Under the pieces are notes generated by a model, which did no database searches, had not been told where the DNA came from, and saw only the letters and a program-made list of their open reading frames with translations. This document shows, in pieces, positions 1-64,000 of a stretch of DNA of 64,000 nucleotides. The translations under genes were made by a program, and so were the position numbers. The first letter of the stretch is position 1, and every line of letters starts with the position of its first letter. Origin of the DNA: Halorubrum sp. DM2 (GTDB lineage Archaea > Halobacteriota > Halobacteria > Halobacteriales > Haloferacaceae); contig NZ_LR594487.1 in the NCBI RefSeq assembly GCF_901686465.1, forward strand, positions 186,001 through 250,000, given 5' to 3'.

Positions 1-1055
1 GGGTCGTCGATCTCGGCCGCGGTCGGGAGGTTCTCGGCGCGCTCCCAGACCGCCCCCGCGGCCTCGACGCCGCGCTCGTCGGCGACGTGCCGGAAGAAGG
101 CAGCACCGCGCTCGTACTGCCGACGCTTGAGCCCCAGTCCGAGGAGGCGCTGCGCGAGCCGGCGCACCGGGCCGCCGCCCCCGCGGCGGTCGTCGAGCTT
201 CCGCCGGAGGTCCGCGTACTCGCCGTCGAACGCGCGGTCCATCAGCACCTCGGCGTACCCCTCCACGGCGGTCATCGCGGTCTGTAGCTCCGCGAACGCG
301 TCGGGGTCGAGGCCGCGGCCGGTCATCCCCTCGATCCCGCGCTCGACGCGCGACTCGAGGTACTCCGGGAGCCACGGTGCCGCGCCGAACTCGGCGGCGT
401 GGGTCACCTCGTGGAACGCGATCCAGCGGCGGAACCGGGGGTACTCCACGTCGAGCGCGGCCGCGACCGCGACGATGTTCGGGTGGACGAAGTAGAGCCC
501 GTGGTCGGCGTCCGGCTCGTCGGCGAGCAGGAGCGGGTCGTACTGGCCGAGGACGTTCCGCGCGAGGAAGCCCAGCGCGAACGCCATCGACCCGGTGTTG
601 GCGATCCGCGAGAGGTCCTGCGCGAACGCGGCCCCGGGCGTCGACCCGACCGGTCCGGTCGAGGCGTCCGGCATCACGTCCATCGAGCCGGTTTCTGCGT
701 CGGAGCCGACGGGGCTGTCGCCGGGGTCGCCACCGAGACCGCCGCCGGCGTCTTCGGCCGCGGCCGTCTCGATCGGACCCATCACGCGCCGGAACGTGCC
801 GACGCTCGCGTCGATCCAGTGGTGGCGGTTCTGGACCTCGACGGTGTCGGGCACGTCGAAGTCGATTCCGGCGACAGTCGAGAGCCGCGAGCGGGCGTCG
901 CGGACGTCTTCGGCGTACCCCGCTCGCTCCGCGTCGGTGAGCGCGATCGATCCGGGGTCGGTGGCGCTCTTCGCGGCCGACGCGGCCCGGTCCCAGTCCA
1001 CGACGCCCGGTCCCTCGGCCTCGGCGACGGCCCGGACGCTTCGGAGGATGTCCAT
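1..1055 (-). CDS. Zinc-dependent metalloprotease-like protein (DUF2342 type), C-terminus cut by window edge
   Basis: The reading frame starts at the ATG complementary to 1053-1055 and runs off the left edge, so the C-terminus is missing. About 350 residues are visible. An HEVTH motif lies at residues 215-219, matching the HExxH zinc-binding signature. The surrounding pattern, with a long N-terminal helical region and a WIAFHEVTH block, resembles the family often annotated as zinc-dependent metalloprotease or coenzyme F420 biosynthesis-associated protein. A low-complexity acidic and Gly-rich insert lies at roughly residues 100-130. The gene diverges from the M42 peptidase, leaving about 108 bp between the starts. 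A peptidase-like fold is well supported, but the substrate is unknown. Confidence 0.75.
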   Translation of the reverse strand, partial: MDILRSVRAVAEAEGPGVVDWDRAASAAKSATDPGSIALTDAERAGYAEDVRDARSRLSTVAGIDFDVPDTVEVQNRHHWIDASVGTFRRVMGPIETAAAEDAGGGLGGDPGDSPVGSDAETGSMDVMPDASTGPVGSTPGAAFAQDLSRIANTGSMAFALGFLARNVLGQYDPLLLADEPDADHGLYFVHPNIVAVAAALDVEYPRFRRWIAFHEVTHAAEFGAAPWLPEYLESRVERGIEGMTGRGLDPDAFAELQTAMTAVEGYAEVLMDRAFDGEYADLRRKLDDRRGGGGPVRRLAQRLLGLGLKRRQYERGAAFFRHVADERGVEAAGAVWERAENLPTAAEIDD

Positions 1056-1163
1056 GCCGATCCGACGGGCGGACGCCTCAAAGCGCTTGTGTCGGCCGGC
1101 CCTCTGCGGGCCCCGGAGAGCCGGATCCGACGTTTTCTTGCCGGACCCCACACAGCCCCACGC

Positions 1164-2240
1164 ATGGACGACACGCGCCGAGCGTTCCTCGACGACCTCC
1201 TCGCGACGCCGAGTCCCTCGGGCTTCGAAACCGCCGCACAACGCGTCTGGACCGACTACGTCCGCGAGTTCGCGGACCGGGTCGACACCGACGCGTACGG
1301 CAACGCCGTCGCGGTCCACGAGGGCGACCCCGACGCGCCGACGGTCGCCGTCACCGGCCACGCCGACGAGATCGGGTTCATCGTCCGCGACGTGCTCGAC
1401 GACGGGTTCCTCCGCATCGCGCGCATCGGGGGTGCCGACCGCACCGTCTCGAAGGGCCAACACGTCACGGTCCACGCGGAGGAGCCGGTTCAGGGCGTGA
1501 TCGGCCAGACCGCGATCCACCTGCGCGACGGCGACGACGACGAGTACGAGGAGATCGCCGGCCAGTTCGTCGACGTCGGTGCCGAGGACGCCGACGAGGC
1601 GCGCGAGCACGTCGAGGTCGGCGACCCGGTCACGTTCTCGACGGGCGTCGAGGAGCTCGTCGGCGACCGGATCGCCGCCCGCGGGGTCGACAACCGGGCC
1701 GGCGCGTGGGCGGCCGCGGAGGGCCTCCGGCGCGCCGCCGAGCGCGACGTCGAAGCCACCGTCTACGCGGTCTCGACCGTCCAGGAGGAGGTCGGCCTCC
1801 AGGGCGCGCGGATGGTCGGTGTCGACCTCGACGACGTCGACGCGTTCGTCGCGGTCGACGTCACGCACGCCACGGACACCCCCGACGTGGACCGCGAGCG
1901 GCGCGGCCCGGTCGAACTCGGGGCCGGCCCCGTGATCGGGCGGGGCAGCGCGAACCACCCGGTCCTCGTCGACCTCGCGCGCGACGCGGCCGAGAGAGCC
2001 GGCGTCGACGTCCAGCTTCAGGCGGCCGGCACCCGGACCGGCACCGACGCGGACGCGTTCTACACGACGCGGGGCGGGACGCCGGCGCTCAACGTCTCGA
2101 TCCCGAACCGCTACATGCACACCCCGGTCGAGGTGATCGACACGACGGACCTCGACGCGGTCGCCGACCTCCTCGCCGCGATCGGATCTGCCGCGGGCGA
2201 CGCCGACTCGACGCCGAACCCGTTCGCCGTCGACGTCTGA
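1164..2240 (+). CDS. M42 family metallopeptidase (tetrahedral aminopeptidase type)
   Basis: The product has 358 residues, a typical length for M42/TET aminopeptidases, which are cytoplasmic enzymes that trim peptides into amino acids with two metal ions. The metal-site motifs appear in order: TGHADEIGF (His and Asp), GVDNRAG (bridging Asp), STVQEEVGLQGA (catalytic Glu plus a ligand Glu), VDVTHATDTP (Asp) and PNRYMHTPVE (His). The frame stays open far upstream, but the ATG at 1164 is the start expected from homology. It follows an AT-richer stretch, TTTTCTTG, at about 1133-1140, which fits a leaderless promoter. The gene is followed by tRNA-Glu. Confidence 0.9.
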   Translation: MDDTRRAFLDDLLATPSPSGFETAAQRVWTDYVREFADRVDTDAYGNAVAVHEGDPDAPTVAVTGHADEIGFIVRDVLDDGFLRIARIGGADRTVSKGQHVTVHAEEPVQGVIGQTAIHLRDGDDDEYEEIAGQFVDVGAEDADEAREHVEVGDPVTFSTGVEELVGDRIAARGVDNRAGAWAAAEGLRRAAERDVEATVYAVSTVQEEVGLQGARMVGVDLDDVDAFVAVDVTHATDTPDVDRERRGPVELGAGPVIGRGSANHPVLVDLARDAAERAGVDVQLQAAGTRTGTDADAFYTTRGGTPALNVSIPNRYMHTPVEVIDTTDLDAVADLLAAIGSAAGDADSTPNPFAVDV

Positions 2241-2376
2241 CTCGCTCGCCGTCGGAGCCCGCTCCGAGATCCGTCCGCTCTCGGTCGGTTCGCCACGACA
2301 AACCGGGGCACGGCGGCGTCGAAGCGGAACTGTTTTAGTATCGTCTTTCCTACCGTAGATTGCGACGAACGGACGT

Positions 2377-2451
2377 GCTCTGGTGGTGTAGTCCGGCCAA
2401 TCATATCACCCTCTCACGGTGATGACCTGGGTTCGAATCCCAGCCGGAGCA
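2377..2451 (+). tRNA. tRNA-Glu (anticodon CUC)
   Basis: The 75-nt sequence folds as a cloverleaf. The acceptor stem is GCTCTGG/CCGGAGC with one G-U pair and discriminator A2451. The seven-base anticodon loop CTCTCAC gives anticodon CUC. The T arm is CTGGG-TTCGAAT-CCCAG. The 3' CCA is not encoded, since ATTTTC follows. No intron is present. An AT-rich box, TGTTTTAGTATCG (2331-2343), lies about 40 nt upstream and is a plausible promoter. Confidence 0.95.
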
Positions 2452-2560
2452 TTTTCTCGAACGACGCGCGCTGAACTCTCTTAGAGCGACGCGTCCCGTC
2501 TTGACCGCGCCGGGTTGGCCGCCCCGTGTCGGTCGGTTGTACCGGGTCGGCCGCGCCAGA

Positions 2561-3877
2561 TCAGTCGTCCGCGACGGCCGCCGACTCGTCGTCCCCGACG
2601 AACCCGGCGTCGGTCGCCCGCTCGGCGACGTGCGGCTGGAACACCCACGCCGTCAGCAGCACGATCGGGACCATCGTGACGGCGACGATCGAGTAGCCGA
2701 GGTGGAGGTTCGGGAGAAACGGCGCGGCGTAGACGAGCGGGTAGACGATCCCGCCGACGGTGCCGACGCCGCCGACGACGCCCGCGACCGCCCCGGAGCT
2801 GTTCGGGAACATCGCGGGCACCTGCGCGAAGATGGCTCCCTCGGAGAACGCACAGCCCATCCCGACGAGGAACCCGGTGCCGACGGCGAGTGCCACCCGC
2901 CCGCTCAGCCCAGCGAGCGTCATCGCGAACATCGTCACGACGACGAAACACAGCGAGACGAACGTCCACTGCTCGCGGTACCGCCCCCGGAATATCGGGA
3001 GGATGTTCCGTTCCGCGCGGGCCAGCCGGTCGCTCACGTACCCGCCGATCGGGCGCAGCAGGCCGGCCGCGACGGAGAACGTCGCCGCGAACGTCGAGGC
3101 GAGGACGAGGTTCTCCGTGTTGAACCCCTCGCGGTAGTAGGTCGCGAGCCAGCCGTTCATCGACAGTTCGAGGCCGAACGTCATCACGTACGCTAACGCG
3201 AGCACGACCGTCCCGTACCGCGTGGCGGTGAACACCCACTCTTTGAAGCTCGCGCCCTCGGCAGTCGCCCGCCGCTTCTCGTCGCTTTTCGCGGCCTCGC
3301 CGAACACGTAGTAGACGACGGCGAGCAGGATCGAGACGACCCCGGTGTAGAAGAACGCGGCCCGCCAGTTGACGCTGAACAGGGGGCCGTCCCAGCCGGT
3401 CGAGAACACCCGCGGGAGCAGCAGCGCGCCGCCGGCCGCGCCCGCGTTCCCGATCCCGGCGTAGATCCCCTCGGCGGTGCCGAGCTCCGCCTCGTCGAAC
3501 CACTCGGAGACGTGCTGAATCCCGATGACGAAGGTGATCCCGGCCGTCGCGACGATCAGCCGCGTGCCGAAGAAGACGGCGTACGACTCCGCGACCGCGC
3601 TCCACATCGAGAACACGCCGACGTACGCTAAGACGATGGCGAAGACGGCCGGCGCGCCGAACTTGTCGGAGAGCCACCCCGTCAGGATCCGGCCGAACGG
3701 CGCGAGCCAGATCGCCGCGCTCGCCAAGATCCCGATCTCCGCGACCGACAGCCCGAACTCCTCGGCCATCGGCCCCGTGAACGGCGCGAACGAGAACCAG
3801 ATCAGGAACGAGAAGTTGAATCCGACCGTCGCGAGCAGCAGCGTCCGGTACTTCGTCATCTCGATCGGGCTGTTCAT
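2561..3877 (-). CDS. narK: NarK-family nitrate/nitrite transporter (MFS)
   Basis: The 438-residue product has about 12 hydrophobic segments. It is a major-facilitator protein of the nitrate/nitrite porter type, which moves nitrate or nitrite across the cytoplasmic membrane. Family features are the N-terminal [12 protein letters not shown] segment, the Arg-containing [13 protein letters not shown] loop, and the glycine-rich [18 protein letters not shown] segment that resembles the nitrate signature. The C-terminus is acidic. It is transcribed in the same direction as the nasA copy at 4369-6471, but a 491-bp gap implies its own promoter. An alternative start at residue 7 (position 3859) is possible. 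The location next to assimilatory nitrate and nitrite reductases indicates uptake for assimilation. Confidence 0.88.
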
Positions 3878-4368
3878 GCGATCCCCTCCGACGCGCTCGC
3901 CCGGTGGTCGACGGGATTGACCGCCCGGTCGTCGAACGGATCGACCACGCGTTGCCGGGACGGGAACCGATCGGTCAACTCGCTACGTGACATCCGCACG
4001 GAATCGAATGAGGTCCCGATGAATTTGTTGTTTCTCACGTCTTAGCCGAATATACTCCGATTTAATAAGGAGTTCGCTGACCGAACATACACATCTGAGT
4101 CGTGTTTCGACCGATGGTTAACCGCGCGTGTCGGTACAATATTATTACAGAATTAAAGGTAAGAATTAAATTCTGTCAACTTCGGCGCGCTCTTCGTCGA
4201 CGACTCGAAACAACACGATCGATAACAAAATATCCCGGACGTCCGGCGTGGTTGAGCGCGGGCCGACGAGCCGATTCGAATCGGTGAAAATGACTGTTTT
4301 AGGCGTTATTCGGTCGATTCTCCGCTCGGTGGCGGCGTTCGGACCGGGGCGACTCGCGCCGGTCGCCC
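3878..4368. promoter_or_regulatory. AT-rich narK upstream region
   Basis: This 491-bp stretch has no convincing gene. It contains AT-rich boxes in a GC-rich genome, notably ATTTAATAAGG near 4062-4072 and GAATATACTC near 4048, either of which could serve as the narK TATA element on the minus strand. An inverted repeat CAGAATT/AATTCTG (4148-4154 and 4169-4175) encloses a GAATTAAATT block (4163-4172). The same ten bases recur at 6724-6733 in the nas divergent promoter region. The part nearest 4368 is the 3' flank of nasA. The functional sites are inferred from composition only. Confidence 0.5.
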
Positions 4369-6471
4369 CTACCGCGGGGCGGCGACCTCGTCGCGCTCCG
4401 GGTCGGACCGCTCCGGCGCGCGCAGCGCCACGGCGCACTGCTTGAGGTTCGGCTCCGCGGAGTCCGGGTCGACCGCCGACAGCGTCAGCTCGTTGGCGGC
4501 CGCGTTGTGGATCGGCAGCCACACCATTCCCGGCGGGACGCCGTCGTTCGGAGCGACGGCCACCGTGACCTCCGCGCGCCGGGACGCGAGGACGGTGCGG
4601 CCGCGGTCGAACGCCGGGAGCAGCTCGGCGATCGTCTCCGGGTGGATCCGCGCGGTCGGCGGTCCCGTACCGGCCTCGCCGCCCTCGCCGCGGGTCCGCA
4701 TCCCGGTGTTGTACACGCCGTCGGTCCGGCCGGTCGTCAGCGTGAGCGGATAGTCGTCGCCGGTCGGCTCGGGGACGCGCCCGTGCGTCGCGGTCGAGAA
4801 CCGCGCCCGGCCGGAGTCGGTGTGGAACGACCACCGACCGTCCGCGTCGGCGTCGCCGTCGTAGTACCGGTAGCTGCCCTCGCCGTCCGCGTCGGGCGCG
4901 GGCCAGCGCACGGCCAGCTCGTCGTCCAGCCGGTCGTAGGAGATTCCGGACAGGTCCGCGTTCGTCCCCGCGGTCAGCTCGCGGACCTCCTCGAAGAGCG
5001 ACTCGGGGTCGAGCGGCGGGGCGTCGAACAGCCCGGGGTGGATCCGGTTCCCGATCGCGGCGATGATGTCGACGTCCTGTCGGACGCCCTCGGGCGGGTC
5101 GACGGCGGCACTGACCCGCGAGACGCGCCGTTCCATGTTCGTCGTCGTGCCCGCGGACTCGCCCCACGTCGCCGCCGGGAGGACCACGTCGGCGCACTCG
5201 ACGGTGTCCGAGCGGAACGCGTCCTGGACGACGAGGAACGTCTCCGAGAGGGCGTCCCTGACGTGGCCGGCGTCGGGCATCCCCGCGACCGGGTTGGTCG
5301 CGACCGTCCAGCAGACATCGACGTTGTCGCGGGCGAGCTCGTCGACGATGCGGACGAACCCCGGGCCCGCGGACTCCGGGAGCCGGCTCAGCGGGACGCC
5401 CCAGAACTTCGCCATCTCCCGCCGCTCGTCCGGGTCGTCGAAGGCGCGGTGGCCGGGCCAGGTCCCCTTCGAGGCGCAGACGCGGTTCCCCATCGAGTTG
5501 GCCTGTCCGGTGAGCGAGAAGGGGCCGGTCCCCGGGCCCACGTTGCCCGTCGCCAGACACAGGTCGATGAGCGCCCGCGCCGTGTCCGTGCCCTGGATGC
5601 TCTGGTTGACGCCCATCCCCCAGTACACGAGCGAGTCGGCGTGGAGGGCCGCCGCGATCCGCTCGACGGTCTCGACGTCGACCCCCGCCGTCGCCGCGGC
5701 CGTCTCGACGTCCGGCAGCGCCGCCCGCGTCTCGTCGAACCCCTCGGTGTGGGCGTCGACGAAGCGCTCGTCGACGCCGTCGCGCTCGACGACGCGGGTG
5801 AGGACGGCGCGGGCCAGCGCCAGATCCGTCCCCGGCTCCGGCGCGACGTGGACGTCGGCGTCGGCCGCCGTTTTCGTCTCCACGGGGTCCACGACGATCA
5901 GCCGGCCGTCGGCCGCGCTGTTGGCGATCCAGCGGTACAACACCGGATGCGCGACCGCGGGATTCGCCCCCCACACGACGTGCGTGTCGGCGAGCGGCAC
6001 GTCGTCGTAGGTGGGCGGGGGCGCGTCGCTGCCGAACGCCTGGTAGTACGCGGCGACGGCGGAGGCCATACACAGCGTCGTGTTCGCGTCGTAGTACCGC
6101 GTCCCGAACGCGCCGCGCGCGACCTTCCCCAAGGCGTACGCCGCCTCGTTCGTCTGCTGCCCGCTGCCCAGGACCGCGACGTTGTCCGCGTCCCGCCGGA
6201 GGGCCTCGACGAGCCGCGTCGTCACGACGCCGAGGGCGGTGTCCCAGTCTGTCGGCCGGAGCTCGCCGCCGCGCCGGATCAGCGGCTCGGTCAGGCGCTC
6301 GGCGTCCGGATCAACCGTCTCGCGGACCCCGCGCTGGCACTTGAGCCCGGCGCTCGTGGGGTGGTCGGGGTTCCCGCTGACGTCGACGCCGCACCCGTCG
6401 TCCGCGCCCGTCTGGAGGTACCCGCAGCCGACCGCACACCGCATACACGTCGTCGGCCGTCGATCGGTCAT
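4369..6471 (-). CDS. nasA: Assimilatory nitrate reductase, molybdopterin type (copy 1)
   Basis: The 700-residue product is a cytoplasmic Mo-bisMGD oxidoreductase that reduces nitrate to nitrite for assimilation. Cysteines 9, 12, 16 and 45 form the N-terminal [4Fe-4S] motif. C134, in YDANTTLCMASA, is at the position of the Mo-ligating cysteine of Nap/Nas enzymes. The GSGQQTNEAAY, VVWGANPA, TGQANSMGNR and NLKQCAV blocks are typical of the family. There is no Tat signal, consistent with a cytoplasmic, ferredoxin-dependent enzyme. It diverges from the nitrite reductase gene and is paralogous over its full length to the gene at 8916-11045. A formate dehydrogenase-like role is less likely given the neighbours. 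Confidence 0.9.
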   Translation of the reverse strand: MTDRRPTTCMRCAVGCGYLQTGADDGCGVDVSGNPDHPTSAGLKCQRGVRETVDPDAERLTEPLIRRGGELRPTDWDTALGVVTTRLVEALRRDADNVAVLGSGQQTNEAAYALGKVARGAFGTRYYDANTTLCMASAVAAYYQAFGSDAPPPTYDDVPLADTHVVWGANPAVAHPVLYRWIANSAADGRLIVVDPVETKTAADADVHVAPEPGTDLALARAVLTRVVERDGVDERFVDAHTEGFDETRAALPDVETAAATAGVDVETVERIAAALHADSLVYWGMGVNQSIQGTDTARALIDLCLATGNVGPGTGPFSLTGQANSMGNRVCASKGTWPGHRAFDDPDERREMAKFWGVPLSRLPESAGPGFVRIVDELARDNVDVCWTVATNPVAGMPDAGHVRDALSETFLVVQDAFRSDTVECADVVLPAATWGESAGTTTNMERRVSRVSAAVDPPEGVRQDVDIIAAIGNRIHPGLFDAPPLDPESLFEEVRELTAGTNADLSGISYDRLDDELAVRWPAPDADGEGSYRYYDGDADADGRWSFHTDSGRARFSTATHGRVPEPTGDDYPLTLTTGRTDGVYNTGMRTRGEGGEAGTGPPTARIHPETIAELLPAFDRGRTVLASRRAEVTVAVAPNDGVPPGMVWLPIHNAAANELTLSAVDPDSAEPNLKQCAVALRAPERSDPERDEVAAPR

Positions 6472-6926
6472 CGTTTCCCCGCCGCTCCGCCGGGCGCTCC
6501 GTCGATCGATCCACCGGGCGCTCCGTCAATCGATCCGCCGTTCCGCCGGCCGGCCGTTCCGGCCGCGGTCTCGCACCGTTCAGTCGGTCGTGACGCTTCC
6601 TGTTCGATCATTCTGTCATTCGCCGTTCAACCGTTTGGTAACTTGGACCATAGATAACCCTTGTTTATGATTATAAACCGTGTCATTACGGAACTGTGAA
6701 GATTCGGCGATCGAAACTTCTCCGAATTAAATTTCTTCTTCTTCAATATGGATTCAACTGGGGTCGTGCGCGCCGGCGTGTATTTCACAGAGATCGCCCA
6801 ATAATTTCTGTATTTTTTAAACAGTCAGTATTTTATGCTCTACTGTGAATGATACACCGTGAAAATGAAGCAATCAACCAATACGTCGCGGCCGTCCGAA
6901 ACACCGGCCGCCGCGGGTGGTCGCTG
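6472..6926. promoter_or_regulatory. Divergent nasA / nitrite reductase promoter region
   Basis: This 455-bp region separates the two divergent transcription units and becomes markedly AT-rich from about 6600. TTTTTAAAC (6814-6822) and TTTTATG (6831-6837) are TATA-like boxes in front of the nitrite reductase. GAATTAAATT (6724-6733) is shared with the narK upstream region. A 6-bp inverted repeat GTTTAT-gatt-ATAAAC lies at 6663-6678. The part next to nasA holds short repeats of a CGATCGATCC-like sequence (about 6500-6540). Nitrogen-responsive regulation is expected from the genes, but no known operator is recognised. Confidence 0.55.
6663..6678. promoter_or_regulatory. Inverted repeat in nas promoter region
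   Basis: GTTTAT and ATAAAC are perfect 6-bp arms separated by gatt. The site lies in the AT-rich core between nasA copy 1 and the nitrite reductase, about 190 bp from one start and 250 bp from the other. It could be an operator for a dimeric regulator or simply a pair of divergent TATA-like boxes. This is a sequence observation only. Confidence 0.35.
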
Positions 6927-8699
6927 ATGGCGAACAAGAAGGAAGAGTGGAAAGACGGGATGTACGGCGACGAGGTCCGCGAGAAGATCGTCGAGTTCGC
7001 CGAGGAGGGCTGGGAGTCGATCCCGGGGGACGAACGCGACATGTGGTTCTCCCGGTTCAAGTTCTGGGGCGTCTTCCACCAGCGTTCCGGGCAGGAGGGG
7101 TACTTCATGATGCGGCTCGCGAACACCAACGGCGTCCTCAAACCGGGACAGCTGCGCGCGATCGGTGAGATCGCCCGCGAGTACGCGGCCGGTCCGGTCG
7201 CGAACCCCGAGTTCGGCGACGCGTGGATCGACCTCACGACCCGACAGTCGGTGCAGCTCCACTGGCTCAAGCTGGAGGACGTCCCCGAGATCTGGGAGAA
7301 GCTGGAGGGCGTCGGCGTCACCTCGCGGTCCGCCGGCGGCGACACGATGCGGAACATCTCGGGCTGTCCGGTCGCCGGGCGGGACAAGGCGGAGTTCGTC
7401 GACGCCCAGCCCGTCCTCGACGAGATCAAGGCGAAGCTCCGCGACGACGACGCGCTCGCGAACATGCCGCGGAAGTTCAACATCAGCGTCACCGGCTGCC
7501 GCGAGGGATGCGCGCAGGACTCGATCAACGGGATCGGTCTCGAACCGGCCGAGAAGGCGGTCGACGGCGAGGCGGTCCGCGGCTTTAACGTCCGCGTCGG
7601 CGGCGGGCTCGGCGGCCGGGAGCCGCGCCGGGCCCGGAGCCTCGACGTGTTCGTCGAACCCGACCGCGCCTACGACGTGGTCCGCGGATTCGTGGAACTG
7701 TACCACGACCACGGGAACCGCGAGAACCGCCAGAACAACCGGAGCCGCTTCTTCGTCGACGAGCGCGGCACCGAGGCGATCCGCGAACTGCTTCAGGACG
7801 AATACGTCGACTTCGAACTGCGTACGGCCGGCGAGGACCTCCGCGAGGAGTACACCTACAACGCTGGGAAGTCCCCCGACGAGGGGAAACACGACCACGT
7901 CGGCGTCCACGAGCAGAACGACGGGGACTACTACGTGGGCCTCTCGGTCCCCATCGGGCGGCTGACCGCCGCGGAGACGATCGAACTCGCCGACCTCGCC
8001 GACGAACACGGCTCGGGCGCGGTTCGGCTCACTCGGCGGCAGAACCCGCTGATCGTGGACGTGCCCGAGTCGGAGCTCAACGCGCTGCTTTCCGCGGACC
8101 TGCTCGACACCCACACGCCGGAGCCAAACGTCTTCACCCGCGGCGCGATGGCGTGTACGGGTACGGAGTTCTGCTCGCTGGCGCTGACCGAGACGAAGGC
8201 GCGGATGGCCGCGATGCTCCGCTGGCTGCGCGCGAACGTCGACCTCCCGGACGACGTCCAGCAGGTCAAGCTGCACTACTCGGGCTGTACCGCCGACTGC
8301 GGACAGGCGATGACCGCCGACATCGGCTTTCAAGGGATGCGGGCCCGAAAGGACGGGCAGATGGTGGAGGCGCTCGACGTCGGCGTCGGCGGCGGCGTCG
8401 GTCCCGACCCCTCGTTCGTCGAGTGGGTCCGCCAGCGCGTGCCCGCCGACGAGGTCCCCGGCCTCCTGAGGAACCTGCTGGAGGCGTTCGCGGCCGACCG
8501 CGAGGCGGGACAGACGTTCCGGGAGTGGGTCGAGGCGACGGGCACCGAGGCGATAGTCGAACTGGCCGAACCCGAGGAGACCGACTACGAGGACCCCTGT
8601 CTCCACGACGCGAAGCAGTCGTGGTACCCGTTCGCCGACGGGGACGGTCCCGCGGCGGCCGCTGACGGAACGTCCCCCGCGGCCGAGAGCGACGACTGA
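6927..8699 (+). CDS. nasD: Ferredoxin-type assimilatory nitrite reductase (siroheme, 4Fe-4S)
   Basis: The 590-residue product belongs to the nitrite/sulfite reductase family, which reduces nitrite to ammonium with six electrons. The siroheme/[4Fe-4S] ligands are C410, C416, C454 and C458 in ACTGTEFCSL and YSGCTADCGQ. Two ferredoxin-like half-domains (near residues 50-130 and 330-380) and two siroheme domains follow the family order. No FAD or NADH domain is present, so reduced ferredoxin is the likely donor. An in-frame ATG at 6849 would add 26 basic, non-acidic residues, so 6927 is preferred by comparison with known N-termini. The next ORF begins 7 nt after the stop, implying an operon with the second nasA. 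Confidence 0.88.
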   Translation: MANKKEEWKDGMYGDEVREKIVEFAEEGWESIPGDERDMWFSRFKFWGVFHQRSGQEGYFMMRLANTNGVLKPGQLRAIGEIAREYAAGPVANPEFGDAWIDLTTRQSVQLHWLKLEDVPEIWEKLEGVGVTSRSAGGDTMRNISGCPVAGRDKAEFVDAQPVLDEIKAKLRDDDALANMPRKFNISVTGCREGCAQDSINGIGLEPAEKAVDGEAVRGFNVRVGGGLGGREPRRARSLDVFVEPDRAYDVVRGFVELYHDHGNRENRQNNRSRFFVDERGTEAIRELLQDEYVDFELRTAGEDLREEYTYNAGKSPDEGKHDHVGVHEQNDGDYYVGLSVPIGRLTAAETIELADLADEHGSGAVRLTRRQNPLIVDVPESELNALLSADLLDTHTPEPNVFTRGAMACTGTEFCSLALTETKARMAAMLRWLRANVDLPDDVQQVKLHYSGCTADCGQAMTADIGFQGMRARKDGQMVEALDVGVGGGVGPDPSFVEWVRQRVPADEVPGLLRNLLEAFAADREAGQTFREWVEATGTEAIVELAEPEETDYEDPCLHDAKQSWYPFADGDGPAAAADGTSPAAESDD

Positions 8700-8706
8700 T
8701 CCACCG

Positions 8707-8919
8707 ATGACGGACACACCGATGACAGACGCAAACGCGGGACGGCGGCGCGAGGCGGCGGACGACGAGCGCGAGGCGGCGAGTGACGTGTGCGAGTCGG
8801 TTCCGGTGGCTCCGATGGACGTCGCCCCGGAACTGTTCCCGGCGTCGGCCGACGGCGGCGAGGACGCGACGCGGGCGTCCTCGGACGGCCGCGCGGACCT
8901 CGGCCGGAGGGACCCGTGA
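8707..8919 (+). CDS. 70-aa acidic protein, translationally coupled to nasA copy 2
   Basis: The ORF starts 7 nt after the nitrite reductase stop, and its TGA overlaps the GTG start of the second nasA (GTGA). A GGAGG Shine-Dalgarno sequence for that nasA lies inside its last codons (8906-8910). The product is acidic, with a single cysteine (VCESVPVAP) and a short hydrophobic-proline patch (VAPELFPAS). I recognise no family. An alternative start is the ATG at 8722. The tight packing supports a real coding sequence or at least a coupling leader. Possible roles such as an enzyme-specific chaperone are speculation. Confidence 0.55.
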   Translation: MTDTPMTDANAGRRREAADDEREAASDVCESVPVAPMDVAPELFPASADGGEDATRASSDGRADLGRRDP

Positions 8920-11045
8920 ACGACCCGGTCCCCACGACGTGTATGCGCTGCGCGGTCGGCTGCGGCCACCTCACCGGCCGGGTCGACGCCGGCTACGGGA
9001 TCGACGGAGTCCGCGGCGACGTCCAGCACCCGGTCAACCGGGGCCTCGCGTGCTCGCGGGGCATCCGGGAGACGGCGGACCCCGAGGGGCAGTGGCTCAC
9101 CCGGCCGCTCGTCCGGCGGGACGGCGACCTCCACCCGACGACGTGGGACGTGGCGCTGTCGCGGGTCGCGGACGCGTTCGGCGAAGCGCTGGACCGGACC
9201 CGCGACGGCGTGGCCGTCCTGGGGAGCGGCCAGCAGACGAACGAGGCGGCGTACGCGCTGGGCAAGCTCGCCCGCGGCGGCTTCGGCACGCGGTTCTACG
9301 ACGCGAACACGACGCTGTGTATGGCCTCGGCGGTCACGGCGTACTACGACGCCTTCGGGAGCGACGCGCCGCCGCCCACCTACGACGACATCGAGGACGC
9401 GGAGACGCACGTCGTGTGGGGAGCGAACCCGGCGGTGGCGCACCCCGTCATGTTCCGGTGGATCGCGGAGAGCGCCGAGGCCGAGGGGAGCCGGCTCCTC
9501 GTGGTCGACCCCGTCGAGACGCAGACCGCGGAGGCGGCCGACCGTCACGTCGCGCCGGTACCGGGGACGGATCTGGCGCTGGCGCGGGCCGTCCTCGCCC
9601 GCGTCGTCGAGCGCGGCGACGTCGACGAGGCGTTCGTGGCCGAGGCGACGACCGGGTTCGACGCCCTGCTCGACGAACTCCCGGACCCGGCCGCGGCGGC
9701 GGCGACCGCCGGAGTCGACGTCGAGACCGTCGACCGGATCGCCGCGGCGCTCGCGGACCCGACGCTCGTCTACTGGGGAATGGGCGTCAACCAGAGCACG
9801 CAGGGGACCCCGACGGCCGGTGCCCTGATCGACCTGTGTCTGGCGACGGGGAACATGGGTCCCGGCACGGGCCCCTTCTCGCTCACCGGGCAGGCCAACT
9901 CGATGGGCACGCGGGTGGTCTCGTCGAAGGGGTCGTGGCCGGGGATGCGCGGCTTCGCGGACCCCGCCGAGCGCCGGACGGTCGCGGCGGCGTGGGACGT
10001 CCCCGTCGACCGCCTGCCGGACGACACCGGTCCCGGCCCGATCGACACGGTGGCGGCGGTCGACGACGGACCGGTCGAGGCCGTCTGGACGGTCGCGACG
10101 AACCCGGCCGCCGGGCTGCCCGACGCCGCCGCCGCCCGCGAGCGGCTGGAGGACGCGTTCCTCGTCGCGCAGGACGCGTTTCACACGGAGACGACGGCGC
10201 TGGCCGACGTGGTGCTTCCGGCGGCGACGTGGGGCGAGTCCGAGGGCACGGCGATCAACATGGAGCGACGGGTCTCCCGGGTCCGACCCGCCTCGGACCT
10301 CGCGCCGGACGTGCGCACCGACCTCGACATCATCGCGGCGGTCGGCGAGGCGCTCGCGCCGGGGCTGCTCGGCGACTCCGACCCGGAGGCCGTCTTCGAC
10401 GAGTTCGCGGCGCTGACCGCCGGCACGCCGGCCGACCTGTCGGGCCTCTCCTACGACCGCCTCGACGAGGAGCGGGCGGTGCGCTGGCCCGCGCCGACGC
10501 CGGTCTCCGAGGGGGGCTACCGGTACTACGAGGGCGGCGACGGAGACGGCGACGCCGCAACAGGTAGCGACTGGGAGTTCGAGACGCCCTCCGGCCGGGC
10601 GCGGTTCTCGACCGGAACGCACGGCGGCGTCCCGGAGCCGACCGACGACGACTACCCGCTCACCCTCACGACCGGCCGCGATCCCGACGGGTACAACACC
10701 GGGGTCCGGTCTCGGGACCCGGACGACCCGGCGACCCCCGTCGCCCGCGTCCACCCGGACACGGCCGCGACGCTCGGTGACGAGGGGGACGCGGACGGGT
10801 CGCCCGTCCGGCTCGCCTCGCGTCGGGGTCGGGTGCGCGCTCGGCTGACCCCCGACGCGGCCGTCCCGCGCGGCGTCGTCTGGCTGCCGATCCACCACCC
10901 GGAGACGAACGCCGTGACGCTCCCGGCGACCGACCCGCGCTCCGACGAACCGAACCTCAAGCAGTGCGCGGTCCGGATCGAGCCGGCGGCCGAGGACACC
11001 CCCGCCGAGGAGCCGGAGCCGCACGAGGCGGCGGCCGACGACTGA
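8916..11045 (+). CDS. nasA: Assimilatory nitrate reductase, molybdopterin type (copy 2)
   Basis: The 709-residue product is a full-length paralogue of the gene at 4369-6471. Cysteines 9, 12, 16 and 46 form the [4Fe-4S] motif, and C135 in YDANTTLCMASA is the predicted Mo ligand. The blocks GSGQQTNEAAY, VVWGANPAVAHP, NQSTQGTPTA, TGQANSMGTR and NLKQCAV are all kept, so both copies look functional. The GTG start at 8916 is chosen because of the GGAGG sequence just upstream and the overlap with the preceding stop. The frame stays open upstream to 8790, but that extension is basic and reads as a shadow of the 70-aa ORF. It is co-transcribed with the nitrite reductase. Confidence 0.9.
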   Translation: MNDPVPTTCMRCAVGCGHLTGRVDAGYGIDGVRGDVQHPVNRGLACSRGIRETADPEGQWLTRPLVRRDGDLHPTTWDVALSRVADAFGEALDRTRDGVAVLGSGQQTNEAAYALGKLARGGFGTRFYDANTTLCMASAVTAYYDAFGSDAPPPTYDDIEDAETHVVWGANPAVAHPVMFRWIAESAEAEGSRLLVVDPVETQTAEAADRHVAPVPGTDLALARAVLARVVERGDVDEAFVAEATTGFDALLDELPDPAAAAATAGVDVETVDRIAAALADPTLVYWGMGVNQSTQGTPTAGALIDLCLATGNMGPGTGPFSLTGQANSMGTRVVSSKGSWPGMRGFADPAERRTVAAAWDVPVDRLPDDTGPGPIDTVAAVDDGPVEAVWTVATNPAAGLPDAAAARERLEDAFLVAQDAFHTETTALADVVLPAATWGESEGTAINMERRVSRVRPASDLAPDVRTDLDIIAAVGEALAPGLLGDSDPEAVFDEFAALTAGTPADLSGLSYDRLDEERAVRWPAPTPVSEGGYRYYEGGDGDGDAATGSDWEFETPSGRARFSTGTHGGVPEPTDDDYPLTLTTGRDPDGYNTGVRSRDPDDPATPVARVHPDTAATLGDEGDADGSPVRLASRRGRVRARLTPDAAVPRGVVWLPIHHPETNAVTLPATDPRSDEPNLKQCAVRIEPAAEDTPAEEPEPHEAAADD

Positions 11046-11130
11046 CCGGTCTGGGCCGACGGGTCGCGGCGCGGTGCCCGAGGCGACGGATCGCGGCGCG
11101 GTGTCCGGGGCTCGGTCCGCCAAGCGAGGG

Positions 11131-11136
11131 TTTAAT
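11131..11136 (+). promoter_or_regulatory. TATA-like box of the helicase gene
   Basis: TTTAAT lies 25-30 nt before the GTG at 11161. This is the spacing expected for a leaderless haloarchaeal transcript that starts at the first codon, and it supports that start over the ATG at 11074. Confidence 0.55.
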
Positions 11137-11160
11137 TCCGCCAGCGCGCGAGGGCGTCGT

Positions 11161-13074
11161 GTGGACCCGAGCCGGATCCCCGACGAGTTCCCCGCGCCGA
11201 GCTTCCGCGGCGCACAGGAGCAGGCGCTCGACGACATCCGCGACGCGTTCGCGGCCGGGAACCGGGTCGTGCTGGTGCGCGCGCCGACGGGGAGCGGCAA
11301 GTCGCTGCTCGCCCGGGCGATCATGGGCGCGGCCGAGACCGCCGGCGAGGCGGCCCCCAGCGAGGCGACGGGCGCGTACTACACGACCCCACAGGTGTCA
11401 CAGATAGACGACATCGAGGCCGACGAGCTCCTCGACGATCTGGCGGTGATCCGCGGGAAGTCGAACTACGACTGCGTGCTCCCCGGCGAGCACGACACGC
11501 CCGTGAACCGCGCGCCCTGCGCCCGCCAGCAGGGGTTCGACTGTTCGATCCGGCACCGCTGCCCGTACTTCTCCGACCGCGCGATCGCCTCCGGCAACCG
11601 CTTCGCCGCGATGACGCTCGCCTACTTCATGCGCACCGCCGGCTCCGAAGTGTTCCGGAAGCGCGATGTCGTCGTGATCGACGAGGCCCACGGGCTCGCG
11701 GAGTGGTCCGAGATGTACGCCACCATCGAGATCTCGCCCGAGCGCGTCCCGGTGTGGGACGACGTGGGCGTCCCCGACGTCGAGGCCGACGCCGGCCCCG
11801 AGGAGGACGCGGTCGACCGGACCGCGCGGTTCGTCGAGACCCTCCGGGACGTGGCGATCCGCGCGAAAGACGAGCTGGTCGGGCGGCCGGAACTCGACCG
11901 CGAGGAGGTCGCCCGCCGAGACCGGCTCCAGGAGCTGATAAGCGAGCTCGGCTGGTTCCTCGAGGACTACCGCGACCCGGAGTCGCCGACCTCGTGGGTC
12001 GTCGACCAGCCGGGCGGCGAGGGGTCGGCGATCGACGTCAAGCCGCTCGACCCGGCGCGGTACCTCCGGCACACGGTGTGGGACCGCGGGAACCGGTTCG
12101 CGCTGCTGTCGGCGACGATCCTCTCGAAGGAGGCGTTCTGCCGCGGCGTCGGACTCGACCCCGCCGACGTCGCCTTGGTCGACGTCGAGCACACGTTCCC
12201 GCTCGAAAACCGGCCGCTGTACGACGTGACGCAGGGATCGATGACCTACGAACACCGCGACGAGACGGTCCCGAAGATCGCCCGCCTGATCGTCCGCCTG
12301 ATGGCCGAACACCCCGACGAGAAGGGGCTGATCCACGCGCACTCGTACGACATCGCCGAGCGGCTCACCGAGCGCCTCGGCGAGTTCGGCGTCGCCGCGC
12401 GCGTCAGGCGGCACGACCGCGAGAACCGCGACGCCGAGCTGGAGGCGTGGAAGGCGAGCGCCGACCCCGAGGTGTTCGTCTCGGTGAAGATGGAGGAGGC
12501 GCTGGATCTGAAAGGTGACCTGTGTCGCTGGCAGGTGGTGTGTAAGGCCCCGTACCGGAACACGAACGACTCGCGGGTCGCCCGCCGGCTGGCGGACGGC
12601 CAGTGGGCGTGGTACCACCGCACCGCGCTGCGCACCGTCATTCAGGCCTGCGGGCGGGTCGTCCGCGCCCCGGACGATTACGGCGCGACGTACCTCGCGG
12701 ACGACTCCCTGCTCGACCTCTTCGAGCGCGCCGAGGCCGACACTCCCCCGTGGTTCCGCGATCAGGTCGACGCGATGACCACCCCGTCGCTGCCGGCGTT
12801 CGACCCCGAGGCGGCGCTCGCCGGAATCGACGCGTCGCCCTCCCGCGGCGCGGGCGCGGGACGGCGACGGAGCCGCCGGTCGGGCGGGTCGAGCGAGTCG
12901 AGCGGGTCGAGCGGTGCGGGCGACGGCCGCTCAGGGGGTCGCGACGGTGACGGCGACGCGGGCGCGACCGCCGCGGCCGACTCGGACGACGGCGGCTCGG
13001 TCCGGACCCGCTCGGAACGGGACGCCGAGCGACGGAAGGACCACCCCCTGTCCGACGTCTGGGGCGACGGGTGA
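11161..13074 (+). CDS. XPD/DinG-like superfamily 2 DNA helicase with Fe-S motif
   Basis: From the GTG at 11161 the product has 637 residues. Walker A is APTGSGKS (41-48) and the DEAH box is VIDEAHG (174-177). Between them C105, C120, C128 and C134 match the four-cysteine [4Fe-4S] domain of XPD/Rad3/DinG helicases, which unwind DNA 5' to 3' in repair. Motif VI reads QACGRVVRAPDDYG. The C-terminal ~70 residues are a Gly/Ser/Asp-rich disordered tail, which is unusual for the family. An upstream in-frame ATG at 11074 would add a basic N-terminus and skip the TATA box, so it is rejected. The gene stands alone. Confidence 0.85.
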   Translation: MDPSRIPDEFPAPSFRGAQEQALDDIRDAFAAGNRVVLVRAPTGSGKSLLARAIMGAAETAGEAAPSEATGAYYTTPQVSQIDDIEADELLDDLAVIRGKSNYDCVLPGEHDTPVNRAPCARQQGFDCSIRHRCPYFSDRAIASGNRFAAMTLAYFMRTAGSEVFRKRDVVVIDEAHGLAEWSEMYATIEISPERVPVWDDVGVPDVEADAGPEEDAVDRTARFVETLRDVAIRAKDELVGRPELDREEVARRDRLQELISELGWFLEDYRDPESPTSWVVDQPGGEGSAIDVKPLDPARYLRHTVWDRGNRFALLSATILSKEAFCRGVGLDPADVALVDVEHTFPLENRPLYDVTQGSMTYEHRDETVPKIARLIVRLMAEHPDEKGLIHAHSYDIAERLTERLGEFGVAARVRRHDRENRDAELEAWKASADPEVFVSVKMEEALDLKGDLCRWQVVCKAPYRNTNDSRVARRLADGQWAWYHRTALRTVIQACGRVVRAPDDYGATYLADDSLLDLFERAEADTPPWFRDQVDAMTTPSLPAFDPEAALAGIDASPSRGAGAGRRRSRRSGGSSESSGSSGAGDGRSGGRDGDGDAGATAAADSDDGGSVRTRSERDAERRKDHPLSDVWGDG

Positions 13075-13113
13075 ATCCGGGAGTCGTCGACCGGAGCGGG
13101 GATCTCTCGCCGG

Positions 13114-13224
13114 CTACAGCAGGGAGACGCCGTAGGCGACCATCGAGCTCACCATGAGAAACGCGAAGAACAGCGCGAAGAGCTGTTGTCTGTCCATGCC
13201 CGCGTCTCGACCGTAGAGCGACAT
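13114..13224 (-). CDS. 36-aa single-pass membrane micro-protein
   Basis: The minus-strand ORF encodes a 36-residue peptide beginning MSLYGRDAGMDRQQ. It continues as one hydrophobic helix, LFALFFAFLMVSSMVAYG, and ends SLL. Inner ATG (13197) would give 27 residues. The upstream ATG is preceded by GGAG three bases before it. One helix with a polar, charged N-terminus suggests an inner-membrane single-pass protein. The sequence resembles tiny conserved haloarchaeal ORFs that are often missed. It lies convergent to the helicase gene. The function is unknown. Confidence 0.6.
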   Translation of the reverse strand: MSLYGRDAGMDRQQLFALFFAFLMVSSMVAYGVSLL

Positions 13225-13416
13225 AACTCCTGCGGGCGACGGTTGTACAGCCGAACGCGCGCGATCGCGCTCCTGACACGACCGCGAAACCGGTAGCCGT
13301 GGCTCCGTGTATTATTATCACCGTTTCGATCACTCGTCAATATATATCGTATAAGGTGTATCAGGTCCCTCAATGAAGTAGTAACCTTCATAATCCCTCA
13401 CTCGACTACTGAGTGT

Positions 13417-13608
13417 ATGGCCACGAACGGGCTGTCGAGTGCGCTGACGCTGTACGGTGCGAGAACCCTGACCCTGTCACAGGCGGCCGCGCAGGCGGGG
13501 CTCAGCGAGGCCGAGTTCATCGAGCAGCTCGAACGCCGGGGCATCGAGGTGACCGACTCCGAGCGCGCCGCGGCGCTCGGCAACGAACAGCCCGCCCGCG
13601 CCGACTGA
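13417..13608 (+). CDS. Small UPF0175-like protein
   Basis: The 63-residue product contains the pattern LTLSQAAAQAGLSEAEFIEQLERRGIEV, shown here only in outline. It resembles the UPF0175 fold, in which a helix-turn-helix-like segment selects a level of development or acts as an antitoxin-like DNA binder. ATAATC-type sequence near 13391 sits at the spacing expected for a leaderless promoter. No partner toxin gene adjoins it. A role in regulation is inferred from the fold only. Confidence 0.55.
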   Translation: MATNGLSSALTLYGARTLTLSQAAAQAGLSEAEFIEQLERRGIEVTDSERAAALGNEQPARAD

Positions 13609-13770
13609 TCTGTCGCGCTCTCGGTCGGCATTCATCTCCCGGCAGAGATGCGAGAACGCCACGGATGATCGATTTCTGTTTCTGTCGAAATTCTCTCTTT
13701 CAGCGACATCCCCGCTTGAAACGCTTTGTCGCTCGAAGGCGTTCGTAAATCGCTGATCGACACGACTGCC

Positions 13771-14014
13771 GAAGCCCCAGCCCCGAGGACTCCCGCGGCT
13801 CGTTGCGCTCCTCGCTCGTTCACTTCGTTCACTCGCTGCGGTGCTTACGTCGCCGAGGTTCGCCCTCGGTGCTGCCCCTTCGATTCCCGCCCCGCACAGC
13901 AACCGCACCTCACGCCTCCCCAGCCTCGTCGGCGGCTCCCGTTGGTCGCCGCCGACTCCCTCGCGCGACGCTGTCTCGCGGTCGCCGGGGGCGACCGCTC
14001 GCAGGCGCGCGCCA
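13771..14014 (+). repeat. Structured intergenic element, copy A
   Basis: This is one of five related elements. Conserved blocks are GAAGCCCCAGCC at the left end, CTGCGGTGCTTACGTC, GCTGCCCCTTCGATTCCCG and CTCACGCCTCCCCAGCC. Stem 1 is AGC+CCGAGG (13779-13788) with CCTCGG+GCT (13864-13873). Stem 2 is GTCGGCGGC/GCCGCCGAC (13928-13936, 13948-13956). Stem 3 is GGTCGCC/GGCGACC (13980-13986, 13990-13996). It fills the convergent gap between the UPF0175-like gene and nmd3, about 50 nt from the nmd3 stop. The rest of the gap (13609-13770) shows no feature. Confidence 0.8.
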
Positions 14015-14064
14015 CTGTAGTGACTTGGCGGAACAGTCCTCGAAGCGTTCTGACCGTAGAATAT

Positions 14065-15210
14065 TTACTCCGAGTCCGAACGCCCCGTCACCGTCGGAGC
14101 GTCGCCCTCTCTCGGCACGAGGTGGACCGCTCCCTCGTGTTCGAACGCGAGGACCTCGTCGGCGTCGTCGTCGACGAACGCGGGGTTCGGCACGGTCTTC
14201 GCCTCGTAGGTGACCGGGTCGAGCACCTGGATCGCGTTCTCGTCTTCGACGGTCACCACGGTCGTCTCCGTCGCGTCGTCCCGGGTCCCGAGTCGGGTCG
14301 CGTCGGGGGCCTCTCCGTCCGCGAACGCGGAGGTGTACTCGGCACCCGTGGCGAGGCGGACGCCTTGGAGGCGGCCGGAGACGCCGGTGACGAGGACGGG
14401 GCCGTCGCCGTCCTCGGGGTCGATGATCTCGCCGTCCGCGTACTTCGGGAGCCGGACCGCGAACGTGACGCGGTACACCTCGTTGCCGTCGCCGTCCTCG
14501 GTGACGAGCGTCGGGTACGACTCGAAGCTCCCGCCCAGCGACTCCGTGATCCGCGTCGCGACGTTCTGCGCGAGCCGGTTCGAGGAGAGCTTGATGTCCG
14601 GGCCGTCGTCCGTCTCGTTGACTTCGGTGATGAACGCCTCGCGGTCGCCGTCGGCCTCCTGATCGGCGACGTACGTCTCGGCGATGTCGAGCGCCTCGGC
14701 GCGCTCCGCGGGCGTGAGGTCGCGCTCGTCGGCGCGGACCTGAACGATCCCGGCGTAGTAGCCGCCGGCGATGCGACCGCAGCGGTCGCAGGTCCCCCGC
14801 GAGATCTTGACGGGGACCGTCACCTCCGCGGAGCGGAGCGTCCCGCGCACGACCCCCGAGAAGCGGCAGTGCATCCGGACGTTGTTCTCGTCCACCTGCT
14901 CCGGCTCGACGCCCCACTCGACGTCGTCGGCGTCGACGTGGACGCCGAGCGCCTCCGCGACCTCGTCGACCGCCACGTCGGTGTAGTCGCGCGCGCCCAC
15001 GTCGCGCCACGACTCCCCGCGCCGGACCGCGCCGCAGCCGGAACAGACCAGCACCTCGATCCGGTCGGGCGCGTCGACCAGCTCGAAGTCCTCGAAGTAG
15101 CAGTCGTCACAGAGCAGCGCGTCCCGCCCGCGCGGCTCGCCCGGGAGGGGGTCGCGCCGCTCGGGGACCGGGTCGCCGCAGCGCGGACAGAACTCTCGCG
15201 ACTCGCTCAT
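14065..15210 (-). CDS. nmd3: NMD3-family ribosome-associated protein
   Basis: The 381-residue product matches archaeal NMD3, the homologue of the eukaryotic 60S export adaptor that binds the large ribosomal subunit. The N-terminal zinc region has repeated CxxC pairs: CPRC, CDDC, CSGC and, further on, CDRC. An eIF5A-like/OB region and an acidic C-terminus follow. In archaea the protein cannot act in nuclear export and probably assists 50S maturation or quality control. It is preceded by a short GC-rich gap and diverges from the PDCD5 gene. A structured repeat lies just past its stop. Confidence 0.9.
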   Translation of the reverse strand: MSESREFCPRCGDPVPERRDPLPGEPRGRDALLCDDCYFEDFELVDAPDRIEVLVCSGCGAVRRGESWRDVGARDYTDVAVDEVAEALGVHVDADDVEWGVEPEQVDENNVRMHCRFSGVVRGTLRSAEVTVPVKISRGTCDRCGRIAGGYYAGIVQVRADERDLTPAERAEALDIAETYVADQEADGDREAFITEVNETDDGPDIKLSSNRLAQNVATRITESLGGSFESYPTLVTEDGDGNEVYRVTFAVRLPKYADGEIIDPEDGDGPVLVTGVSGRLQGVRLATGAEYTSAFADGEAPDATRLGTRDDATETTVVTVEDENAIQVLDPVTYEAKTVPNPAFVDDDADEVLAFEHEGAVHLVPREGDAPTVTGRSDSE

Positions 15211-15351
15211 TGCCCGCGGCTACGCCGAGGACCCGTTTAAGCGGCGCGGACCGCGCCGGTCGCTGTCGCCGGCTGCGAGCGCGGAGCCGGGCGATCCGCG
15301 CGGGTCTCGACCTCCGAAATGGTTTTTCGCACGGACCGAGAACGGGCGTGT

Positions 15352-15705
15352 ATGAGCGGCAACCCCGACGACGAACGGCTCGAGGAACTGCGCGAACAGA
15401 AGATGGAGGAGCTTCGCGAGCGACAGGGCGGCGAGGGCGACGCCGCCGAGGCCCAGAAGGAGGCCCAAGAGCGCGCCGAGCAGCAGCAGGAGGCCGTGCT
15501 CAAGCAGTACCTCACGGACGGCGCGCGCCAGCGGCTCAACGCCGTCGAGATGTCGAAACCGCAGTTCGGCGAGAAGGTGAAACAGCAGGTCGCCGCGCTG
15601 GCACAGAGCGGGCGCGTTCAGGGACAGATCGACGAGGACCAGATGCGCGAGCTCCTCAAGGAGCTTCAGCCCGAACAGAAGAGCTTCGACATCCGCCGCC
15701 GGTAG
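15352..15705 (+). CDS. PDCD5-family DNA-binding protein
   Basis: The 117-residue product is an all-helical acidic protein of the PDCD5/TFAR19 family, common in archaea as a DNA-binding protein related to MTH1615. The N-terminal coiled region ([16 protein letters not shown]) and the C-terminal KSFDIRRR tail are characteristic. The ATG at 15352 is preferred over 15319 because GGTTTTTCG (15321-15329) sits about 27 nt upstream. Its TAG is directly followed by the ATG of the PP-loop gene, so the two form an operon. Confidence 0.88.
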
Positions 15706-16299
15706 ATGGAGCTCGCGCTGCTGTACAGTGGGGGGAAAGACTCCTCGCTCGCCGCCCACCTGCTCGACCGGTTCTACGACGTCCGCTGTGTCACCGGCAG
15801 CTTCGGACTCACGGATGACTGGGAGCACGCGGAGCGCGCGGCCGACGAACTGGGGTTCCCGTTCGAGCGCGTCGACCTCGACCGTGAGGTAGCGGAGGGC
15901 GCCGCCGAGACGATGGTCGCGGACGGCTACCCCCGAAACGGGATCCAGCGCGTCCACGAGCACGCGTTAGAGACCATCGCCGCGCTCGACGTCGACGCCA
16001 TCGCCGACGGGACGCGCCGCGACGACCGCGTCCCAACGGTGTCGCGGGCGCAGGCGCAGAGCCTCGAAGACCGCAACGGGATCGACTACATCTCGCCGCT
16101 CTCCGGGTTCGGGCGGCACGCCGTCGACCAGCTCGTCGACGCCACCTTCGACGTCCAGCAGGGCCCGAGCGAGGAGGTCCCCAAGGCCGACTACGAGGAC
16201 GAGCTCCGGACGCTCATCGCCGGCGAGTACGGCGAAGAGACCGTCGGCGACGTGTTCCCGGACCACGACCAGACGTACGTCCACGGCCGGAACGACTGA
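15706..16299 (+). CDS. PP-loop ATP pyrophosphatase-like protein
   Basis: The 197-residue product begins MELALLYSGGKDSSLAAHLL. The SGGKDSS signature is the PP-loop that binds ATP in asparagine synthetase, GMP synthetase and tRNA thiolation enzymes. A second motif, DAIADGTRRDDRVP, resembles the adenylate-binding region. No CxxC zinc motifs of TtuA-type enzymes are seen. It abuts the PDCD5 stop codon with no gap. A tRNA or cofactor adenylation role is possible, but the substrate cannot be told. Confidence 0.78.
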   Translation: MELALLYSGGKDSSLAAHLLDRFYDVRCVTGSFGLTDDWEHAERAADELGFPFERVDLDREVAEGAAETMVADGYPRNGIQRVHEHALETIAALDVDAIADGTRRDDRVPTVSRAQAQSLEDRNGIDYISPLSGFGRHAVDQLVDATFDVQQGPSEEVPKADYEDELRTLIAGEYGEETVGDVFPDHDQTYVHGRND

Positions 16300-16472
16300 G
16301 TCGCGGCCTCCCTCGTCAGCCCCGACCGTCCCCTCCCCCGCGGCGGCCGGTCACCTCGCGCCCCCTCCTCGGCGGCCGATCGCGCCGCGCGCCGCACCGG
16401 GCGCGGTCGGCGGACTTCCGTCGACTCGCAATAGCCGGAACTACTTTCGACCCCGCGGGCGTAGGGTCGAGT

Positions 16473-16928
16473 ATGTCATCCGAACGAGTCGTCGACCTGC
16501 TGAAGACGGCGTATGCCGACGAGATCGAGACCGTGATGAACTACCAGACGAACGCCATCGTCCTCGACGGCGTCCGCGCCGAGGAGATCAAAGAGAGCCT
16601 CAAACAGGACGTCCAAGAGGAGCTCGGTCACGCCGAACAGCTCGGACAGCGGCTCAAACAGCTCGACGCGCGCCCGCCGGGATCGGCCGAGTTCACGGCC
16701 AAGCAAGACTCGCTACAGCCGCCCGCGGATTCGACCGACGTACTGACGGTCATCAACGGCGTGCTCGACGCCGAAGAGGGCGCGATCGCGACGTACCACG
16801 ATCTGATCGACGCCGCCGAGGAAGCCGACGACCCGGTCACCGAAGACCTCGCCGTGACGCTCCTCTCCGACGAGGAGGCCCACCGGACCGAGTTCCGCGG
16901 GTTCCAGAAGGAGTACCAGAACGACTAG
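16473..16928 (+). CDS. Ferritin-like / rubrerythrin-type di-iron protein
   Basis: The 151-residue product is a four-helix bundle of the ferritin-like superfamily. Metal-ligand motifs are YADEIETVMNY, QEELGHAEQ, LDAEEGAIATY and SDEEAHRTEF, giving two Glu-rich helices and two ExxH elements. Such proteins store iron or remove peroxide in the cytoplasm. No C-terminal rubredoxin domain is present. The start is 101 nt upstream of hisS once the full ORF is counted, and each gene has its own promoter-like sequence. Confidence 0.82.
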   Translation: MSSERVVDLLKTAYADEIETVMNYQTNAIVLDGVRAEEIKESLKQDVQEELGHAEQLGQRLKQLDARPPGSAEFTAKQDSLQPPADSTDVLTVINGVLDAEEGAIATYHDLIDAAEEADDPVTEDLAVTLLSDEEAHRTEFRGFQKEYQND

Positions 16929-17029
16929 CCGAGACGAGCCGCGTCTCGTCGAACACATTCCGGGCATCGACGATCGCGCTCCCGCCCCGAAAGGATGCTT
17001 TCAAGCGGGCGCTCGTCGAACCGACGCCC

Positions 17030-18352
17030 ATGTACGACGGCCTCAAGGGATTCCGTGACTTCTACCCCGGCGAGCAGTCCGCCCGCCGCGAGGTGACCGA
17101 CGCCATCGAGGACGCCGCGAGCCGGCACGGCTTCCGCGAGATCGCTACCCCCGCCCTCGAACGGACGGAGATGTACGTCGACAAGTCCGGCGAGGAGATT
17201 GTCGAGGAGCTGTACGCCTTCGACGACAAGGGCGGGCGCGGCGTCTCGCTGACGCCGGAGCTGACCCCGACCGTCGCGCGGATGGTCGTCGCGAAGGGAC
17301 AAGAGCTGTCGAAGCCGATCAAGTGGATGTCCACCCGGCCGTTCTGGCGCTACGAGCAGGTCCAGCAGGGCCGGTTCCGCGAGTTCTACCAGACGAACAT
17401 CGACGTGTTCGGCTCCTCGGCCCCCGAGGCCGACGCCGAGGTGCTCGCCGTCGCGGCCGACGCGCTCACGTCCCTCGGACTCACCGGCGACGACTTCGAG
17501 TTCCGCGTCTCGCACCGCGACATCCTCGGTGGCCTCGTCCGCGCGCTCGCCGACGACCCCGGCGCGGTCGACACGGAGGCCGCGATCCGCGCGGTCGACA
17601 AGCGCGCGAAGGTCGACGACGGCGAGTACGTCGGCCTGCTCTCCGACGCGGGCCTCGCCCGCGACACCGCGCGCGACTTCGACGACCTCATCTCGGGCGT
17701 CGAGACGGTCGAGGACCTCGACGCCGTCGCCGAGGCCGGCGGCGAGGAGGTCGAGGCGGCGGTCGAGAACCTCCGGAACGTCCTCGCCGCCGCCGACGAC
17801 TTCGGCGCGGGCGAGTTCTGCGAGGTGTCGCTGACGACCGCCCGCGGACTCGACTACTACACCGGCGTCGTCTTCGAGTGCTTCGACTCCACGGGCGAGG
17901 TGTCCCGCTCCGTCTTCGGCGGCGGGCGCTACGACGACCTCATCGAGAGCTTCGGCGGCCAGCCCACCCCCGCGGTCGGGGTCGCGCCCGGCCACGCGAC
18001 GCTCAAGCTCCTCTGTCAGCGCGCCGGCGTCTGGCCCGACGAGGAGCTTTCGACCGACTACTACGTGCTCTCGGTGGGCGACACGCGCAGCGAGGCGGCC
18101 GCGCTCGCGAACGACCTCCGCGCGCTCGACGACGACGTGGTCGTCGAGCAGGACGTCTCCGGCCGTTCGTTCGGCGCGCAGCTCGGCTACGCCGACTCGA
18201 TCAACGCCGAGACCGTCGTCGTGGTCGGCGAACGCGACTTGGAGAACGGCGAGTACACGGTGAAAGACATGTCGAGCGGCGACGAGACGACGGTTCCCGT
18301 CGAAGAGTTCCCGCCCGAGGAGGGACTGCCGACGTACGAGGACTACGAGTAG
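17030..18352 (+). CDS. hisS: Histidyl-tRNA synthetase
   Basis: The 440-residue product is a class II aminoacyl-tRNA synthetase. Motif 1 is in GFREIATPALERTEMY. Motif 2 is FWRYEQVQQGRFREFYQ. The HisA motif is RGLDYYTGVVFE. Motif 3 includes GGGRYDDL and the Arg-containing region near residue 315. A C-terminal anticodon-binding domain follows (VLSVGDTR, VVVGERDL). It charges tRNA-His in the cytoplasm. The length and all motifs indicate an intact gene. Confidence 0.95.
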   Translation: MYDGLKGFRDFYPGEQSARREVTDAIEDAASRHGFREIATPALERTEMYVDKSGEEIVEELYAFDDKGGRGVSLTPELTPTVARMVVAKGQELSKPIKWMSTRPFWRYEQVQQGRFREFYQTNIDVFGSSAPEADAEVLAVAADALTSLGLTGDDFEFRVSHRDILGGLVRALADDPGAVDTEAAIRAVDKRAKVDDGEYVGLLSDAGLARDTARDFDDLISGVETVEDLDAVAEAGGEEVEAAVENLRNVLAAADDFGAGEFCEVSLTTARGLDYYTGVVFECFDSTGEVSRSVFGGGRYDDLIESFGGQPTPAVGVAPGHATLKLLCQRAGVWPDEELSTDYYVLSVGDTRSEAAALANDLRALDDDVVVEQDVSGRSFGAQLGYADSINAETVVVVGERDLENGEYTVKDMSSGDETTVPVEEFPPEEGLPTYEDYE

Positions 18353-18421
18353 CGCCCGACCTCCGTCCGCCTCGCCGACCGCCGACCGTCCCTCAACGCT
18401 TTTGCGTCCCGCGTCGAGACC

Positions 18422-19507
18422 GTGGGGACGATGATCCCGCTCGCGACGGCGATGCCCCCCGGCGAGGTCGCCCTCCGGATCGCGGCCGGCGTCTTCCTCA
18501 TCCTGATCAACGCGTACTTCGTGGCGATCGAGTTCGGACTGACCCGCCTCAGGCAGTACCCCGAGTCGGAGATGGACTCTCCCGGCCTGCGCCGCGCTTG
18601 GGAGATGACCGACGATCTGGAGTTCTACCTCACCACCTGCCAGATCTGGATCTCGGGCACGAGCATCGCGCTCGGTATCGTCGCCGAGCCGGGGCTCGCG
18701 GCGGTGTTCGCACCGGTGTTCGAGAACACGACGCTCGCCTCCGCCGGTGCCGGGTCGCTCCTCGCCTTCTTCCTCATCAACATGGTCCACCTCACGCACG
18801 GCGAGCAGACGCCGACGTACCTCGGCGTCGAGCGCTCGAAGCAGGTCGCCGAGTACGGCGCGCGTCCCCTCTACTGGTTCGCGTGGCTCATCTCCCCGCT
18901 GATCACGTTCGGCGACCGGGTCGCGAAGGGAACGCTCCGGCTGTTCGGCGTCGAGATGACCGGGTCGTGGACCGAGACCGAAGGGGAGGTGTTGGAGACG
19001 CGCGCGCAGCTCCGCACCCGTCTCGGCTCGATGATGGAAGAAGTGGACCTGCCCGAGGAGCGCAGACAGGAGGTCCTCGCCGCGCTCGACGTCGACGAGG
19101 TGGCGGTCGGCGACGTCATGACGCCGGCCGACGAGATCGTCTCGCTGTCGACGACCGCGTCCGCCGAGGCGAACCTCGACCGCATCAGCGACACGCCGCA
19201 CGCGCGGTTCCCGCTCGTCGGCACGGACCTGACGGCGTTCGAGGGGATCGTGTACGCGCCGTCGATCGTGAGTCACTTCGACGAGCTCCGGGCGGGCGAG
19301 ACGACGTTCGCGGAGATCGCCGCCCCGCCGATGACCGTCTCGGCCGCGACGAGCGTGAGCGACGCCTTCGACCAGTTCCAGGCGGAGCGACAGGAACTGG
19401 CGCTCGTGATCGAGGACGGCGCGGTCGTCGGGCTGATCACCGCGACCGATGCGCTGGAGGCGGTGATGGGCCAGTTGGAGGACCCGCTGGACGCGGGCGA
19501 CTTATAA
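18422..19507 (+). CDS. CNNM-domain / CBS-domain membrane protein
   Basis: The 361-residue product has an N-terminal CNNM (DUF21) membrane domain with about three to four helices, starting VALRIAAGVFLILINAYFVA in outline. A cytoplasmic CBS pair follows, seen in VGDVMTPADEIVSL and LVIEDGAVVGLITATDALE. This is the CorC/HlyC-like family linked to magnesium or other cation efflux. The GTG at 18422 is one start, and the ATG at 18431 three codons later is equally plausible. Structured repeat copy B begins 10 nt after its stop. Confidence 0.85.
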   Translation: MGTMIPLATAMPPGEVALRIAAGVFLILINAYFVAIEFGLTRLRQYPESEMDSPGLRRAWEMTDDLEFYLTTCQIWISGTSIALGIVAEPGLAAVFAPVFENTTLASAGAGSLLAFFLINMVHLTHGEQTPTYLGVERSKQVAEYGARPLYWFAWLISPLITFGDRVAKGTLRLFGVEMTGSWTETEGEVLETRAQLRTRLGSMMEEVDLPEERRQEVLAALDVDEVAVGDVMTPADEIVSLSTTASAEANLDRISDTPHARFPLVGTDLTAFEGIVYAPSIVSHFDELRAGETTFAEIAAPPMTVSAATSVSDAFDQFQAERQELALVIEDGAVVGLITATDALEAVMGQLEDPLDAGDL

Positions 19508-19517
19508 ATCCGCTGCG

Positions 19518-19768
19518 GTGGCGCGTGCCGGTGAGTGGCCGGTAGGCCACGAACCGCACGCGCGAGGGAGTCGCTGGCGGTTGAGCGGAGCGAAGACCGC
19601 CAGCGACGAGGCTGGGGAGGTATGAGGTGCGGTTGCGGTGCTGTGCGGGGCGGGATTCGAAGGGGCAGCCGTGAGGCGGACAGAGACGACGTAAGCACCG
19701 CAGGGAGTGAGCGAAGCGAACGACCGAGGAGCGCAACGAGCGTCTGTCCGCCTCACGGCTGGGGCTTC
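19518..19768 (-). repeat. Structured intergenic element, copy B
   Basis: This copy of the five-member family is oriented on the minus strand. Stem 1 is 19 bp with no mismatch: CAGCCGTGAGGCGGACAGA (19666-19684) with its complement at 19743-19761. Stem 2 is GTCGCTGGCGGT/ACCGCCAGCGAC (19570-19581, 19596-19607). Stem 3 is GTGGCC/GGCCAC (19535-19540, 19545-19550). The conserved blocks GGCTGGGGAGG, GATTCGAAGGGGCAGCC and GACGACGTAAGCACCGCAG are present. It fills the convergent gap between the CNNM and DoxX-like genes. Confidence 0.85.
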
Positions 19769-19848
19769 GGCGGTGTTTGCCGTCGCTCCGAGATTACCGG
19801 ACTATAACCAATCAACCGGCCGTTCGGAACAGCGCTCCGTATCGTCGC

Positions 19849-20256
19849 TCAGTTCTTGTACGCCTCCCGCAGGAACACCAAGGCCCCGCCGAGCATCGCG
19901 AGGTTCCCGAAGAAGGCGAGTCGCTCGCCGCTCGCGTCGTCCTCGTCGGCGTTCCAGAAGTCGTGCATCGTCGCGGTCACGACCGTCAGGAACGCGACCG
20001 CCGCACCGGTGGCGACGCGCGGGAGCCGCCAGAGCGCGATGCCGGCTCCGGCGACCACCATCATCCCGGAGGCGAACGGCGCGGCGACCTCGGGCATCGG
20101 CACGCCCGCCGACTCGGCGTACTCGACCGTGTCGTCCATGTCGCGGAAGTCCTCCGAGGCCTGCGCGGCGAGGCCGACCCCGAGCAGCACGCGGCCGAGC
20201 TGGGAGGGCGCGCCGCGGTTGAGGTCGTCCGTCGAATCGGTTGCGTCGTCGCTCAT
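19849..20256 (-). CDS. DoxX-like small membrane protein
   Basis: From the ATG at 20256 the product has 135 residues and four predicted membrane helices. The arrangement LGRVLLGVGLAAQASEDFRD, MMVVAGAGIALWRLP, AAVAFLTVVTATMHDFWN and LAFFGNLAMLGGALVFLREA resembles DoxX/DUF417-type quinone-related membrane proteins. The ATG at 20283 would add nine residues (MSCATVTLA) and is less likely. The acidic N-terminus is expected to face the cytoplasm. The function is not established. Confidence 0.72.
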   Translation of the reverse strand: MSDDATDSTDDLNRGAPSQLGRVLLGVGLAAQASEDFRDMDDTVEYAESAGVPMPEVAAPFASGMMVVAGAGIALWRLPRVATGAAVAFLTVVTATMHDFWNADEDDASGERLAFFGNLAMLGGALVFLREAYKN

Positions 20257-20332
20257 GGCTAGTGTAACGGTAGCGCACGACATAAATCGCGGTGTCGACC
20301 GCAGCCGCCGGAGGACAGCCTGTCCGACGCGG

Positions 20333-20926
20333 TCAGTCCGCGGTCGCGGCCGCCGGTCCGTGCTCGATCTCCGTCCCGAGCAGGTCGAGGAACTGCGCGA
20401 TCCACTCCGGGTGGTCGGGCCACGCCTGTCCGGTGACGAGGTTCCCGTCGGTCGTCACGCCGTCGACCCACGAGCAGCCGGCGGCCTCGACCTCCGGCCT
20501 GACGGCGGGGTACGCCGTCATCTCGTAGCCGTCGAGGACGCCGGCGGCCGCGAGGATCTGCGGGCCGTGACAGATCGACGCGACCGGCTTGTCCGCCTCG
20601 AAGAAGTGTCGGACCGCGTCGAGCACCTCGTCGTAGCCGCGGAGGTACTCGGGGGCGCGTCCGCCGGGGACGACTAAGGCGTCGTACTCCGCGGGGTCGA
20701 CCTCGTCGAAGCCGTGCGTGAGTTCGAAGTTGTGACCGCGGGTCTCCAGGTACGTCTGGTCGCCCCGGAAGTCGTGGATCGCGGTCTTGACCGACTCGCC
20801 GCTCTCCCGGTCCGGGCAGACCGCGTGGACCTCGTGGCCCACCGCCTGAAGCGCCTGAAACGGCACCATGATCTCGTAGTCCTCGCCGAAGTCGCCGACG
20901 ATCATCAGTATCTGCTGTCCTGTCAT
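20333..20926 (-). CDS. DJ-1/PfpI family protein
   Basis: The 197-residue product has the DJ-1/PfpI glutamine amidotransferase-like fold. The nucleophile elbow is [10 protein letters not shown], with a conserved Cys followed by His, and an acidic residue lies in [12 protein letters not shown]. Homologues act as cysteine peptidases, glyoxalase/deglycase enzymes or stress proteins. The ATG at 20926 is chosen because the upstream extension is basic. An AT-rich segment at 20930-20980 may hold the promoter. It is a single-gene unit. Confidence 0.85.
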
Positions 20927-21032
20927 GTTTGTAATACCACCTCGGAATACGCGCTGCTGGCAGATAACGATACTGGCGAGCGGTAGCACACCACGAACTA
21001 ATCTCGACAACCGACCGCGACCGCAGTTCGCG

Positions 21033-21328
21033 GTGGCGCGCGCCTCCGAGGCCGCATCGCGGCCGAGGAGCGCCGCGTGAGGGAGTCAGTCGCCGGAGCG
21101 GAGCGACGGCGACTGACGAGGTTGGGGAGGCATGAGGTGCTGTGCGGTTGCGGGGCGGGACTCGAAGGGGCAGCCGCGAGGCGGGCAGAGGCGTTCACGA
21201 GAGCGAAGCTCTCGTGAGCCAATCAGAACGCGAAGCGTTCTGATGACGACGTAAGCACCGCAGCGAGGGAGCGAAGCGACCGAGCGAGGAGCACAGCGAG
21301 CGTCTGCCCGCCTCGCGGCTGGGGCTTC
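21033..21328 (-). repeat. Structured intergenic element, copy C
   Basis: This is the most regular copy. Stem 1 is 19 bp perfect: CAGCCGCGAGGCGGGCAGA (21171-21189) with 21303-21321. Stem 2 is GTCAGTCGCCG/CGGCGACTGAC (21085-21095, 21107-21117). Stem 3 is GGCCGC/GCGGCC (21050-21055, 21059-21064). Two extra hairpins inside stem 1 are absent from copies A and B: CACGAGAG/CTCTCGTG (21196-21203, 21209-21216) and ATCAGAACG/CGTTCTGAT (21222-21230, 21236-21244). Both have CGAAG loops. It fills the gap between the DJ-1 and acyltransferase genes; 20927-21032 and 21329-21439 show nothing else. Confidence 0.85.
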
Positions 21329-21439
21329 GGAACGGTTCGTGCCGATCAGCAATTTACGAGCAGGAACACCGCCGTCTGACCGATCGACTCACCTTCTGAC
21401 AGCCGCTACAGGCTGTTCGCGAAAACGCGTTTTAGCGTC

Positions 21440-22375
21440 CTACCGTTCCGTCGAGGGCGGCGAGGGGTTCTCGACGTCCGGCGGCTTCAGGTCCCGGCCG
21501 AACTCGTCGAACTGATCGAGGTCGTCGGGGAGTTCGTACTCGATCTCGCGGTCGTCCTGATTGTCGGGCAGCCGCCCGTCCTCTAATTCCTCGGCGGCGG
21601 ACTCCCAGCCGGGCTTGACGCGGACGGATCGGGCGGGCGATCCGACGACGACGTGATGGTCGGGCACGTCGCCCTGGACCACGGAGCGCGCGCCGACGAC
21701 GCTGTTCTCGCCGATCCGGCAGCCCGCCCGAACCATCGCGTCGTAGGTGACGCGGGCGTCGGCTTCGACGATCGTGTGGAAGTTCCGGACCGTGGTCTGG
21801 TCGACGATGTCGTGGTCGTGGCTGTAGAGGTGGACGCCGTCGGAGATCGACGCGCGGTCGCCGATCGTCAGCTTCCCGCGGTCGTCGAGGTGGACGCCGT
21901 CGTGGACCACGACGTTGTCGCCGACCTCGATGTTGTGGCCGTAGGTGACGGAGATACCCTTGAAGAACCGACAGTTGTCTCCGCACTCGGCGAAGAGGTG
22001 GTTGCCGAGCATCTGCCGGAAGCGGAGCGCGAACTCGACGTTGTCCGCCATCGGCGTGGCGTCGAACTGCCGCCAGAGCCACTGGAGGTGTTTTGAGCGC
22101 TGGAAGCGGTCCTCGTCCTTCTCGGCGTAGTACTCCGATTCCAGCGTCGCGTTACACGGGTCGTACCCCTGAAGGCGGACGCGCTCGGCCCGCGAGACGG
22201 ACTCGCCGTCCTGCCACGCATCCCACGCCTCGCGGTCGCCGTGGAGGTCGACGAGCACGTCGCGGACGACCTCGCAGGTGTCCTCGTCCGAGGAGAGCCG
22301 CTCGTCCACCTCGTCGATGAACCCTCGGACCCCGGCCTCCGCGCCGTCGGGCAGGGACACGTGTCGCTTCGTCAT
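21440..22375 (-). CDS. Hexapeptide-repeat (left-handed beta-helix) acyltransferase
   Basis: The 311-residue product has an acidic helical N-terminal region. A left-handed beta-helix with [LIV]Gxxxx turns follows: GHNIEVGDNVVVHDGVHLDD, LTIGDRASISDGVHLYSHDH, RAGCRIGENSVVGARSVVQG. The final HHVVVGSPARSVR is typical of the CysE/LacA/NodL O-acetyltransferase family. It probably uses acetyl-CoA to acetylate a sugar or small molecule, and catalytic His residues lie in SHDHD. A disordered acidic tail of about 70 residues is unusual. It is monocistronic. Confidence 0.82.
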   Translation of the reverse strand: MTKRHVSLPDGAEAGVRGFIDEVDERLSSDEDTCEVVRDVLVDLHGDREAWDAWQDGESVSRAERVRLQGYDPCNATLESEYYAEKDEDRFQRSKHLQWLWRQFDATPMADNVEFALRFRQMLGNHLFAECGDNCRFFKGISVTYGHNIEVGDNVVVHDGVHLDDRGKLTIGDRASISDGVHLYSHDHDIVDQTTVRNFHTIVEADARVTYDAMVRAGCRIGENSVVGARSVVQGDVPDHHVVVGSPARSVRVKPGWESAAEELEDGRLPDNQDDREIEYELPDDLDQFDEFGRDLKPPDVENPSPPSTER

Positions 22376-22429
22376 TGCCCTTCCGTTCGGCGCGACGCCT
22401 CAAAGGGATTCGGTTGTGCGACCGCGGCG

Positions 22430-22693
22430 TCAGGGAGCGTCGCTACTCGGTCGGTCGCCTCTGTGGGACGCGCCCGTGTCGCCGTCTCCGTCGCTGCCGT
22501 CGCCGCCGTCGACTAGTCCGTCGCGGTCCGGCCCGATCGCGACGCCGACGAAGCCCAACACGATCAGAAACAGCACCGCGACCATGAGACCGATCGGACC
22601 GTACCGGAGAGTGAGGTCCGTGAGCGCGGCGGCGGCGATCACCGCGAGCAGGAAGGCGATCACGTCGAGCGCGTCGTGGAGGGACTCGTCCAT
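22430..22693 (-). CDS. Small two-helix membrane protein
   Basis: The 87-residue product has two membrane helices, DVIAFLLAVIAAAALTDLTL and IGLMVAVLFLIVLGFVGVAI, followed by an acidic Gly/Asp-rich tail. CCTATACCC on the minus strand lies about 27 nt before the ATG, giving a leaderless promoter. No family is recognised. It diverges from the aldo/keto reductase with a gap of 226 bp. Confidence 0.6.
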   Translation of the reverse strand: MDESLHDALDVIAFLLAVIAAAALTDLTLRYGPIGLMVAVLFLIVLGFVGVAIGPDRDGLVDGGDGSDGDGDTGASHRGDRPSSDAP

Positions 22694-22919
22694 GCGCGGA
22701 TGAGTCCGCGGGGACGGGTATAGGTTAGGGCGACGACCGCGAGCAGGCCGACGATGGCGTCGAGCCGCCGACGGAGGGAGTTCTCCATACGGGCCACGAA
22801 CGCGACCGATCCCGTAAATTTCACCGGTCTGCTCGGATCCGGACCGGCGGTCACGCCCTCGTTCCGCGCCAGCGAGACCGACCGCGCCCGATAAGTGTCC
22901 CGACCGCCAATCGGTGGGT

Positions 22920-23990
22920 ATGCAACACCGCGAACTGGGGAACTCCGGCGTCGAGGTCTCCGAGATCGGCTTCGGCGCGTGGGTCGTCGGCACCGACTGG
23001 TGGGGCGACCGCTCCGACGAACAGGCGGTCGGGATGGTCGAGGACGCGCTTGACGCGGGCGTCACCTACGTCGACACCGGCGACGTGTACGGCCACGGCG
23101 ACAGCGAGGAGATAATCGGGCAGGCCATCGACGGCCGCCGCGACGAGGTGACGCTGTCGACGAAGATCGGCTACGACTTCTACGACAACCCGCAGGCGGG
23201 CCACGGCGAACTGCCGAAGGAGCTGAACCGCGAGTACCTCACCGAGGCGTTCGAGGCCTCGCTCGACCGGCTCGACACCGACTACGTCGACGTGCTCCAG
23301 CTTCACAACGCCAACGTCGACGAGGTGACCCCCGAGGTGCGCGACCTCCTCGCGGAGTGGAAGGCCGACGGCCGCGTCCGCGCGCTCGGCTGGGCGCTCG
23401 GCCCCTCGATCGGCTGGCTCGCCGAGGGCGACGCCGCCGTCGAGTACGAGGAGTTCGACGCGGTCCAGACCGTCTTCAACCTCTTCGAGCAGGAGCCGGG
23501 GCGACACTTCGTGGAGTCGATCCGCGAGTCCGACTCGGACACCTCCGTCATCGCTCGCGTCCCGCACTCCTCCGGCCTGCTCAACGAGCAGGTGACGCCC
23601 GACACCGTCCTCGAAGACGGCGACCACCGTTCGCACCGCCCGAAGGAGTGGTACGAGACGGGCTGGGAGAAGGTCGAGGCGATCCGGTTCCTCGAGGATC
23701 CGGACCACGCCGACGGGACGCGGACGATGGCGCAGGCCGCGATCCGCTGGCTGCTCGCGCACGACGAGGTCGCCTCCGTCACGCCGACGTTCCGCGACGG
23801 CGACGACATCGCCGAGTGGAGCGCGGCGGGCGTGCCGCCGCTCTCCGACGCCGAGTACGAGCGCGTCGACGAGCTGTACGCCCGCAACTTCGACATCGAC
23901 CGCGACGACGGGATGGACGTGCTCCGCACCTCCGTCGACGGCGACGACATTGAGGCCGCCGGCCTCGACAAGCGCGCCGCGTCGTACTGA
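22920..23990 (+). CDS. Aldo/keto reductase
   Basis: The 356-residue product is a TIM-barrel NADP-dependent oxidoreductase of the aldo/keto reductase superfamily. The catalytic tetrad is visible: Asp in YVDTGDVYG followed by Tyr, Lys in LSTKIGY, and His in DVLQLHNAN. The C-terminal part (TMAQAAIRWLLAHDEVASV) forms the cofactor-binding region. GTGGGT at 22914 could give two extra residues, but the ATG at 22920 has a TATA-like CGATAAG about 27 nt upstream. The substrate cannot be inferred. Confidence 0.88.
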   Translation: MQHRELGNSGVEVSEIGFGAWVVGTDWWGDRSDEQAVGMVEDALDAGVTYVDTGDVYGHGDSEEIIGQAIDGRRDEVTLSTKIGYDFYDNPQAGHGELPKELNREYLTEAFEASLDRLDTDYVDVLQLHNANVDEVTPEVRDLLAEWKADGRVRALGWALGPSIGWLAEGDAAVEYEEFDAVQTVFNLFEQEPGRHFVESIRESDSDTSVIARVPHSSGLLNEQVTPDTVLEDGDHRSHRPKEWYETGWEKVEAIRFLEDPDHADGTRTMAQAAIRWLLAHDEVASVTPTFRDGDDIAEWSAAGVPPLSDAEYERVDELYARNFDIDRDDGMDVLRTSVDGDDIEAAGLDKRAASY

Positions 23991-24414
23991 GCGCCGGACG
24001 GACCGCCGCCTCGACGCTCCGACTGACCCGCTTCTTTCGCGTCGAAACCGCCGGACAGCGGAGCGTATTCGCCCTCCACGATCACTTTCACTCCGCACCG
24101 CGCGAGCGGCCGCTCCGCGAACGATCGGCGAGGTTTCGGGCCGCGAGCGGGTCGTGAACGGACCGGGTCGCTGGCGGTCGTGGGAACGGTGGCTCGGTGG
24201 AGAAAGTCGAGAACTACTACTAGACCGTGGCGAGTGTGTCGAGTGTTGTAACTCGGCATGTAGAAGTGGTGGCTCGGTTGAAGTTTTCATCACAAGGGGC
24301 TTAGAGGGGGTAACGGATCGTCATGGCCACCACACCGACGATTGCGCGGTCGCGGATATAAATGGCTCGCGACGCTCCGGAACCCGTTTGAACCTCGACC
24401 GCCTCGACTCCCGC
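23991..24414. other. Intergenic region upstream of the Bat-type regulator
   Basis: This 424-bp stretch has no convincing gene. The first half is GC-rich. From about 24200 to 24365 the GC content drops (GAGAACTACTACTAG, GAAGTTTTCATCAC). GATATAAATG (24355-24364) and CGTTTGAAC (24384-24392) are TATA-like. The second is at the correct distance for a leaderless start at 24415, and the first would give a 25-30 nt leader. Confidence 0.5.
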
Positions 24415-25155
24415 ATGCGGGAAGTGACGTTCCGGATCTACCACGCGGGGGAGCCGGAGTGCGAGGTGAGCGCGAACCACCCGGAGGTGCGCTACCGGTC
24501 CGTATCGTCGATGACCGGGAGCGGTCCGGAGCGCAAGCGGATCGCCGAACTCACCGGTCCGCCGGCCGAGATCGAGGCGTTCGTCGAGGAGTTCCGCGAG
24601 TTCGACCTGATAGTCTCCGCCGAGCCGCTCGCGCCGATCGAGGGCACCCACGCGTACGTCGCCCTGACGATCGACGTAGCGGCGGCCGACTGGGAGGGGA
24701 TCGGCGACCGCTTCTCGCGGATGGGGATCCACTACCGGACGGGGACGACCATCTCCGGCGGCGTCGAGCGCTGGACGGCGTACCTCGAAGACGCCGACGA
24801 CCTCTCGGCGGTCATGCGCGAACTCGAACGCGGCGGCAACGAGGTGGAGCTGGCGCGGAACGTGGAGCTGGCGTCGATCGAGCGCTCCCCGCAGCTCCCG
24901 GCGTCCGGTCTCCTCGACGACCTCACCGACAGACAGCGGGAGGTCCTCGCGACCGCCATCGCCGCGGGCTACTACGACCACGGCGGCGGCGTGGGCGTCG
25001 AGGAGGTCGCCGCCGAACTCGGACTCGGCTCGACGACGGTGTGGGAACACATTTCTCGCGCGGAGTCGGCGGTGATGAACGCGCTGTTCGACCGGTTCGC
25101 GGAGGGAGAGCCGGTCACCGCCGTCCGCGAGGCGGACCGATTGGACTCGTCGTGA
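24415..25155 (+). CDS. Bat-type helix-turn-helix transcription regulator (HTH_10)
   Basis: The 246-residue product has an N-terminal sensor-like region, rich in beta strands, as in bacterio-opsin activator (Bat) relatives. The C-terminal HTH_10 domain contains LTDRQREVLATAIAAGYY, VEEVAAELGLGSTTVWEHI and SRAESAVMNALFDRF. These proteins regulate transcription in haloarchaea in response to unknown ligands. The ATG at 24415 is the only start that fits the promoter position. No regulated operon adjoins it. Confidence 0.85.
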   Translation: MREVTFRIYHAGEPECEVSANHPEVRYRSVSSMTGSGPERKRIAELTGPPAEIEAFVEEFREFDLIVSAEPLAPIEGTHAYVALTIDVAAADWEGIGDRFSRMGIHYRTGTTISGGVERWTAYLEDADDLSAVMRELERGGNEVELARNVELASIERSPQLPASGLLDDLTDRQREVLATAIAAGYYDHGGGVGVEEVAAELGLGSTTVWEHISRAESAVMNALFDRFAEGEPVTAVREADRLDSS

Positions 25156-25238
25156 ATCGTGAATCCGTCGCGAATCGCGGACCCGCCGCCACCTCCCCCC
25201 GAACAACGCTTTTGTAGCTTCGGGACAGAGCGCCGCGT

Positions 25239-25430
25239 ATGGACGACGGAACCGTCTCCGTGCCGGACGAGCAGTACGAGCGGCTCGCGGCTCTCGCCGC
25301 CGCCCGCGGCGTGAGTCCCGAGACGCAGCTGGCCCGGCTCATCGACGACGCGTACGCCGGCCTTGACGCGGACTCGGACTCCCCGGAGAGCCTCCCGCTC
25401 GGCGTCTCCGACTGCTCTGAGAAGGAGTGA
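25239..25430 (+). CDS. Small ribbon-helix-helix-like protein
   Basis: The 63-residue product begins with a potential beta strand (GTVSVPDEQYERL) and two helices (LAALAAARGVSPETQLARLI), resembling a CopG-type ribbon-helix-helix DNA-binding domain, then an acidic tail ending in SDCSEKE. ACGCTTTTGTAG (25204-25215) lies 25-35 nt upstream. It is a single gene with no recognisable toxin partner. The assignment rests on pattern only. Confidence 0.5.
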   Translation: MDDGTVSVPDEQYERLAALAAARGVSPETQLARLIDDAYAGLDADSDSPESLPLGVSDCSEKE

Positions 25431-25499
25431 GTCGGCCGTCCGACGGGCGGGGAACCGTCCCCGAGCCGCCGCGCGCGCCGAACCTCCTTTCGTGCCTGC

Positions 25500-26885
25500 T
25501 CACCCCTCGTAGGGCCACCGTCCGCCGGTCTTCAGCTCCTCGACGTACCCCTCGTCGATGGCGTCGCGGATCGACTCCCGCGACCGGTGGGCCGCCTCGA
25601 CTTCTCCCGTCGCGAACCGATAGACGGACGCCGCGACGAGCGTCGCCACCTCGCCGAGGTCCCGCGAGTCGAGCTTGTCGAGCGTGTCGGCGTGGGTGTG
25701 GCCCCAGCCGCGACCGGACTGGTCGCTCGTCGTCGAGACCATCACGGCCGGAATGCCCTCCTGAACGAACGCCCACTGGTCGCCGTGGGGTGAGATCGTC
25801 TCACCGGTCGCGAGCGGTGCATCGAACGCGTCCACGACCGCCTCGAACACCGACCGCATCCCGTCGAACCCGTTCGTCCCCACGCGGAGGTTCCGCGAGC
25901 TACACGCCCCGTCGAGGTTGACGACGCAGGCGATCTCCTCCCGGGGCGTGGTCTCGGCGGCGTGGTACGCGCCCCACAGGCCGATCTCCTCGGAGCCGAA
26001 CGTGACGAGACGCACCCGCGTGTCGAGGTCGTCCTCGACGCTCGCGAGCAGGCGGCCGACCTCCGCGACGAGTGCCGACCCCGCGCCGTTGTCGTTTGCC
26101 CCGTCGCTCACGTCGTGGGCGTCGACGTGCGCGGTGAGGTACACCGCCTCGTCGGTGTCCGGCCCGACCTCCGCGACCGCGTTCACCGAGGTCGTCGGCT
26201 CGTTCCGGCAGTCGACGTCGAGCGAGACGGTCGGCCCGTCGTCGCCTTCCGAGCCCACCCCGCCTCCCTTCCCCGCTCCCACCGCGAGCCGCGAGAGCCG
26301 GTCGCCGACCTCCTTCGAGACGCCCACCGCGGGGATCGGTCCGGGGCGGTTGTGGTAGCCGATCTCGCCGGTCGGCGGGAGCGCTCCCTCGATGTGGTTT
26401 CGAAAGACGAACCCGACCGCGCCGCGCTCGGCGGCCGCGACGTACTTCTCCATCCGGTGGATCCACCGGTCGTGGCTCTCCGGCGTGCGCGAGGAGGCCA
26501 TCGCGACCGCGCCCTCCAGCGCGTCGCCCGCGGCCGCGAACTCCTCGTCCGTGCCGTCGCCGACGTCGACCAGCGGGGCCGTCACCTCCCCGCTCGGCGT
26601 GCCCGGAAGCGCGATCACCTCGTGGGAACGTTCGTGGTGGCGGTCGACCGCCCCCGACACCGACAGCGACGACTCGCCGCGCCACCAGCCGGGGATCTCG
26701 AACTCGTCGAGGCCGGCGTTCCGCAGCCCGGCCGCCTCGAACGCCTCGACGACACGCTCAGCGCCGCGCCGCTCGCCGGCCGATCCGGCCATCCGATTAC
26801 CGATGTCGGTCAGGTCCGTGAGGAGGCTCCACCCGAAGTCGCTCGTCCGCGCGTCGCCCACGACGCGGTCCGGTAGCTCGGTCAT
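25500..26885 (-). CDS. M28 family aminopeptidase-like metallopeptidase
   Basis: The 461-residue product has the M28 zinc peptidase core. VYLTAHVDAHDVSDGANDNGAGSA, quoted in parts, gives the first His and bridging Asp. FGSEEIGLWGAYH gives the catalytic Glu and a ligand Glu. VVNLDGA supplies Asp and SGRGWGHTHADTLDKLD supplies the last His. A protease-associated-type insert lies at residues ~80-200. There is no signal peptide, so the enzyme is probably cytoplasmic. It processes peptides, but the exact substrate is unknown. Confidence 0.88.
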   Translation of the reverse strand: MTELPDRVVGDARTSDFGWSLLTDLTDIGNRMAGSAGERRGAERVVEAFEAAGLRNAGLDEFEIPGWWRGESSLSVSGAVDRHHERSHEVIALPGTPSGEVTAPLVDVGDGTDEEFAAAGDALEGAVAMASSRTPESHDRWIHRMEKYVAAAERGAVGFVFRNHIEGALPPTGEIGYHNRPGPIPAVGVSKEVGDRLSRLAVGAGKGGGVGSEGDDGPTVSLDVDCRNEPTTSVNAVAEVGPDTDEAVYLTAHVDAHDVSDGANDNGAGSALVAEVGRLLASVEDDLDTRVRLVTFGSEEIGLWGAYHAAETTPREEIACVVNLDGACSSRNLRVGTNGFDGMRSVFEAVVDAFDAPLATGETISPHGDQWAFVQEGIPAVMVSTTSDQSGRGWGHTHADTLDKLDSRDLGEVATLVAASVYRFATGEVEAAHRSRESIRDAIDEGYVEELKTGGRWPYEG

Positions 26886-26942
26886 ACGACGTGGTTGGGC
26901 CGAGACCGAAAAGGGGTTGCGGGTACCGGCGGCCCGGCCGGC

Positions 26943-27650
26943 TCACTTCCACTCGTCGGCGTCCTCGGCCGTCCCCATCTCGCCTTTGGCCTGCCGCGGG
27001 GCCCGGCGAAGCGTCAGTCCGAGGACGACGACGTAGAAACAGGTGACGAGCGCGAGCACGAACGCGCCCGGGATCGCACCGACCGCCGCGGTCGCGACGA
27101 CGCCGCTTCCCGGCGGCGTGAACACCGTGAGCCTGACGACCCACGCGGCGATCAGGACGGAAAAGAGCGGGGCGTACACCCGGCGGAGCCGCCGAGAGAC
27201 CGCCTCGACGCCCGGCATCTTGATCGTCGGCTCGCGGAGGTCCTCGCTCAGCAGCTCCCGCCAGTTCGACTGCTCGACGCCCTCGGGGTCGAGCGCGTTC
27301 GCGAACACGTTCTCCTCCAAGAGCCGCACGCGCGACCGCCAGACGTCGAAGGTCCGGTACCGGCGGGTCTCGATCCCGAGGAAGACGCTGAGCATGACGA
27401 GTCCGATGAGCAGCACGTAGTGCGGCCGCGACTCGTTCGAGAAGGTCCACGTCAGGAGCGATGCCGTCACCACGACGGCCCAGTTGGTCGTCCGGTCGAT
27501 TCGCGTCCGCCACGAGCTGGTCCGCCCGAGCTCGCCGCGGTACGTGTGGCCCATCAGCGAGAGGAAGTCGGACCGGTCGCTCGCGGCCTCGGCCGCGACC
27601 TCGCGCTCCTCCCGCGACTCGGGGTCGAAGTCCTCCGGTGGGTCGGGCAT
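26943..27650 (-). CDS. DUF2270 family membrane protein
   Basis: The 235-residue product has an acidic N-terminus (~40 residues) and four predicted membrane helices: TNWAVVVTASLLTWTF, YVLLIGLVMLSVFLGIE, LFSVLIAAWVVRLTVF and AFVLALVTCFYVVVLGLTLR. The central loop LLEENVFANALDP and the motif RTTNWAV match the DUF2270 family of haloarchaeal integral membrane proteins. The function is unknown. It follows the M28 peptidase gene in the same direction with a 57-bp gap. Confidence 0.8.
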   Translation of the reverse strand: MPDPPEDFDPESREEREVAAEAASDRSDFLSLMGHTYRGELGRTSSWRTRIDRTTNWAVVVTASLLTWTFSNESRPHYVLLIGLVMLSVFLGIETRRYRTFDVWRSRVRLLEENVFANALDPEGVEQSNWRELLSEDLREPTIKMPGVEAVSRRLRRVYAPLFSVLIAAWVVRLTVFTPPGSGVVATAAVGAIPGAFVLALVTCFYVVVLGLTLRRAPRQAKGEMGTAEDADEWK

Positions 27651-27759
27651 ACCTCCCGTACCGAGGCGGAACGGGAAAAACCACGAGGACGGCGGGGTCG
27701 CGCCCGGGCCGACAGCGGTCGAAGCCCTTGACCGGCGTCAGCCGAATCGCTACTGGGTT

Positions 27760-28095
27760 TCAGGCCGGGTCCGCCGCGCTCACTTCGACCTCGACGTCGG
27801 CGGGGTCGACGCCGATCCGGGCGAACTGCGTGCGGACGTGGTCGCGGGCGGCCTCGACCGCCTGATCGCGGGTGTCGAACCCGCGGGGCATCGGCTCCTC
27901 GAAGGCGACCCGGATCTCCTCGCCGTCGACGACGAGCGGCGAGCCGCCGCTCTCGACCTCGTAGAAGGCGTCGCACACCCAGACGTACGGCGCGTCCTCG
28001 TTCGGCGCGCCCTTGTACGCGGGCGGCTCCTCGCCGCGCTCGAACACCGTGCCGGTGAGGTCCGTGCCGCCGCCGCTGCCGCGAACGAGTATCAT
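27760..28095 (-). CDS. Conserved haloarchaeal protein (DUF7113-like)
   Basis: The 111-residue acidic product begins MILVRGSGGGTDLTGTVFERG. It contains the patterns GAPNEDAPYVWVCDAFYEVE and MPRGFDTRDQAVEAARDHV, which I associate with a family restricted to haloarchaea. There is one conserved Cys in WVCD. No signal peptide or membrane helix is present. The role is unknown. It lies just outside the low-GC island that begins at about 28096. Confidence 0.6.
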   Translation of the reverse strand: MILVRGSGGGTDLTGTVFERGEEPPAYKGAPNEDAPYVWVCDAFYEVESGGSPLVVDGEEIRVAFEEPMPRGFDTRDQAVEAARDHVRTQFARIGVDPADVEVEVSAADPA

Positions 28096-28387
28096 GCCAC
28101 AAGTAAGGGGTCGAGCCGGATAAGGGCGGTGTGCTGGGAGATACTGTTCGGATGAGCCGTTCCACGCGAACTTCTCAAGGAGTCAGATATTCTGCCGCAA
28201 CACCGATTCCGCGATGAAATCGCACACTCGGACAGTCGTAACAGATCGCGAATTTCGCTTCGGTCGAATACCGCCACGGCCCCAGCGATATCTGCGATTT
28301 TTCGACATGAAGACTGTCCTACCTCAGGGCTGTCGTTGCCGCCAACTCCCGCCTACCGAGGTCGTATTCGTCGTACTGATTCTCCGA
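28096..28387. other. Low-GC intergenic flank of the lipoprotein island
   Basis: This 292-bp gap has much lower GC than the genes on either side. It contains no convincing ORF. Runs such as GATTTTTCGACATGAAG (28296-28312) and CGAATTTCGCTTCGG (28250-28264) resemble decayed coding or insertion-sequence DNA, but I cannot name the source. Confidence 0.4.
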
Positions 28388-29791
28388 TTATGCTGTTACC
28401 GTGGTCGTCGTACGTTCAATCTCGTCACCTTTGTACAACAGCGAAATCGTGAGCTCTTTTTCGCCCGGTGACACCGCTATTCCGTTGCTCAATCTCACGT
28501 GTTCTTGCTCCGATGAACCCGGAAGTAACCCCTTACTGGAAGTCAGTTCGTCCGTGCGTGAGGGATCTCCGATCCCGATTTCTATCGAGTCATAGCGCAG
28601 AACTACGTCCCCATCGTTTCGCACACCGAACTTCACCTCAGAGAGTTCGACATCGTCTGTGCCGTTGCCGGGGCTGGAAAACGACGCTTCGATATCTGAG
28701 AAGACAGTATCCAGCCCGTCGAATTCCTTCGAATGAGACGCCGAGATTGACCCGTCTTCTAGCTCCAGATTCAAGACCACCTCGTGTGTTCCGCCGGTCC
28801 GAATTTCATACGGGTCAGGCTCAATAGCTTGCCGGCCAAGAGACGATGCTTCGTCATAGAACGGTAGATCCTCAAGCCTCTCGTTCGCTTGGATCGTGAA
28901 ACTTCCATTCTTAATTTTGTTATCGTCGATCGTTATCTGGGCCGAGGGGCTGAGATCAGTATCTGCGTTGACGCTAAGCGTTGCCAGCAGTTCGACGAAC
29001 TGTCCGTTCGCCCACCCGGACGACATCGAGTCGACCGAGAGGTCAGTATCGGTGATCTGCTGCGATATTATTCCGGCAGCCTGCCCTGCCGGCGAGTCTG
29101 CGGTGAATTCAAGCTCCGCATCTTCACCAGAAGTAGCCGTTTGTAGCGATTCCGGATCGCTAACCACTAGACTCCGGCCTGTGCCCGGATAGATCTTCTC
29201 AGTCGGAGCCGTCGCTACCTCTTCACCGTTGGCGGTTGCCGAGATCTGGACACTAGTCAGTAATTCGCCCAGATTTCCAACACGAAAAGTAGCATCGGTT
29301 ATTGTGTTTCCGTCCCAGCTCGGTCTCAACGATACGAATGTTAGTAAAGCTGGGAGACCTGGATCATACGGGAAGCTCTCACTCACCGTCCCGATGTCTG
29401 TCTCAACGGTTGCCGTCCCGATCTGTGTTCCCAAGTTTTCCACTTTTATACTCTGAGATGATGAGATCGCAATTTTATCCGCGGTACCGGGGCTAAGAGT
29501 AGTGTTGAGACTTCTCGATAAATCTGTGTCAGGAGATTCTAGCGTGAATTCTGCTCTTTCGAGTTGAACGGGGTACTCTCCTTTGTTCACCACCACAATC
29601 GTAACCTGATCTAAGCCATCGTCGCCCCAATCCCATTCGATGTCTCTAATCACGATCCGTTCACTGGCTACGTTCGAAGATTCACTATCTCCGTTAGAGG
29701 ATTCATTATCTACAGTAGAGGAGTCTCCGCAGCCGGCCAACGCTGCCGCACTGGATACCCCGAAAAACTGTAAGACATTCCGCCTATTCAT
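28388..29791 (-). CDS. Secreted Tat lipoprotein with Ig-like/CARDB-type beta repeats
   Basis: The 467-residue product starts NRRNVLQFFGVSSAAALAGC. The twin Arg and LAGC lipobox indicate Tat export followed by lipid anchoring to the outer face of the membrane. The mature protein begins with a Ser/Asn/Glu linker and then consists of about three beta-rich segments (VTIVVVNKGEYPVQLERAEF, ATFRVGNLGELLTSVQIS, VKFGVRNDGDVVLRYDSIEI) that resemble CARDB-type domains. The gene is much lower in GC than the window average and uses AT-ending codons, a sign of transfer. The ligand or partner is unknown. Confidence 0.75.
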   Translation of the reverse strand: MNRRNVLQFFGVSSAAALAGCGDSSTVDNESSNGDSESSNVASERIVIRDIEWDWGDDGLDQVTIVVVNKGEYPVQLERAEFTLESPDTDLSRSLNTTLSPGTADKIAISSSQSIKVENLGTQIGTATVETDIGTVSESFPYDPGLPALLTFVSLRPSWDGNTITDATFRVGNLGELLTSVQISATANGEEVATAPTEKIYPGTGRSLVVSDPESLQTATSGEDAELEFTADSPAGQAAGIISQQITDTDLSVDSMSSGWANGQFVELLATLSVNADTDLSPSAQITIDDNKIKNGSFTIQANERLEDLPFYDEASSLGRQAIEPDPYEIRTGGTHEVVLNLELEDGSISASHSKEFDGLDTVFSDIEASFSSPGNGTDDVELSEVKFGVRNDGDVVLRYDSIEIGIGDPSRTDELTSSKGLLPGSSEQEHVRLSNGIAVSPGEKELTISLLYKGDEIERTTTTVTA

Positions 29792-29871
29792 AAACTAGGA
29801 GAATTTGGCAACGAATAAAAAGGTCTGGTCTCGGTGATCTCTGTCAAGACGCGTTTAAGTGCCTGTCCTCC

Positions 29872-29893
29872 GGCTCTGTTGAAATCCTCATCT
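29872..29893 (+). repeat. Possible insertion-sequence terminal inverted repeat remnant
   Basis: GGCTCTGTTGAAATCCTCAT resembles the terminal repeats I know from IS6-family elements (GGCACTGTTGCAAA in IS26). It lies between the low-GC lipoprotein and the HerA-like gene. No matching opposite end or transposase gene is present, so it would be a solo remnant. Chance similarity cannot be excluded. Confidence 0.35.
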
Positions 29894-29966
29894 GGACACC
29901 GAGCCCAGAGACGGCCGCTGCGACACGAGGGCAAACGCTTTCGGCCCGGCGACCGGTGGATACGCC

Positions 29967-31880
29967 ATGACGCTGGAGGATTTCACCGAGTACACCGGAG
30001 ACGGTGACGGCGAGGGTGACGCCGCGGCCGAGGGCGACGACGCCGCCGCTCCGGACGAGGTCGCCGACGCCGAGAGCAGGGGCGAGTCCGAGGTCGGTCC
30101 CGAGTCTGCGGTCGACGGCGGGAGCGCGGTCGACTCCGGGACGCGGGGGGGCGATCCGTCCGGCGACCGCGAGGACGACGACTTCGCCGCCTACGACGCC
30201 ACGCCCGCGGGCAGCGACGCGGGGCTCGGCGTCGTGTCGGTGTCGCAGGGGCTCCGCATCGCGGAGGAGGAGGACGAGACGTCGCTGAAGGCGTTCGTCA
30301 CGACGGACAACCGCGAGGCGGTGCGGCTCGGGAAGTACCTCCTGATCCCGTACCCGGACGGCGAGCGCCTGTTCTGCCGGATCACCGGCTTGGAGTACGC
30401 ACAGGAGTTCCAGTCGGACGACGCGACCGAGATCCACGCCCGCCGGCAGATGCGCCGCGACGAGTTCGCCGAGCGCGACTACAAGTTCGTCGCCGACCTG
30501 GAGCCGATGTCGGTCGTGTACGGGGAGGGCGACGACATGAAACGCCGGATGACCGACCGGGTCCCCAAACCCGGCGCGGTCGCCGAGGAGGCCGCGGACG
30601 ACGCCGAGATCAAGACCGGGCTGAAGATCCCCGACGACGGCGTCTTCCTCGGCCACCTCTCGGTCGGCGGCGAGAAGGTGCGGACCGCGGCGGAGCCTCC
30701 CACCGTCGACTACCGAGTGAAGGACGACTACGCCGACGGCGACCCGCTCGCGTTCCGGCACACGCTCGTCGCCGGCGGCACGGGGTCGGGGAAGACCCAC
30801 GCCTCGAAGAACGTCCTCCGGCAGTACCTCGATTCGGACCGCACGTACCCGATGGGTGACGGCCGCGAGTCGCGGATGGCGGTGGTCCAGTTCGATCCGC
30901 AAGACGAGTACGCGCAGATGCACGACGACAACCCCGACCTCGACGACGCGTTCGCGCGACGGCTGGAGCGCGAGGGGATCGCCCACGGCGGTCACGACGA
31001 CACCGTCGCCCTCGTTCCCCGGGCCGCGAACGCGACGTACCCCGGCGAGGGCCACCGCGCCGAGCGCGTCGAGTTTACGATCCCCTTCTCGCTGGCACGG
31101 GACATGCCGTGGCTGGTCGCCGGGTCCGGACTCAACGACAACCAGTACCCCGCGCTGTTGACGCTTCTCAACCGCTTTTTCGACAACTACGGCGACTCGG
31201 GAACGTACAGCCAGTTCCTCTCGTACCTCGACGACCCGGCGCTCAAAGAGGAGCTTCACGAGAGCGGTCGGGTCCACGAGGCGACGTTCGACGCCGTCAA
31301 GCGCCGCGTCCGCGGCGTCCCGAGCGGCGTCTTCGACCAGGACGCGAAGCCGATCACCGAACTCGACCACACCCTCGTGCGTCCCGGTGGCCTCTCGGTC
31401 GTCCCCACCTACCACCTGCCGACCTCCCGGCAGAAGGAGATCGTCGTCCTCGCGGTCGCGGGGCTGCTCATCGACGACAAGCTCTCGAACGACCCGGCGA
31501 GCGACCGGATAAAGGAGACGCCGCTCTTGGTCGGGATGGACGAGGCGCACAACTTCCTCGCCGACGCCGACAACGTCCAGGCACAGAAGGTCGTCCAGAA
31601 GTTCACGGAGGCGGCGAAGCAGGGCCGCAAGGAGCGGCTCGGGCTGTTTCTCATCACGCAGGACCCGCAGGACGTCGCCGAGTCGGTGTTCAAACAGGTG
31701 AACACGAAGGTCGTGTTGAACCTCGGCGACGAGGACGCGATATCGAGCGTCAACATCCCCTCGAACCTCGCCGGGAAGGTCCCGTACATGGAGAAGGGAC
31801 AGATGGTCGTCTACTCGCCGGACAACTCCGAGCCGGTCGAGCTGATCGGCCTCTCCGAGTGCGTGACGCGACACGAGTAA
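29967..31880 (+). CDS. HerA-like / DUF87 ATPase
   Basis: The 637-residue product is a P-loop ATPase of the HerA/FtsK group. Walker A is GGTGSGKT at residues 270-277, and Walker B is LLVGMDEAHNFLAD. A sensor-like region FLITQDPQDVAESVFKQ follows. The N-terminal ~75 residues are an acidic low-complexity linker, and a beta-barrel-like HAS domain follows (GVVSVSQGLRI, LIPYPDGERLFCRITG). HerA works with NurA in DNA end processing, but no nurA is adjacent, so another DNA-translocase role is possible. A TnpB element is inserted just past its stop. Confidence 0.85.
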   Translation: MTLEDFTEYTGDGDGEGDAAAEGDDAAAPDEVADAESRGESEVGPESAVDGGSAVDSGTRGGDPSGDREDDDFAAYDATPAGSDAGLGVVSVSQGLRIAEEEDETSLKAFVTTDNREAVRLGKYLLIPYPDGERLFCRITGLEYAQEFQSDDATEIHARRQMRRDEFAERDYKFVADLEPMSVVYGEGDDMKRRMTDRVPKPGAVAEEAADDAEIKTGLKIPDDGVFLGHLSVGGEKVRTAAEPPTVDYRVKDDYADGDPLAFRHTLVAGGTGSGKTHASKNVLRQYLDSDRTYPMGDGRESRMAVVQFDPQDEYAQMHDDNPDLDDAFARRLEREGIAHGGHDDTVALVPRAANATYPGEGHRAERVEFTIPFSLARDMPWLVAGSGLNDNQYPALLTLLNRFFDNYGDSGTYSQFLSYLDDPALKEELHESGRVHEATFDAVKRRVRGVPSGVFDQDAKPITELDHTLVRPGGLSVVPTYHLPTSRQKEIVVLAVAGLLIDDKLSNDPASDRIKETPLLVGMDEAHNFLADADNVQAQKVVQKFTEAAKQGRKERLGLFLITQDPQDVAESVFKQVNTKVVLNLGDEDAISSVNIPSNLAGKVPYMEKGQMVVYSPDNSEPVELIGLSECVTRHE

Positions 31881-31936
31881 ACTACCCCACCCTACTCGCT
31901 CACGGCTTCGCCGTTCGCTTCGTTGAGGGTGGGGCT
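31881..31936 (-). ncRNA. Candidate omega-RNA 3' hairpin at the TnpB element right end
   Basis: TnpB proteins use an RNA encoded at the 3' end of the element, overlapping the end of tnpB, with the guide taken from the flanking DNA. Here the right-end hairpin (arms 31885-31893 and 31926-31934) contains the tnpB stop codon (31892-31894). On the minus strand the sequence just beyond the end reads into the 3' end of the HerA-like gene. The RNA itself is inferred from the family, and the exact 5' end cannot be placed. Confidence 0.45.
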
Positions 31937-33169
31937 TTCGCGTGGACTCCCGCTCTGGCCGGAATGTCCGGCAGGAGGTTCAAATTCTCCGTTCGCGTTC
32001 AACATCCCGCGATTCAAGCGCACGCCTACGGGTGCGCCTCCGCCGTCCCCAGTTTGGTTACGGCGGAGATACCGCAGACCGATGTTCTTCGCCGCGTTGT
32101 AGTCGGCGTGGTTTTTGTAGTTGCACTTCAGGCACTCAAACTCCTCACCGTTGCGGTTGTCTGGGTGCGTGAAGCCACACGTTGAACACCGACGAGACGT
32201 GTTCTCCGGCTCCACTCGTCCAACCGTAATACCGCGTGGTTCGGCCTTGTACTCAACGTACTCGTACAGCCGCTCGAAGGCCCACTTGTGCCCCCACGCC
32301 GCTTCGGGAACTCTGTCACGGATGCCAGTCAACTCCTCAAAAACGATAACCGTACACCCGTTCTCGGCGGCTTCCTCAATGATGCCGTTGGCAATCCCGT
32401 GGAGTGTCATCTTGAACCGCCCCGTCTCCTTCCGCCCGACTGCCTGTATGTTCTCGTGGGCGTGACGACTTCCGCACTGTTGGAGTGATGCCCGCCGCTT
32501 CTCGTACTCGCGCCGCCAGTGGTCGAACTCGTCGCCGCTCCAAAATGTGCCTGTCGAAGTGACCGCAAGTTGGTTCACGCCGAGGTCAACGCCGAGGACT
32601 GTGCTGTGCCCGGTCGTTGCCTGTTCCGGCGTGTCAGACTCCAAATCCGCCTTTGTTCGGAGATGAAGGAACCACTCGCCCCCCTTGTGGTGGAGTTCCG
32701 CGCCCGTCACCTCGTAGTCGTTATGGTCGAGATACCGACTGTGAGGCGTGTCCCGCTCCGGGTCAGGGAGTACGTAGTCAACTTCGATGCGTCCGTCCAC
32801 GGTTGCCAGCGACACGTACTCGTCGTGGAAGGTCGCACACCGCTTGTCGTACACAGCGGTCGGGGTCGAGAAGTGCGGTTTGCCCGCGTACTCGCCCTGT
32901 TTCCAGCGGGCGACGACGCTCTGTACGGCGTCGGCGGCCTTGTTGCGGGCGTTCTGGACGAGGTTCGCGTGTAAGCGTGTCTGATTGCGTACCTCGTCGT
33001 AGGTTTCCTCCTGCAATTGAGCCTTGCTGGCCGTCTTATATTCGCCCTGCCAAGCGTGGTCTACGACGTAGTTGGCGGCCCACAGAAACTCGTCTACTGT
33101 TTCGCGCAGAAGTGCGGCGTCGTCGCTGTTTACGTCGAGTTTGACCGGGACAGTTCGCCGCACTTCCAT
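31892..33169 (-). CDS. tnpB: TnpB RNA-guided nuclease of an IS200/IS605 element
   Basis: The 425-residue product has the full RuvC-like set: D195 in [12 protein letters not shown]278/E279 in VIVFEELTG and D356 in [11 protein letters not shown]328, C331, C346 and C349 form the zinc finger (CSTCG, CLKC). It therefore looks catalytically intact. The N-terminal WED/REC-like part begins [13 protein letters not shown]. About 55 residues after the last RuvC motif are encoded by the DNA of the element end, including the terminal hairpin. GC is lower than the neighbouring genes in parts. Related TnpBs cut DNA guided by omega-RNA. Confidence 0.9.
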
Positions 33170-33256
33170 ACGTCAGATGTGTACCCGGTGATTTATCAAC
33201 GTTGGGGAGAAAGGACGGCAACAGTTCGTGGGATGTGGCGGGATTGTCGGCTTCCT

Positions 33257-33309
33257 CTCCGGCCTACTCACTCGCTCCGCTCGCTCCTTGAGGCCGGAGG
33301 CTCCGCCTC
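33257..33309. repeat. Paired hairpins upstream of tnpB and uspA
   Basis: CTCCGGCCT/AGGCCGGAG (33257-33265, 33291-33299) form a 9-bp stem. Its loop contains CTCGCTCCGCTCGCTC. An overlapping GAGGC-tcc-GCCTC stem follows (33297-33301, 33305-33309), so the two are mutually exclusive. The site lies 88 bp beyond the tnpB start and 125 bp before uspA. It may be the left end of the TnpB element or an unrelated palindromic unit. Confidence 0.4.
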
Positions 33310-33433
33310 GAATACGCTGACGACGCGCCCTCTCTCCCGCCGAGCGGTTCCCTCTCGTCGCCTCCCGAGCCGGATTGTCGCCGTATCGGAGCCGGCGCGG
33401 TGGTTTTTAATCCGAGCGAGCGAACCCTCGCGT

Positions 33434-33886
33434 ATGTCCAAGCGTATCCTCGTTGCGATCGACGGCTCCGCGGAGGCGACTGAGGCGCTACGGTTCGCCG
33501 CCGAGGAGTGGCCCGACGCCGACCTCACGGCCCTCCACGTGATCAACCCGGCGGACTCGGCGACGGGGGCCGACGGCGGCTTCCCGGGGGCCTCCGATCA
33601 GTGGTACGAAAGCGCCAAAGGGCGCGGCGAGCGGATCCTCGCCGAGGCGACGGGAGCGGTCGACCGCCCGGTCGCGACGAGACTGGAGGTCGGACGCCCG
33701 AAGCGGACGATCCTCGACGTAGCGGGCGGCGAGGCGGCGGTCGGCGAGGACGAGGGATCCGGCGAACCGTTCGACCACGTCGTGTTGGCGAGTCAGGGTC
33801 GAACCGGACTCTCTCGGGTCCTCCTCGGTAGCGTCGCGGAGGGCGTGGTCCGCCGCGCCGAAGTGCCCGTCACCGTCGTTAGGTGA
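33434..33886 (+). CDS. Universal stress protein (UspA family)
   Basis: The 150-residue product has the UspA fold. It begins KRILVAIDGSAEATEAL and ends with the ATP-binding pattern GRTGLSRVLLGSVAEGVV followed by PVTVV. It is of the ATP-binding UspA type. TTTTTAATCCG (33403-33413) lies about 27 nt before the ATG and gives a clear leaderless promoter, so upstream in-frame starts to 33017 are rejected. It acts in the cytoplasm in stress responses. Confidence 0.88.
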   Translation: MSKRILVAIDGSAEATEALRFAAEEWPDADLTALHVINPADSATGADGGFPGASDQWYESAKGRGERILAEATGAVDRPVATRLEVGRPKRTILDVAGGEAAVGEDEGSGEPFDHVVLASQGRTGLSRVLLGSVAEGVVRRAEVPVTVVR

Positions 33887-33916
33887 ACGTCGGCGGCCTC
33901 CGGCGAGCGCCGGCGG

Positions 33917-34204
33917 TCACTCCTCGGCGCGCTCGGCCGCGACCACCTCGCCGACCATCGACCAGCCCTCCTCGTCGGGTTCGGACCGGCCGAGCAGAAT
34001 CTGCTCGTAGTCCTCGGAGCTTATCAGCCGGAAGTCGGCGTCGCCGTCGGCGTCGACCCGGACGCCCTCGCCGCGGAACTCACGCTGGAAGAACTCTGTC
34101 GAGGAGAACTCGTAGACGCCGGTCTCGCCGGAGTCGAGTTCGAGTCGCACCGGCCGGGGCTGGACGTTGTGGATCCGCTTCGCGACGGGGTTGAGATCCG
34201 GCAT
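33917..34204 (-). CDS. Small conserved haloarchaeal protein
   Basis: The 95-residue acidic product begins MPDLNPVAKRIHNVQPRPVR and contains LDSGETGVYEFSSTEFFQ and DFRLISSEDYEQILLGR. The beta-rich pattern could be an OB- or SH3-like fold. I do not recognise a named family. GATTTATG on the minus strand (34230-34237) is a TATA box about 27 nt before the start, which supports 34204 over 34231. It diverges from the DUF4013 gene across a 20-bp repeat tract. Confidence 0.6.
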   Translation of the reverse strand: MPDLNPVAKRIHNVQPRPVRLELDSGETGVYEFSSTEFFQREFRGEGVRVDADGDADFRLISSEDYEQILLGRSEPDEEGWSMVGEVVAAERAEE

Positions 34205-34240
34205 GCCAGCGGCTCGGCGCGTCCGCGGCATAAATCTGCG

Positions 34241-34320
34241 GTCCTCCGAGTTCGCCGCGGAGCCTCTGAATCCGCCGCGAAGCCTCCGAGTCCGTTACGG
34301 GGCCCTCGAATCCGTCACGA
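34241..34320. repeat. Four degenerate 20-bp tandem repeats in a divergent promoter region
   Basis: Four units of 20 bp follow each other at 34241, 34261, 34281 and 34301. The last three share CCTCNGANTCCGNNNCG, and the first differs by GTTCG. They lie between the divergent starts at 34204 and 34452, downstream of the TATA box for the minus-strand gene and before AGCTTAATAC (34411-34420), the plus-strand box. The rest of the 247-bp gap shows nothing further. Confidence 0.6.
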
Positions 34321-34451
34321 AATCCAAGTTGCGGAGTCCAGAACCCTCCATCTACGCGGTTGCTCGCGCGCCGCACGACCCGGCGTCGCGATTGCGGCCC
34401 GTCGCCGTACTAGCTTAATACCTCAGCGCGCGTCTGAAGGGGTGATACATC

Positions 34452-35183
34452 ATGATAGAATCGTCTCTCAACTACCTTCGCGACGGCGACGACGCCGTCG
34501 TCACGACCGTTATCGGCGGACTCCTCCTGCTCGCGAGTCCGCTCGTCATTCCCTCGTTTCTCGTGTTCGGCTACGTCGCTCGCGTCGTCCGGGGGACCGC
34601 CGACGGCGACGACGAGCCGCCGGTCTTCGAGGCGTGGGGCGACCTCCTCGTCGACGGTCTGAAGACGTTCGCCGTCACGTTCGTCTACTCGCTCGTTCCG
34701 CTCGCGGTCGTCGCGGTCGCGGCGGTGGTCGCCCTCGGGACGTTCGTCGTGGTGCCCGGTGGCGGCGCGGGCGGCGGTGGTACGTTCCTCGGAGCCGCCG
34801 TCGTGGGCATCCTCGTGCTGGCACTCGGACTCGTCGGGTTCGCCCTCTCGCTCGCGGGACTGTACGTCACGCCGGCGGCCGTCGCCGCCGTCGCGGAATC
34901 GGGGAAGGTCGGCGACGGCTTCGCCGTGACGACCCTCTGGGGCGTCGTCACCAAGCGCGCGTACGCGACCGGCTGGCTCACCGCGGCCGTTGTCGTCCTC
35001 GCCGGCGCACTCGCGATCGGGGTCCTCTCCGTGGTGCCGGTCCTCGGTACGATCGCCGGCGTCTTCGTCCAGTTCTACGCGCTCGTCGCTGCGGCCGCGA
35101 TCATCGGCTGGACGTGGGCCGACGTGCGTCCGATCGCGCTTGACGAGACCGAGCCCGAACCCGCGGAGCGCCCCGCGGTGTGA
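34452..35183 (+). CDS. DUF4013 family membrane protein
   Basis: The 243-residue product has about five to six membrane helices, including VVTTVIGGLLLLASPLVI, LAVVAVAAVVALGTFVVV, FLGAAVVGILVLALGLVGF and AAVVVLAGALAIGVLSVV. The N-terminal pattern SLNYLRDGDDAV and loop FVYSLVPLAVV match haloarchaeal DUF4013 proteins. It has an acidic C-terminus. The function is unknown. The start is 31-40 nt downstream of a TATA-like box. Confidence 0.78.
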   Translation: MIESSLNYLRDGDDAVVTTVIGGLLLLASPLVIPSFLVFGYVARVVRGTADGDDEPPVFEAWGDLLVDGLKTFAVTFVYSLVPLAVVAVAAVVALGTFVVVPGGGAGGGGTFLGAAVVGILVLALGLVGFALSLAGLYVTPAAVAAVAESGKVGDGFAVTTLWGVVTKRAYATGWLTAAVVVLAGALAIGVLSVVPVLGTIAGVFVQFYALVAAAAIIGWTWADVRPIALDETEPEPAERPAV

Positions 35184-35307
35184 CAGAACGATAGCCCGGC
35201 GGCTCGGCGGCCGTCGAAACAGTCGGAATCGACCGTCGTACCGTTTCCCGAGTGTCGACCGGCAGGACGGCGCTCGACTTGCGTAGGACGGCGCTCGACT
35301 CGCGTCG

Positions 35308-36456
35308 CTATATTCTTGCAACGAGTAGTTGGGTGGCCTTCGGAATGATGATGCTGAGAAGCAGCTGCGACCAGATGCTGAACGTCGCCGGATACTCGTT
35401 CGTCGAGCTCACCATCTCCATCCGCCGTCGGAGTTCCTCGACCGTGTCTCGGTCCTCTCCCGAGACCACGTAGCGTTTGATGTCCCACCGGTTCTCGACG
35501 AGCCGCTGCTCGATCGACTTCAGTCGACGGAGTTCGTGTCGCTTCTCGTCGCGCATGAACCGGTGAAGCGTGAAGACCGCGTATCCCACCGTGGCGATCG
35601 ATCCGGCCCAAATCGCCGTGAAAACGATGTTCGTCGCCGCCGTCCGTTCCATCTCGATCCCAATAATTGCTGGTCCGTAGAGAAGGAGCGCGAACGCGAT
35701 CAGCCCGGCGACAACGTAGTAGTACGCGTGTTTGATCAGTTCACCGATCGGCCGGAGCCCGCCGAGCCCTTCCGGGTCGAGGAAATCGATCCCGACGTCA
35801 GAGTTCCGGAGACGCCGCGGTGCGATGAGTTCGACCGAGAGGTAGACCGCAAAGAACTGCGTGGCGATCGACGCCCAGACCGGATTCGAGACCGTCCAGC
35901 CGATCACCGCCGCGAGGTTCATCTCTCGGTAGATGGTGATGGGTCCGCCGAGAGCGAACATCCGGATGTAGTTTATGGCCAGCGCTGACAGGAACACCGT
36001 CCACGGGAGCCACGACGGGATGATGTCCGTCAGCCGCTCGGACTCGTCGACCCGGTCGTCGATCCGCATCTCCTTCATCACGTGGTAGTAGCGTCGACGG
36101 AGCGAGCGCGAGCCGTACACCGCCGCGAGCAACGCGATCGGCTGAAACACAAAGAACGGATTCTGGAGGTAGATGATCGGCTCCCCCATCGCGTACGAGT
36201 ACGCACCGACCACCAGTTCGAGCGTCGTGATAGTCACAACGGCGTAGAGATACGAGGGCGGGATATTCCCCGGTAGCATGTCTGATAGCCATCCCATCCC
36301 CAGCTTCCGGGAGATCCGATCCAGCCAGAGATCCTCGTCGAACGCGTCGGTGTCGTCGTCGGGCTCAACGTCGTCGTCCAGCTCAACGTCGTCGATAGCG
36401 GCCCGGTCCCGATCGGCACTCCTGTCGGCCGCCACCGCGTCTCCCTCCCCGGCCAT
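35308..36456 (-). CDS. Multi-pass membrane protein of unknown function
   Basis: From the ATG at 36456 the product has 382 residues. The first ~50 are an acidic linker. About six membrane helices follow, among them YLYAVVTITTLELVVGAYSY, FFVFQPIALLAAVYG, WTVFLSALAINYIRMF and VFTAIWAGSIATVGYAVF. A cytoplasmic helical tail (RRLKSIEQRLVENRWDI) precedes a last hydrophobic stretch. I recognise no family. The GC content is slightly lower than the neighbours. A duplicated TATA-like promoter lies upstream. The alternative ATG at 36468 adds four residues. Confidence 0.6.
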   Translation of the reverse strand: MAGEGDAVAADRSADRDRAAIDDVELDDDVEPDDDTDAFDEDLWLDRISRKLGMGWLSDMLPGNIPPSYLYAVVTITTLELVVGAYSYAMGEPIIYLQNPFFVFQPIALLAAVYGSRSLRRRYYHVMKEMRIDDRVDESERLTDIIPSWLPWTVFLSALAINYIRMFALGGPITIYREMNLAAVIGWTVSNPVWASIATQFFAVYLSVELIAPRRLRNSDVGIDFLDPEGLGGLRPIGELIKHAYYYVVAGLIAFALLLYGPAIIGIEMERTAATNIVFTAIWAGSIATVGYAVFTLHRFMRDEKRHELRRLKSIEQRLVENRWDIKRYVVSGEDRDTVEELRRRMEMVSSTNEYPATFSIWSQLLLSIIIPKATQLLVARI

Positions 36457-36472
36457 ACCCGACAACACCCGT

Positions 36473-36505
36473 GTACTGACATAAATCCATGCGTACTGAC
36501 ATAAA
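36473..36505 (-). promoter_or_regulatory. Tandemly duplicated promoter box
   Basis: GTACTGACATAAA occurs at 36473-36485 and again at 36493-36505, a 20-bp spacing. On the minus strand each copy reads TTTATGTCAGTAC, a TATA-like box. The nearer copy is at the distance expected for a leaderless start at 36456. The second could give an alternative upstream start. Confidence 0.5.
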
Positions 36506-36630
36506 CTATCCCACTCGGCGTCTCAACCTTCGCGCTCGATACGCGGAGGTCGAACGAAAACGGGGATTCGACTCCGCGTCATCCGAGAAACTCGCCATCG
36601 AAAATGAGGCCGCGGGACGGTAGCGGAGCG

Positions 36631-37107
36631 CTACTCGTCGAGGACGTCGTCGTAGTCGCCGGCGTCGACGCGGTCGTCGAACGTCCGGGCGTCCTCGCCC
36701 TCGATGGTGACGCCGAGGGAGGCGCAGGTGCCGCCGACCTCCTTGGCGGCGGCCTTCGTGTCGTACGCGAGCAGGTCGCTCGACTTCTGCTCGGCGACCG
36801 TCTTCACCTGTTCGATGGACATGTCCGCGACGAAGTTCTCCTGCGGCTCACCGGAGCCGGTCTCGAAGCCGGCTTCGTCCTTGATGAGTTCCGCCGTGGG
36901 CGGCACGCCGACCTCGATGGTGAAGGAGCCGTCGTCGTCGTACTCGACGGTGACGGGCACTTCCATGCCGTCGAACGCGGCGGTCTCGTCGTTGATCTGC
37001 GCGACGACGTCCTGAACGTCCACCGGCGTCGGTCCGAGCTCGGGACCGAGCGGCGGGCCGGGGGTGGCCTGCCCGCCGGGGACGAGCGCTTCGATAGTTC
37101 CAGCCAT
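36631..37107 (-). CDS. rpl11: Large-subunit ribosomal protein uL11
   Basis: The 158-residue product is uL11, which binds 23S rRNA at the GTPase centre. PGGQATPGPPLGPELGPTPV is the conserved N-terminal loop. The C-terminal RNA-binding part includes KSSDLLAYDTKAAAKEVGG and CASLGVTIEG. GTTAAAAG on the minus strand (37127-37134) is a TATA box about 27 nt before the ATG. It stands alone, apart from rpl1-rpl10-rpl12, which is usual in haloarchaea. Confidence 0.95.
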   Translation of the reverse strand: MAGTIEALVPGGQATPGPPLGPELGPTPVDVQDVVAQINDETAAFDGMEVPVTVEYDDDGSFTIEVGVPPTAELIKDEAGFETGSGEPQENFVADMSIEQVKTVAEQKSSDLLAYDTKAAAKEVGGTCASLGVTIEGEDARTFDDRVDAGDYDDVLDE

Positions 37108-37286
37108 GTCCGTACGAACCCGTCGGCGACTTTTAACGGTTGTTCTTTCGGGTAGGGGGAGTCAGCGGTTCGCATACTTACGATACTGGCCGTGACACGG
37201 TGATCGATCCGTTTGGTGGGGTGCGTCGATCCAGCCGTGATCGTAAACGAATGACACCGGTTCCGACTTCGACCACGAACACCGTC

Positions 37287-37655
37287 GAAGCCCCAGCCGT
37301 GAGGACCTCCGAAAGACGGTCGCCTCGCTTCGCTCGGCGCTGCGTCTTTCGTGGTCCCGCTCGCTTTCGCTCGCGGGACTCGCGCGCCTTGCTGCGCGCT
37401 TCAGTCGCTCGCTTCGCTCGCTCCTTCCAGTGCTTGCTGCGGCGTGCTTCGTCCTCACGGCTGCCCCTTCGATTCCCGCCCCGCACAGCACCACAGCCTC
37501 ACGCCTCCCCAACCTCGTCACCGGCGCTACGCGCCGGTTGTAAGCGAGAGCTTCCCTCTCGCCCTGTCGGTGGTCCTCCGCGTTGCTCCGGACCACCGAC
37601 TCCCTCGCGGACTCCTCGCGGCCGCCGGGGGCGGCCGCTCGGAGGCGCGCCGGCG
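37287..37655 (+). repeat. Structured intergenic element, copy D (long form)
   Basis: This copy is about 120 bp longer than A, B and E. Stem 1 is CAGCCGTGAGGAC/GTCCTCACGGCTG (37294-37306, 37451-37463). Stem 2 is replaced by several hairpins, starting with ACCGGCGC/GCGCCGGT (37520-37527, 37531-37538). Stem 3 is GCGGCCGCC/GGCGGCCGC (37618-37626, 37630-37638). Extra hairpins inside stem 1 contain GCTTCGC. The conserved blocks GCTGCCCCTTCGATTCCCG and CTCACGCCTCCCCAACCTCG are kept. It fills the gap between rpl11 and the MFS gene; 37108-37286 shows only the rpl11 promoter. Confidence 0.8.
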
Positions 37656-37704
37656 GCTGGTTGGTTTATGAGTGACCGCATCGGAATTCGCGGAGCGCCG
37701 TCAA

Positions 37705-39081
37705 CTACGAGTCCGCGGCGTTCGACCGCTCGCTCGGGCCCGTTTCGCCGGTCGCGTGTCCGGGGAGGAAGGTTCCGGTCTCCCGGCGCACCCCGACGAG
37801 GAGGACGGCCCCCGCGGCGAGCGGGAGCACCGCGCAGGCGGCGTAGATGGGCGCGAACCCGACCGCCTCGATCAGCGGGAGCGACACCATCGGCCCGAGT
37901 CCCCCGCCCACGTCGCCGAGGACGTTGTTCGTCCCCGAGGCGCGGCCCATCCGCTCGTCCGGGGTGAGGTCCGCGAGCAGGGCCATCATCGGGCCGCTCG
38001 TTCCCCCTTGTCCGGCACCGATGAAGACGCAGGCGAGGCCCAAGGAGAGGACTGAGCCGGCCCGGGCGAGCAGCAGGAACCCGACGAACGAGACGGCGAG
38101 GAACGTCAACAGGATCGGCGTCCGGGAGTTCCGGGTGTCGGAGACCCGTCCCCCCACGAGCATGAAGAACGCGGCCGACAGGACCGTGCCGGCCATGAAC
38201 AACCCGGAGGTCCCCTGCGGCGCGAGCCCGAACAGCGAGATGTCGTTCTCCCCGAGGAACAAGACGAGCGTGGAGAACAGCGCGCCGATGTACGCGAACA
38301 TCAGCCCGAAGTTGACTAAGCCGACCGTCACCGCGGGGACGGCGGTGTCGACCTCCCACGGCTTGATCGAATCCCCGGAGCGGTCGCCCGTGACGTGGGT
38401 CTCCGGGACGTAGCGGTACGCGACGACGCTCGCGGTGAGCGCGAACGCGGCGGCGACGACGAACGCCGCGGCGTTGCCCGCGACCGCGGAGACGACGCCG
38501 CCGAGCACGAGCCCGGCCGGGAACCCCATCGTGATCCCGCCGCGGACGATCCCCATGTTCGTCCCCCGCGAGCCGCCGTCGGAGAGGTCGGCCGCGATGG
38601 TGTAGGCGGTCGCGAACACCGCCGCGGAGCCGAGCCCCCAGAGGATCCGCGCGAGCAGGAACCACGTCTCGGGCGCGACGGCGACCCCGATCGCGCCGAA
38701 CCATCCCTCCGGGCCGACGACGAGCGGGCCGGCCGCGAGCGTCGGCAGCGAGGCCGCGACGGGACGGAGCGACTCGGCGGACGGCATCGCGAGCGCGACG
38801 ACGTAGCCGAGGGTGGCGACCCCCTCGACGAACAGTCCGACGACGAACGGCGTTCGCGTCCCGTATCGGTCGACGAGCGCGCCGGCGGGCGCGTTCGCGA
38901 CAAGCCGGACCCACCGGTTCGCGGAGAGGATCACGCCGACCATGAACGCCGAGATCCCGAGGACTGCGCCGAGGTTCGGCAAAATCGGGAAGACGACGCC
39001 GCCGCCGAAGCCGACGAAGAACGTGCTCGCGATCACCGCGAGCAGCACCGGCGGCGGCCGCTCGAATCCGAACCGAGTCAT
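37705..39081 (-). CDS. MFS transporter, probable drug exporter
   Basis: The 458-residue product has about 12 membrane helices and the MFS signature NAPAGALVDRYGTRTPF in the loop between helices 2 and 3. The motif GGSRGTNMGIVRGGITMGF and VFIGAGQGGTSGPMMALLAD fit the drug:H+ antiporter class. Its ATG overlaps the stop of the upstream TetR gene (ATGA, 39078-39081), so the two form a two-gene operon. A TetR-regulated exporter is the simplest reading. The substrate is unknown. Confidence 0.85.
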   Translation of the reverse strand: MTRFGFERPPPVLLAVIASTFFVGFGGGVVFPILPNLGAVLGISAFMVGVILSANRWVRLVANAPAGALVDRYGTRTPFVVGLFVEGVATLGYVVALAMPSAESLRPVAASLPTLAAGPLVVGPEGWFGAIGVAVAPETWFLLARILWGLGSAAVFATAYTIAADLSDGGSRGTNMGIVRGGITMGFPAGLVLGGVVSAVAGNAAAFVVAAAFALTASVVAYRYVPETHVTGDRSGDSIKPWEVDTAVPAVTVGLVNFGLMFAYIGALFSTLVLFLGENDISLFGLAPQGTSGLFMAGTVLSAAFFMLVGGRVSDTRNSRTPILLTFLAVSFVGFLLLARAGSVLSLGLACVFIGAGQGGTSGPMMALLADLTPDERMGRASGTNNVLGDVGGGLGPMVSLPLIEAVGFAPIYAACAVLPLAAGAVLLVGVRRETGTFLPGHATGETGPSERSNAADS

Positions 39082-39782
39082 TCGGCGTCGTCAGCGGTCT
39101 CGTCCGCGGCCCCGTCCGCGTCCGGATCTCGCCGGAGCGCCTCGATCGCCGCGTCGAGCGGCGGTAGCTCCGTATCCTCCGCCAGCAGCGGCTCGACGAT
39201 CCGCCGGAGCGTCGCCTCCGCGACGGTGCGGGTGTAGCCGCCGTCCTCGTCACCCCGGACGGAGCCGGCGAGGGTGATCTGTCGCGTCCGCGCGCCGTCG
39301 AGGGTCGCCACGATCATCGCCGCCGTCTCCTCGACGTCGACCTCGCGGAAGACGCCCGCCTCGATGCCGTCCGCGAGGATGTCGGCGACGGTCCCCCGGA
39401 GCAGTCGGTCGCTACGCGCCAGCTGCTCGCGGATCCGTTCGTTGAACGGTCCCTGCGTCCGCAGTTCAAGCAGCGCGATGTGAAACGCCTCGCGGTCGGT
39501 CTCGTCGGGGGCGAAGACGAACCACCCGATGAACTGGACCAGTCGCTCGACCGGCGGGTCGTCGGCGCGGGCCGCGATCCGCTCTTCGGAGTCGGAGACG
39601 ATGTACTCCAGGAAGGCGACGAGCAGGTCCTCCTTCGTGTCGTAGTGGTAGTGGAGCAGCGACTTGCTCTTCGAACACTCGTCGGCGATGTCCTGCATCG
39701 TCAGGTCGGCGTAGCCGTGGGCGCGGAGGGCGCTGTACACCCCGTCCATGATCTCTTCCGCCGCGCTCGGCGCATCGCTCAT
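39078..39782 (-). CDS. TetR family transcriptional repressor
   Basis: The 234-residue product has an N-terminal TetR HTH (residues ~8-55), including YADLTMQDIADECSKSKSLL and the recognition helix region YHYDTKEDLLVAFL. A ligand-binding helical domain follows. It lies directly upstream of the MFS exporter with a 4-nt overlap. A perfect palindrome begins at its first codon, so autorepression and control of the transporter are likely. The acidic tail ADGAADETADD is typical of halophiles. Confidence 0.9.
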   Translation of the reverse strand: MSDAPSAAEEIMDGVYSALRAHGYADLTMQDIADECSKSKSLLHYHYDTKEDLLVAFLEYIVSDSEERIAARADDPPVERLVQFIGWFVFAPDETDREAFHIALLELRTQGPFNERIREQLARSDRLLRGTVADILADGIEAGVFREVDVEETAAMIVATLDGARTRQITLAGSVRGDEDGGYTRTVAEATLRRIVEPLLAEDTELPPLDAAIEALRRDPDADGAADETADDAE

Positions 39783-39801
39783 TGACTGACCGGTCAGTCA
39801 A
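39782..39801. promoter_or_regulatory. TetR operator palindrome
   Basis: TTGACTGACCGGTCAGTCAA is a perfect 20-bp palindrome whose first base is the A of the tetR start codon read on the minus strand. Its core TGACCGGTCA is of the type recognised by many TetR-family repressors. Binding would cover the transcription start of a leaderless tetR-MFS mRNA. Confidence 0.8.
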
Positions 39802-39968
39802 CGAGCGGTAAATCCCTATCGGTCGGGACCGTTCCCGCCGGAACCGCGCCGGTCGGGAGGCTCCCGCCGTTTGGCGACCGAACGCCGTTTGGCGACCGAG
39901 CGCCCGGCGCTGTCGCTCGCGGGTCGAAAACGGTCGAAAAGCCGATTCGCCTCGGTGTCGTCGCCGAC

Positions 39969-40163
39969 TTACAGACGGGTGACGTTCGTCGCGCGCGGAC
40001 CCTTGTCCGCCTCCTCGATGTCGAACTCGACTTCCTGACCCTCTTCGAGGTCCGGGCCGCCGACGTCCTCCATGTGGAAGAACACGTCCTCGTCCGCGTC
40101 GTCAGTTGAAATGAAACCGTAGCCGCCAGTGTCGTTGAAGAAATCGACTTCGCCTTTCGCCAT
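39969..40163 (-). CDS. cspA: Cold-shock domain protein
   Basis: The 64-residue product is a single cold-shock domain. RNP1 is GGYGFIST and RNP2 is DVFFHMEDV. The start is MAKGEVDFFN and the end is PRATNVTRL. It binds single-stranded nucleic acid and acts as an RNA chaperone. CTTTTATG on the minus strand lies about 27 nt before the ATG. The gap to tetR (39802-39968) contains two near-identical GCCGTTTGGCGACCGA copies at about 39867 and 39886 and no gene. Confidence 0.92.
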   Translation of the reverse strand: MAKGEVDFFNDTGGYGFISTDDADEDVFFHMEDVGGPDLEEGQEVEFDIEEADKGPRATNVTRL

Positions 40164-40406
40164 TGCGACCGAATAAGCGGCGTTGGTACATAAAAGGCTT
40201 CCGCGACCCGGCGCAGCGTGAAACGCGGTGTCACGGTGGGGCGTATCGACGCGACGGCGACCGGGGTTCCGGTGTGGCGGTGCCGGATATTCGGCGTTAT
40301 AGGCTGTTTAATCCCCAATTTTCCGACCCGGTCGCGTTCCGGTATCCGGGAGCGAGCGCCGCCGTGTTAGTAACTACTATACGACACCGGTTCAGAACCG
40401 TTAGGT

Positions 40407-40832
40407 ATGAGTCAGTCGTACAATCGAGGCCTCATCGAGGACTTCGGCCGCTGGCGGGAGTTCGAGGCGGGGATGTGGGCGTGGATCTTCCACAAGTTCA
40501 CGGGATGGGTGCTCATCGGGTACCTGTTCACGCACATCGCCGTGCTGAGTACGGGAATTCCGGCCGCCGGGGCGACCGAAGCGGCAATCGCCGCGGGGAA
40601 CGACGTGTACACGCAGACCATCGTCTCCCTTGAGGGACTACTGCTCGTGCGCATCCTCGAAGTCGGCCTGCTGGCCGTCGCCGTCTTCCACATGCTCAAC
40701 GGGACCCGACTCCTGCTCACCGACCTCGGGATCGGGTTGGACGCACAGGACAAGAGCTTCTACGCGTCGCTGATCCTCACGGGAGCGATCACCGTCGCGT
40801 CCGTGCCGACCTTCATCGCGGGGGCGTTCTGA
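40407..40832 (+). CDS. sdhC: Succinate dehydrogenase cytochrome b subunit
   Basis: The 141-residue product is the membrane anchor and haem b subunit of complex II. Three helices are visible: [40 protein letters not shown] and [17 protein letters not shown]. Histidines in HIAVL and FHMLNG are candidate haem ligands. CTATAC (40376-40381) is the likely TATA box. It is the first gene of a sdhCDBA operon. Confidence 0.92.
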
Positions 40833-40833
40833 G

Positions 40834-41205
40834 ATGGCCGAGCGCTACTCCTCCTTCCAGAAGGGCGGTCGGATGTGGTTCCTTCAGCGGGTCACGGCCG
40901 TGTTCCTGCTGGTCGTGTTGGCGTTCCACTTCTTCCTGCTCCACTTCGTCCACCACGCCGACGAGGTGTCGTTCCTCGCGACCGAAGGCCGCATGACGAG
41001 CCTGAGCTACTACTCGCTGATGATCACGTTCCTCGTGACCGCGACGTTCCACGGGGTCAACGGCGTGTACAACGCCCTGATCAATCAGGGACTCACCGGC
41101 ACGAAACGCACCGTGATCAAGTGGACGCTCGTCGCCGCGAGCGTCGTCTTGATCGTCCAGGGAATCCGCACCGCGAACGCGTGGGCGGGCATCGGACTCT
41201 ACTGA
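40834..41205 (+). CDS. sdhD: Succinate dehydrogenase membrane anchor subunit
   Basis: The 123-residue product has three helices: FLLVVLAFHFFLLHFVHH, YSLMITFLVTATFHGVNG and LVAASVVLIVQGIRTANA. The His residues in HFFLLHFVHH and FHGVNG are the expected haem or quinone-site residues. It starts 1 nt after the sdhC stop, so the genes are translationally linked. The subunit anchors the catalytic dimer to the membrane. Confidence 0.92.
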   Translation: MAERYSSFQKGGRMWFLQRVTAVFLLVVLAFHFFLLHFVHHADEVSFLATEGRMTSLSYYSLMITFLVTATFHGVNGVYNALINQGLTGTKRTVIKWTLVAASVVLIVQGIRTANAWAGIGLY

Positions 41206-41212
41206 ACCGACA

Positions 41213-42106
41213 ATGAGCACGCAAATTCCGAAACAGACCGAGGAATCGACCGAAACCGAGACCGAGGCGGCCGAACCCGCCTCGAAGGGCGACGAGCGCC
41301 GCGCCGAGAAGCGCCGCCGCGCGGCCGAGCGCCGCGAGCAGCGACAGGAGGAGGAGGCCGAGAAGGCCGCCGCCGACGAGAGCACGGTCGAGCTGAAGGT
41401 GTTCCGCTACGACCCGCAGGTCGAGGGGAAACAGGAGCCGCGGTTCGACACCTTCCACGTCCCGTTCACGAAGGGGATGACCGTCCTCGACGCGCTGATG
41501 TACGCGCGCGACACGTACGACTCCTCGCTCACGTTCCGCCACTCCTGCCGGCAGGCGGTGTGCGGCTCCGACGCGATGTTCGTCAACGGCGGGCAGAAGC
41601 TGGCGTGTAAGACGCAGATCTCGGACCTCGAACAGCCGGTCCGCGTCGAGCCGCTCCCGCACGCCGAGGTGACCAAGGACCTCGTCGTCGACATGGAGCA
41701 CTTCTACGACCAGATGGAGGCCGTCGAGCCGTACTTCCAGACGAACGAGTTCCCGGACGGCGAGCTCGAAGAGCAGCGACAGGACCGCGAGAACCGCGAG
41801 AAGATCAAGATGTCCACGCGCTGTATCTGGTGTGGCGCGTGTATGTCCTCGTGTAACATCGCCGCCGGCGACAACGAGTACCTCGGGCCCGCCGCGATCA
41901 ACAAGGCGTACCGGTTCGCGATGGACGAGCGCGAGGGCGAGGAGATCAAACAGAAGCGGCTGGAGATCATCGAGCAGGAACACGGCGTCTGGCGGTGTCA
42001 GACGCAGTTCTCCTGTACCGAGGTGTGCCCGAAGGACATCCCCCTCACCGAGCACATTCAGGAGCTGAAGCGCGAAGCGGTCAAAAACAATCTGAAGTTC
42101 TGGTAG
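41213..42106 (+). CDS. sdhB: Succinate dehydrogenase iron-sulfur subunit
   Basis: The 297-residue product carries the three Fe-S centres of complex II. The [2Fe-2S] cysteines are in SCRQAVCGSDAM and KLACKT. The [4Fe-4S] and [3Fe-4S] cysteines are in CIWCGACMSSCN and CQTQFSCTEVCPKDIP. An extra N-terminal acidic/basic charged stretch of about 60 residues (EEEAEKAAADE) is a halophilic addition. It passes electrons from SdhA to the membrane quinone site. Confidence 0.95.
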   Translation: MSTQIPKQTEESTETETEAAEPASKGDERRAEKRRRAAERREQRQEEEAEKAAADESTVELKVFRYDPQVEGKQEPRFDTFHVPFTKGMTVLDALMYARDTYDSSLTFRHSCRQAVCGSDAMFVNGGQKLACKTQISDLEQPVRVEPLPHAEVTKDLVVDMEHFYDQMEAVEPYFQTNEFPDGELEEQRQDRENREKIKMSTRCIWCGACMSSCNIAAGDNEYLGPAAINKAYRFAMDEREGEEIKQKRLEIIEQEHGVWRCQTQFSCTEVCPKDIPLTEHIQELKREAVKNNLKFW

Positions 42107-42159
42107 TCCCGACAGACAGTATCAAGGGACTCCGGAACCTACGAAATTACATACCAACA

Positions 42160-43989
42160 ATGTACGAACACGACGTCGTCGTCGTCGGGGCCGGCGGGGC
42201 GGGACTCCGGGCGGCGATCGCGGCACAGGAAGCGGGTGCGGACGTGGCGATGGTGTCGAAGCTCCATCCCGTCCGGTCGCACACGGGCGCGGCGGAGGGC
42301 GGCATCAACGCGGCGTTACGCGACGCCGACTCCTGGCAGGACCACGCGTACGACACGATGAAGGGCTCGGACTACCTCGGGGACGCCCCGGCGGTCGAGG
42401 CCCTCTGTAAAGAGAGCCCCGAGGAGGTCATCCGGCTCGAACACTGGGGGATGCCGTTCTCCCGCGAGGACGACGGCCGCGTCTCCCAGCGCCCGTTCGG
42501 CGGGCTCTCCTTCCCGCGGACGACGTACGCCGGCGCGGAGACGGGCCACCAGATGCTCCACACGATGTACGAGCAGGTGGTCAAACGCGGAATTACGGTG
42601 TACGACGAGTGGCACGTGATGGATCTCGCGGTCACCGACGAGGACGACCCCGCCGAGCGGACCTGTCACGGCGTCGTCGGCTACGACATCCAGAGCGGTG
42701 AGGTTAGCGGCTTCCGCGCGAGAAACGGCGTCATCCTCGCCACCGGCGGGATGGGGCAGGTGTTCGATCACACCACCAACGCGGTCGCCAACACCGGCGA
42801 CGGTGTCGCGATGGCGTACCGCGCCGGCGTCCCGATGGAGGACATGGAGTTCATCCAGTTCCACCCGACGACGCTGCCGTCGACCGGCGTCCTCATCTCC
42901 GAGGGCGTCCGCGGCGAGGGCGGAATCCTCTACAACGAGGACGGCGAGCGGTTCATGTTCGAACACGGCTACGCAAACAACGACGGCGAGCTCGCCTCCC
43001 GCGACGTCGTCTCCCGCGCCGAGCTGACCGAGGTCAACGAGGGCCGCGGCATCGAGGACGAGTACGTCCACCTCGACATGCGGCATTTAGGCGAGGAGCG
43101 CATCCTCGACCGGTTGGAGAACATCCTCCACCTCGCGGAGGACTTCGAGGGCGCGGACGGGCTCACGGAGCCGATGCCGGTCAAGCCCGGCCAGCACTAC
43201 GCGATGGGCGGCATCGAGACGAACGAGCACGGCGAGACCGTCATCGACGGGCTGTACGCGGCCGGCGAGTGCGCCTGTGCGTCGGTCCACGGCGCGAACC
43301 GCCTCGGCGGCAACGCGCTGCCGGAGCTCATCGTCTTCGGGAAGCGCGCCGGCCGGCACGCGGCGGGCGAGGAGATGGGCGAGGCCGAGGTCACGACCGG
43401 CCGCTCCACCGACTGGGAGCCGGCCGACTACGAGTTCGGCGTCGCGGTCGGCGAGACGGGCAGGTCGGACACGGCGGCGGCGGACGGCGGTGCGGTGGCG
43501 ACCGACGCCGAGAGCGTCGTCGTCGGCGCTGTCGACCGCGCGCAGGAGCGCGTCGAGGAGCTGCTCTCCCGCGACGGGCGCAACCACGCCGAGATCCGCT
43601 CGAAGGTTCAGGAGACGATGACGGCCAACGTCAACGTGTTCCGCGAGGAGGGCCGGCTGGAGGAGACGCTGGCCGACCTCCACGAGGCGCGCGAGGCGTA
43701 CAAGGACGTCGCGGTGTCGGACCCGTCGCGGACGTTCAACACCGACCTCATCCACACTATCGAGACTCGGAACATCCTCGACATCGCGGAGGCGCTGACG
43801 ATGGGCGCGCTCGCCCGCGAGGAGTTCCGCGGCGCGCACTGGCGCAAGGAGCACCAAGAGCGGAAAGACGAGAACTGGCTGAAACACACGCTCATCTCGT
43901 GGAACGACGGCGAGCCGGAGCTGTGGTACAAGCCGGTCGTCCTCGAAGGCGAAAACAAGACGTACGAGCCGAAGAGTCGCTCGTACTGA
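42160..43989 (+). CDS. sdhA: Succinate dehydrogenase flavoprotein subunit
   Basis: The 609-residue product oxidises succinate to fumarate in the TCA cycle. The FAD-binding motif VVVGAGGAGLRAA is at the N-terminus. H41 in VRSHTGAAEGG is at the position of the covalently linked FAD His. The active-site block EFIQFHPTTLPSTGVLISEGVRGEGG is quoted here as EFIQFHPTTLP and EGVRGEGG. LDMRHLG and HGANRLGGNAL follow. It begins 54 nt after the sdhB stop. The gene is full length. Confidence 0.95.
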   Translation: MYEHDVVVVGAGGAGLRAAIAAQEAGADVAMVSKLHPVRSHTGAAEGGINAALRDADSWQDHAYDTMKGSDYLGDAPAVEALCKESPEEVIRLEHWGMPFSREDDGRVSQRPFGGLSFPRTTYAGAETGHQMLHTMYEQVVKRGITVYDEWHVMDLAVTDEDDPAERTCHGVVGYDIQSGEVSGFRARNGVILATGGMGQVFDHTTNAVANTGDGVAMAYRAGVPMEDMEFIQFHPTTLPSTGVLISEGVRGEGGILYNEDGERFMFEHGYANNDGELASRDVVSRAELTEVNEGRGIEDEYVHLDMRHLGEERILDRLENILHLAEDFEGADGLTEPMPVKPGQHYAMGGIETNEHGETVIDGLYAAGECACASVHGANRLGGNALPELIVFGKRAGRHAAGEEMGEAEVTTGRSTDWEPADYEFGVAVGETGRSDTAAADGGAVATDAESVVVGAVDRAQERVEELLSRDGRNHAEIRSKVQETMTANVNVFREEGRLEETLADLHEAREAYKDVAVSDPSRTFNTDLIHTIETRNILDIAEALTMGALAREEFRGAHWRKEHQERKDENWLKHTLISWNDGEPELWYKPVVLEGENKTYEPKSRSY

Positions 43990-44253
43990 TCCGAGCGGCG
44001 ATACCGCCGATCCGCGGCGTCCCGTCGGGCCCCCGCTCCGTCCTACGGGATCGATCCGGATCGTTCACGGTCTCGTATCCGTCGACGGTCGAAAACCCGC
44101 GTCGATACGCGTCGAATCTCCGTTCGTCGACCGACGATGTCTCGGCTGATTCGCCGAAATATGCGTCTTGACGCGCTCTCAATCCTCTTCAGATTGTTTC
44201 GACGAACGTTGAATAGGGGATTTATTATCGTCGAAGCCAACCGATCGAACAAG

Positions 44254-44481
44254 ATGATCGAGACGGAAACCGCGTCCGCGGCGGCTGCCGCGTTGCCCCC
44301 GGAACTTCAGTCGCCCCGCGCCAAGCTCGTGTACCTCTACCTGACCACGAACGGCGACGCCACGGTCTCGGAGATGGGCGACTCGCTCGGGATGAAGAAG
44401 CTCTCCCTGTACAGCATCCTGAAGACACTCCGAAACGAGGGGCTCGTCGACTGCGACGGCGACTGTTACGTGCCGAACTGA
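44254..44481 (+). CDS. Small winged-helix protein
   Basis: The 75-residue product contains a winged-helix domain: SPRAKLVYLYLTTNGDATVS, EMGDSLGMKKLSLYSILKTL and RNEGLVDCDGDCYV. GGATTTATTATCG (44219-44231) lies about 27 nt upstream, a clear leaderless promoter. The protein probably binds DNA as a dimer. It is a single-gene unit downstream of sdhA and resembles TrmB/MarR-like HTH modules. Confidence 0.7.
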   Translation: MIETETASAAAAALPPELQSPRAKLVYLYLTTNGDATVSEMGDSLGMKKLSLYSILKTLRNEGLVDCDGDCYVPN

Positions 44482-44569
44482 CGCGGTCGCTCCTTCTCTC
44501 GGCCGTGCCGGCTCGACTCGCGAGCGTCGCGGCCGGAGCGTTTAGGGACGCGGAGCGTCCACGTCAACC

Positions 44570-45205
44570 GTGGACGCGAACCAGACGGAGTTCGAGAACC
44601 CGTTCGGGATGGATCCCGACTGCGAGAACTGCGACGAGCTGTGCGGCGTCCGCGACCGCGTCGTTCACGGCTACGGCGACGTGGGGGCCGAGTTCCTCGT
44701 GGTCGGTACCGGCCCAACCGCGGCCGCCGAGCGCAACGGCGTCCCCTTCACCGGCGACGGCGGCGGCGAACGCGTCCAGTCGATCTTCGGCGACCTCGGC
44801 TTCGTTCGCTCGGAGCCGGACGCCGCGGAGCCGGACGTTCAGAACGTCTTCTTCACGAACCTGACGCGGTGTCGACACCCCGACCGCGCCCCCACGGACC
44901 GAGAGGTCGACACCTGCGAGCCGTTCCTCAACGCGGAGGTCCGGATGATAAACCCGCAGATCATCGTCCCGGTCGGCGAGCGCCCGCTCCGCGAACTGGC
45001 GGTCGAGTACACGACGCGCCGGCCGGACTCGTTCGACGTCGACGCCGAACACGCGACGACGATCCGCGGGCGCGGATTCGAGCTGGTGCCGATGAAGGAG
45101 CCGGCGACGATGACCGACGCGGAGGCCGACGCGTTCCGCGATCACATGCGCGAGAGCGTGTTGAGCCGGGACTACCGGCAGACGAAGGGACGCCGGAGCC
45201 GCTGA
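44570..45205 (+). CDS. Uracil-DNA glycosylase-like protein (family 4/5 superfamily, altered motifs)
   Basis: The 211-residue product has the four cysteines of Fe-S uracil-DNA glycosylases: C18, C21, C101 and C116, the last two in NLTRCRHPDRAP and REVDTC. The sequence GVPFTGDGG matches motif GxPFVGxxG. The catalytic motif 1, normally GEAPG, reads GTGPT, and the C-terminal HPS loop is replaced by MKEPATMT. A GTG start at 44570 is used. The fold is likely, but the substrate may differ from uracil. Confidence 0.7.
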   Translation: MDANQTEFENPFGMDPDCENCDELCGVRDRVVHGYGDVGAEFLVVGTGPTAAAERNGVPFTGDGGGERVQSIFGDLGFVRSEPDAAEPDVQNVFFTNLTRCRHPDRAPTDREVDTCEPFLNAEVRMINPQIIVPVGERPLRELAVEYTTRRPDSFDVDAEHATTIRGRGFELVPMKEPATMTDAEADAFRDHMRESVLSRDYRQTKGRRSR

Positions 45206-45211
45206 GAGGCC

Positions 45212-46420
45212 TCAGTCGCCGTCCCGGGTCATCGCGTCTCGGTCCGCGTCTCCGTCGAGCGCACCGCCCAAGAGGTCGGTCGTCGCCTCGTCGCTGTTCG
45301 ACCCGAACGCGCAGTCGATGAGGATGTGACCGCCGAGCGTCGACGGCGAAATAACTTGGTCCGCGCCGGCCCGGCGGAGCTTGTTGACGTTCTCGCGTTG
45401 CGTCGCGGCGGCGACGATCCGCACGCCGGGGTTGAGCTGGCGCGCGGTCAGTATCGCCAGCGCGTCCTGCGCGTCGTTCTCGGTGGCGACGACGACCGCG
45501 CGGGCGTCCGCGATGTGGGCGCGTTCGAGCGGTTCGACGTCGCTGGGGTCCGCGGTGAGCGTGGGGACGGACCGCTCGTCCAGTCGTCTGGCCGCGGCCT
45601 CGTTGGTCGTGATCACGGCGTAGGTGGTTCCGCCCCGTCCGTCGAGTTCTTCGAGTATCGGTTCCGTCAGGTCCCCGTAGCCTAAGATGAGGACGTGGTC
45701 GTCGAGGAGGTCGATCTGTTTCTCAGTCATCTTTCCGAGCGCCTTGGAGAGCTGCGCCTCGATAGCGGGGGTCAACAGGACCCCGAGCGCCACCGCGAAG
45801 GCGGCGACGTTCATCACGAGCGAGGAGAGCACGAACAGCTGTGCGATGTCGGAGTCGGGACCGGTCGCCGGGATCACGTCGCCGTACCCCACCGTCGAGG
45901 CGGTGACGACGGTGAAGTAGAACGCGTCGACGATGGTCTCGACCCCGTTGAACTGGTCGCGGAGCGCGTACGACCCGACCGTTCCGTACGAGATGGCCGT
46001 GACCAGCGCCGCCCCGGCGGCGAGCTGCGTCGGCGACGGCCGGAACTGGCGGTCGAACCGCCCCCGGTTGTAGAGGAGCGCCGGCATCGAAAGCAGCGAC
46101 AGCGCCACCAGCGGGAAGGAAAGCACCGACGCCTGCATCAGTCCTTGGATCGCGGTCAGCGGGAGCAACACGGCGGTCGAGTACCAGCCGACCCGGTAGC
46201 CGTTCCGCAAAGCGAAGCCGCTCGCGAGCATGGTGAACCCGGTGATCGTCCCCGTGAACCCGACGGTCTGGCGGACGACGTCCGGGACGTACGGAGCGAG
46301 CGGACCCGAGACGCCGAGCCCGCCGATCTGTGCCAGCCCGGCGAGAATCGACAGTATCGCGACCGCGAACGTCAGGGCGACGGACGCCCGAACGGTCACC
46401 CAGTCGCGGGTCAGCTCCAT
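45212..46420 (-). CDS. Potassium channel with RCK/TrkA-N domain
   Basis: From the ATG at 46420 the product has 402 residues. The N-terminal part contains about six membrane helices. The selectivity filter is TVGYGD at residues 176-181. The cytoplasmic RCK domain begins HVLILGYGDLTEPILEEL, a Rossmann GxGxxG-like motif, followed by AVVVATENDAQDA. It is a VIC-type K+ channel gated by a nucleotide or ion. It diverges from the TrkA-C type genes at 46556 with a 135-bp gap, so the cluster is functionally linked. Confidence 0.85.
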   Translation of the reverse strand: MELTRDWVTVRASVALTFAVAILSILAGLAQIGGLGVSGPLAPYVPDVVRQTVGFTGTITGFTMLASGFALRNGYRVGWYSTAVLLPLTAIQGLMQASVLSFPLVALSLLSMPALLYNRGRFDRQFRPSPTQLAAGAALVTAISYGTVGSYALRDQFNGVETIVDAFYFTVVTASTVGYGDVIPATGPDSDIAQLFVLSSLVMNVAAFAVALGVLLTPAIEAQLSKALGKMTEKQIDLLDDHVLILGYGDLTEPILEELDGRGGTTYAVITTNEAAARRLDERSVPTLTADPSDVEPLERAHIADARAVVVATENDAQDALAILTARQLNPGVRIVAAATQRENVNKLRRAGADQVISPSTLGGHILIDCAFGSNSDEATTDLLGGALDGDADRDAMTRDGD

Positions 46421-46555
46421 ACCTCCGGGTCGCCGAGACCGCACTTAAACCCCGCGAGGCCGACCGACGCCGGCGGTGACGCTCCGGACGCCGCCTCCCC
46501 CGCCGCGTCGGCATCCGTCGACACACGTTTAACCGCCCCGTCGGTTGAAGCGCGT

Positions 46556-47824
46556 ATGTCGCTGCCCATCGAGATCGTCTTCGGGATCTACCTCGGTGTC
46601 ATCACTGGAATCGTCCCCGCGCTGGTGGCCGGGACCCTCGGGTTCGTGTTCAAGTACGTGACGGACGTGACGATCCCCGGGCTCGGGGTGGTCGTGTTGT
46701 CGCTCGCTATCGCCGGCATTAACGGCGGGCTGCTCGCGCTCAACGACGAGACGATCCGGTCGTCGGAGCGCGCGCCGGCGATCCTCACGGCGATCATCGT
46801 CGTGTTGATGATCTCGCTGTACGCCCACTCGCAGGGCGACCGGCTCGGGGCCAGCGTTCCCAAGCGGATCTCGCTCAAACAGCTCCGCGACCGGACGCTC
46901 TCGACCGACGTGATCGAACTCGTCGGCGGCCGCGGGCGGGTCTCCGTCGAGGTGACCGGCGAGGTGAACGACATGGAGGGGTACCCCCCGCTACCGGCCG
47001 AGACCCGGCGGGCGATCCTCGACGGCGACTGGACGTTCCCGGCGGACCTCCCGCTCTTGGAGCTGGAAAACCGGTTCACCGAACGACTCCAGACGGAGTT
47101 CGACCTCGCCGACGTGTCGGTCCGGATCGACGAACAGGCGCGGGCGACGGTGTCCGCCGCGCCGCCGACGGGGGCGCTCTCGAAGCGCGTGCCGGCCGGG
47201 AAGCGCGCGGTGTCGGTGTCGGCGCTCGTGCCGACTGGGATCGCCCGCGGGGATGTCGTCCGCGTGATCTCCCCGGATCTCGACGCGGAGGGCACCGTCC
47301 TCGCAGCCCGATCGAGCGGGAAGCCGGAGCCGGGGGCCGGCGCGCCGGCGAAAGCCGCGCCGGTCGGCGGCGACGATCCGGACCCGGACGGGGACCTCGT
47401 GACCGACGGCGGCGGGGAATCGGTGGCCGCTCCCCCGGCGGCGACCGCGCCGACGACGACCGGCGGCGAAGGACGGCTGACGCTCGCGCTCGACCGCTCG
47501 GAGGCGGCGGCGCTCCTCCGGGCGGACCGGGGGCGCGTGCTGGTGCTGTCGCGCGGCACCCGGCGCGAGTACGAGCTGACGGCCCTGCTGCGGCGGACCG
47601 GGAAGCGGTTCCGAAAGGTGTCGGTCGCCGCCGGCGGGCCGCTGGACGGACACACCATCGGTGAGGCGGAGGTCCGCGAGGCGTACGACGTGGCCGTCCT
47701 CGCGGCCCGCCACGAGTCGTGGACGATTGCGCCAAGCGGGTCACAGCAGCTGTCGGCGGGCGACGACCTGTTCGTCGTCGGGAGTCGCGACGCCCTCGAC
47801 CGGTTCGCGGAGGTGGCCGCGTGA
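46556..47824 (+). CDS. TrkA-C domain membrane protein (K+ transport regulator type)
   Basis: The 422-residue product has about three N-terminal membrane helices (IVFGIYLGVITGIVPALV, VVVLSLAIAGINGGLLAL, AILTAIIVVLMISLYAH). A long cytoplasmic part follows, with a PRC/PhoU-like region and a C-terminal TrkA-C domain (LDGHTIGEAEVREAYDVAVL, LSAGDDLFVVGSRDALDRF). ACGTTTAACCG (46526-46536) is the TATA box. Its stop overlaps the next gene (GTGA). It likely modulates K+ flux, but which channel it serves is inferred. Confidence 0.75.
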   Translation: MSLPIEIVFGIYLGVITGIVPALVAGTLGFVFKYVTDVTIPGLGVVVLSLAIAGINGGLLALNDETIRSSERAPAILTAIIVVLMISLYAHSQGDRLGASVPKRISLKQLRDRTLSTDVIELVGGRGRVSVEVTGEVNDMEGYPPLPAETRRAILDGDWTFPADLPLLELENRFTERLQTEFDLADVSVRIDEQARATVSAAPPTGALSKRVPAGKRAVSVSALVPTGIARGDVVRVISPDLDAEGTVLAARSSGKPEPGAGAPAKAAPVGGDDPDPDGDLVTDGGGESVAAPPAATAPTTTGGEGRLTLALDRSEAAALLRADRGRVLVLSRGTRREYELTALLRRTGKRFRKVSVAAGGPLDGHTIGEAEVREAYDVAVLAARHESWTIAPSGSQQLSAGDDLFVVGSRDALDRFAEVAA

Positions 47825-49182
47825 CGCCCTCGATCGCCTCTCTCGTCGCCGCCGACCGGGCGGTCGCGGCCGCCGTCGGCGTCGGCTTCGCTCGGCCATG
47901 GCAGGCCGCGGTCACGCTCGTCACGTTCGCGGTCGTCGCCGCCCTCGTCGCCGGGAGCGCGGCGCTGGCCTACCGCTGGTACTTCCGATCGGAGATTCCC
48001 GAGGGGGTGACCGGACTGCTGGGCGTCGCCGTCGTCGCCTTGTACCTCAACACGACCTCGCTCGGGTCGGTCGCGATCGGCGACAACCCGGCTCTGTTGG
48101 CCCCCGAGAGCGTGTTATTCAACCTCGTCTCGCTCGGCGTCGCCGGGGTGATGGCCCCCGTCGGCCGGTACGCGGGTGACCGGATCGCGGTCGACGTGTT
48201 CGCGCTCTCCGGGGCCAAGCAGTTGGAGGGCGAGCTGAGCGGGATCGTGCGCGCGGTCGGGCGGTTCACGGCGCTGACGCTCCCGCCGGTCGACGAGATC
48301 GCGGACATGGACACGTACGACCCCGTCTCGTCGGACAAGAAGGCCGAACTCGCGGAGACAACCCTGCTGTTCCCGCGGAAGCTCTCGGAGACGGCCCTCC
48401 GCGAGCGGCTCGTCTCGCGGATCAAAGAGGAGTACGGCGTCGGCTACGTCGACGTCGACCTCGGCGCGGACGGAGAGATCGAGTACTTCGCGGTCGGCTC
48501 TCGCGCCGCCGGACTCGGGCCGACGCTCGCGCCGGGGTCGGCGGCGGTCGCGGTCGTGGCGGACCCGCCGAACAACGCGACAGTCGGCGACACGGTCCAA
48601 CTGTGGCGCGACGACCCGGAGCCGGAACGCGTCGCTACCGGGGAGCTGCGCGGCGTCGCGAACGACGCCGTCACCGTCGCACTCGACGAGTCGGACGCAG
48701 AGCGCCTCTCGGACGAGACCGGCTACCGGCTCGTGACGCTCCCCGCCGAGCCGCAGGCGGACCGCGAGTTCGCCTCGCTGCTGCGGAACGCCGACGAGAC
48801 GATGGCCACCGTCACCGTCGCGGGCGGGAGCGACCTCGACGGCAGCACCGTCGGCGGCGTCGGGGCCGTCGTCGCCGCGGTCCGCCCGTCGCAGGGGTCT
48901 GTCCAGCCGATCCCGCCGCAGTCGTACGCCTTCGGTGCCGGCGACCTGGTGTACCTCGTCGGCCGCCCGGACGCGATCCGACGCTTCGAGACGGCCGCGG
49001 CGTCGCGCGGAGACGCCGAGAACGGCGAGTCGGCGTCCGCGGACGGCGGCGAAGACGCCCCGAACGACGCTGAAGACGAGGCGGTCGACGGCGACGACCC
49101 CCGCGAGTCCGACGACGAAGCCGACGCCGTCGACGACCGCGGCGAAGACGGTCTCCGTTCCGACGGGACGCAACGCTCTTGA
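47821..49182 (+). CDS. TrkA-C-like membrane protein, paralogue of the upstream gene
   Basis: The 453-residue product starts at a GTG that overlaps the preceding TGA. Two to three membrane helices (AAVTLVTFAVVAALVAGSA, EGVTGLLGVAVVALYLN, LFNLVSLGVAGVMAPVG) precede a cytoplasmic region. A TrkA-C-like domain appears at VAGGSDLDGSTVGGVGAVV and FGAGDLVYLVGRPDAIRRF. About 65 acidic residues form a disordered tail. The domain order copies that of the upstream protein, so the pair probably works as a heteromeric regulator or arose by duplication. Confidence 0.72.
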   Translation: MTPSIASLVAADRAVAAAVGVGFARPWQAAVTLVTFAVVAALVAGSAALAYRWYFRSEIPEGVTGLLGVAVVALYLNTTSLGSVAIGDNPALLAPESVLFNLVSLGVAGVMAPVGRYAGDRIAVDVFALSGAKQLEGELSGIVRAVGRFTALTLPPVDEIADMDTYDPVSSDKKAELAETTLLFPRKLSETALRERLVSRIKEEYGVGYVDVDLGADGEIEYFAVGSRAAGLGPTLAPGSAAVAVVADPPNNATVGDTVQLWRDDPEPERVATGELRGVANDAVTVALDESDAERLSDETGYRLVTLPAEPQADREFASLLRNADETMATVTVAGGSDLDGSTVGGVGAVVAAVRPSQGSVQPIPPQSYAFGAGDLVYLVGRPDAIRRFETAAASRGDAENGESASADGGEDAPNDAEDEAVDGDDPRESDDEADAVDDRGEDGLRSDGTQRS

Positions 49183-49205
49183 GTCGCCCGCGCGGGGATC
49201 CGTTT

Positions 49206-49490
49206 ATGGAGTGGAAGCTGTTCGCCGACCTCGCGGAGATCGCGGGCGACCGCACCGTGACCGTCGACGCGGAGCCGGGCGACACGGTCGGCGACGCCCT
49301 CGACGCGCTGTTGGACGCTCACCCCGACCTCCGGGACCGCGTCATCGAGGACGGGACCGTCGCGGACCACATCAACGTCCTCCGAAACGGACGCAGCGTC
49401 CGCCACGACGAGGGGCTCGACGCGACGCTGGAGACCGGCGACGAACTGGCCCTGTTCCCCCCGGTGAGCGGCGGCTCGGTCGGCCGATAG
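49206..49490 (+). CDS. samp1: SAMP1-like ubiquitin-like modifier (MoaD/ThiS fold)
   Basis: The 94-residue product begins MEWKLFADLAEIAGDRTVTV and ends LALFPPVSGGSVGR. It matches SAMP1 of haloarchaea, a beta-grasp protein used for protein conjugation (sampylation) and for sulfur transfer in molybdopterin synthesis. SAMP1 normally ends in a di-glycine. Here GG (89-90) is followed by SVGR, so the C-terminus must be trimmed before activation by UbaA, or the gene is not used for conjugation. It is followed by the deoxyhypusine synthase gene after 39 nt. Confidence 0.88.
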   Translation: MEWKLFADLAEIAGDRTVTVDAEPGDTVGDALDALLDAHPDLRDRVIEDGTVADHINVLRNGRSVRHDEGLDATLETGDELALFPPVSGGSVGR

Positions 49491-49529
49491 ATCGGTCGTT
49501 TCAAACGCGCGCCCGCCCCATCCGAAGCC

Positions 49530-50669
49530 ATGACTGACAGCGACGACGAGACGCGGGACGACGCCGGGGACGCCGGAGGCGACCGCGGGAACGATCACGA
49601 GATGGAGGCCGAAGGCGACCACGACCACGACGATCGCGGCCACGATCACGACGACGGGCCGCACCGCGAGGAGTTCCACGCGGACCCGGTGGGCCACACC
49701 CGCGCGACCGCCGGGATGACCGTGAGCGAACTCGTCGACGGCTACGGCGACGCGGGCATCGGGGCCGCCGCGGTCAACGAGGCGGGCGACGTGCTCGCGG
49801 AGATGTTCGCGAACGAGGACTGTACCGTGTTCCTCTCGCTTGCGGGCGCGATGGTGCCCGCGGGGATGCGCCGGATCGTCGCCGACCTCATCCGCGACGG
49901 CTACGTCGACGCCCTCGTGACCACCGGAGCGAATCTCACCCACGACGCAATCGAGGCTATCGGCGGGAAACACCACCACGGGCGCACCCACGACCCGGAG
50001 AAGACTCTCCGCGAACACGACGAGGGGCTGCGCGACGAGGGCGTCGACCGCATCTACAACGTGTACCTCCCGCAGGAGCACTTCGCGGAGTTCGAGGGTC
50101 ACCTCCGCGAGGAGGTGTTCCCGGCGCTGGAGGCCGACCCGGACGCGGACGGCACCGACGCCGTCTCCATCGCCGACCTGACGCGCGAACTCGGCCGCGC
50201 GAACGCCGCGGTCAACGAGCGCGACGACGTGCCGGAGGGGCCGGGCGTCGCCGCGGCCGCCTACGAGTGCGACGTGCCGATCTACTGCCCGGCGGTCCAA
50301 GACTCCGTACTGGGGCTTCAGGCGTGGATGTACGCCCAGACCGCGGACTTCACGCTCGACGCCCTCGCCGACATGACGGAGCTGACCGACCTCGCCTTCG
50401 ACGCCGACGACGCCGGCTGCCTGCTCGTCGGCGGCGGGGTCCCGAAGAACTTCACCCTCCAGACGATGCTCGTCACGCCCCGGGCGTACGACTACGCCGT
50501 CCAGATCACGATGGACCCGGAGGCGACCGGCGGCCTCTCCGGGGCGACGCTCGAAGAGGCGCGGTCGTGGGGGAAGTTGGAGAAGGACGCGCGCAACGCC
50601 TCCGTCTACGGCGACGCGACCGTAATGCTCCCGATGCTGATCGCCGCCGCTCGCGACCGGGTGGAGTGA
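49530..50669 (+). CDS. dys: Deoxyhypusine synthase
   Basis: The 379-residue product modifies aIF5A by attaching the aminobutyl group of spermidine (or agmatine in archaea) to a lysine. The catalytic Lys lies in SWGKLEKD near residue 349. NAD-binding and substrate motifs include FLSLAGAMVPAGMRR, TGANLTHDAIEAIGG and LVGGGVPKNF. The N-terminal ~45 residues contain an unusual His/Asp-rich stretch (DHDHDDRGHDHDDG) that may bind metal. The gene is full length and follows samp1 closely. Confidence 0.9.
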   Translation: MTDSDDETRDDAGDAGGDRGNDHEMEAEGDHDHDDRGHDHDDGPHREEFHADPVGHTRATAGMTVSELVDGYGDAGIGAAAVNEAGDVLAEMFANEDCTVFLSLAGAMVPAGMRRIVADLIRDGYVDALVTTGANLTHDAIEAIGGKHHHGRTHDPEKTLREHDEGLRDEGVDRIYNVYLPQEHFAEFEGHLREEVFPALEADPDADGTDAVSIADLTRELGRANAAVNERDDVPEGPGVAAAAYECDVPIYCPAVQDSVLGLQAWMYAQTADFTLDALADMTELTDLAFDADDAGCLLVGGGVPKNFTLQTMLVTPRAYDYAVQITMDPEATGGLSGATLEEARSWGKLEKDARNASVYGDATVMLPMLIAAARDRVE

Positions 50670-50767
50670 CTCCGGACGAGACACCTCGCGAACGCGGTAC
50701 CCGACCGGCAACGCTGCTTAATTAGATGTAATTAGATTTTTCACGCAGGAGCGCGTGGCCGACGGTA

Positions 50768-50968
50768 ATGAGCGACTACACGACGATCTCGCTGCGCAAG
50801 GAGTTCGTCGCGGACGTCGAGGAGTACATCGAAGAGGAGCCGTTCGGCTCGGTCAAGGAGTTCGTGAAACACGTCGTCGTCCAGGAAATGGAGTCGGACG
50901 ACGAGATCAGCGAGGCCGAGGCCCGTCGGATCGGCCAGCGACTCCGGGATCTGGGGTACGTGGAGTGA
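50768..50968 (+). CDS. Ribbon-helix-helix protein
   Basis: The 66-residue product has an N-terminal strand (YTTISLRKEFVADVEEYI) and two helices (SVKEFVKHVVVQEMES). This is a CopG-like ribbon-helix-helix fold, a small dimeric DNA-binding protein. An AT-rich box, TTAATTAGATGTAATTAGAT (about 50718-50737), lies upstream. The next gene begins 4 nt after its stop. No toxin partner is recognised. Confidence 0.65.
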   Translation: MSDYTTISLRKEFVADVEEYIEEEPFGSVKEFVKHVVVQEMESDDEISEAEARRIGQRLRDLGYVE

Positions 50969-50972
50969 CGCC

Positions 50973-51179
50973 ATGGCGGTCGAACTCCACGCCGCGATCC
51001 CCGGCGCGCTCGACCGCGCGGACCTCTTGTTGCTCGCCTTTCCCCTCCTCTTCGTCGCGGTCTACGGCGCGCTGGCGCTGAACACGGGCGACGGGATCCC
51101 GCCGCTCGCGGGTGCTTCGGCGGTCTGTTGTCTGCTGATCGTCGACGGCGTCTTCCTCAATCCGCCCGTCGACCGCTGA
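50973..51179 (+). CDS. Small two-helix membrane protein
   Basis: The 68-residue product has two predicted helices, LLLLAFPLLFVAVYGALAL and LAGASAVCCLLIVDGVF. It starts 4 nt after the stop of the ribbon-helix-helix gene, so the pair is probably one transcription unit. No family is recognised. Two neighbouring cysteines (VCCLL) lie inside the second helix. Confidence 0.55.
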   Translation: MAVELHAAIPGALDRADLLLLAFPLLFVAVYGALALNTGDGIPPLAGASAVCCLLIVDGVFLNPPVDR

Positions 51180-51203
51180 CCGGGGTCGGTCGCTCCGTCT
51201 CGG

Positions 51204-52238
51204 TCACGCTCGCGGCTTCAGATCCATCGCCTCCGCGAGCAGCGCGTGGGAGTCGAGCGCGTCCTCGTGGTCCGGCACCGTGTGTTGGATCATCACCTCG
51301 TCGACGCCGACGCGGTCCGCGAGCTGTTCGAGCAGCCCCGAGACCGTCTCCGGCCCGCCGGAGATCGCCCGCGGCCACTCGTCGGGGTCGAGCGTCGCCG
51401 GCGTCGGGTCGGGCGCGCCGCCGAGTTCGTCGACCGCCTCCTCGACGGTCGGCGTCTCGTCGCCGAGTTCGCCGCGCTGCATCCGCCGGAACGTCGCCTC
51501 CGCGGGCGCTCGTCGGCGGGCGGCGGCCTCGTCCGTCTCGGCGGCCACGGCGTTGACCGCGACCATCCCGCGCGGCTCGTCGAGACCGCCGGGAGTCGCG
51601 TCCGGGTCGAACGCCTCGCGGTACGCCGCGAACGCGCGCTCCGCGAATCCGGGGCGGATGAACCCCGCAAAACAGTAGCGCAGCCCCAACTCGCCCGCGA
51701 TCTCGCCGCTCGACGGACTGGAGCCGAGCACCCACGGGACCGGCGGCCCCTCGTCCGAGCCCGGCACGGAGAGGCCGCCGTACGGGTGGTCTGGCGGGAA
51801 CGCGCCGCGGAGGTGATTCACGGCCGCGGTGATCCGTTCGCGGTGGTCCTCGTTGGGGTTCTCCACGCGTCGGTCGGTGCCGAGCGCCCGGTCGGAGGCG
51901 GGTGAGCCGTTCGCGCGACCCATCCCGAGGTCGACGCGGCCGGGGGCGAGTCCGTTGAGGACGCCGAACGACTCGGCCACCTTGAACGGGCTGTAGTGGT
52001 TGAGCAGCACGGCCCCGGAGCCGATCCGGATCGAGTCGGTCGCGCCCGCGAGCCGCCCCAGCAGCACCTCCGGCGTGGTGCCCGCGAGGCGGTCGCCCAT
52101 CCCGTGGTGTTCGGCGACCCAGAACCGCTCGTAGCCCAGCCGCTCGGCGTGGCGCGCGGCGTCGACGGTGTTCTCGAACGCGTCGGCCGCGGTGCCGCCG
52201 CGGGGGACCGGCGAGAGGTCGACGACTGAGAGTTCCAT
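51204..52238 (-). CDS. LLM class flavin-dependent oxidoreductase
   Basis: The 344-residue product is a TIM-barrel bacterial-luciferase-like monooxygenase using FMN or F420. Family motifs are YERFWVAEHHGMGD and GAVLLNHYSPFKVAESFGVL, followed by RVDLGMGRANGSPAS and the C-terminal DEVMIQHTVPDHEDALDS. The ATG at 52238 is the start given by homology. The frame is open upstream through the structured repeat, and that part is rejected as coding. The substrate is unknown. Confidence 0.85.
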   Translation of the reverse strand: MELSVVDLSPVPRGGTAADAFENTVDAARHAERLGYERFWVAEHHGMGDRLAGTTPEVLLGRLAGATDSIRIGSGAVLLNHYSPFKVAESFGVLNGLAPGRVDLGMGRANGSPASDRALGTDRRVENPNEDHRERITAAVNHLRGAFPPDHPYGGLSVPGSDEGPPVPWVLGSSPSSGEIAGELGLRYCFAGFIRPGFAERAFAAYREAFDPDATPGGLDEPRGMVAVNAVAAETDEAAARRRAPAEATFRRMQRGELGDETPTVEEAVDELGGAPDPTPATLDPDEWPRAISGGPETVSGLLEQLADRVGVDEVMIQHTVPDHEDALDSHALLAEAMDLKPRA

Positions 52239-52318
52239 ACCCCCGGTCGGCGACCGCTCCGGGAAACGGTTGGGGTCCCGGCGGTACCGTTGCGGAGCGG
52301 AACCCACCGCGCTGTGCG

Positions 52319-52563
52319 GTGGCGCGTGCCGACGAGCGCCCATCGGGCGCGAGGAGCGCCGCGCGAGGGAGTCAGTCGCCGGAGCGTAGCGACGGCGACT
52401 GACGAGGCTGGGGAGGTGTGAGGTGCGGTGCTGGGCGGTGCGGGGTGGGACTCGAAGGGGCAGCCGCGAGGCGGGCGCAGGCGACGGCAGGACCGTAGCG
52501 AGTGAGCAGCGCGAACGAGCGAGGACCGCCCCGAGCGTGCGCCCGCCTCGCGGCTGGGGCTTC
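52319..52563 (-). repeat. Structured intergenic element, copy E
   Basis: Stem 1 is 19 bp perfect: CAGCCGCGAGGCGGGCGCA (52461-52479) with 52538-52556. Stem 2 is GTCAGTCGCCG/CGGCGACTGAC (52371-52381, 52393-52403). Stem 3 is GCGCCC/GGGCGC (52336-52341, 52345-52350). The conserved blocks GGCTGGGGAGG, GACTCGAAGGGGCAGCC and GGCTGGGGCTTCGG are kept, while the GACGTAAGCACCGCAG block is diverged. It lies between the LLM gene and rpl37e. Confidence 0.85.
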
Positions 52564-52624
52564 GGCGGTCTCAACGGCGCTGTCACTCGCGGAGTAGTAC
52601 GCGGCTGGGGCTTCGGCGGTCTCA
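52549..52624. repeat. 25-bp direct repeat of the end of copy E
   Basis: The end of copy E, starting CGCGGCTGGGGCTTCGGCGG, is repeated: 25 bp at 52549-52573 and again at 52600-52624, 51 bp apart. The intervening bases are unrelated. This indicates a partial duplication of the element end. The remainder to 52721 shows nothing. Confidence 0.75.
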
Positions 52625-52721
52625 GTCACGGAGTTGATTCCGACGAACGTCGTCACTTCTACGACCACGATACCTGCCGCTCGCCGAGCGGAAAGCGAGA
52701 AGAAAGCCGAGAAAACGCCGG

Positions 52722-52898
52722 TCAGTTGTCGCCGGTCTTCGACTGCCAGGCGTAATCGCGACGCGAGGCGGACTCCCCGAACCCGCAGGAGGAGCAGCGC
52801 TCCTTCTTGACGTGGTAGGACTTCTCGCCGCAGCGTCGACACTTCACGTGGACCGTCTTGTTCTTCTTTCCCTGAGAGGGCGTACCTGCTCCGGTCAT
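52722..52898 (-). CDS. rpl37e: Large-subunit ribosomal protein eL37
   Basis: The 58-residue product begins [20 protein letters not shown] and carries two CxxC pairs, C20/C23 and C35/C38, forming the zinc finger of eL37. It ends [15 protein letters not shown]. Its ATG overlaps the TGA of the upstream Lsm gene (52895-52898), the classic archaeal lsm-rpl37e pair. The small size makes it easy to miss. Confidence 0.95.
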
Positions 52899-53137
52899 GC
52901 TTTGATGGTGACGACGTTATCGCCGCGTATAATCGTTGTGTCTTCGATCGCGACCGCGAACTCGCCGTCGAGGTCGTCGTCGACGCGGTCGTCCACGTCG
53001 GCCTCCGGTTCGATGACAACGTTCATGTGCTGGTCGTAGCCGCCCAACACGCCGTAGTACGTCGTGCCGTCCTTCAGATGTACCGTCACCGGCTCCTCCA
53101 GCGACGCTTCGAGCACGTCGAGGGGTCGTCCACTCAT
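52895..53137 (-). CDS. lsm: Sm-like RNA-binding protein (Lsm)
   Basis: The 80-residue product begins [20 protein letters not shown]. Sm1 contains [20 protein letters not shown] and MNVVIEP. Sm2 is [12 protein letters not shown]. Archaeal Lsm forms heptameric rings that bind U-rich RNA. It overlaps rpl37e by 4 nt and so is translationally coupled to it. Confidence 0.95.
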
Positions 53138-53216
53138 TACCCGGATCGCCGCCCGTCGCGGTAATAAAAATACCGGGACGCAGCCCCCGAGGCCGGTCGG
53201 TTTGACACGAACTCGC

Positions 53217-54488
53217 TCACTCTAGCCGCTCCCGGACGAACGCGGCCGCCGGCGGGACCGCGTCCGCGTACAGCCCGGCGAACGTCAGCTCCGCCTCCGT
53301 CTGTCGGGGCGAGGCGTACCCCTCCTCGATTCGGTCGGCGACGAGTTCGAGCGTCTCGAAGACCGGACGGGCGAGCCGCGTCGCCAGCGGATCGTCGCCG
53401 TCGACCGCCGCGTCGACCCCGGATCGCGCCCGCTCCGCGGCCGAGCGAACGGACGACTCCGTGGGTACCTCCCGATACCGGCCGTCCCGGACCTTGTCGG
53501 CGGCCGTCCGCAACGCGTCGAGCGCGGCCAGCGCGACACCGGCCTCGGCGACGGCGGTCGCCGGCTCGCCGGCGTCGGACGCCTCCTCGATGTCTCCGAC
53601 AGCCGAGTCGATCCGCCGTTCGCCCGCGGTGAGCAGCTCCTGTGCCACCGTTCCGCTCAGGTCCGCGTCGGCGCGCTCGCGGACGGTCGAGCGCGTGCGG
53701 CTCACCGACCCATCCAGTTCGTCGGCGGCCGCGACCAGCGACCCCCACCGCGGCGACGCGTCGTCGCGCTCGGCGAGGAACGCGCTCCGAAGCCCCGCGG
53801 CGTCGGTCGCGGTCGCCCGCGCGCGCTCCACGTCGCCGACCGCCTTGCCGGCCCCGAAGGGGTCCGCGACCGGGTCGTCCGGGTACGAGACGTGAGGACG
53901 GACGTGTCTCGCACACTCCGCGAGCAGCGACTCGACCGGCTCGTACGCCAACACCGCCTCCTCGACCGACGCGGCTCGGTACTCCAGCTCTCCCGCGAGG
54001 GCCGCGCGATCGTCCCGTATCGCGCGACGCCGGGCGACGAGGTCGGAGCCGTCGTCGACGCCGGTCGCCGCCCGGTACGCCCCGCGAACCGTCGCGGCGT
54101 CCCCTCTGCGTCGCCGCCACGCGGCGAGGATGTCGACCGGCCAGCTGTCCGGCGGGTCGACGTCCGCGCGCTGCCGCACCCGGTCGCGGTCCTCGCCGAT
54201 CCGCTCGGCCACCGCGGCGTTGGCGACGTCCGGGTCGGCGGGCACGTCGGCGAGTAGGTCGCGGGTGCGCGACTCGTGGGCGTCGACCAGCGAGCGGCCG
54301 ACCGCGACCGGGAACGGCCACGCCGGCCGGTCGATCGGCCCGATCGCGTCCGTCGGAAGCGACGGAGGATCGCCGCCAGTCTCCTGCTCGTCGCCGAACG
54401 GAAGACCCGAACATCCCGCGGTCGCCGCAACGCCCGCCGCCGCGACGCCGGCGAGGAACCGCCGGCGCGACCCGGAATCGCGCGTCAC
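53217..54488 (-). CDS. Tat-exported lipoprotein of unknown function
   Basis: The 423-residue product begins with SRRRFLAGVAAAGVAATAGC: twin Arg plus an AGC lipobox, predicting Tat export and lipid anchoring. The mature part is helical and Arg/Asp/Glu-rich, with no recognised domain. It starts 4 nt inside the stop of the upstream lipoprotein gene (ATGA overlap at 54485-54488), so the two are co-translated. The pair may form one extracellular complex. I recognise no family. Confidence 0.7.
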   Translation of the reverse strand: MTRDSGSRRRFLAGVAAAGVAATAGCSGLPFGDEQETGGDPPSLPTDAIGPIDRPAWPFPVAVGRSLVDAHESRTRDLLADVPADPDVANAAVAERIGEDRDRVRQRADVDPPDSWPVDILAAWRRRRGDAATVRGAYRAATGVDDGSDLVARRRAIRDDRAALAGELEYRAASVEEAVLAYEPVESLLAECARHVRPHVSYPDDPVADPFGAGKAVGDVERARATATDAAGLRSAFLAERDDASPRWGSLVAAADELDGSVSRTRSTVRERADADLSGTVAQELLTAGERRIDSAVGDIEEASDAGEPATAVAEAGVALAALDALRTAADKVRDGRYREVPTESSVRSAAERARSGVDAAVDGDDPLATRLARPVFETLELVADRIEEGYASPRQTEAELTFAGLYADAVPPAAAFVRERLE

Positions 54489-55141
54489 GCGTCGTCACCT
54501 CCGATCTCGTCCGCGTCGGACCGGCCGTACACCGTCGGCGGACCCCCCGGTCGACAGGAGTGACGCATCCCCCGCCCGGACCCGGTCGAGGTGTCGGCGG
54601 CGATCGGGACGCGGATCGCGAACCCGACGGTGTGGATCTCGTCGCGCGCGCACTCCACGTCCGCCGGGCGGTACGACTGACAGAAGTCGGCGTGCGGGTG
54701 GAGGTCGCCGTCCGCGAGCTCGTCCGGTTCGACGGACACCGACCGGAGCCGGACCCCGCGGCACGCCTCGACGGGCATCGCGAGCAGGTACGCCGACGCC
54801 GACCCGAAGTCGGTCTCGGCGAGGAACGACCGGAGCGTCTCCCCCGCGGCCGTCTCGGCGACCGTGAGCGCCGAGAGGTCGTCGGACCCGGTTAGCACGT
54901 GGTTGGTCGTGCGCCGCTGCCGCGCCCGCTCGTCAGTGGACAGCGAGGGGAGCGCGTCGCCCGAGGTGACCAGCGCGCCGCCGCTCTCGTCGCGGGCCGT
55001 CTCCAGCTCGTAGTCGTCGATCCGTCGTCGGTCGGCGCTCGGATAGCTGTTCGACGCGGAGTCGCTGCCGGAACAGCCGGCCAGGGCGGCGATCCCTGAC
55101 GCGGCCGCGAGGAGGGCTCGGCGGCGGGGAATCTCTGCCAT
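54485..55141 (-). CDS. Tat-exported lipoprotein of unknown function, first gene of a pair
   Basis: The 218-residue product begins IPRRRALLAAASGIAALAGC, with a twin-arginine-like RRR and a lipobox. The mature part has five cysteines, three of them in ACRGVRL, DFCQSYR and VECARDE. These could form disulfides outside the cell. No family is recognised. It overlaps the following gene by 4 nt. Confidence 0.68.
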   Translation of the reverse strand: MAEIPRRRALLAAASGIAALAGCSGSDSASNSYPSADRRRIDDYELETARDESGGALVTSGDALPSLSTDERARQRRTTNHVLTGSDDLSALTVAETAAGETLRSFLAETDFGSASAYLLAMPVEACRGVRLRSVSVEPDELADGDLHPHADFCQSYRPADVECARDEIHTVGFAIRVPIAADTSTGSGRGMRHSCRPGGPPTVYGRSDADEIGGDDA

Positions 55142-55222
55142 CGTCGGCGGTTCGATCGAGAGCCTGAAACGCCTTGTGGGACCGCTGCGGTCGGCCGTCC
55201 CCGCGTTCGACCGATCCCGCGA

Positions 55223-55795
55223 TCACCGGCCGAGCGCCGACACTCCGAGCGCCGACCCCGCGACGAGCGCGACCGTCCACGCGGCGATGCCGACGCCCAT
55301 CCAGACGGCCACGTCGCGCGACCGGCTCCCGGCGGCCAGCGCGATCAGGGCGGCGAGGTGGACCCCGGTGAGGACCGGCGCGGCCAACGCCAGCCCGGGG
55401 AGTCCGTATCGGTCCCACACGCGGCGAGCCCACTCCCGTCGGCGGGTCGGCTCTGACTCCTCGTCCGTGTCGTCTTCGCGCCGCCGTGCCCGCCACCGCG
55501 CCACGCGTCGGTGGAACGCGAGCAGCAGCCAGACGGAGCCGGCGTTGCCGACGAACGCGGTCACGCCGACGGCGACCGGATCGAGACCGAGACCGACGGC
55601 GATCGGGATCACGACGAGGATCTCGATCCACGGGAACGCCGCGAACAGCACGACGAGGGCGTACTGGACGGGTCCGCCGGCGGCCGCGAGCGCGCCGCCG
55701 ACGTCGCCGAAGACGGCCGAAAGCGAGGCGTCGGGAATCCGGGACGGTGCGGGGAGGGAACGCGCCGCCAGCGCGAACGCGGAGAGCGGGTCCAT
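55223..55795 (-). CDS. COG2426-type small multidrug export protein
   Basis: The 190-residue product has about four membrane helices, including YALVVLFAAFPWIEILVVIP and VGLGLDPVAVGVTAFVGNAG. It belongs to the Sm_multidrug_ex/COG2426 family of putative exporters. A charged loop RRREDDTDEESEPTRRRE separates the helix pairs. The start is the ATG at 55795. It diverges from RNase J. Confidence 0.75.
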   Translation of the reverse strand: MDPLSAFALAARSLPAPSRIPDASLSAVFGDVGGALAAAGGPVQYALVVLFAAFPWIEILVVIPIAVGLGLDPVAVGVTAFVGNAGSVWLLLAFHRRVARWRARRREDDTDEESEPTRRREWARRVWDRYGLPGLALAAPVLTGVHLAALIALAAGSRSRDVAVWMGVGIAAWTVALVAGSALGVSALGR

Positions 55796-56107
55796 TGCCG
55801 GGACCGTTTCGCGGAGCGACCCAAGTGCGTTGCGGGTCCGGTGTCGGACGCTCGGACCGAGACGAGCGGAGCGAGAGTCGGGAGCGCCGCCCGAGGCGGA
55901 CGCGCCGCGACGGGCGGCAGCGCGACCGAACCCCGGTGTTTTTAAAGCGGGCGAGAGTACGCCGATATACCACACTCCCGCGGGACACGGTGAGCCGACG
56001 TCGGCTCGGCCGTAGCGGGGCCTCAACGACGCAGTCGGACGCAGCGCTGACGGCTCCTTGCGGGGTTTCAGTGATGGACGCCACACGGCGTTCGACACGA
56101 CAACACC
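55796..56107. promoter_or_regulatory. RNase J upstream region and 5' leader
   Basis: This 312-bp gap has no gene. GTTTTTAAAGC (55937-55947) and CGATATACC (55963-55971) are TATA-like. Either would give a leader of about 115-140 nt, long for a haloarchaeon. A perfect 16-bp palindrome, GAGCCGACGTCGGCTC (55992-56007), lies in that leader. Confidence 0.55.
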
Positions 56108-57460
56108 ATGGAAATCGAAATTGCGACACTCGGCGGTTACGAAGAGGTCGGTCGACAGATGACGGCGGTTCGCGCGGGCGAAGACATCGTCATCTTCGAC
56201 ATGGGCCTGAACCTCAGTAAGGTCCTCATCCACGACAACGTGGAGACCGAAAGCATGCACAGCCTCGACCTGATCGACATGGGCGCAATCCCGGACGATC
56301 GGGTGATGAGCGAACTCGAAGGCGACGTGAAAGCGATCGTCCCCACGCACGGCCACCTCGACCACATCGCGGGGATCCCGAAGCTCGCCCACCGGTACGA
56401 CGCGCCGATCGTCTCCGCGCCGTACACGATCGAGCTGGTGCGCCAGCAGATCGAAGACGAGGGCAAGTTCCAGGTCGACAACGACCTCGTGAAGATGAAG
56501 CCGGGTGCCACGATGGCGATCGGCGACTCTGAGCAGGTCGAGATGGAGTTCGTCAACGTCACGCACTCGATCATCGACGCGATCAACCCGGTCCTCCACA
56601 CGCCCGAGGGCGCGATCGTCTACGGGCTCGACAAGCGACTGGACCACACGCCCGTCATCGGCGACCCGGTCGACATGGACCGGTTCCGCGAGATCGGCCG
56701 GCAGGACGAGGGCGTCCTCTGTTACATCGAGGACTGTACGAACGCCGGTCGAAAGGGCCGAACTCCCTCGGAGTCGTACGCGAAGAAACACGTCGAGGAC
56801 ACGTTCAAGTCGATGGAGGACTACTCCGGTGGCATCGTCGCCACGACGTTCTCCTCTCACATCGCCCGCGTGAAGACCCTCGTCGAGTACGCCCGCGAGA
56901 TCGGCCGCCAGCCGGTCCTGCTCGGCCGCTCGATGGAGAAGTACTCCGGCACGGCCGAACGGCTTGACTTCGTCGACTTCCAGGGCGACGTCGGCATGTA
57001 CGGCCACCGGAAGTCCGTCGACCGCGCGTTCAAGCGGATCATGAAGGAGGGGAAGGGGAACTTCCTCCCCATCGTGACGGGCCACCAGGGCGAGCCGCGC
57101 GCAATGTTAACCCGGATGGGCCGCGGCGAGACGCCGTACGAACTGGACGACGGCGACAAGGTCGTCTTCAGCGCGAGCGTCATCCCGGAGCCCACGAACC
57201 GCGGGCAGCGCTACCAGAGCGAACAGCTGCTCCGCATGCAGGGCGCTCGCATCTACGACGACATCCACGTCTCCGGCCACCTCCGCGAGGAGGGCCACTA
57301 CGAGATGCTCGACGCGCTCCAGCCGCAGCACGTCATCCCGGGCCACCAGTCGCTTGAGGGCTTCTCGCCGTACGTGGGCCTCGCGAAGTCGCAGGGGTAC
57401 AAGCTCGGGCGTGACATCCACGTCTCGCAGAACGGGAACGTTCACCAGCTCGTCGAATGA
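56108..57460 (+). CDS. rnj: RNase J (metallo-beta-lactamase ribonuclease)
   Basis: The 450-residue product has the beta-CASP RNase J fold. The metal motif HGHLDH lies at residues 81-86. Further motifs are [45 protein letters not shown] and [14 protein letters not shown]. It is an archaeal 5'-3' exoribonuclease/endoribonuclease. Its ATGA overlap with idsA shows one transcript. The start is ATG at 56108. Confidence 0.95.
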
Positions 57461-58503
57461 CGAGCGAGACGAAGGAGGCGCGGGTGTTAGAGGCCATCCG
57501 CGAGCGGCGTGACCTCGTTAACGCCGCTATCGACGAGGAGCTACCGGTCCAAGAGCCGGAGCGCCTCTACGAGGCTACCAGATACATCCTCGAAGCCGGC
57601 GGGAAGCGGCTCCGCCCGACGGTGACGACGCTGGCCGCGGAGGCGGTCACCGGCACCGAGCCGATGGGGGCCGACTTCCGCGCGTTCCCGTCGCTGTCCG
57701 GCGACGACGTCGACGTGATGCGCGCGGCCGTCGCCATCGAGGTGATCCAGTCGTTCACGCTGATCCACGACGACATCATGGACGAGGACGACCTCCGCCG
57801 TGGCGTCCCCGCGGTCCACGAGGCGTACGACATCTCGACGGCGATCCTCGCGGGCGACACCCTCTACTCGAAGGCGTTCGAGTTCATGACCGAGACGGGC
57901 GCGGACCCGCAGAACGGACTGGAGGCGATGCGGATGCTCGCGTCCACCTGTACCGAGATCTGCGAGGGGCAGGCGCTCGACGTCGCCTTCGAGAGCCGCG
58001 ACGACATCCTCCCCGAGGAGTACTTGGAGATGGTCGAGCTGAAGACCGCGGTGCTGTACGGCGCGTCGGCCGCGACGCCCGCGCTCCTGCTCGGTGCCGA
58101 CGAGGACGTCGTCGACGCCCTCTACCAGTACGGGATCGACTCGGGGCGCGCGTTCCAGATCCAAGACGACGTGCTCGACCTGACGGTCCCCTCCGAGGAT
58201 CTGGGCAAGCAGCGCGGCTCCGACCTCGTCGAGGGGAAGGAGACGCTGATCACCCTCCACGCGCGCCAGCAGGGGGTCGACGTCGACAACCTCGTCGACG
58301 CCGACACGCCCGCCGAGGCGACCGAGGACGCCATCGACGAGGCGGTGGCGGCCTTGGAGGCGGTCGGCTCCATCGAGTACGCCCGCGAGACCGCCGAAGA
58401 CCTCACGGCGCGCTCGAAGGAACACCTCGAACTGCTTCCGGAGAGCGGCTCCCGAAGCCTGCTCGAAGACCTCGCGGACTACCTCATCGTCCGCGGCTAC
58501 TGA
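57457..58503 (+). CDS. idsA: Geranylgeranyl diphosphate synthase
   Basis: The 348-residue product is a class I prenyltransferase that makes the C20 lipid chain for archaeal membranes and carotenoids. The first Asp-rich motif is DDIMD at residues 105-109 and the second is IQDDVLD. The GKRLRPTVT block and [10 protein letters not shown] support it. It overlaps RNase J by 4 nt, a pairing seen in other haloarchaea. Confidence 0.93.
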
Positions 58504-58638
58504 GCGGAGCGACGGCCGAGCGCCCCGGTCGGTGAGCGGACGCCGACGCTGACGGGCCGCGGCGGCGACCGCGGCCCGAAGCCGGCTTCGACCACCGCAA
58601 CGGACACCGCTTTACCCCCGGCCCGCGTTCGGTCGGCC

Positions 58639-59553
58639 GTGTCACGGTATCGAGACGCTGCGCTGTTCTGTCTGCTCGCGCTGTTCTGGGGCGGCTCGTT
58701 CGTCGCCATCGAGGTCGGTCTCGACTACTACCCGCCGGTGTTGTACGCCGCGTACCGGTTCGACGTGGCCGCGCTGGCGCTGATCTCGTACGTCCTGCTC
58801 ACCGAGAGCGACCCGTTCCCGCGGAGCCGCGGCGATCTGGCCGCGATCGGGTTCAGCGGCGGGCTCTCGGTGGCCGCGAACAACAGCCTGCTGTTCGTCG
58901 GCCAGCAGTACACGACGAGCGGCATCGCCTCGATCACCTACAGCCTCGTTCCCATCGCGACCGTGGCGGTCGCGGCCGCGTGGATCGGCGGGGCGGACCT
59001 CGACGCCCGCGGCGCGGTCGGCGTCGTTCTGGCCTTCCTCGGCGTGGGGCTGGTCGCACAGCCGGACCCGGCGAACCTCGGCGGGGGCGTCGCGATCGGC
59101 GTCGGGCTGATCGCGATCGGCGTGGTCGCCGTCGCGGTCGGGAGCGTCGGCCTCCGGACCGTGGAGACGACGTTCTCCAGCGTCGCGCTCACTGGCTGGG
59201 CGATGGGGTTCGGCGCGCTCGCCATCCACGCGCTCAGCCTCGGACTCGGCGAGGGGCAGCGGCTCCCGGCCGCGGCACCGCGCGCGCTCGCCGCGCTGGC
59301 GTTCCTCGGACTGCTCTCGTCGGCGGTGGCGTACACCATCTACTTCACGCTGCTCGACCGGCTCGGCCCCTTCGAGATCAACCTCGTCTCCTACGTCGTT
59401 CCGATCGTCGCGACCGTCGCCGGCGTCCTGCTGCTCGACGAGCCGGTGACGGCGTTCACCCTCGCGGGCTTTACCGTCATCGTCCTTGGCTTCGCGCTCT
59501 TAAAGCGCCGCGAGATCGCCGACGCGGCCGCCGAGATCCGGTTCCGAGCGTAA
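58639..59553 (+). CDS. EamA/DMT-family transporter
   Basis: The 304-residue product has about ten membrane helices in two EamA repeats (LFCLLALFWGGSFVAIEV and LGLLSSAVAYTIYFTLLDRL). It belongs to the drug/metabolite transporter superfamily. GCTTTACCCC (58609-58618) lies about 27 nt before the GTG start, a leaderless arrangement. The last codons, EIRFRA and stop, form the first unit of a 7-copy tandem repeat. The substrate is unknown. Confidence 0.85.
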   Translation: MSRYRDAALFCLLALFWGGSFVAIEVGLDYYPPVLYAAYRFDVAALALISYVLLTESDPFPRSRGDLAAIGFSGGLSVAANNSLLFVGQQYTTSGIASITYSLVPIATVAVAAAWIGGADLDARGAVGVVLAFLGVGLVAQPDPANLGGGVAIGVGLIAIGVVAVAVGSVGLRTVETTFSSVALTGWAMGFGALAIHALSLGLGEGQRLPAAAPRALAALAFLGLLSSAVAYTIYFTLLDRLGPFEINLVSYVVPIVATVAGVLLLDEPVTAFTLAGFTVIVLGFALLKRREIADAAAEIRFRA

Positions 59554-59655
59554 TCCGGTTCCGAGCGTAGTCCGGTTCCGAGCGTAGTCCGGTTCCGAGC
59601 GTAGTCCGGTTCCGAGCGTAGTCCGGTTCCGAGCGTAATCCGGTTCCGAGCGTAG
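59537..59655. repeat. Seven 17-bp tandem repeats on the 3' end of the EamA gene
   Basis: The unit TCCGGTTCCGAGCGTAG occurs seven times without interruption at 59537, 59554, 59571, 59588, 59605, 59622 and 59639. Copies 1 and 6 end in TAA instead of TAG. The first copy encodes the last residues and stop of the EamA protein. The rest of the gap to 59696 has no other feature. Confidence 0.95.
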
Positions 59656-59696
59656 AAAGGTCGCGGCCGCGCCGCACCGTTACGAACCGGCGCTCG

Positions 59697-60776
59697 CTAC
59701 GCGGTCGCGTTCCCGGAGGGATCGGTCTCGTTGCCCGACGGGTCGGTCGGTTCGGGCGGCGGCGTCGTCGCGCCCGGCGAGATCGTCGCTCCCGGCGGGA
59801 CCGCGCCGCCCGGACCGGCCGCCGGTCCGAACGACACGTCGGGGTTCGGTCCCGTCACGAGGAAGTCCGCGACGTTGCCGATCAGGACGCCGTTGTCGGC
59901 GCGGCCGGCGTTCTCCGGTTCGAGGAAGCTCGAGTCACCCACTACTGCGAGGGAGTCGCTTCGGACTGCGACGCCGTAGGAGCCGGCCTCTCTGGTCGTC
60001 GACAGCTGCGAGGTCTCGGCGGTGGCGAGCGTCGCCGGCCCGCCGGCCGTGCCGACGGGCGCTGCGCCGCGGAGGACGACCTCCTCGACGCCCTCCGTCA
60101 GCGACCCCGGCCCGGTCGGCTCGACGAGCACGCTGAGGTAGTTCGCGTCGTTGTTCTCCATGTCGTACACGTAACCCGCCTCGCCGTAGACGCCGAACGA
60201 AGAGCCGAAGTCGGTGAGCGCGCCGGCGTTACCGGGGTCGCTCGTGACGAGCGTCCGGCCGCCGGCGTCGACGAACGACTCGACCGCGTCGGCGTCGGTC
60301 GCCGACAGCGCGCCGGGGCTCGTGGTGACGAAGGCGTCGGCGTCCGAGAGCAGCGACGGCAGCGGCTCCCCGCCCACGCCACCGCCGTAGAACCGGACCT
60401 CGTGGCCGTTCTCGACGAGCGCCGCGGTCAGCGGCGCGACGCCGCGACGGACGCCGCCGAGCGATCCGATGTCCGCCTCTGCGGGCGCGTCGCCGTCCTC
60501 GATCGGCAGGACCGACGTGCCGCCGCCGAGTCCGGCCGCCGCGCCGCCGAGGTGGACGACGACGGTGTTCGACGGCTCGCTGCTCTCCATCTCGACCTCG
60601 CCGCCCTCGCTGACGGTCTCCGGCTCGACCGCGTCCAGCTGCCAGTGGTCGTCCGCGACGGCGTCGGTATCGGGCGCGCCGCCGTCGAGGATGACGCCCC
60701 CGACGGCCGCGACGCCGACGACCGCGAGGAAGACCAGCGCGAACGCGCCGACCGCCGTTCGCAGGTCGACGCTCAT
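59697..60776 (-). CDS. DUF4350 family membrane-anchored protein
   Basis: The 359-residue product begins with one membrane helix, AVGAFALVFLAVVGVAAVGG. The extracytoplasmic part contains a DUF4350-like Rossmann/GATase-type region (LTAALVENGHEVRFYGGG, DADAFVTTSPGAL). A Gly/Pro-rich low-complexity tail ends TDPSGNETDPSGNATA. Its ATG overlaps the stop of the S49 peptidase gene (60773-60776). A role in the same surface pathway is likely. Confidence 0.75.
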   Translation of the reverse strand: MSVDLRTAVGAFALVFLAVVGVAAVGGVILDGGAPDTDAVADDHWQLDAVEPETVSEGGEVEMESSEPSNTVVVHLGGAAAGLGGGTSVLPIEDGDAPAEADIGSLGGVRRGVAPLTAALVENGHEVRFYGGGVGGEPLPSLLSDADAFVTTSPGALSATDADAVESFVDAGGRTLVTSDPGNAGALTDFGSSFGVYGEAGYVYDMENNDANYLSVLVEPTGPGSLTEGVEEVVLRGAAPVGTAGGPATLATAETSQLSTTREAGSYGVAVRSDSLAVVGDSSFLEPENAGRADNGVLIGNVADFLVTGPNPDVSFGPAAGPGGAVPPGATISPGATTPPPEPTDPSGNETDPSGNATA

Positions 60777-61951
60777 TCGCCGTCACCCCCGTTCTCCGCC
60801 GCCGCGTCGTCGGTCGTCGGGTCCGTCGCGTCACCGTCCGCGGGCAGCCGTCCGGTGTAGCTCGTCATGATCACGTCGTCGCCGACCGTCTCGTCCCACG
60901 CCGCCGGCGCGACCGCGAGGATCAGTCCGTCGCCGAGTTCCCCGTCCGCGCCGTCGGCGACGACGACCGTGCCGTCGTCGCGCTCCAGCAGCGGAATTCC
61001 GCCGGGGATGCGGCTCTCGGTGCGGCGGGCGTCGACCCGGTAGTCGTCGAGTCCCGCCTCGCTCGCGGCGTCGGCAACCGCGCCGTCGACGAAGCCGAAC
61101 TCGTCGGCGAACCCGTTCTCGACCGCCTCGGTCCCGAGGTACGCGTCGGCGTGTGCGATCTCCTCGCGATCGAGTTCGATCTCGTCGCCGCGCTGTTCGA
61201 TCACGTTCTCCAAGAAGAGGTTCGCGAGCGTCTGCCGCCGCTCGCGCTGCGTGTCCGGGTCGCTCCCGCGTTTGTCCGGACCGGTCGTTCCCGCGTTGGG
61301 TCCGCTCGGCGCCGGCGCGGTGCCGGCGACCCCGACGCTGCCGACCGCCTGCGCGGAGGGCGCGACGTAGATCCGGTCGGCCGGCGCGATCGCGAGGTAC
61401 GCCCCCGACGCGCCGAGCGTGTCGACGGCGGCGTACACGGGCATCACCGACGCGGTGCGGTCGACCGCGGCGTACATCCGCTCGCTTTGCGCGGGCAGGC
61501 CGCCACCGCTGTCGACTTCGAGCACGACCGCCTCGATCGAGTCGTTCGTGCGGGCGTCCCGGAGGTTGTCCTCGACGTGTTGGGCCGTCGCGGAGTCGAT
61601 GGTCCCGTCGATCTCCACCACGGCGACCGTCCCGTCGGGACCGGTCACGGCTCCGTACACGCCGGGCGCGACCAGCAGTCCCGCGGCCACCGCGAGTATC
61701 GCCGCGACGCCGACCGCGTGACGTGTCTCGATCCGGTCGAACCCCGTCGCGCGTCCGCCATCCGAGACCGGTCGCTCGGCAGTCGGCGGCGAGCGGTCGG
61801 CGGTCGACCGATTCTCCGTCGAGGCCTCCGCGTCGTCCGTCGGTTTGTTGGGCGTTCTCGACGGCGAGTCGTCGGAACTCATCGATTCGTCCTCGTTCGG
61901 TGCCGCGGTCGCGGCGTCGTGTGCTGTGTCGTCGTCATCGTGGGTTCGCAC
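60773..61951 (-). CDS. S49-family (SppA-like) membrane serine peptidase
   Basis: The 392-residue product has an acidic cytoplasmic N-terminus (~75 residues) and one membrane helix (AVGVAAILAVAAGLLVAPG). A ClpP/crotonase-like S49 domain follows, with LEVDSGGGLPAQSERMYAAV and TLGASGAYLAIAPADRIYVA, which includes the predicted nucleophile Ser. SppA enzymes cleave signal peptides in the membrane. An in-frame ATG at 61882 is an alternative start. It is coupled to the DUF4350 gene. Confidence 0.8.
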   Translation of the reverse strand: MRTHDDDDTAHDAATAAPNEDESMSSDDSPSRTPNKPTDDAEASTENRSTADRSPPTAERPVSDGGRATGFDRIETRHAVGVAAILAVAAGLLVAPGVYGAVTGPDGTVAVVEIDGTIDSATAQHVEDNLRDARTNDSIEAVVLEVDSGGGLPAQSERMYAAVDRTASVMPVYAAVDTLGASGAYLAIAPADRIYVAPSAQAVGSVGVAGTAPAPSGPNAGTTGPDKRGSDPDTQRERRQTLANLFLENVIEQRGDEIELDREEIAHADAYLGTEAVENGFADEFGFVDGAVADAASEAGLDDYRVDARRTESRIPGGIPLLERDDGTVVVADGADGELGDGLILAVAPAAWDETVGDDVIMTSYTGRLPADGDATDPTTDDAAAENGGDGE

Positions 61952-61966
61952 GCGCGTCGGTCAATA

Positions 61967-62008
61967 GTCGATACGTCTGCGTCTCCGGTCGATACGTCTG
62001 CGTCTCCG
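61967..62008. repeat. Two 21-bp tandem repeats upstream of the S49 gene
   Basis: A 21-bp unit, starting GTCGATACGTCTGCGTCTCC, is present twice head to tail, at 61967-61987 and 61988-62008. It lies between the 62058 gene and the S49 start, in the promoter zone. The only other sequence in the gap is short. Confidence 0.9.
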
Positions 62009-62057
62009 CCGCGGTCGGCGGCCTCGGGGCGGACGCCGTCCCGGTCGTCGCCGTCGC

Positions 62058-63191
62058 TCACGCGTCGGCCACCTCGATCGGGTCGCCGACGGCCCCGCCG
62101 AAAAGCGACGCGTGAGACGCGAACAGGTCGCTCCCGGCCGCGGCGTCGACGATCACGGTCCGCCCGTGTCGGGTGACCGTCGCGTCCGCGAGCGAGGTCT
62201 CCCCCTCGCGGGCCGCCCGCGCGATCGCCTCGGCAGTCTCCCTGTCGAGGCGGCGGGGATCCGCGACCGCGCCGTACCGCAGCGCGACGCTCGGATCGTC
62301 CGTGTCGCCGTCCGCGGCCGCGCCGCCGCTTCCGCTCCCGGATTCCTCGTCTGTCAGCCGGAGCGACGCTCCGACCGCGCTCGACGCGTCGACCGCGGTG
62401 CGGAGCCCCTCGGGCGCGTCGGCGAGCAGGTCGCGGAGGTGGTCGCGGGCGTCCGGTCCCAGGTCGACGCACACCGTCGCGTCGCCGCCGAGCAGCGACG
62501 GGAGCGGCCCGTAGCTCGCGCTCGTGCCCGCTCGGCGCTCACGCTCGGCGTCGATTCCGGCGTCGCGGTGCGCCGCGGCCGCGTCGGGCGTCGGGCCGTA
62601 CGCGCCCACGATCTCGCCCGACGCGACGGCGACCGCCGACCCGATACTCCGCGCTCGGAACCGGGCGAATCCGGAGTCGTCCTCCGCCTCGCGGACCACG
62701 TCTGGGTCCGCGTCCAGCTCCGCGGCGAGCGCGGCCGCGTCGACGTCGCCGACGGCGACCGCGCACCCCTCCGGCCCCTCCCCGGTGAGCGCCGCGCCGC
62801 CGGTCGCCTGCCGCACGTCGTCGAGTGACGCGCTCTCGTACCGATCGAGGAGCTGTCGGACCCGGCCGCCGATCCCGCTCGGCAGCCCGGTCGCCGTCAG
62901 GACCGCCGGGTCGAGCCGCCCCGTCACGACGGTGTCGACGGCGTTCGACGCGGCCGCGGCCGGGTCGTAGGTCCCGGCGGCGACCGCGGAGCGCGGCCCG
63001 TCGGTCCCCGCGTTGACACCGCCGCTCGCCGCCTCCTCGTCGGCCGCGTCGACTCCGGACCCGGCCGACTGAACCGCGAGCGTCGAGTCGGGCGGCGGCT
63101 CGGCAGTTAGGGCACTGATCGGTCCGCCGACTCCCAACCCAGTCGCTGCGAGCGCGGCTACGCGCTTCGCGAACGTCCGTTTGGAGGGCAT
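62058..63191 (-). CDS. Secreted protein of unknown function
   Basis: The 377-residue product starts with a Sec-type signal, TFAKRVAALAATGLGVGGPI. The rest is Ala/Gly/Asp-rich with repeated turns (LDRETAEAIARAAREGETSL, ATVCVDLGPDARDHL). It has no lipobox and no membrane helix after the signal. I do not recognise a family. It lies upstream of the S49/DUF4350 pair, so it may be cleaved or processed by the same system. Confidence 0.65.
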   Translation of the reverse strand: MPSKRTFAKRVAALAATGLGVGGPISALTAEPPPDSTLAVQSAGSGVDAADEEAASGGVNAGTDGPRSAVAAGTYDPAAAASNAVDTVVTGRLDPAVLTATGLPSGIGGRVRQLLDRYESASLDDVRQATGGAALTGEGPEGCAVAVGDVDAAALAAELDADPDVVREAEDDSGFARFRARSIGSAVAVASGEIVGAYGPTPDAAAAHRDAGIDAERERRAGTSASYGPLPSLLGGDATVCVDLGPDARDHLRDLLADAPEGLRTAVDASSAVGASLRLTDEESGSGSGGAAADGDTDDPSVALRYGAVADPRRLDRETAEAIARAAREGETSLADATVTRHGRTVIVDAAAGSDLFASHASLFGGAVGDPIEVADA

Positions 63192-63280
63192 CGTTTCACG
63201 TGACTCGTGACAAGTAATAATACTACCGGGTGGCGACGCCCGGTGGTCGCCCTTCAGGCGGTCGGTTTCCGTGACCTCGG

Positions 63281-63340
63281 ACGCGTCTGTCAGTCGTCGG
63301 ACGCGTCTGTCAGTCGTCGGGCGCGTCTGTCAGTCGTCGA
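63281..63340. repeat. Three 20-bp tandem repeats at the end of the Bcp gene
   Basis: The unit ACGCGTCTGTCAGTCGTCGG is present three times at 63281, 63301 and 63321, with one to two base changes in the last copy. The third copy overlaps the stop codon of the peroxiredoxin gene at 63330-63332. The sequence 63192-63280 contains no gene. Confidence 0.9.
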
Positions 63341-63797
63341 GCGCGTCGATGTCGTCGAGAATCTCGACGGCGTGGTCCTCGGGAGAGACGCCCTCGTAGG
63401 CTAAGGCGACGGTCCCCGTCCCGTCGAGGACGTACGTGTTCCGGAACACGCCGTCGAAGGTGTTCCCGAACATCGACTTCTCGCCGTAGGAGTCGTACGC
63501 GGCCGCGACCGCCCCGTCGGGGTCCGAGAGGAGGGTGAAGGGCAGATCGTACTCCGCGGCGAACGGCTCCAGGTCCTCGACGGGGTCGTCACTGATCCCG
63601 ACGACGGCGACGTCCCTGTCCTCGAACGCGTCCCACTCGTCGCGGAAGCTACACGCCTCGGCGGTACAGCCGGGGGTGTCGGCGCGCGGGTAGAAGTACA
63701 CCACCGTGTGGCTCGCGGCGGCCGGGTCGACGGTGACCGTCTCGCCGCGGTGGTCGGTGAGCGTGATCTCGGGTGCGGAGTCGCCCGGGTCGAGCAT
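63330..63797 (-). CDS. bcp: Bcp-type peroxiredoxin
   Basis: The 155-residue product is a thioredoxin-fold peroxidase of the BCP/PrxQ class. The peroxidatic and resolving cysteines are C44 and C49 in YPRADTPGCTAEACSFRDEW. The C-terminal ends EILDDIDALDD. It reduces hydrogen peroxide and organic peroxides in the cytoplasm. A 20-bp repeat lies on its 3' end. Confidence 0.93.
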   Translation of the reverse strand: MLDPGDSAPEITLTDHRGETVTVDPAAASHTVVYFYPRADTPGCTAEACSFRDEWDAFEDRDVAVVGISDDPVEDLEPFAAEYDLPFTLLSDPDGAVAAAYDSYGEKSMFGNTFDGVFRNTYVLDGTGTVALAYEGVSPEDHAVEILDDIDALDD

Positions 63798-63871
63798 ACG
63801 AACTGACTCTCCTCGAACGAGTTAGGGGATTCGGTCCATTTTTACCGACTACTCGCAACCTACCCGTATCG

Positions 63872-64000
63872 ATGGCGTGGCAACCGACGCCGTACACGGT
63901 TCCGCTGCTCGTCGCGGCGGTCGCGTCCTTCGCGTTCACCGTGTACGCGGTCGCCAACCGCTCTCGCGGCGGTCACGCCCTCCTGTGGAGCTTCGTCGGC
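63872..64000 (+). CDS. 7TM-domain sensor protein, N-terminal fragment
   Basis: The ATG at 63872 opens a frame that runs off the window. It starts MAWQPTPYTVPLLVAAVASF and continues AFTVYAVANRSRGGHALLWS, two membrane helices typical of the N-terminal 7TM region of haloarchaeal histidine kinases. CATTTTTACCG (63837-63847) is the leaderless promoter box. The C-terminal part lies outside the window, so kinase identity is inferred. Confidence 0.55.
   Translation, partial: MAWQPTPYTVPLLVAAVASFAFTVYAVANRSRGGHALLWSFVG

Follow-up and report, generated by a model that had tools for sequence, protein, structure and literature searches.

Copy B and the anatomy of the repeat

The window analyzed here is a 64,000-nt stretch of the genome of Halorubrum sp. 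DM2. Copy B, the element under study, lies on its plus strand at 19515-19774 (model positions 1-263; positions 2-263 of the nhmmer family profile match 19516-19774). It lies between two convergent genes. The stop codon of the upstream one (18422-19507), which we take to be CNNM/CBS-like, precedes it by 8 nt, and the closest relatives of its flanking gene share 81-88% protein identity, all in named Halorubrum species. The unit is about 260 nt long and consists of a 5' hairpin (P1), a second hairpin (P2), a linker and a large hairpin (P3). P1 occupies 19521-19563, with an outer stem pairing 19521-19528 with 19556-19563, as found in both the minimum free energy (MFE) and centroid folds and in the covarying columns of alignment A1. 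P2 (19570-19607) has arms at 19570-19581 and 19596-19607. The linker (19608-19657), recognized from the invariant columns of A1, contains conserved GAGGCTGGGGAGG and a variable TGCGGTGC stretch.

P3 (19658-19769) was defined from alignment A3 (69 copies, 36 pairs) and covariance model R1. It is built of a closing helix, CGAAG/CTTCG, a 3x3 GGG/GGG internal loop, a 19-bp variable stem (the outer stem, 5' arm 19666-19684 and 3' arm 19743-19761, from sequence and pair counts) and an inner helix (19686-19741, from an unbiased column scan and from pair and loop tables). In many copies of other species the closing helix is CAAAG/CTTTG, a paired change. Within the inner helix, covarying 2-bp steps alternate with nearly invariant tandem G.A/A.G mismatches, and the apex is mostly a GNA triloop; among 4-nt apex loops of the GNNA type, 15 of 17 are GNYA, not GNRA. 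When all column pairs were scanned with no structure assumed, pairs of the P3 inner helix, the outer stem, P2 and P1 ranked top.

The family profile also recognizes copy A (13765-14016, minus strand), of a second P3 subtype, copy C (21031-21330, plus), with two extra hairpins inside P3, copy D (37281-37650, minus), with extra hairpins in P2 and P3, and copy E (52317-52569, plus). The hairpins inserted in copy C (21194-21243) and copy D (37388-37561) are perfect, and several have a C-GAA-G apex. About 10 copies, e.g. at G000:C1:695037-695284, are preceded by a second shared 5' flank, GCTCAGTACAGG...CGACCGATCTGCGGT. Most copies are followed by 3' tails of tandem 48-69 bp units (e.g. 19770-19812 and 52570-52640), each unit ending near GAGCGGCTGGGGCTTCGGCGGT and having a hypervariable centre; the plus-strand tail of copy B (19770-19812) is a degenerate relative of these units. 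The window also holds an intact gene for a 425-aa TnpB of the IS1341 type (31892-33169, minus strand) and seven tandem copies of a 17-bp unit, TCCGGTTCCGAGCGTAG, at 59537-59672.

The tail spacings are a multiple of 3 in 57 of 61 cases, and one frame of the reverse strand, reading AEAPAARLY..., has almost no stops. Despite this, reverse-strand coding is unsupported, because there is no codon-position signal (third positions are not more variable and there is no synonymous excess) and no consistent start, and because P3 lengths are not multiples of 3. Spurious reverse-strand open reading frames arising from the elements, such as 13726-15240 (plus) and 19437-19736 (minus), can pollute haloarchaeal annotation.

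Paired changes in the stems

A sequence-only reading of the window had claimed that copy B keeps a perfect 19-bp stem with bases unlike those of copies C and E. Comparison of the arms bears this out: CAGCCGTGAGGCGGACAGA at 19666-19684 is matched exactly by its complement, TCTGTCCGCCTCACGGCTG, at 19743-19761, the two being separated by 58 nt, and the arms at the equivalent place read CAGCCGCGAGGCGGGCAGA and TCTGCCCGCCTCGCGGCTG in copy C and CAGCCGCGAGGCGGGCGCA and TGCGCCCGCCTCGCGGCTG in copy E. Copy B differs from copy C at two pairs and from copy E at four, and every difference is paired on both arms. In addition, the RNA fold of copy B has a z-score of -7.0, with no shuffle as low.

The same reading held that paired substitutions of this kind are hard to explain by chance or by coding constraint, and proposed counting paired and unpaired changes over further copies. 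The pair analyses, which drew on sequence stretches around the copies, did not reveal the many unpaired changes that would have refuted this reading. The P3 stem in 141 copies from several species showed 351 paired and 73 one-sided changes, and 51 distinct canonical copies of the DM2 genome showed, over 18 pairs, 128 both-sided and 22 one-sided changes. In these 51 copies the stem is 97.5% Watson-Crick, vs 77.6% (maximum 80.9%) after the 3' arms were dealt among the copies. P2 behaves likewise (341 paired Watson-Crick vs 45 one-sided changes in 147 copies). Among the 69 copies of the A3 alignment, 26 of the 36 P3 pairs changed on both sides and 99.1% of pairs are standard; the covariation score was 0.421, vs 0.152 for shuffled alignments (0 of 500 as high), and at most 0.068 when the partner was slid. 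The P3 model also picked out matches in five other genera, which are hence fitted to it; these scored 0.667 vs 0.177, with outer stems that differ in sequence and are still paired. The change counts are not independent events, because copies share alleles; the conservative figure is how many further pair types occur, namely 56 in Halorubrum and 83 in the other genera. The paired changes show that the fold is conserved; chance and coding do not explain them, and the observation is stronger than originally stated.

Complementarity could also arise by mutation alone, if hairpin-directed template switching copied one arm onto the other with no selection on the fold. The outer stem has frequent swaps between G-C and C-G without wobble intermediates, the P2 apex is inverted in three of 49 copies (A1 rows L144, L022 and L198), which suggests exchange between the two arms, and copies C and D contain extra perfect hairpins, all of which speaks for template switching. 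However, passive copying of arms would make Watson-Crick pairs, and the tandem G.A mismatches and the GGG/GGG loop of P3 have not been converted to pairs. The nearly invariant G.A/A.G mismatches between covarying steps therefore argue for selection on a specific fold. The conservation of the core across families and the strand asymmetry of wobble pairs (see below) point the same way, so that template switching without selection is largely contradicted already, and we regard it as improbable.

Inherited places, sequence turnover and relatives in the order

A BLAST search with copy B found at least 40 copies in the genome, and covariance model R1 gave 128 matches in 3.45 Mb, 63 on the plus and 65 on the minus strand. 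This even split, with runs as expected, gives no sign of a replication-strand bias like that of KOPS or Chi. The core CGAAGGGGCRG occurs 141 times in the genome, vs 16 times in the reversed control. The element is present in all 34 sampled Halorubrum genomes, with 58-249 first-look candidates in each. With gene calls from a simple composition score, no copy falls inside a predicted gene, and gaps between convergent genes hold 36 copies vs 14 in divergent gaps; in many cases a co-directional gene ends 8-80 nt upstream of the copy. A 356-kb stretch of the chromosome (G000:C1:1016268-1372313) is free of copies and is perhaps an acquired region. The element is nearly absent from plasmids, with a partial match on one Halorubrum plasmid, and a search of phages found none. 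Such near-absence is odd for a mobile element, since relatives of the TnpB of the window lie on 118 plasmid records, five of them from Halorubrum. The best reading is that the family is chromosome-bound.

Copies at the same place in different species have identical orientation in 47 of 49 pairs; however, in only one of the 49 does the same-place copy rank first among 108 own copies, and the ranks cover the whole range. Thus, positions are inherited while sequences turn over. The simplest reading is that gene conversion among copies is presumably behind the turnover, because copies at one place resemble each other no more than copies taken at random do. About 10 of 24 Halorubrum species have an element at the site of copy B; in the others the site is empty or holds a remnant. 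A close relative of copy B in genome G021 (L212) lies at a locus of which one side is not syntenic with the DM2 genome.

Relatives of the element occur in several families of its order. In those from other genera the core and the closing helix are kept, and the outer stems are different but complementary. P3 stands singly in genome G145, and the P1-P2-P3 unit is present in G036 and G100, which belong to other families. In G058 and G060, also of other families, two P3 hairpins lie in inverted orientation at a distance of about 150-370 bp (L271, L277 and further loci), forming terminal inverted repeats with outer ends GGAAGCCCC...GGGGCTTCC. Single and inverted-pair P3 recall REP singlets and REPINs, which suggests, by analogy, that P3 is or was a recognized end. 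No element match to Rfam 15 reached the gathering score, permissive matches fell far below the gathering scores, and only a tRNA was found in the window. A search of open-licence papers by words and by core sequence gave no description of the element, although one in a subscription journal could have escaped it. Apparently, the family is order-wide and undescribed.

The folded strand and the nature of the family

At pairs polymorphic by transitions, the drawn strand carries G.T in 90 cells and A.C in 6 (11 sites vs 3), an excess that comes mostly from three pairs (the outer stem minus one pair has 19 G.T vs 15 A.C). Such asymmetry speaks against a double-stranded cruciform, which would be symmetric, and, only moderately, in favour of the drawn strand folding as a single strand; it is compatible with RNA and single-stranded DNA alike. 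In DNA, loops of the GNA and GNNA types have unusual stability, whereas GNRA loops dominate in RNA.

One explanation is selection of the fold as RNA, in which case transcripts of the top strand would be either free small RNAs or modules in the 3' UTRs of upstream genes. This would agree with the G.T wobbles of the drawn strand, the richness of the top strand in purines (the element has a GC skew of +0.29 and an AT skew of +0.17), the tandem sheared-type G.A motifs and the co-directional gene ends upstream of many copies; moreover, transcription of one haloarchaeal repeat, a 489-bp PATE, has been reported from a virus-host system of Halorubrum lacusprofundi (PMC10544981). However, a search for a conserved promoter found only 23 of 100 copies preceded by the TATA-like TTATAA, copies at tandem-gene sites showed no orientation preference (18 with and 23 against transcription), and stems are little worse where the upstream gene points away (0.55 vs 0.31 non-Watson-Crick pairs per copy). 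The tetraloops are non-GNRA, and the near balance of G.T and A.C in the outer stem minus one pair also weighs against it. Transcription of the element as RNA is possible, and selection of its fold as RNA rather unlikely. Of the sequence-only reading, the paired substitutions stand as real and beyond chance and coding; the molecule that folds may be RNA or single-stranded DNA, and neither a conserved promoter nor an orientation preference speaks for RNA.

Among known systems, the anatomy of the element resembles that of REPs or PATEs. The PATEs are palindrome-associated transposable elements of haloarchaea, described in Haloquadratum (PMC3119063) and Halorubrum lacusprofundi (PMC10544981). Like them, the element is non-coding, a few hundred bp long (about 260 bp here, too short for a transposase) and present in many copies, with near-terminal palindromes and, in Halorubrum, neither a terminal inverted repeat nor a target duplication. 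In contrast to PATEs, it keeps position and orientation across species, has a covarying complex fold, is nearly plasmid-free, and has ends unlike those of IS605-type loci in this genome. At the flanks of eight TnpB and two TnpA loci, which were searched for a transposase with matching ends, there was no profile match, only short generic matches to the P3 inner helix; an IS605 origin in this genome was rejected for lack of likeness at these flanks.

With REPs and REPINs the element shares intergenic hairpins with conserved flanks and, in the wider family, singletons and inverted pairs. However, its hairpin is about 112 nt long with an internal mismatched core, vs 20-40 bp in REP/REPIN, the GTAG/CGTC tag is missing, the conserved flanks being CGAAGGGG and GGGGCTTCG, and the inverted two-hairpin arrangement, present in G058 and G060, is not found in Halorubrum. 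A search for a RAYT brought up none, only two Y1_Tnp proteins, both near TnpB (IS605-type) genes.

An active MITE with an unrecognized transposase would account for the dispersed, intergenic copies, for the site polymorphism and for the inverted-repeat arrangement in other genera. Against this, Halorubrum copies have neither terminal inverted repeats nor target duplications, distinct species carry the element at the same place and in the same orientation, and it is missing from phages and almost entirely from plasmids. In a search for a target-site duplication or a conserved insertion motif none was found, the likeness of 5' and 3' flanks averaging 7.24 vs 7.12 for shuffled pairs. An active MITE thus appears very unlikely. 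Since the element lacks several of the defining features for which it was tested (IS605-like ends, tags and target duplication), it is not classed as a PATE, a MITE or a REPIN.

Bacterial repeats such as bcr1 and ERIC are taxon-restricted, intergenic, about 100-250 bp long and have a conserved predicted fold. The haloarchaeal element shares these traits, a likeness in general description, and differs in its unrelated host domain and in having order-wide relatives with fully replaced outer stems.

We consider that copy B belongs to a haloarchaea-wide, non-autonomous and chromosome-bound family of REPIN- or PATE-like repeats, whose single-strand fold is selected, which is served by a trans-acting factor and whose copies undergo gene conversion, and we give this reading a probability of about one half. 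The identity of the family would lie in the fold of one strand, namely P3, in which a long perfect stem encloses a conserved core with regular mismatches. The folded top strand would be recognized by a trans-acting factor, as RNA or as single-stranded DNA, the latter exposed in replication or transposition as with REPs and IS200/IS605-type ends; this part of the model we infer. The family would have spread long ago, and its copies would now be rewritten mainly by gene conversion among the roughly 130 copies in the polyploid cell. Whole hairpins would move in this way, and pairing would survive the turnover because the transferred tract carries both arms.

Alternatively, the elements may be a new kind of structured nucleic acid that spans the order, its mismatched core conserved and its outer stem free to change. 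About 130 copies per Halorubrum genome, at fixed places on the chromosome and rewritten by gene conversion, would then perform a chromosomal job, e.g. as sites for a dedicated RNA- or single-stranded-DNA-binding protein, and would not be mere traces of past transposition. We put this forward tentatively.

Dispersed structured repeats are common in prokaryotes, and base-by-base selection of a fold, with exchange of sequence at fixed places, is rarely demonstrable. This family, which Rfam does not include, allows it, with more than 100 copies per genome in an order that has genetically tractable members. Its copies amount to a natural collection of compensatory mutants and could serve for testing gene conversion in polyploid archaea, and the element is a candidate ligand for the putative trans-acting factor.
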